A program made the position numbers and the translations under genes. Positions 1-20,140 of a stretch of DNA of 20,140 nucleotides are shown here, in pieces. Source of the stretch: a virus; the IMG/VR virus record IMGVR_UViG_3300025168_000905, positions 1-20,140 of that record; one strand, 5' to 3'. A model generated the notes under the pieces. The model was not told where the DNA came from. It made no database searches and worked only from the letters and a program-made list of their open reading frames with translations. The first letter of the stretch is position 1. Every line of letters begins with the position of its first letter.

Positions 1-142
1 CAGTCTGGTCTGTTTGACCTATTGATATTTTAGGTGCAAATAAAGATGTTAGTACCCTTCTAGGTGGCCCTTTGATTGGAAACCTTTGCCCATTAAGCAA
101 AATTTCATTTTTATCTACTACGCTTCCTACTGATGAAACCAT
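1..142 (-). CDS. Virion-type protein, N-terminal part only (runs off left edge)
   Basis: An open frame starts with ATG at 142-140 and runs without a stop to the window edge, giving about 47 residues beginning MVSSVGSVVDKNEILLNGQR. The ATG shares one base with the TAA of the 423-aa gene upstream (TAATG junction), the same arrangement as at 1774-1778. This supports the start by translational coupling; there is no strong Shine-Dalgarno. The visible residues (a short beta-type stretch, then KGPPRRVLTSLFAPKISIG) do not identify a family. Its place after the neck-like gene suggests a tail or tail-associated virion protein, which is inference from position only. Confidence 0.7.
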   Translation of the reverse strand, partial: MVSSVGSVVDKNEILLNGQRFPIKGPPRRVLTSLFAPKISIGQTDQT

Positions 143-1413
143 TATACAGTTGGAACTCCTTGTGGAGTAGATAACCCTCTAAGTATTCCTTCAGCTAAAG
201 CTCTATATTGCCCTGCTGCTGACCTACTATCATCTGGATCAGTTACTCTACCACCACTAATTGACATAAGTAATCTATATGATGCTAAATAAGTTATTAA
301 TGTAGGATTAATTTCTATAGCAGTTGTGTCATTACTTAAAGTTGCAGGTTTATCAAAACCAACTATTTTAATTTTTTTATTAAATATTTTACCTCTGCCT
401 TGATTAGATACATATAATGTTCTATCTTCTCTATTTACTTTCCAATAATAATTATCAAGTGTTTCATAATGCTCTGTTTCTGTTCTGTAAGCTTTTATAT
501 TGTTTATCCATAGTTCGGCACTATCTAACTCTGAAGCATGGTTAGAAACGAATTTTAAGCCACCTATAGATGTATCTAACTCTGGATTCGCTAATGTAAG
601 TTGTACTCTAGTCCAGGTTCTTGCTGTTAAAGCAGGTATAGATAGTGTTTCTCTTTTAGTTCCTAATATATTTGTTTCGTATAATTCTAACTCTAAACTA
701 CCAGCAGTTAATGCAACAGAACTTTTAATCCAAAATTCTAATTTATCCATGTCAGATATGTCTGAAGCTGAAACAGAATCTGATGTAGCCAGTACTGTAC
801 CATCTGCAATACTAGAACTTGCATTTAAAAGATTTAAAGAATTATTACCTTCTCTGTATTGTGTTGAATCGGTAGATACTGTTGTGTAAGTGCCTGCTGT
901 CCATTTGCTTGAACCAGCATCATTAAGCTCATCATCATCAACAGAATGTCTATATTGTATTTTAGAAATCATTGAAATATTAGATGGTATTGTATATGTC
1001 TGTTGGTTTAAATCTCCATATAAAGAAGTATCTTCATCTGGAACCAGGACTCTATCTGACAGTTCTACAATACAATCATTAATTACTCTGTTTACTTTTG
1101 CAGGATTAAATTCTGAATCCCATAGTTCATAAGTATCTGAACTGCTTGGAGTAAAACTTAATGCAGATTGTAACGTAAGTGTTGAAGAACTAGAGGTGTT
1201 GTCAGTTACTCTACGAATTTCTGCTGTGTTATCAGTAGCATCTGTAACTAATACCCATTTACCTATGTGATCGTCATCTCCACCAAATAATGTTGTAGTG
1301 TCTACTATAGTTGTTGTACTGCCACTTGTGGGTGTACTTATGTGTACAGCTCCAAGATGATCTCCTATAGCTTGTCTAATTCCTGCTCTAGTTTCTGATT
1401 GTATTATTGCCAT
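142..1413 (-). CDS. Putative head-tail adaptor/neck protein with inserted carbohydrate-binding-like domain
   Basis: This 423-aa protein appears to have three parts. The N-terminal part (about 1-100) is Thr/Ser/Asp-rich and beta-type. Residues about 100-155 and 312-423 look like an adaptor scaffold, with helices around NPAKVNRVINDCIVELSD and a helical C-terminus around TLITYLASYRLLMSISGG. Residues about 157-312 resemble a beta-sandwich of the carbohydrate-binding/concanavalin type: WTAGTYT, then EGNNSLNLL, LEFWIKSSVALTAGSLELEL, TWTRVQLTL and SAELWINNIKAYR. No catalytic motif is seen. The gene starts 3 nt after the 119-aa gene with little Shine-Dalgarno and ends in a TAATG overlap with the next gene. 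The neck role is inferred from position and the helical ends; the sandwich is a pattern judgement. It could instead be a head fibre or tail protein. Confidence 0.6.
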   Translation of the reverse strand: MAIIQSETRAGIRQAIGDHLGAVHISTPTSGSTTTIVDTTTLFGGDDDHIGKWVLVTDATDNTAEIRRVTDNTSSSSTLTLQSALSFTPSSSDTYELWDSEFNPAKVNRVINDCIVELSDRVLVPDEDTSLYGDLNQQTYTIPSNISMISKIQYRHSVDDDELNDAGSSKWTAGTYTTVSTDSTQYREGNNSLNLLNASSSIADGTVLATSDSVSASDISDMDKLEFWIKSSVALTAGSLELELYETNILGTKRETLSIPALTARTWTRVQLTLANPELDTSIGGLKFVSNHASELDSAELWINNIKAYRTETEHYETLDNYYWKVNREDRTLYVSNQGRGKIFNKKIKIVGFDKPATLSNDTTAIEINPTLITYLASYRLLMSISGGRVTDPDDSRSAAGQYRALAEGILRGLSTPQGVPTV

Positions 1414-1416
1414 TTT

Positions 1417-1776
1417 TTAAAAATATAATGTTTTGTTACCTAGTTTTTTCTCTCTCTCCCATTCAGCTCTATTTGATAGAGCTTGTTTTAATTCTTTAAC
1501 TCTATCAGAATAACCAGGTTTATTTCTAATTTTATCGAGTTCTTTTTCTTTTTCTTGTTTGCTTTTGTAATTATCGTGAGCTATTTCATCTTGCCATTCA
1601 AGAATATCTTTTAATTGAATAGGATCAAGAGTGGGTGCATCTGGTATTTTCACAGGTTGGCGCCCACCCTCTGGTCCTACAATAAATACAGTTGGATCTT
1701 GCGTAGCATGACTATCTATATATTTTTTAGATATATGCGATTTTCCTGCCGACATTGGCAACCATATATTAGTCAT
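1417..1776 (-). CDS. Hypothetical late-operon protein, 119 aa
   Basis: I do not recognise the family. The protein has a mixed N-terminal half (around PTVFIVGPEGGRQPVKIPDA) and a highly charged, helical, probably coiled-coil C-terminal half (about residues 55-110, rich in K, E, D, Q and R). Its ATG overlaps the TAA of the 250-aa gene by one base, so it is probably translated by coupling. Sitting between a decoration-like protein and a neck-like protein, it is likely a minor virion or head-completion protein, which is inference from context. The GPEGG stretch is not a P-loop: there is no following GK[ST]. Confidence 0.7.
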   Translation of the reverse strand: MTNIWLPMSAGKSHISKKYIDSHATQDPTVFIVGPEGGRQPVKIPDAPTLDPIQLKDILEWQDEIAHDNYKSKQEKEKELDKIRNKPGYSDRVKELKQALSNRAEWEREKKLGNKTLYF

Positions 1777-2528
1777 TAATCTATGTTCAAAAATGCTAAA
1801 CAGTAATCTGTTGTAACTGCCACTACGTTGTGAACAACACCAATTTCTTGTTCATTTTCATCACTACCATCTCTGTTTAATAACTGAACAGCACCTGCTG
1901 CAGTTGCTCCTGCAACTCTTAGAGGTTGCCCTGCTACAACTCCTCCATTAACAAGTACTGATGCAAGTCCTTTAGTTTGAACAAAACCATAAGCATTAGC
2001 AGCAATAAGTGTTGGTGGAACACCTAAAGTTCTGTTTGTAACAGTTGTTGGTGATACAACAATTCCAGAATATGGATTAACTGCCAAACCTGACAAAGTG
2101 TCACTATTAAGAGCAACTTTTACTTTATCATTTGGTGCAAGAGTAACTTCTAATGTTGCAGATGAATCTGCTGCTGGGTTACTTGCAATTCTGTAAATTT
2201 GTCCTTCACCTTCATCAGCAGTTGAATCGTTAGTGTAAATGTAACCATCTGCGTACTGATCTGCAGTAGCTGCAGTACCTTCTAGAGTAACTGTAATTGA
2301 ACTTGAATCTACTGCTGTAGCAGCAGTAACTAAATCCATGTTGTGGTGTTCTATCATAAGTGCTGATGAGGTAATTTTACCTGAAGAAAGTGCAGTACCT
2401 CCAGCTAAAGCATATTTAAACTCACGCCCATCTGGCAATTCTAGAACTGTTCCTAATGCTCTTTTTTTTGTGGTGCTTGTTGCTTTTTCAGCACCAAAAT
2501 CACCATATATTCTACTTGGAAAACTCAT
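1776..2528 (-). CDS. Putative capsid decoration/head protein, 250 aa
   Basis: The protein is rich in A, T, S and V and predicted to be all beta, with no signal peptide. The last 60 residues (GQPLRVAGATAAGAVQLLNR, then EQEIGVVHNVVAVTTDYCLA) resemble the small beta-barrel of phage capsid decoration proteins, where a 'value plus status' barrel ends in an I/V-G-x-x-x repeat. The middle (about 60-150) holds a second beta domain with repeated SSITVTL / SATLEVTL strands. It lies two genes after the major capsid protein, a usual place for a decoration or head-stabilising protein. A good Shine-Dalgarno (AAGGAGAAAAC) precedes the ATG. Its 100-bp leader holds hairpins and a direct repeat, so it may be separately regulated. 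The exact family is not certain. Confidence 0.6.
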   Translation of the reverse strand: MSFPSRIYGDFGAEKATSTTKKRALGTVLELPDGREFKYALAGGTALSSGKITSSALMIEHHNMDLVTAATAVDSSSITVTLEGTAATADQYADGYIYTNDSTADEGEGQIYRIASNPAADSSATLEVTLAPNDKVKVALNSDTLSGLAVNPYSGIVVSPTTVTNRTLGVPPTLIAANAYGFVQTKGLASVLVNGGVVAGQPLRVAGATAAGAVQLLNRDGSDENEQEIGVVHNVVAVTTDYCLAFLNID

Positions 2529-2628
2529 TGTTTTCTCCTTATTTTAAGTTAACAGGCTCTATGTCCTGTGACTCGCCGAAAATATTATCCTGGACTCGGC
2601 CAATCGTAACATCCAGTTAGATGCAACC
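2529..2628 (-). promoter_or_regulatory. Structured leader in front of the 250-aa gene
   Basis: This is the longest gap inside the dense late gene block from the scaffold gene to the left edge. It is more GC-rich than its surroundings. On the plus strand, TCCTGTGACTCGCC (2564-2577) is followed 24 bp on by TCCTGGACTCGGCC (2588-2601), an imperfect direct repeat. Short hairpins are possible: ACAGG/CCTGT (2552-2556 with 2565-2569) and GCCGA/TCGGC (about 2575-2600). There is no clear T-tract on the minus strand, so a terminator is unlikely. A promoter, an RNA-processing site or a translation-control leader is possible. Confidence 0.4.
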
Positions 2629-2949
2629 CTAAATTATTGGGTTACCATTTTTATCTAAGGTTGCATCTTTAATAAACGAAGGATTAATTTTAATTAATGG
2701 GTGATCTGAATTAACTTGTTCTTCAGGAGGTGATAATTTATAACCCCTTCTAAAGTATTTTTTTAAACTGTCTGCATCACCTGGTAGATTTGGAGCAGGT
2801 AACCATTGTTTAACATGCTTTCCTGTCTTTTTATCTACTACACCTACCTCTCGATAAAGTGTAACTCTTGGAACACCACCATAAGTTTCTATATCACCTA
2901 TAGCATATCCTTGTAATGTAACTTGTTGTCTTAATTCAGTATCTACCAT
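2629..2949 (-). CDS. Hypothetical protein after major capsid gene, 106 aa
   Basis: The family is not recognised. The sequence is soluble and mixed alpha/beta, with a Pro/Gly-rich middle (KQWLPAPNLPGDADSLKKYF) and an ending INPSFIKDATLDKNGNPII. The start ATG at 2949 has a good Shine-Dalgarno (AAAGGATAAATA) and lies 13 nt after the capsid gene stop. Sitting directly downstream of the major capsid protein, it may be a small head protein or a capsid-linked chaperone; this is positional inference. Confidence 0.75.
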   Translation of the reverse strand: MVDTELRQQVTLQGYAIGDIETYGGVPRVTLYREVGVVDKKTGKHVKQWLPAPNLPGDADSLKKYFRRGYKLSPPEEQVNSDHPLIKINPSFIKDATLDKNGNPII

Positions 2950-2962
2950 TATTTATCCTTTA

Positions 2963-3835
2963 TTATGCGCTAGTTGAGTGATTACCCATTTCATAAGTCA
3001 AACTTGCACCTTTAGAATCGTCAAGTTCAAACATTCCGTAATCCTCTGTCATTACCATTTCAGTAGCTCTAAGAGAAGCATCTCTTTGTCTTTCAACATT
3101 TCTTCCTGCTGAAGTAATGTATCCCATAGCTCCTGATGTAGCAATTACACCAACAGCTGCGTTATCTCCAACAGATTGTACAATGTTTCCATCTTCAAAG
3201 AAAGGCACTCCAGCAATTCTTACTCCTGTAAAGAAGTCTTTAACTGGTGGCTTGTTGAATACATCTGGCAACGGATATGTTGCTAATGGTGTTTGTAGGC
3301 TTTGTGTTAGTTTAAAGATTGCGTTAGGGTGGTGAACAATAAATGGATTCAATCCAAACTTATCTCCCTTTGCCCTTGCAATTACTGAAGTAGCGTTAGC
3401 TAAGCTAAAAGCTGCTCCATCAGCACCTAAAGATGTACTGAAACCTGCAAAAAGAGCTATAGCATCAGTATCTTTCTTTCTTGCCATAGCATCTCCTGCC
3501 TGTCTACCAACAACTCCCATTACGTCTTGATTGAATTGTCTTGATAGTTTGTCAGTTATTATGAATTTAAGTCCAACTTCAGATGTAGTAGCAGAAACAA
3601 TAGAAGCATTAATATCTTCTGAATCTGTCAAATCAACACCATCAGTTAAGTCAGCTGCTGTTACTTGTCCAGATTTAGGAATATCAAGCTGTTTCTCGCC
3701 TTTACCTAAAGTAAACTTTTCAATTAAACCAACAACTGGCATGTTGTGTTCTTCTGTGTATCTCATCTGTGCAATAATAGTATTCTGTATAGAACCTAAA
3801 TTCCCAGATGCAATACCTTGCGTGTTAGTTGCCAT
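2963..3835 (-). CDS. Major capsid protein (HK97-fold type)
   Basis: This 290-aa protein forms the head shell. The length and layout fit HK97-fold capsid proteins. An N-terminal arm (about 1-45) is followed by an E-loop/P-domain-like region (LIEKFTLGKGEKQLDIPKSG, then an acidic DLTDGVDLTDSEDIN stretch). An A-domain-like part carries NPFIVHHPNAIFKLTQ (about 163-178) and GVRIAGVPFFEDGNIV. The C-terminal part is SAGRNVERQRDASLRATEMV, then TEDYGMFELDD. There is no fused protease. It directly follows the scaffold gene, separated by 32 nt carrying a Shine-Dalgarno (AAAGGAAAA), which is the standard capsid-module order. The capsid role is well supported by context plus pattern; no structural search was possible. 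Confidence 0.85.
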   Translation of the reverse strand: MATNTQGIASGNLGSIQNTIIAQMRYTEEHNMPVVGLIEKFTLGKGEKQLDIPKSGQVTAADLTDGVDLTDSEDINASIVSATTSEVGLKFIITDKLSRQFNQDVMGVVGRQAGDAMARKKDTDAIALFAGFSTSLGADGAAFSLANATSVIARAKGDKFGLNPFIVHHPNAIFKLTQSLQTPLATYPLPDVFNKPPVKDFFTGVRIAGVPFFEDGNIVQSVGDNAAVGVIATSGAMGYITSAGRNVERQRDASLRATEMVMTEDYGMFELDDSKGASLTYEMGNHSTSA

Positions 3836-3867
3836 AATTTAATTTTCCTTTTTTTTCTATTTTTATG

Positions 3868-4734
3868 TTAAGCGTGCCAATTAGGATTAGTATTCCTCAT
3901 GGCCCTTTCATACATTTCCATAGTAATCTTAGGATCACCACTTGCAAATCTGTCAATTACATCATCATCATTGCTTGGTATGTTGTCAGGTGGCACGTCA
4001 CCAGAGGTGTTAAGTTGTGGAGTAGTTTCTTTAACAACTCTATTTTTTTGCGATATTGCAGAAGCATATTTTTCCATTTGGTCAGGCGTAGTAAATCCTT
4101 CAAGTTCAGTAGCAGAAACATTATACTTGTTAGCTATTTGATTAGTAACAGTTAATTTAGCTTGACGATCTAGTTCAGCTCTTTGTTGCTCTATTGACTG
4201 CCTTTCTTGATCCAATTTTAATTGGCCCATTGCAGTTTGAGCAGCAGCTTCACCTTCTTGCCTAGCTTGGGTTCTTGCTTGTTGGTCATCTACGCCTTGT
4301 TGCACTAACCATTGAGTTTTGTCCATAACGAATTTCTCTTTGGCTGACACTATCTGTTGTTCAGAGTATTGTTGCGTTGTTTGCGTAGTTGTTTCTTTAA
4401 GTTGATTTACTTGTTCCTGCAACTGGCTAATAACTTTGTCATTATCTGCTGCACGTTTATCGTAAGAACTTTGAATTTTCGATACTTCTTGATTTGTATA
4501 AGTACGATTATCTTCTTGTTGTTTAGAATTGTTGTCTGTAACCTCTGTAGGTTCTGCTCCCTGATTGCTTTGCTCAGACTCCCCTGAATCAACAGTTTCC
4601 TTTGCTCCTTCTGACAATCCCTGTTCCACTTCAACTGCAACCTGTTCCTCTGGTGTTTTGTCAATAAGAAGATTAGAATCCTGTTGTTGAGGCTCCTGTG
4701 CGACAGCATCTGAAGAAGTTCTTTCAGTTGTCAT
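3868..4734 (-). CDS. Scaffolding protein
   Basis: This 288-aa, very polar, Gln/Glu-rich protein lies just upstream of the major capsid gene. The first 75 residues are acidic and likely disordered (ending near TEVTDNNSKQQEDNR). Residues about 80-195 form a long probable coiled coil (VISQLQEQVNQLKE, then LKLDQERQSIEQQRAELDR). The C-terminus ends DDVIDRFASGDPKITMEMYE, then RNTNPNWHA, a short helix that may bind capsid subunits. Coiled coil, charge, lack of any enzyme motif and gene position all fit internal scaffolds of short-tailed and other dsDNA phages. A strong Shine-Dalgarno (CAGGAGAAAG) precedes the ATG. No serine-protease motif is evident, so it is a plain scaffold rather than a protease-scaffold fusion. 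Confidence 0.85.
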   Translation of the reverse strand: MTTERTSSDAVAQEPQQQDSNLLIDKTPEEQVAVEVEQGLSEGAKETVDSGESEQSNQGAEPTEVTDNNSKQQEDNRTYTNQEVSKIQSSYDKRAADNDKVISQLQEQVNQLKETTTQTTQQYSEQQIVSAKEKFVMDKTQWLVQQGVDDQQARTQARQEGEAAAQTAMGQLKLDQERQSIEQQRAELDRQAKLTVTNQIANKYNVSATELEGFTTPDQMEKYASAISQKNRVVKETTPQLNTSGDVPPDNIPSNDDDVIDRFASGDPKITMEMYERAMRNTNPNWHA

Positions 4735-4812
4735 CTTTCTCCTGTACTAAAATATTTACACGACAAATATGTCGTTTGTATAATCCTAAATCTAGTTAGA
4801 ACCATTTGTCAA
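4735..4812 (-). promoter_or_regulatory. Hairpin leader between giant protein and scaffold genes
   Basis: The 78-bp gap holds a perfect 6-bp stem, ACGACA/TGTCGT (4760-4765 with 4770-4775), with an AATA loop. On the minus strand it is preceded by TTATACAA, which could serve as a -10-like element. No T-tract follows the hairpin, so it does not look like an intrinsic terminator. A promoter or mRNA-processing/stabilising hairpin that raises scaffold and capsid expression is plausible, but this is inference. Confidence 0.4.
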
Positions 4813-7800
4813 TTATTCAACTGGATTCATTTCTGGTAATTCTGCAAAACTTCCACCAGTAAGTTGTGGTGATTGGAAAGTAGGCATTAGTTGTTCTATA
4901 AATTTGCCAGGTTTTTTTAATAAAGGTCCAGGATCTACTCTTAAATTAAATGTCCTGGAATCCCAGAAAAAACTAGCATTTGGATCTAAAGCTGTACCTG
5001 GACTACCTGCTTTTTCAAATCTTTCTCTGGCTTGTTCTGACTTTTGTCTACTAGCATACCAATACTTTAAAGGGTAAACTCCACTCCTTCCTGCCTGCAA
5101 CATTCTTTGCAAAACTTGTGGTTCGTAATACAAATCGTTAATATTTCTAGTTACATATTCTCTTTGTTCTTTTGACCAATTACCAACTATGCTCCCATCT
5201 TTTAGTTTTATTTGTTCTCCACGAAATAAAGCATCTTGTATGTTGTATTTTTCTTGGTCTGCTTTTTTAAGTTTTTTGTCATAATATAATTCACCTAAGT
5301 CGTACCATTCTTCAAGAGCAATAACATTTTCAGAAGTTTCTTCAAACGAATTTTCATCAGAAAATGGGTTTCCTTCATTTAAAGTAGCTCCATATTTTGC
5401 TGTATAATAAAAATCGTCTGCATCTTTAACATCTTGTGCAAACATTTTTATTGTATAAGTTTTTTTATCTTCTCCGTACCCTCTTTTTAAATAAAGTAAA
5501 TATTGACTGTGTTGATAGAGTCTTTCTTCTTGCAATATTTGTAAATCTGTTTGTGCTGGCTCTGACGAAATTCCTATTAATTTTCCAGCTGCCCTTGCAA
5601 GACCTTCTCTTTCTTTTCCTTTATAAGTTTGCTCTACAATATATTTAAAATCTCTTTTTTGATGTGGTTCTAATCTTAAATAATCAAATCCTCTGTTTTT
5701 TGCTTCTTGTATTAAAATGTCAGTATATGAATTATCAGATGACATTATGCCACCAAATTCTAACAATGCTTGTGCAGAATTTATTCCATAATCTTTTACT
5801 AATACTCCTAAATCTAATGCTTTTTTTTCTGACTTCCAATATTGTTTTGTAGCATTTACATTATCTGTTAATTCCTCTCCTAGATTTGCTAATGAAAAAG
5901 GTGCAAAGGCATCTACAGAGTACAAAAGCATATCTGCTAATTGTTGGCTTGCAGAATCTGTTTTATTTCTTATTGGTGTTCCGTTCCATTCTTCATTTGT
6001 TAGTAGATCCATACTTGTTTTAAATATTCCTGAACCAACGCTACTTAATGTATCTTCTCCAGTTTTTAAAGCTTTTCCAAGACTTTTTGTTTGTATTGCA
6101 TTAACAGTTCCTGATATAAAATTAAATACATGACCAGGCACATTAATTACTGCGCCCATTGGTGTATAATCTTTACCCCAAGGGGTTCTTATTGTCATAA
6201 AATTTCCATTTTTTCTTAACTTACCTGTTTGTGTATCTTTTACTATTGGACTGTAATCAGTTTCTCTGCCTTGCATTGCATTAATAGCAGTAACTAAAGT
6301 AGCTGTGTATAAAAAGAATTTTTGCATCCTTTTAGCTAGTATTCGAGCTTCTAAATCATTTGATAATCCTTTGCTAACGCCAAGCACACTACCAGTTGCA
6401 GTACCTTTTACTGCTTTTTGAAAAAACCTTAATCTTGTTAAATAATATCTTTGAGCAAATAAAAAAATACTTCCAACATCTACAACCCTTCTATACCGAC
6501 TACTGGTAGTAGTTGTTCCACTTAAAGTATTAGCTATACGAGCTATATCATTTATTCTTCCACTTTCAATTAAGCTTTTCATAGTATGCCCTCTAGCTAA
6601 CTCATCAGCTAATAAATCATCTGCTTCTGCTAACCTGTATGTATTTCCAAAAGTTGTAAAAGCGTCATCAAATGGTAATTTATCCATAAATGCTTTTACT
6701 CGACCTTTTGTTTCTGTTACATCTAATCCTCCACTTTGCAATCTAACTACGTCAGTATTTTGAACAAGTCCAACATTTATCCATTGATTAGATGTAAACC
6801 TTCCTGTTTTGGCTGCTTGTGCATTAAATTCTATGTATGCTTGCCCCATCGCATCTTTATTATTAGCTAACGCTTTAAGGTTGGCCTTTACTGCTACTGC
6901 CCAAGTTTTTGGATTTGTAACTAATCCTACTAACCCTTGTATTGCAATTCCAGAATTATCTACTGTAGATTTAAATCTTAGATACACAGCATTATATGCT
7001 CTTATTAAAGCAAGTCCTGTCTTTGAATCTCTTGGCTCTATATCTTTAATAAACTGATTAAAACTTTTTGCTGCAGATTTATCTAAATACATATCATTTA
7101 ATTCTGCATAATTTAAATCTTCTAATTTTTCATATCCTTCTATCTCAGGAGATACTGTTTTTTTTGCATTATCATATTCTTTTGTTGCTGTTATAAGTTT
7201 TTTTTCAACTATTTTAAGTTCATTTTCTATTTCTTTTCTAGTCATTCCAGAACTTTTTCCAGCTTTAATTACATATTGTTTTTTCTGTATAATTTCTAAT
7301 ATTTTATGTGCATCTTTTGGTTTTTCATTTAAAAGTCCATCAACAAGTTCTTGTGTTCTCACTTCTAAAACATTTTTTAAACTGGTAAGACGTGTAAATT
7401 CTTTAACAGCTTCTTTTTTTCTTTTAATTATTTCTGGAAATTGTTCTCCAAAAATATCGTCAAATGTTTTAAAACTTATATCTCCCTCAACATCTCTTAT
7501 ATTCTTAGCTGCTTTTTCTATAGCATTTATTACATTTTGCATCATTATTTGCCTAATATTTGTAGATAATGATTCTGCTAAACTTTGATATTGGTATCCG
7601 TTATCTATTGCTTCGCCCATAGAATCAAATATTGCTGATTTATTCCATGCTTTTGCTTTATTAAAATTTTTAGGAATTATAAATTGTTCTACATTTCCAT
7701 CTTCAAATGCACCACCTCTAGGCATCCAAAATCCATTATCTTTATTTATATCTTTTCTAACTGTTGTAAGGTTTTCGGCATATTTATATTTTTTATATAT

Positions 7801-10758
7801 TTCAGGAATTTCTTTCCATAATTGACTTACAGGTATCATAGTTTCATTTATAGAATCAAGAGTTGTTAGTTGTTGTTGTGTTAAATTAAACCTGCTTGGA
7901 TCTGCTGCTATATCATTTATTGTTGGTCTAAATTCTTTAATTATTGGTTTGCCGTTTTTTAATACAACTTGCCCTTTTATATCTGTTACTTGTTTCTCTA
8001 TAAATCCTACCCCATTTATTAAACCTGTTTTTTTATCTACGTTAAAATTACCATTAACTCTTGCTGTTATTTCTGCTGTCATTGCAGCTGTTTTTGATTC
8101 AATATTACTTCTTGCCTGATCGTAAAATTTTCTAATTCCATCTATAATATTTTTTTCTTTATGCAGAAGGTCTAGTTTTTCTGGATTTAAACCTGGTATT
8201 CTATTTAATATTTTATAAACCCTGTTTATGCCTAATTGATATGACGACAAATGTAATTCAATTGTAAAATTACCTATAAGATTGCGAAATGCTTGTGTTG
8301 GAACAAGTCTTGTTACATCGTTACTATCAAGAATGTCTTTTTCTTTTATAATAATTTCTTTTTGTGTTGTTTCTACAATAGGTTTTTCGTCATGCCTTTT
8401 TCTTGCTGTTGCAGTCATTGGTATATCAAGTTCTTGACCAGTATTTATTAAAGGACTATCAATATTATTCCTGGATGTACTGCTGTTTTTAGGGTTTAGG
8501 TCAGATTCTAGTTTATTATTTGTAGTAGCTAAATCTTCATTAGATGTGTAATTACCTTCTTCTCTGACTTTTTTTTCTAATTCTTTTTGATCTTTTTTTG
8601 AAACAGGATCATCAATATCTTTATCAAAATCTTTATCATCTATTGTTTTCTTTTGATATTCAATTTCTTTATCTAGAGGGTTAAGTAACCTTCCAGTAGC
8701 TCCAGTATTAATTTCTGTTCCCTCTGGTGCAGCTTTTTTTATAGCTTGTTCTAATATTTGCAATTTGGTTAATGGTTCAAACATATTTTGTTGACCAATA
8801 TTTTCTTCTACAAGTTCTTCATATTTACTAAATACGCTAGATATTTGTTTTGATGAATTAGAACCTTTACCATGTCCATTAAACAGATTAAGTAGTTGAA
8901 GCTCTACAGGATCTGATGCAAATTCATTAAACATTTGTGTTTGATTTAGATAAACATCTATTGCTGTTTTAACACTTTGATTATTTTTTCCTGCTTGTTC
9001 TTTTAAACTCCTAAACCTTTTTATAGCTCCAATAATTTCTGTTGAAATATCATAATCCGTTTGAGATGTAAATTTGTTTATTTTTCCTTTTATTACTGCA
9101 AGTTGTGGCAAAGATTCATCTATAGCATTAAATAATGATTTAGTTTGTTGATCTGGTAATTCATCAATATTTTTTATTAAGAAATCTGCATTGTCTTGTC
9201 CAAATATTCTTACTCTTAATCCTTGTACTAATTTAGTTACACCTTCTTCTGTTAATTTTCCATTTTTAAACCAATTTTTAGAATTAGGATTACCTTTCAC
9301 ATAGGACTTAAAGGAATTTATTACTTCTGAATTTCTAGTTGCTTTAAGTGTTTCCTGGATTGTTTTACCTGTAGGAATTATTCTGTTTAATAAATCTGGG
9401 TTCCATCCTTCTGCAAGTTGGCCTGCTTCTTCAACAGCACTAAATGCTTCGACTTGTGAAGTGTTTGCATCAATAACGTATGGAGTCAAAGCATCATCTG
9501 GTAATTTTGTTTGTCTTTCTCTAACTATTACAGGTATATTTTCATCTAAATCAAATCTATCTAAATCAGTTTTAGCTATTCCAAATTCTTCTAACCTTTC
9601 TCTCAGCCTTTGAACATAATCATTGTATACATCTGGAAAATCTTTTTTAGCAAGTTTTATTGCCATCATTCTTTTATTTCCACTTTCAACATGCTTATCG
9701 CCTATTATTGGCATACCTGTATCAAGCCTAGAAGTATTGTCAATTAAATCATCAGCTCTTAAAGTTTTTGCTAAAGTTATTAATTCAATTTGTTCTTCTC
9801 TTGTTGTTAGTCTTTCTCTAGGTTGTTTTATTTCTGGGTATCTGCCGTCTTTTGCAAAATTTGGACTATACGGATCATTAGAAGTTATTATTTCATTAGC
9901 ATCCATTAATTTAATTTTAAAATCTAATCTTTGAAACTCTCCATTACCAGAAAATCTAGGATCAGGAGAATTTCCAGTAGTAGATGCGCTTGCATTTCTA
10001 CCATAAAATTCAAGAGGTTCAGGATCAAGTGATGCTCCACCTATAAGTGGTCCTTCGTTAACAGGTATTATCCTGGTTGGCCTAGCTGCGTTTACTGCTG
10101 CTGGATTGTTTAAATAATCACTTAATTTTGGTGGGTTCGCCCTAATTCCTTTAGTTGTATTAATAATACTTCTGCCAACTAAATTAGTTGCAAGAGGTGC
10201 AAGTAATCCAAACGCTGGCCCTCCAAGTTGTGTTGCTAGTTGAATAGATTGGTCAAAAGCCATTTCTGCTGCAAATCTTCTACCTGGATTATCACTTTTT
10301 GAAATTGGAGCTGTTATTGCTTCTAAGGCTCCAAAAACTTTTTTTCCTTTACTGTTTGTTATTTTTGCACCTGCGTACTTAAAAGGAGCTTGAACTGCTT
10401 TAGATGCAAAACCAACACCAAAGCCAACATCAAGAGGAGTAAGACCTAGTGCAACATTTTGCACGCCTTCCCCTAAAGTTTTATCACCAAATGGTAATTG
10501 TGCATTAAAAATTCCTGATGTAAATAAAGGATCAGTTTCTTCTCGAAATCTTTTTGCAAATTCATCTTCGTAAAACGGCTTAGTTAATCTTTTTTCTTGA
10601 ATAGGTGCTACTGGATCTTGTAAAGTTTGCAATACGTTTTTAGCTGTTCTCGCTAGATATTCGCCAAATATAGGTCCATAATCTGTAACTGGTTGTAGTA
10701 TATTTCTTGATTTTTTAAGTTCTTCTAATGAAAAGCTTGGACTTGGACCCATTACCAT
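4813..10758 (-). CDS. Giant polyvalent-type virion protein with DdrB/ParB-like domain, 1981 aa
   Basis: The largest gene in the window. Residues 1-250 contain Gly/Ala-rich helices (VGFGVGFASK, LGGPAFGLLAPLATNLVG). Residues about 275-560 resemble the DdrB-like ParB-superfamily domain of phage/plasmid polyvalent proteins. GDKHVESGNKRMMAIKLA (353-370) fits its G-x-H/R-x-x-x-G-N-x-R signature; NIPVIVRERQTKLPDDAL, YVIDANTSQVEAFSAVEEA and a GKLTEEGVTKLVQGL helix follow. Residues 690-815 are a charged, low-complexity linker. Residues 820-1250 are helical with NGFWMPRGG (1008-1016). Residues 1360-1640 recall large polyvalent-protein-associated C-terminal domains, with SSRYRRVVDVGSIFLFAQRY and TPWGKDYTPMGAVINVPG. 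The last 340 residues are helical and unassigned. A Shine-Dalgarno (AGGAGTTCATT) precedes the ATG. Its position between portal and scaffold suggests a packaged, perhaps injected, protein. The ParB-like call is by motif; the C-terminal assignment is weaker. It lacks T7/N4 RNA polymerase motifs. Confidence 0.75.
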   Translation of the reverse strand: MVMGPSPSFSLEELKKSRNILQPVTDYGPIFGEYLARTAKNVLQTLQDPVAPIQEKRLTKPFYEDEFAKRFREETDPLFTSGIFNAQLPFGDKTLGEGVQNVALGLTPLDVGFGVGFASKAVQAPFKYAGAKITNSKGKKVFGALEAITAPISKSDNPGRRFAAEMAFDQSIQLATQLGGPAFGLLAPLATNLVGRSIINTTKGIRANPPKLSDYLNNPAAVNAARPTRIIPVNEGPLIGGASLDPEPLEFYGRNASASTTGNSPDPRFSGNGEFQRLDFKIKLMDANEIITSNDPYSPNFAKDGRYPEIKQPRERLTTREEQIELITLAKTLRADDLIDNTSRLDTGMPIIGDKHVESGNKRMMAIKLAKKDFPDVYNDYVQRLRERLEEFGIAKTDLDRFDLDENIPVIVRERQTKLPDDALTPYVIDANTSQVEAFSAVEEAGQLAEGWNPDLLNRIIPTGKTIQETLKATRNSEVINSFKSYVKGNPNSKNWFKNGKLTEEGVTKLVQGLRVRIFGQDNADFLIKNIDELPDQQTKSLFNAIDESLPQLAVIKGKINKFTSQTDYDISTEIIGAIKRFRSLKEQAGKNNQSVKTAIDVYLNQTQMFNEFASDPVELQLLNLFNGHGKGSNSSKQISSVFSKYEELVEENIGQQNMFEPLTKLQILEQAIKKAAPEGTEINTGATGRLLNPLDKEIEYQKKTIDDKDFDKDIDDPVSKKDQKELEKKVREEGNYTSNEDLATTNNKLESDLNPKNSSTSRNNIDSPLINTGQELDIPMTATARKRHDEKPIVETTQKEIIIKEKDILDSNDVTRLVPTQAFRNLIGNFTIELHLSSYQLGINRVYKILNRIPGLNPEKLDLLHKEKNIIDGIRKFYDQARSNIESKTAAMTAEITARVNGNFNVDKKTGLINGVGFIEKQVTDIKGQVVLKNGKPIIKEFRPTINDIAADPSRFNLTQQQLTTLDSINETMIPVSQLWKEIPEIYKKYKYAENLTTVRKDINKDNGFWMPRGGAFEDGNVEQFIIPKNFNKAKAWNKSAIFDSMGEAIDNGYQYQSLAESLSTNIRQIMMQNVINAIEKAAKNIRDVEGDISFKTFDDIFGEQFPEIIKRKKEAVKEFTRLTSLKNVLEVRTQELVDGLLNEKPKDAHKILEIIQKKQYVIKAGKSSGMTRKEIENELKIVEKKLITATKEYDNAKKTVSPEIEGYEKLEDLNYAELNDMYLDKSAAKSFNQFIKDIEPRDSKTGLALIRAYNAVYLRFKSTVDNSGIAIQGLVGLVTNPKTWAVAVKANLKALANNKDAMGQAYIEFNAQAAKTGRFTSNQWINVGLVQNTDVVRLQSGGLDVTETKGRVKAFMDKLPFDDAFTTFGNTYRLAEADDLLADELARGHTMKSLIESGRINDIARIANTLSGTTTTSSRYRRVVDVGSIFLFAQRYYLTRLRFFQKAVKGTATGSVLGVSKGLSNDLEARILAKRMQKFFLYTATLVTAINAMQGRETDYSPIVKDTQTGKLRKNGNFMTIRTPWGKDYTPMGAVINVPGHVFNFISGTVNAIQTKSLGKALKTGEDTLSSVGSGIFKTSMDLLTNEEWNGTPIRNKTDSASQQLADMLLYSVDAFAPFSLANLGEELTDNVNATKQYWKSEKKALDLGVLVKDYGINSAQALLEFGGIMSSDNSYTDILIQEAKNRGFDYLRLEPHQKRDFKYIVEQTYKGKEREGLARAAGKLIGISSEPAQTDLQILQEERLYQHSQYLLYLKRGYGEDKKTYTIKMFAQDVKDADDFYYTAKYGATLNEGNPFSDENSFEETSENVIALEEWYDLGELYYDKKLKKADQEKYNIQDALFRGEQIKLKDGSIVGNWSKEQREYVTRNINDLYYEPQVLQRMLQAGRSGVYPLKYWYASRQKSEQARERFEKAGSPGTALDPNASFFWDSRTFNLRVDPGPLLKKPGKFIEQLMPTFQSPQLTGGSFAELPEMNPVE

Positions 10759-10767
10759 AATGAACTC

Positions 10768-11127
10768 CTAAAATCCGTATAAAAATCTTGTTGGAGGAGC
10801 TAATGACCTAGTGTAGGGCGATCCTGCTTGTTGTTGAATTCGTTGTGATACAGGAAATTGATCTAAAAATTCTGTGAATGTAGTTGTTGGTGTTTCTCCA
10901 CGTCTTGCTGCTCCAGCTATTTCACCTAGAAATTCGTTTTGAGCTTGTTGAAATACATTAGATATTGTTTCTCTTTTTCTTTTTTCTGTAGCAAAAGGTT
11001 GCGCCATAGACTGAAAAATACCAAATTGGCCTTGCGTTGATCCTTCTAAATAATCTAAAAATGGATTTTGAAATCTTGGTTCTAAAAATTGATTAGGGTA
11101 ACTTTCGTTAAAGTTAGGCATTGTCAT
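10768..11127 (-). CDS. Small virion-type protein, likely short paralogue of the 354-aa neighbour
   Basis: This 119-aa protein has no recognised family. It is Q/F/P/R-rich, without a membrane segment or signal peptide, and ends in an aromatic tail (LAPPTRFLYGF). Three short motifs occur in the same order as in the C-terminal half of the 354-aa protein next door: NPFLDYLEGST (21-31) against DPYRQYLEQSS, SNVFQQ (56-61) against ANIFDQ, and a GxxxxGE-x-x-P-T-F-like block around IAGAARRGETPTTTFTEFL (70-88). It sits 9 nt upstream of the giant gene and 3 nt downstream of the 354-aa gene. A role as internal or portal-associated virion protein is inferred from position. Confidence 0.75.
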   Translation of the reverse strand: MTMPNFNESYPNQFLEPRFQNPFLDYLEGSTQGQFGIFQSMAQPFATEKRKRETISNVFQQAQNEFLGEIAGAARRGETPTTTFTEFLDQFPVSQRIQQQAGSPYTRSLAPPTRFLYGF

Positions 11128-11130
11128 AAT

Positions 11131-12195
11131 TTACCCTCCTAATCCGTATGCACCTTGTAACGCCTGAGCAAAAGTTGGAGCTGTATCTTCCCCTGCTTGT
11201 GATCTACCATAATAATCTTGATATAAATTTTGAACAGATGGTAATTGGTTACTAATCAAATTAAATGCTGCACTACCAATTCTATTCTTTAACGCTTGTT
11301 CAGCTAATGATCCAAAACCACTTAATAATTGTGCATTTTGTGCTTGTCCTACACCATAAGGTGTGTTTCTAGGTCCAGTTCCAAGAACATCTGTAAATAA
11401 AGATGCAGCAGAACCTGGAGCAAATGTATTGTTACTTATTCCACTTACAATTTGATCGAATATATTTGCTGCACTCTGCCTTGCTTGTAATGGATTACGC
11501 ACAGTTGCTAAGTAATCTTCGTAACCAGGAGCAGATTCTGTTATATCATCAGCAAATCCTGCACCACGCAATACGTTTCCAAATCTAAAAGGATTAAAAA
11601 AAGTTGGAAATGATGACTGTTCTAAATATTGTCTATAAGGATCTGTTACTTTTCTTGCCGTAAGGCCCATCTGTCTTTGAAAAGCTGCTTGTGGATCTAA
11701 TTCTCCTAAGTTTAATTCTGGAATTGGGTTTATTTCTGGCATAATAGAAGAAGTTCCAGTCATTCGATTAGAGCCAGGCTGATTTACCAAAGGAACACCT
11801 CCCAAACCAGATCCACTATTCATAGCCGCTGCTGCTGCTGCTGCTGCTGCTTCTCGTTCCGCTGCTTCTCTTGCTTCTTGTTCCGCTGCTCTTAACGCTG
11901 CCGCTTCTCCTGCTAAATCAACAAATTTTTTATTGTCATCATCATCACTTAGTGTAGGCCTGATGCCAAAACTTCTTTCTGGTCCTGATTCATATATCAT
12001 GTTTCCACTATCATCTAGTGTGCCAGTAGCCGTTCTTGTAGTTATAGGCTGATTTGAACCTGCTTCAGTTACGTTTGCAACTGAGCTTCCTGATTCTTGT
12101 GCATCTTCATTAGCTATTCTTGCTGCTTGTGCAGCTGAGGTTGCCCTTATTGTATAACTTTGTCCATTTGTTAAAGTAACTGTATATTCTTGCAT
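11131..12195 (-). CDS. Portal-adjacent virion protein, 354 aa, with poly-Ala coiled coil
   Basis: The family is not named with confidence. Residues 1-33 form a small beta-alpha unit (YTVTLTNGQSYTIRATSAAQ, then AARIANE) common in short phage proteins. Residues about 92-125 are an Ala/Glu-rich helix ending in a poly-Ala run encoded by eight GCT triplets. Residues 130-180 are Pro/Gly-rich and probably flexible. Residues 185-354 carry the motifs shared with the 119-aa neighbour (DPYRQYLEQSS at 185-195, ANIFDQ at 243-248, YYGRSQAGEDTAPTFAQAL at 328-346). A GAGG Shine-Dalgarno lies in the end of the portal gene, and the spacing to the portal stop is 4 nt. It is likely a portal/ejection-associated structural protein, inferred from neighbours. 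Confidence 0.75.
   Translation of the reverse strand: MQEYTVTLTNGQSYTIRATSAAQAARIANEDAQESGSSVANVTEAGSNQPITTRTATGTLDDSGNMIYESGPERSFGIRPTLSDDDDNKKFVDLAGEAAALRAAEQEAREAAEREAAAAAAAAAMNSGSGLGGVPLVNQPGSNRMTGTSSIMPEINPIPELNLGELDPQAAFQRQMGLTARKVTDPYRQYLEQSSFPTFFNPFRFGNVLRGAGFADDITESAPGYEDYLATVRNPLQARQSAANIFDQIVSGISNNTFAPGSAASLFTDVLGTGPRNTPYGVGQAQNAQLLSGFGSLAEQALKNRIGSAAFNLISNQLPSVQNLYQDYYGRSQAGEDTAPTFAQALQGAYGLGG
11828..11851. repeat. (GCT)8 triplet repeat
   Basis: Eight uninterrupted GCT units on the plus strand read as AGC on the minus strand and sit in the 354-aa gene, in a frame that gives part of its poly-alanine run (residues about 116-124). In an AT-rich genome this GC-rich microsatellite stands out and may vary in copy number through slippage. 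Confidence 0.85.
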
Positions 12196-12199
12196 TTAA

Positions 12200-14095
12200 T
12201 TATCCTCTAGCTCCTGGTCTAGGTTGTCCAGGCGCTCTAGTGTTGTTAGGTGGCGTTGTTCCTCTAAATAAATCATACCCACTTTCTGGTCCTGTTACAA
12301 CTCCATTGTTATTTTGCATGCTTGGTCTAGGATTTTGTGGTGGTTGACCTGGTGGTTGACCTGGTGGTTGACCTTGTTGTGGTTCTGCTCCTTGTGGTGG
12401 CACACCTTGCTGCATCATCTGTAATTGTGATTGCAACTGTATTATTGCCTGTTGAAACTGTAGTTTCTGTATGTATTCTTCTCTTTGTTCTTGTGTATAT
12501 TGACGTTTCATTTGATCTAAAAAGAATTGCGCTTCTACTGGTCTTTGATTTTCTAATAAACCTTCCCACATATTGTAGGCCATAGCTTTAGGTTCTGACC
12601 TAGCGCCTTGCTGTGCAAAAATTTCTTTCTTCCACTTGTCAGGATCTTCAACATCCAACACTTCATTCCAAATATAACTATCTGGTGCTAATGGAACTGG
12701 CCCTTCTCTTAACATTTGAGCTGTAGAGAATCTCTGTGGATCCTCCATTCCAAGAGAATTTTTGAACATAACTTCTAAGTTTCCTGCTTTTTTTAATTCT
12801 TCTGGTTCTATTTCTTCTTCAAAATATGTTTGTGTTTCGCCCATAACACCATCAAAACTTAATTTGCCAAACCTACCACCTTGATATTGTGATCTTAAAA
12901 TATTTGCTATTTGACTATAAGCGTTACTTAAAGCTTTCATTCTGTGTGCTACTTGATGTTGCGCACCAGACCTAAGTATGTTTGCTGCATGTCCAGATAA
13001 TTGAAATTGAATATCTCCAAAAACAATATCAGGTACAGTACCTTGTTGTAATTCGCTGTTAACACTACCAATAAAGGCTCCTGCATCAGCTACAAGTTTC
13101 ATTTCTGGTGCTAATTCTATATTTTCACCATCTTTTAATGATATATTTGCGCCTTCTCTATAAGGATCATCCATAAGTCTAAGGTTTCCATCCCTACTTC
13201 TTAGTATCATAGGATGTTTAACGGCACGTCTTACAAGTGTTTGCCAGTCTGACATAGATTTATTTTGATTATCAATTAATCCTCTTATGTGTCCAAACAC
13301 GCTTTCACCAACATCACCCCATACGTTATCTCCAGAGTAATCACCTTGCACGAATGGTTGTGGTCCTACATAACCTATAAATGCAGGTACTATTGGCTCT
13401 CCATTTAAGTTTTTGTTTTCATGTTTTTCTGGTTTTATTAAAAATCTTCCATTAGCCACAACACTTCTTGTGTATCTATCAATATATTCGTGTACATCTA
13501 CTCCAGTTTCGTAATCACCTGCTGAAAAATCCATATTAATTCCATAGGTATCTTTAATAAAATCAGGGGTTCTAGAATGTGATTTGGCTATCCATTTCAA
13601 ACCATTAGAATCAAACTTCCAGGTTGCGTTCATAGGATCAAATGGTTCTATCTCACACTTAATTGATCCGTTTTCCTGCTTGTTAAACATAGCTCTGCCA
13701 CAATACCAACCTCTTACGGCAATATACCAGGATAATTGATCTTGCAGCATTGGGGATAACATGGAGGTTAGTCGGTCATCCCCCATACGAATACAACCAC
13801 GAATGAATTTTTCGAGAGAAGTTCCAGATTCTGCGCTTTCTGGATCATTGCGATCATACCTTGTTCGTACAGTCATTGCTGCTTCCGTTAAATAACTTAT
13901 AATTTTATCAGCTGTTGTACGAGGTTTATTGCTTGTGTACGATTGATAACCTTCCCCAGCATCGTATTCTTCTAGGGAATAATAAGAATAATCTTGTTCC
14001 CATCTATCTCTAAGTTTCAAGTATTGAGGTTTTTCTTTTTCCTCATTTACTATCGAGTCTATTTGTTTAGCAGTTAATCTTTTTTCAGTTGTCAT
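12200..14095 (-). CDS. Portal protein
   Basis: This 631-aa protein forms the dodecameric ring at the head vertex through which DNA is packaged and leaves. It directly follows TerL (3-nt gap), and its length suits portals of short-tailed phages. Visible hallmarks are an N-terminal helical part with conserved Trp/Tyr (WEQDYSYYSLEEYDAG), a clip/stem-like region with YCGRAMFNKQENGSIKCEIE and PFDPMNATWKFD, and a conserved core FGHIRGLIDNQNKSMSDWQ, then DIQFQLSGHAANILRSGAQH. From about residue 530 the C-terminus is helical and Gln-rich (IIQLQSQLQMMQQ), then Pro/Gln/Gly-rich with three GQPP units (575-586). The Shine-Dalgarno is weak (TTGGTAAAAT), so translation is probably coupled to TerL. The portal call rests on context, length and overall pattern. 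Confidence 0.85.
   Translation of the reverse strand: MTTEKRLTAKQIDSIVNEEKEKPQYLKLRDRWEQDYSYYSLEEYDAGEGYQSYTSNKPRTTADKIISYLTEAAMTVRTRYDRNDPESAESGTSLEKFIRGCIRMGDDRLTSMLSPMLQDQLSWYIAVRGWYCGRAMFNKQENGSIKCEIEPFDPMNATWKFDSNGLKWIAKSHSRTPDFIKDTYGINMDFSAGDYETGVDVHEYIDRYTRSVVANGRFLIKPEKHENKNLNGEPIVPAFIGYVGPQPFVQGDYSGDNVWGDVGESVFGHIRGLIDNQNKSMSDWQTLVRRAVKHPMILRSRDGNLRLMDDPYREGANISLKDGENIELAPEMKLVADAGAFIGSVNSELQQGTVPDIVFGDIQFQLSGHAANILRSGAQHQVAHRMKALSNAYSQIANILRSQYQGGRFGKLSFDGVMGETQTYFEEEIEPEELKKAGNLEVMFKNSLGMEDPQRFSTAQMLREGPVPLAPDSYIWNEVLDVEDPDKWKKEIFAQQGARSEPKAMAYNMWEGLLENQRPVEAQFFLDQMKRQYTQEQREEYIQKLQFQQAIIQLQSQLQMMQQGVPPQGAEPQQGQPPGQPPGQPPQNPRPSMQNNNGVVTGPESGYDLFRGTTPPNNTRAPGQPRPGARG
12338..12373. 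repeat. Three 12-bp tandem repeats in portal C-terminus
   Basis: The unit TGGTGGTTGACC occurs three times exactly, head to tail. On the minus strand it encodes (GQPP)3 within the disordered Pro/Gln-rich portal tail. The unit length keeps the frame, so copy number can change without breaking the protein. Confidence 0.9.
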
Positions 14096-14098
14096 ATT

Positions 14099-15517
14099 TT
14101 ACCAATAAGATATTGATGGTTCTCTTGGACTATAAGAACTTGGTTCTTTCGCATGTCCGAACTCATGTATAAGTCCATAAGTTATAGCCTTTACTGCATG
14201 ATTGTACCTATCTCTTGGCGTTGTGCCAAGTACGTTACCTTCTCTGTCTGTCGCCCAAGAGTAAACTTTAGTCTGGCCATTGAAGGGATTAGGGCCTCCA
14301 CCTAGTTCGCTAATTACCCCTTTACAGTCAGGGGAAAAAACAATTTTGGGTTCTTTCATTATGGGATCTATCTTTAAAAAAGTATTAAATCTTTCAACAC
14401 CTTCAATAATTCTTACATAAGTTGGATGCAAATATAATCCTGTTTCTTGTTGCCAAACTTCAATTTGAGAGGGCATAGCTTGATGCTGCGCACCTGCCTG
14501 ATCTATAGCTCCGTACTTTTCTGCCTTATTCCACCATGACCTTGTCATAGCTATCTGACATATTTCAGAACCTATTTTCTCTTGTTCGTATATTTCATCA
14601 AAAACTCTTATCTGGCCGTCTATAATCTGCGCACATTCTACGGAATATGCAGATTCTGTAGCTCTTGAATAGCCTGGATCTACCCAAATATACACAGGAA
14701 GTCCTTCTACAAAGTCTACATCTTGAATATGCACTTCATTTCTAAACATTTCATGCACTCTACCTTTTGGAGGACTAGGTACACCTGCAAATCTTTCCAT
14801 AAACCATGACTCACTATGCGTGTTTTCTAGTTTTAATATCTCTGGATCCTCCCTGCCACCAGGAAAAAGTTCCGTATTAGTCCACGTTGGGAGGGAGAAG
14901 CTCTTTACGTTCTCGGTTTTCTGGACAGCAGGAGAGGACCAATGAATATATTTCTCTGGATACCATCCTAAACTACTCTCAAACGTACCTTCTAACATAA
15001 GCCATCCACGTTTCTCTACTAATCTCTCCTCTAAACGCCAGAAACTTTCTAAATCTAATTGAGAAGCCTCGCATCCTATTATTCCAGCAGGAGCTTCCAT
15101 AGCTAAACTCTTAAAATCACTCGCCGACTTAGTTTTTATAGCAATCTTTTCATGGCTGCATCTTGATTCTCCACATACGCATACGTTTAATCTTAATATT
15201 CCTGGATTAATAGGCTTACTCATGTCGCCTAATAGGCCTAGATTACCTAAATCTGTACCAATATAATTAAATTCTGCCCTCGTTCTTTCATAATCAGCAG
15301 CTACTAACCAGTATATATCTCCAGGATTAGCAGTTTTATTAGCAATACTTTCTAAAATTTTTAAAGTCATATAAGCACCAGCTAATCTGCTCTTACCTCC
15401 TCGTACACCTCCTGCTATCAATTTATAACGTGAAGCATCATTTAATATGTCTAACTGTGCTGTAGAAGGCTTTAAACTCATCTGAGCTAATAATTTATCT
15501 CTAGTATGGGTATCCAT
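14099..15517 (-). CDS. terL: Terminase large subunit (ATPase-nuclease)
   Basis: This 472-aa DNA-packaging motor docks on the portal, hydrolyses ATP to pump DNA and cuts concatemers. The N-terminal ATPase shows a Walker A-type motif GGVRGGKSR (36-44) and a Walker B-like segment ending GIIGCEAS with Glu150. The C-terminal RNase-H-like nuclease shows YIWVDPGYS (Asp280), YGAIDQAGAQHQ (Asp339) and DRYNHAVKAITYGL (about 436-449), which fit the three acidic/His metal sites. A Cys/His cluster CVCGESRCSH (113-122) inside the ATPase domain is unusual. The first ATG is used as start, although no Shine-Dalgarno precedes it. A TACAAT -10-like element ends 7 nt upstream, so the message could be leaderless. 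The next in-frame Met (residue 13) has no better site. Confidence 0.95.
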   Translation of the reverse strand: MDTHTRDKLLAQMSLKPSTAQLDILNDASRYKLIAGGVRGGKSRLAGAYMTLKILESIANKTANPGDIYWLVAADYERTRAEFNYIGTDLGNLGLLGDMSKPINPGILRLNVCVCGESRCSHEKIAIKTKSASDFKSLAMEAPAGIIGCEASQLDLESFWRLEERLVEKRGWLMLEGTFESSLGWYPEKYIHWSSPAVQKTENVKSFSLPTWTNTELFPGGREDPEILKLENTHSESWFMERFAGVPSPPKGRVHEMFRNEVHIQDVDFVEGLPVYIWVDPGYSRATESAYSVECAQIIDGQIRVFDEIYEQEKIGSEICQIAMTRSWWNKAEKYGAIDQAGAQHQAMPSQIEVWQQETGLYLHPTYVRIIEGVERFNTFLKIDPIMKEPKIVFSPDCKGVISELGGGPNPFNGQTKVYSWATDREGNVLGTTPRDRYNHAVKAITYGLIHEFGHAKEPSSYSPREPSISYW

Positions 15518-15710
15518 AATTAATATTGTACAGATAAAATTAAATCTATGGAATAGTACTCTTATACTTTTCCTAACTGATTCCTAAGCTATACCCCCCA
15601 CCCCAGCAAGAAATATTGTTGTCGCTACGCTCCTTTATGATTATAGGCCCAACCCCACCAGCAAGAAAGAAAGAAAGAAAGAAAGCAAACAAAAAAGCAA
15701 ACAGGAAAGC
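15518..15710 (-). promoter_or_regulatory. Repeat-rich gap with probable late promoter region before terL
   Basis: No gene is seen here. Plus-strand TTCCTAA occurs twice 11 bp apart (15570-15576, 15581-15587), one helical turn, next to a TATAAG-like element on the minus strand (about 15561-15567). A second -10-like TACAAT (minus strand, 15530-15525) sits just before the terL ATG; neither has a convincing -35. Further right, CCAGCAAGAAA is repeated at 15603-15613 and 15658-15668, each preceded by a C-rich run, followed by a GAAA microsatellite (15663-15684) and GCAAACA repeats. Late transcription of the structural genes most likely begins in this gap, because the previous genes end in a terminator. 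The repeats next to terL could also mark a packaging site. Both roles are inference. Confidence 0.45.
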
Positions 15711-15750
15711 AAAAAAAATAGCCTAGCAAAATATTAATTCTACTAGGCTA
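15711..15750 (-). terminator. Intrinsic terminator after the 61-aa gene
   Basis: On the minus strand, TAGCCTAG (15750-15743) pairs with CTAGGCTA (15726-15719) across a 16-nt AT-rich loop and is followed by eight T residues (15718-15711). This is a standard rho-independent terminator, 9 nt beyond the stop of the 61-aa gene. It separates the small early/packaging genes from terL and the structural operon. Confidence 0.85.
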
Positions 15751-15759
15751 ATGTTTTAA

Positions 15760-15945
15760 TTAATCGTTATTCCCTAGATAATATGTATCATCATTATTTA
15801 ATCTAGGTTCTTTTAATGTTCTAACGCTTGGATAAAAATCTAAATTATTATCTGATAATTCTTGTATTACATCTAATATCTTTTCTTTGTTATCCATTCC
15901 ATTAATTGTAACTTCCATTATTACTTTATTTTTTTCTGTAATCAT
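15760..15945 (-). CDS. Hypothetical small protein, 61 aa
   Basis: The family is not recognised. A 61-residue soluble protein with a beta-strand (KVIMEVTING), a helix (NKEKILDVIQELSDN) and an acidic tail. It is the last gene of a three-gene set: its ATG is 2 nt after the stop of the 76-aa gene, and a GA-rich GAGGGG lies about 12 nt upstream, a rather distant Shine-Dalgarno. A terminator follows at once. An internal ATG at codon 10 is an alternative start. Confidence 0.65.
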   Translation of the reverse strand: MITEKNKVIMEVTINGMDNKEKILDVIQELSDNNLDFYPSVRTLKEPRLNNDDTYYLGNND

Positions 15946-15947
15946 TT

Positions 15948-16178
15948 TTATTTATTCCCCTCTATCCAATCACTATTAAAAAAAGTCATTAATTCTTCTT
16001 TTAAACTTTCGGCAGTGTGTGAACAGTCATCAATTGCATATTGAACATCTCCAATGCTTGAATCTGTAATACCGTCAATTTCATTTTCTAAGGCGTTTAA
16101 CTCGTCAATAATTGAATCAATGAAGTTTCGTAATTTTGTTGTGTTTACGTATCCGTATTTTTCTGTTATTTCACTCAT
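15948..16178 (-). CDS. Hypothetical small acidic protein, 76 aa
   Basis: No family recognised. The protein is acidic and almost wholly helical, with heptad-like spacing through NFIDSIIDELNALENEIDGI and a second helix around CSHTAESLKEELMTFF, so a small helical bundle is likely. Its ATG overlaps the TGA of the 71-aa gene (ATGA), a strong sign of translational coupling and of a real operon. Confidence 0.7.
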   Translation of the reverse strand: MSEITEKYGYVNTTKLRNFIDSIIDELNALENEIDGITDSSIGDVQYAIDDCSHTAESLKEELMTFFNSDWIEGNK

Positions 16179-16390
16179 ATTGCTAATCCTTTTTCTTCTG
16201 TTGTTAAGTTACTTGCATTCCTAAATCTTTGAATGTTAAATTTGCCGTTATCCTCAATAAATAGATTTATTAATTCGTTTTCAATATTAGAAATTAATAT
16301 CTTAAAATCTTTATTATCTGAACCCTGAATTGCTAATCTTTGATTTTTTAACACTTGGGCAATTTGTATGAAATGTTTTTTAGTAAACAA
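16175..16390 (-). CDS. Conserved-type phage hypothetical protein, 71 aa (TTG start)
   Basis: Residues FTKKHFIQIAQVLKNQ, then NELINLFIEDNGKFNIQRFR, followed by NASNL, resemble a small family frequent in phage genomes that pairs an N-terminal 'hF-x-x-IA' helix with a DN-x-x-F-x-x-x-RF end; its function is not known to me. The start is TTG at 16390-16388, supported by GGAG five bases upstream. An upstream ATG in another frame gives only a 17-codon peptide. It is the first gene of the 71-76-61 set, coupled to the next by ATGA. A possible -10 (TTACAAT on the minus strand, near 16430) lies about 40 bp upstream. Confidence 0.75.
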   Translation of the reverse strand: MFTKKHFIQIAQVLKNQRLAIQGSDNKDFKILISNIENELINLFIEDNGKFNIQRFRNASNLTTEEKGLAI

Positions 16391-16587
16391 TTTTTCTCCA
16401 TTACTTGTTTGTTTAATTTGTTAAGTCAATTGTAACATTAAACAAGGTAAAAAACACTATTTTTAGGCCTATTTTAGGTTTGATTTAAACTTTTCAGCTA
16501 TGCTGCTCAGCTCTGCTGCCAGGCCTATTTTTTTATATTTTTAGCCTCCTGGCTTTTAGTCCAGGCGTTACTAATTTTTAGGAATTT
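16391..16587. other. Structured intergenic region with repeats and phased T-tracts
   Basis: No convincing coding frame. It contains a 13-bp imperfect tandem repeat (CAGCTATGCTGCT at 16495-16507, CAGCTCTGCTGCC at 16508-16520, 11 of 13 identical). AGGCCTATTTT occurs twice (16465-16475, 16521-16531). CCTGG/CCAGG can pair (about 16548-16565) around an 8-nt loop. Three 10-bp units AATTTTTARK (16573-16602) run into the end of the preceding gene. The GC-rich repeats stand out in an AT-rich setting. It may hold a promoter for the 71-aa gene plus an origin-, binding- or RNA-type element; function unknown. Confidence 0.5.
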
Positions 16588-16602
16588 TTAAGAATTTTTA
16601 TT
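16573..16602. repeat. Three phased T-tract units, period 10 bp
   Basis: AATTTTTAGG, AATTTTTAAG and AATTTTTATT follow one another exactly 10 bp apart. A/T tracts in helical phase are a known cause of intrinsic DNA curvature. The array overlaps the last codons and stop of the 179-aa gene. Confidence 0.8.
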
Positions 16603-17127
16603 TTCTATACTATTTTTATTTAATACTTTAGACGTATTTTGTAAGGCAAATATTAAGTTCATTGCATTTGTGTCGTTGTTCTCTTGGATTTTCTTAAAAT
16701 CTTCTGGAGCCTGTTGTTCTAATAACCATTGCAGATTATTCCCACCTTTGTTATTTGTTTCCTGTAATTTCTGAATTGATTGAGAAATCCACTTCGCGTG
16801 TACGCGTGAGGAGAGTACGTAAAACTTTGCATAATACCTATCTTCAAGAATGTTATTTTCTATTGCTATCTTTCCACGTTTTAATATTTCATTACCTCTA
16901 CGCCTACCTATTTTTGAAATATCAAGGCAAACATTAATATTACCTATTAATAATAATTCTTTATAATATTTTCTTAATATCTTATAAGTAATATTATTAG
17001 GTCTAATAGGGTGTCCTATTATCTTATTATTATTAATAGTAATAATATTATTATCTTCTTTTTTATTAATAATAATATTATTGCTCGATTTCTTTCTTTT
17101 CGTGGATTTTTGGGTTTTTTGTTTCAT
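16588..17127 (-). CDS. terS: Probable terminase small subunit
   Basis: The 179-aa protein has a basic, low-complexity N-terminus (1-35, K, N and I rich). A helix-turn-helix-like region follows (about 50-92: YKILRKYYKELLLIGNINVC, then ISKIGRRRGNEILKRGKIAI). The middle and end, YYAKFYVLSSRVHAKWISQS and LQWLLEQQAPEDFKKI (132-147), match the usual small-terminase plan of 'G-N-x-x-x-A-x-x-x-G-I, rigid helices, W-L-L-E-x-x-x-P-E-x-F'. Such proteins bind the packaging site and load TerL. The Shine-Dalgarno is weak (AAGAAA). Unusually, it is separated from terL by about 1.1 kb, three small genes and a terminator. Its AT-rich N-terminal DNA (ATT/ATA repeats at about 16975-17090) differs from its neighbours. 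An alternative is a phage HTH regulator. Confidence 0.6.
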   Translation of the reverse strand: MKQKTQKSTKRKKSSNNIIINKKEDNNIITINNNKIIGHPIRPNNITYKILRKYYKELLLIGNINVCLDISKIGRRRGNEILKRGKIAIENNILEDRYYAKFYVLSSRVHAKWISQSIQKLQETNNKGGNNLQWLLEQQAPEDFKKIQENNDTNAMNLIFALQNTSKVLNKNSIENKNS

Positions 17128-17328
17128 TTTCTTAATTTTTGGCTCTCTAGAATTGCCTTATATCGCTTTTTTGTTAGTAAACAATGATAAACACCATTCA
17201 GGATATAATAACACAAGGCGATTTTTAGGTTCAAATATTTAATTAACTAGGGCAGCTAATTGTAGAATTTTCCTGTTTATACCTGTATAATGTATTAAGT
17301 AACAATAAACAATCTCGGGAGTAAGTTT
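17128..17328. promoter_or_regulatory. Divergent control region
   Basis: A 201-bp AT-rich gap lies between the minus-strand terS-like gene and the plus-strand small-gene set, so it must carry outward promoters. Plus direction: TATAAT at 17286-17291, 38 bp before the first ATG; the -35 is poor. CCTGTTTATA (17272-17281) and CCTGTATAAT (17282-17291) form an imperfect direct repeat over this -10, a possible operator. Minus direction: TTGTTT (17184-17179), 16 bp and TATAAG give a fair sigma70-like promoter. This -35 lies in one copy of TAGTAAACAA, a 10-mer also found at 16381 and 17841. Assignments are by eye. Confidence 0.55.
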
Positions 17329-17502
17329 ATGAACCTCAAATCGAATGAGGGTTTGCAAGTTAGTTTTAATGAAAAGTTAGAACTAAAAAAAGAAAAGCAA
17401 ACTTTTAAATCAAAATACCATCAAGAAGAATTTAATATTTCTTTTGATGACTTAAAAAAAGAAAACGATTTTTTCAAAAAGGGAGAAAAGAAAAATGATT
17501 AA
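17329..17502 (+). CDS. Small hypothetical early protein, 57 aa
   Basis: ATG at 17329 with a GGGAG Shine-Dalgarno 9 nt upstream opens a 57-residue frame (MNLKSNEGLQVSFNEKLELK and on) ending TAA at 17500-17502. It is highly charged (Lys/Glu-rich), helical, and without Cys or a membrane segment. It overlaps the next gene by 8 nt (ATGATTAA). It is the first gene after the putative plus-strand promoter. Family not recognised; it could be a DNA/RNA-binding or anti-host peptide of the usual early-gene sort, but nothing in the sequence says which. Confidence 0.7.
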   Translation: MNLKSNEGLQVSFNEKLELKKEKQTFKSKYHQEEFNISFDDLKKENDFFKKGEKKND

Positions 17503-17800
17503 TACAGTTACACAACATGAATTTATAGATACATTTAATAAAGTTAGACCAAAACAATTTAGTTATGAGGGTCTTGAAGTATTATTTGAGCATTTAGAAA
17601 TGGTTGAAGAATCAATGGATAAGCCAATTGAATTTGATGTTATTGCGATTTGTTGCGATTACACCGAATATGACAGTTTAGAAGAATTACTTGCAAATTA
17701 CGATATGAGTATTCAAGAACTTGCACTCAGTACTTATTGTTATTTGGAATTTAAAAAATTAGGTAATGATTATAATTCGTACATTATCAACAACTTTTAA
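17495..17800 (+). CDS. Conserved-type small phage protein, 101 aa
   Basis: The segment QFSYEGLEVLFEHLEMVEES, then PIEFDVIAICCDYTEYDSLE, then ELLANYDM, matches a small acidic protein found widely in phages, plasmids and bacteria ('FSYEGL-x-x-LF-x-YLE ... IELDVIA-x-CC-x-[FY]-x-EY'). Its biochemical role is not established to my knowledge. It starts inside the previous gene (8-nt overlap) with GGGAG nine bases upstream. A strong intrinsic terminator follows 8 nt after its stop. The vicinal CC pair is kept. The family resemblance is from memory of the motif, not from a search. Confidence 0.85.
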   Translation: MINTVTQHEFIDTFNKVRPKQFSYEGLEVLFEHLEMVEESMDKPIEFDVIAICCDYTEYDSLEELLANYDMSIQELALSTYCYLEFKKLGNDYNSYIINNF

Positions 17801-17808
17801 ATTAATAG

Positions 17809-17838
17809 AGCCTAGATTAATTTCTAGGCTTTTTTTTA
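17809..17838 (+). terminator. Intrinsic terminator / attenuator
   Basis: AGCCTAGA (17809-17816) pairs perfectly with TCTAGGCT (17823-17830) across a TTAATT loop, followed by a run of T. This is a strong rho-independent terminator for the 57- and 101-aa genes. Only about 27 nt separate the T-run from the next plus-strand ATG, leaving no room for a normal downstream promoter, so partial read-through or antitermination is likely. Confidence 0.9.
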
Positions 17839-17864
17839 TCTAGTAAACAAAGGAGAAAATTAAA

Positions 17865-18059
17865 ATGATTAAATCAGAAGAATATAATTTAAGTGGACAT
17901 ACATACGAATTAATTAAAAAAGTTATTGAAGATGAATGTAGAAAAGAAGAAGGTTTTTTAAGAAATTGGATTGAGTTTCAATTTGACGTTTTAACCGAAA
18001 GCGACTTTTTTAAAATGTTAGTAGAAAAATTAGTAAAGGAGAATTTAGAAAATGATTAA
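17865..18059 (+). CDS. Small hypothetical protein, 64 aa
   Basis: ATG with a strong Shine-Dalgarno (AAAGGAGAAAA) opens a 64-residue acidic, helical protein (MIKSEEYNLSGHTYELIKKV and on, ending KLVKENLEND). Family not recognised. It overlaps the next gene by 8 nt in the same ATGATTAA manner as the upstream pair, so the plus-strand genes are translationally linked in twos. It follows the terminator directly, with TAGTAAACAA at 17841-17850 in its leader. Confidence 0.75.
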   Translation: MIKSEEYNLSGHTYELIKKVIEDECRKEEGFLRNWIEFQFDVLTESDFFKMLVEKLVKENLEND

Positions 18060-18225
18060 CAAACATTATATTTGCGTTGATTGTAATTCTCACGATTTGA
18101 TGTTTCAAGCGTGGGTATACGAAAACGAAAAAAACAAATTTGTTGTAGATGAAATAATAGATGTTTCATACGCACAATGTTTGAAATGCAATGACGAAGT
18201 AAAAGTATTATTTATAGATGAATAA
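18052..18225 (+). CDS. Small zinc-ribbon protein, 57 aa
   Basis: The frame runs from ATG at 18052 (AAAGGAGAATT upstream, inside the previous gene) to TAA at 18223-18225. Cysteines C8-x2-C11 and C43-x2-C46 form a four-Cys zinc-ribbon pattern (YICVDCNSHDLMFQAWVYEN, then YAQCLKCNDEVKV). This fits a common phage/bacterial small-protein type with 'VC-x-x-C-G-S ... A-W-V-x-W ... C-x-x-C', thought to be structural zinc sites; target unknown. It is the second gene in the plus-strand 64-57-56 set. Confidence 0.8.
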   Translation: MINKHYICVDCNSHDLMFQAWVYENEKNKFVVDEIIDVSYAQCLKCNDEVKVLFIDE

Positions 18226-18237
18226 AAGGAAATTAAA

Positions 18238-18408
18238 ATGAAAAAAGAAAATAAAATATTGGCAATAAATAAACCAATTCAAGAATTAACAGAATTTGAA
18301 GTTGACGAAATAATTGAGGAATTAATAAAAAATAAAACATTAACTAAAGATAATGTAGATAAATATCTTTATGAAATCTTTGCTTGTAAAGATGCTTATA
18401 GAGAATGA
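18238..18408 (+). CDS. Small hypothetical acidic protein, 56 aa
   Basis: ATG at 18238 is preceded by AAAGGAAATTAAA, a good Shine-Dalgarno, 12 nt after the zinc-ribbon gene stop. The 56-residue product (MKKENKILAINKPIQELTEF and on, ending FACKDAYRE) is acidic and helical, with no known domain. It is the last gene of the plus-strand set, 50 bp before a bidirectional terminator. Confidence 0.7.
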   Translation: MKKENKILAINKPIQELTEFEVDEIIEELIKNKTLTKDNVDKYLYEIFACKDAYRE

Positions 18409-18457
18409 AACATTCGGTTTTATAATAGGAATTTAAATAACTACTCCCTTAACTAAA

Positions 18458-18489
18458 AATACCCTAGATTTTTATTAGTCTAGGGTATT
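18458..18489. terminator. Bidirectional terminator between convergent genes
   Basis: AATACCCTAGA (18458-18468) pairs perfectly with TCTAGGGTATT (18479-18489) across a 10-nt loop. T-rich sequence follows on the plus strand (TATATTTT) and, reading the other way, on the minus strand (TTTAG after the paired AATT end). It lies between the plus-strand set ending at 18408 and the minus-strand 206-aa gene ending at 18528, the right place for a shared terminator. Confidence 0.8.
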
Positions 18490-18527
18490 TATATTTTGTA
18501 AACTTGTCGTTGACTACAAGGCAAAAT

Positions 18528-19148
18528 TTAATAACAATTTTCATATCTATATTCTAAATAACTATCTAAACAATAATTGTGATAGTAATTCGTAGGTTCT
18601 AAACCACCTGATACTCCACCACCATTAAAATACATATCATTCAAATTATAGATAGGTTTTTCACAATACCAACATTCATACGAAACTTTTTTATCGTTGC
18701 GTTGATCAACCATAAAAGAAAGCATATTGTTACATTCTTTTTCATCATAAAGAATTAAATCTAATCCACCATTGTTATTACAAGAATTATGGTTATCTGT
18801 ACCAAAATTTTCATCTTCATCTTCTTTTGGGCAAGTCATACTAATTGATTTTTCTTTGTAATCATACTGCAAACAAATTCCATAAATTGAACTTGGCTTT
18901 GTCTTATGTGCAAAACATTTAAGGCAATATATTTTTTTCCATTCATCATCATTCCAAATATAAAAAGTAAAGTTATTGTAAATTCCTTTTTCTGAAAAAA
19001 CTCTTTTATTGCAACTATCACAAGTTATATCGTAATCAGGTTCAATATCGCTTGTAATGTATTCAGGTTTTATTTTCCTAAATAATCGAAAAATGTCATC
19101 TTCAAAATCCCATACACCAACATTTTCTTTTTGTATTAATTTATTCAT
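18528..19148 (-). CDS. Double zinc-cluster protein, 206 aa
   Basis: The start chosen is ATG at 19148, which has GAGG 8 nt upstream; a TTG 48 bp further up (19196) lacks such a site. In this 206-residue numbering there are two metal-like clusters: C43-x2-C46 with C75-x2-C78 (ITCDSCNKRV, then YCLKCFAH), and C159-x2-C162 with H190-x2-C193 (ECWYCEKPIYN, then YYHNYC), a LIM/treble-clef-like pattern. The middle is acidic with extra Cys (C106, C122). Family not recognised; single-strand DNA, RNA or protein binding is possible. A perfect inverted repeat GTATA-N6-TATAC (19178-19193) covers a possible TACAAT -10 in its promoter. Confidence 0.7.
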   Translation of the reverse strand: MNKLIQKENVGVWDFEDDIFRLFRKIKPEYITSDIEPDYDITCDSCNKRVFSEKGIYNNFTFYIWNDDEWKKIYCLKCFAHKTKPSSIYGICLQYDYKEKSISMTCPKEDEDENFGTDNHNSCNNNGGLDLILYDEKECNNMLSFMVDQRNDKKVSYECWYCEKPIYNLNDMYFNGGGVSGGLEPTNYYHNYCLDSYLEYRYENCY

Positions 19149-19177
19149 TACTTTATCCTCACAATTTAGTTTGTTAT

Positions 19178-19193
19178 GTATATAATTGTATAC
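19178..19193 (-). promoter_or_regulatory. Inverted repeat over putative promoter of the 206-aa gene
   Basis: GTATA and TATAC arms are separated by 6 bp. On the minus strand the centre reads TACAAT, a -10-like hexamer; TACACA 17 bp upstream matches the -35 consensus at 4 of 6 positions. The palindrome at a promoter suggests an operator for a dimeric repressor; no such protein is assigned here. Confidence 0.4.
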
Positions 19194-19230
19194 CAAATGA
19201 CCAGGTTTGTGTATAATTTAGTTACAAATT

Positions 19231-19269
19231 AAAAGAGCTTAGACTTAAAAATCTAAGCTCTTTTTTTTT
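19231..19269. terminator. Long hairpin terminator
   Basis: AAAAGAGCTTAGA (19231-19243) pairs with TCTAAGCTCTTTT (19252-19264), a perfect 13-bp stem with an 8-nt loop. Nine T follow on the plus strand from 19261, and TTTTAATTTG follows on the minus strand. It ends 16 bp below the stop of the minus-strand 155-aa gene and 80 bp above the 206-aa gene start, so it probably terminates the 155-aa transcript. It is also a good terminator for any plus-strand transcript. Confidence 0.85.
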
Positions 19270-19285
19270 AATTAAGTTGTTGTGT

Positions 19286-19753
19286 TTATGGTATGTCATA
19301 GGAATAAAATGATGATGTCCAACCGTCAAATTCTATAAACTTGTGTTTATAGTGTTTATTATGATTACTAAACCAAAATTCAAAATGTTTAAGTTCTTTA
19401 TAACTACGTTTTTGAATATAAATTTTATCAAATTCATAACCCCATAATTTACACATTACTTTAGTAACTTTTGATAAACCTTGACCACCTTTTCTAACAC
19501 CATCAAAGTCATATTCATAATCTCTTTCTTCGTGGTTGGTTTCATGATAAAAATCTAATTGATTTTCTTCAGTTTCAAACATCTCAAAACCTATTTCTTT
19601 AGTTTTATAATCTACTATTTCAACACCGTAGACGTTGTTTATTTCGTATTGACTCCAATTACCGTCATCAATATATTTTTTTATAATTTCTGAGTTAAAT
19701 TCATCTATCAATTCGTCAAGATGAAATAATTTTCTTGTTCCTTGTTTTTCCAT
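19286..19753 (-). CDS. Hypothetical protein, 155 aa
   Basis: Family not recognised. The protein is soluble, rich in aromatic and acidic residues (Y, F, W, E, D), with MEKQGTRKLFHLDELIDEFN at the start and a His/Asn-rich segment FWFSNHNKHYKHKFIEFDGW late in the chain. Mixed alpha/beta is likely. A GAGG Shine-Dalgarno lies in the end of the 44-aa gene, one base separates that stop from this ATG, and a terminator follows. It is the last gene of a three-gene minus-strand set. Confidence 0.8.
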   Translation of the reverse strand: MEKQGTRKLFHLDELIDEFNSEIIKKYIDDGNWSQYEINNVYGVEIVDYKTKEIGFEMFETEENQLDFYHETNHEERDYEYDFDGVRKGGQGLSKVTKVMCKLWGYEFDKIYIQKRSYKELKHFEFWFSNHNKHYKHKFIEFDGWTSSFYSYDIP

Positions 19754-19754
19754 T

Positions 19755-19889
19755 TTATACCTCTATATTTTTACTTAATTTAAATTCACAAGTCTGACAA
19801 TAATTTTCGTGGTTTTCAATGAAATCATTATTATTAATAAAATCTATTTCATTAAATTCTCGATTACATTCTTCACATCTATAATCCAT
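19755..19889 (-). CDS. Tiny zinc-ribbon protein, 44 aa
   Basis: ATG at 19889 with a near-perfect GGAGG seven bases upstream opens 44 codons ending TAA at 19757-19755. Cysteines C5-x2-C8 and C31-x2-C34 (YRCEECNREF, then YCQTCEFKL) make a minimal zinc-ribbon. Gaps to both neighbours are 1-3 nt, so it lies in an operon. Possibly a DNA/RNA- or protein-binding finger; not assignable further. Confidence 0.75.
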   Translation of the reverse strand: MDYRCEECNREFNEIDFINNNDFIENHENYCQTCEFKLSKNIEV

Positions 19890-19892
19890 TAT

Positions 19893-20140
19893 TTAACCTC
19901 CAATAAATTTTATGAATTTTTTAATGTGTAGTATTGTTAACTCACCCCAATCCAAATATTTAAATTGGTCAAAGTCTTTTAAAAGTTGTTTTTCTCTTAA
20001 ATTGTATTCTTCGTAATCATGATATGTATTGTAAAAAATACCACAATCCCCAAGAACATCATTTAAATATTTACCTATAAAATATGTACACCTCTCAACT
20101 CCTAATATTTCATATAATTTTTTTAAGTTTGGATTTTTAA
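19893..20140 (-). CDS. C-terminal part of hypothetical protein (runs off right edge)
   Basis: An open frame enters from the right edge and ends TAA at 19895-19893, giving about 82 residues ending KKFIKFIGG. Visible sequence includes LYEILGVERCTYFIGKYLND, then VLGDC, and LKDFDQFKYLDWGELTILHI, mixed helix/strand with no known motif. Its stop is 3 nt before the 44-aa gene and its last codons carry that gene's Shine-Dalgarno, a typical operon join. Family not recognised. Confidence 0.65.
   Translation of the reverse strand, partial: KNPNLKKLYEILGVERCTYFIGKYLNDVLGDCGIFYNTYHDYEEYNLREKQLLKDFDQFKYLDWGELTILHIKKFIKFIGG

Follow-up and report, generated by a model that had tools for sequence, protein, structure and literature searches.

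A ParB-fold module related to P1 DdrB in a giant protein encoded among the head genes of an uncultured marine phage

What could a protein of 1981 residues be doing among the head genes of a marine phage? The window studied here is the whole of a 20,140-base virus contig, IMGVR_UViG_3300025168_000905, whose source is described as an uncultured marine phage. It encodes such a protein at 4813..10758 on the minus strand, and the gene is real, as had been claimed: it is a single open frame with an ATG start, and another IMG/VR contig (L001) encodes the identical protein. The original prediction was that this is a polyvalent-type protein with a DdrB-like ParB domain, probably packaged and possibly entering the cell with the DNA. 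In the profile scans one domain, DdrB-ParB, was recognised, where a polyvalent protein would show two or more functional domains in one chain. Along the minus strand, the N-terminal region (residues 1-261; 9976..10758) occurs, among the fetched loci, only in the window lineage, and is followed by the DdrB module, a ParB-fold domain with a helical extension (residues 262-690; 8689..9975), which was delimited by conservation, a structural model and alignment to P1 DdrB. A mostly polar linker of low conservation, judged by identity to relatives (residues 691-840; 8239..8688), and a C-terminal core traced by iterative profile search through its part 1252-1625 (residues 942-1936; 4951..7935) make up most of the remainder. 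None of the 19-residue stretches of the protein has a hydropathy above 1.22, so there is no clear transmembrane helix, and a zincin was ruled out in the window protein since it has no HExxH motif.

Fold and constraint of the DdrB module

The Pfam family ddrB-ParB (PF18763) matches residues 276-415 with an E-value of 2.9e-14 and 53.7 bits, above the curated cut-off of 27.6 bits; the match was also recovered by a six-frame search of the whole record, and there were 0 matches in 14 control genomes. The signature said to lie at residues 353-370 is there as quoted (GDKHVESGNKRMMAIKLA), with QPRER at residue 312 and PVIVRE at 409. From 60 sequences AlphaFold gave a confident model of residues 255-700 (mean pLDDT 86.5), whose best matches among solved structures were ParB/Noc domains: in the structural comparison places 1-7 were all ParB/Noc N-terminal domains, lying within residues 258-437 (Z 7.6 to 5.7, rmsd 2.4-3.6, 92-102 residues), while the places below them went to unrelated helical matches in other parts of the model. 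A Z below 8 is not decisive alone; seven members of the superfamily over one stretch, with the Pfam hit beside them, put the ParB fold nearly beyond doubt. The best match of a Foldseek search of the model against the PDB reached only E 0.8, and a PDB sequence search with the family profile returned chance matches to ribosomal proteins and no ParB.

The ParB-fold core itself (residues 276-436; 9451..9933, minus strand) was drawn from the Pfam match, the 7bnr, 6sdk and 7bm8 matches (Z 7.6-7.1) and column counts, and contains Q312-P-R314-E-R316, G348, G360-N361-K362-R363 and N432. As expected for the fold of PF18763, the ParB/Noc structural matches are accompanied by a conserved pocket arginine and a conserved D/N residue, the latter being the 'strand 2' residue of PMC5512222, which was matched to the window by inspection. 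In BFVD, DdrB-like phage proteins were matched over about 440 columns of the module (best E 2.2e-15), so the helical part belongs to it, and P1 DdrB aligns to window residues 284-657 with 25% identity over 393 aa. The DdrB-like ParB domain proposed for residues 275-560 therefore stands, but not its extent: the conserved module covers about 262-690.

The module is also where the window protein is most strongly constrained. Identity to the relative L007 is 74-85% within residues 262-690, as against 47-69% outside and still less at the extreme C-terminus, and L008 and L010 give the same pattern at lower values; the linker is 34-47% identical to relatives, compared with 38-85% for the module. Taken over the module, amino-acid identity to L007 is 80%, as against 50-59% elsewhere, while identity at four-fold sites is not raised there, so the module is under stronger purifying selection. 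A recent horizontal arrival of the module as the source of its high identity was rejected on the same four-fold-site result.

Pocket residues and the comparison with chromosomal ParB

Across 60 diverse sequences, Q312, R314, R316, G348, G360, N361, R363 and E443 never vary wherever they are present (G360, N361 and R363 in 60/60), and N432 is kept in 58/60. The window departs from its family at two positions, K362, found in the window and two relatives where 57/60 sequences have G, and L448, found in four of the 60 including the window where 54 have D. A search of the loci for a canonical ParB to compare by sequence gave none. The correspondences with Caulobacter ParB were drawn from a hand alignment, in which several invariant pocket residues line up with nucleotide contacts of that protein (PMC8367383): Q312, R314, R363 and N432 correspond to Q58, R60, R104 and N136, all of which have been studied by mutation (PMC8367383).

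For the CTPase clamp we compared the Caulobacter set Q58, R60, G79, E102, R103, R104, E135, N136 and R139. By the same hand alignment, Q312, R314, G348, R363 and N432 are kept, whereas E102, E135 and R139 become N361, A431 and Q435, and R103 becomes K362. Since E102 and E135 are required for CTP hydrolysis in Caulobacter ParB (PMC8367383) and seem to be replaced here, a CTPase clamp is not predicted. The residue pattern thus leads us to predict that the DdrB module binds nucleotide, and to make no such prediction for hydrolysis or DNase activity. The likeness to the N-terminal CTP-binding domain of chromosomal ParB/Noc lies in the fold and in the QPR, GxxR and N positions, but GERR and ENxQR of ParB/Noc are GNKR and DANTSQ in the window, and no counterpart of the DNA-binding and dimer domains of chromosomal ParB was recognised in the window protein.

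A fixed site, a shared core and variable N-terminal stretches

All the neighbouring genes considered here lie on the minus strand. The large terminase (472 aa, 14099..15517; PHROG terminase, E 5.6e-11) is followed by a putative portal of 631 aa (12200..14095), placed by its position after the terminase, a 354-aa gene from the ORF list with no function assigned (11131..12195), and a 119-aa gene that adjoins the giant gene (10768..11127), the likes of which (102-119 aa) stand beside it in most of the relatives whose giant gene is complete. Beyond the giant gene come a putative scaffold of 288 aa (3868..4734), at the position where HTVC111P and HTVC112P have an annotated scaffold, and the major capsid protein of 290 aa (2963..3835; Pfam Phage_capsid_4, E 5.4e-9). 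Neither the putative portal nor the putative scaffold has a Pfam or PHROG hit, and both labels come from a gene order matching that of annotated pelagiphages. The giant gene does lie between the putative portal and the putative scaffold, but the 354-aa and 119-aa genes separate it from the former.

A capsid-protein search gave 80 related loci, and in all 48 that could be scored, those reaching 3.5 kb or more upstream, an ORF of at least 800 aa (often cut by the contig end) stands directly before the putative scaffold; the 26 uncut ones are 1413-3034 aa long. Uncultured marine phages thus keep a long ORF at a constant position within the head module, which is new. The earlier view that such a protein is uncommon finds no support here: relatives are encoded by at least 301 stretches of viral contigs, and their ORFs range over 474-4655 aa, with many above 2000 aa. 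In cultured pelagiphages whose capsid protein is about 30% identical, the giant gene is absent from that site. One pelagiphage without the giant gene, HTVC112P, has adjacent genes annotated as ParB-like nuclease, DnaJ/SNF2-like and FkbM methyltransferase (L101:6973-9195). In L007 the giant gene is split into overlapping ORFs of 1072 aa and 891 aa (L007:3151-6369 and L007:6357-9032), the split falling between the N-terminal part and most of the core, and this may be a frameshift, an assembly error or a true split.

The part of the C-terminal core at residues 1252-1625 is the most widely common to the giant proteins of related phages (43 ORFs by iterative profile search), and the giants of L013, L014 and L029 gave no match to it. 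The core had no significant family match, and whole-protein searches with sister giants, two in the PDB and four in PHROGs, gave none either. Its model is of poor confidence (pLDDT 58.6), and the PDB structural matches of this model were short helical stretches that we did not use. Membership of LPD38 found no support in Pfam, hmmsearch or hhalign with shuffled controls: there was no Pfam hit, and the hhalign probability was at most 3.5% (best P 0.004, partly colinear). Separately, a 504-aa protein of HTVC010P (L104:8821-10335) matches the LPD38 region of phage phiARM81mr with 28% identity.

Most sister giants keep the C-terminal core and carry DdrB-ParB, ART, ParB_N-like, GNAT-like or HExxH stretches near the N-terminus. 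The clearest case is a direct observation: L024 and L036 share 93% identity across some 1300 C-terminal residues and 84% across their first 310, and residues 311-490 of L024, an ART-like segment of ~180 residues, are missing from L036. The matches behind the ART, ParB_N-like and GNAT-like names are sub-threshold and serve as leads: ART-PolyVal on the L024 cassette (31.1 bits, cut-off 31.2), an ART match in L033 below the cut-off, a ParB_N-like stretch with EGAHRVAA in L047 (L047:4602-5426; 20.6 bits, cut-off 26.3) and a GNAT-like match close to the beginning of what is available of the L067 giant (L067:3-1100; FR47, E 2.9e-4, below the cut-off). The L047 stretch would be a second, different ParB-superfamily type in a sister giant. 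L051 has the motif HEIEH, and HExxH is also found in several other giants. We saw no swap of the DdrB module itself, which all completely sequenced relatives in the window lineage have.

That the same gene in related phages carries different effector-type domains bears out the polyvalent-type setting first proposed, and a shared core with varying N-terminal domains points to a protein for delivery whose cargo can be exchanged. It can be hypothesized, a little short of an even chance in our judgement, that this widespread, uncultured group of marine phages has an undescribed conserved C-terminal carrier and an interchangeable N-terminal effector slot, holding DdrB-ParB, ART, ParB_N-like, GNAT-like or zincin-like domains, by which different early proteins would be sent along one route.

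Proposed function and known systems

The reading we favour, to which we would give an even chance, is that of a packaged and ejected polyvalent protein. It would be made late, together with the head proteins, packaged in the virion and delivered to the cell along with the DNA. The conserved C-terminal core would act as the packaging and ejection carrier and the DdrB module as its cargo, the ParB-fold module probably binding nucleotide and contacting DNA, and acting early in infection on the incoming genome or on host DNA. Packaging and ejection are plausible by analogy with P1, where mass spectrometry of the virion detected 39 unique peptides of DdrB, listed as a head protein (PMC9024508), and from the long ORF standing before the putative scaffold and capsid genes in all 48 scoreable loci. 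Structures of DarA and Hdf locate internal proteins of P1 at the capsid (PMC12810830). Protecting or organising the incoming DNA, as first suggested, may be one among several roles.

The P1 work also provides the grounds for a rather unlikely alternative, in which the module is an assembly factor that loads partner internal proteins into the capsid and has no role in the infected cell. The table of PMC9024508 has DdrB as a protein that 'aids DarB addition to capsid' rather than as an intracellular effector, and the direct homology of the module to P1 DdrB and the place of the giant gene between head genes would both fit. However, the eight window proteins scanned, in a record that is a fragment, gave no Pfam or PHROG hit to the Dar family, whose companion genes in P1 are darA, darB, ddrA, hdf and ulx, and so no partner resembling DarA or DarB was recognised among them; the window module is joined in one chain to a large C-terminal core of its own; and the other cargo found in sister genes (ART, GNAT-like) is of an enzymatic kind. 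An NTP-regulated DNase directed against host or rival DNA, the function that Iyer et al. 2017, who defined the DdrB-ParB domain, predicted together with NTP sensing (PMC5512222), would agree with the invariant family arginine R363, but we consider it improbable. The same paper leans towards NTP sensing, on the grounds that other DNases do not take the place of the domain, and the near-invariant family aspartate is the leucine at 448 in the window. It is more improbable again that the protein is an inner-core or ejection protein like T7 gp16 or the N4 virion RNA polymerase, with a ParB module that merely anchors it to the packaged DNA. In L010 and in L009 alike, none of the nine ORFs listed after the capsid gene exceeds 800 aa, which leaves no second large protein there as a candidate for ejection or tape measure, and the BFVD matches of the core include several polyvalent-type phage proteins, which would also suit such a role; the low confidence of the core model counts against it.

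Outside the model phages, few proteins are known to be delivered together with the phage DNA. Should the distinction of carrier and cargo in the favoured reading be true, the cargo swaps between near-identical marine phages are a natural experiment on which early effectors are of advantage in the ocean, and a conserved carrier is available for the testing of delivery. A phrase search met the term 'ddrB-like ParB' in no further one of the papers covered, and among the open papers covered we found no report on the biochemistry of the P1 DdrB module.

Among known systems, P1 DdrB of the Dar anti-restriction system is alike in its ParB-fold domain with a helical extension, and the P1 protein is virion-associated. 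It has 995 aa and is encoded among the darA, ddrA and hdf genes, whereas the window gene stands among head genes; its C-terminal part has an HELGH motif and a peptidase domain according to Iyer et al., whereas the window protein has a different C-terminal core of ~1000 aa. Phage phiARM81mr (ALN97650) and the LPD38-type proteins of Vibrio and Bacillus are also giant phage proteins, the former with ddrB-ParB; phiARM81mr has LPD38 and the Vibrio and Bacillus proteins match its C-terminal region, but the window protein does not reach LPD38. With the polyvalent proteins of PMC5512222 the window protein shares a large size and DdrB-ParB, and its sisters the ART, ParB_N-like, GNAT-like and HExxH stretches; its core matches none of the described LPD domains significantly, and in the marine lineage the gene keeps a single place among the head genes. 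The window protein belongs to a known kind and comes from a new, marine lineage, to which the DdrB module of P1 is now extended.
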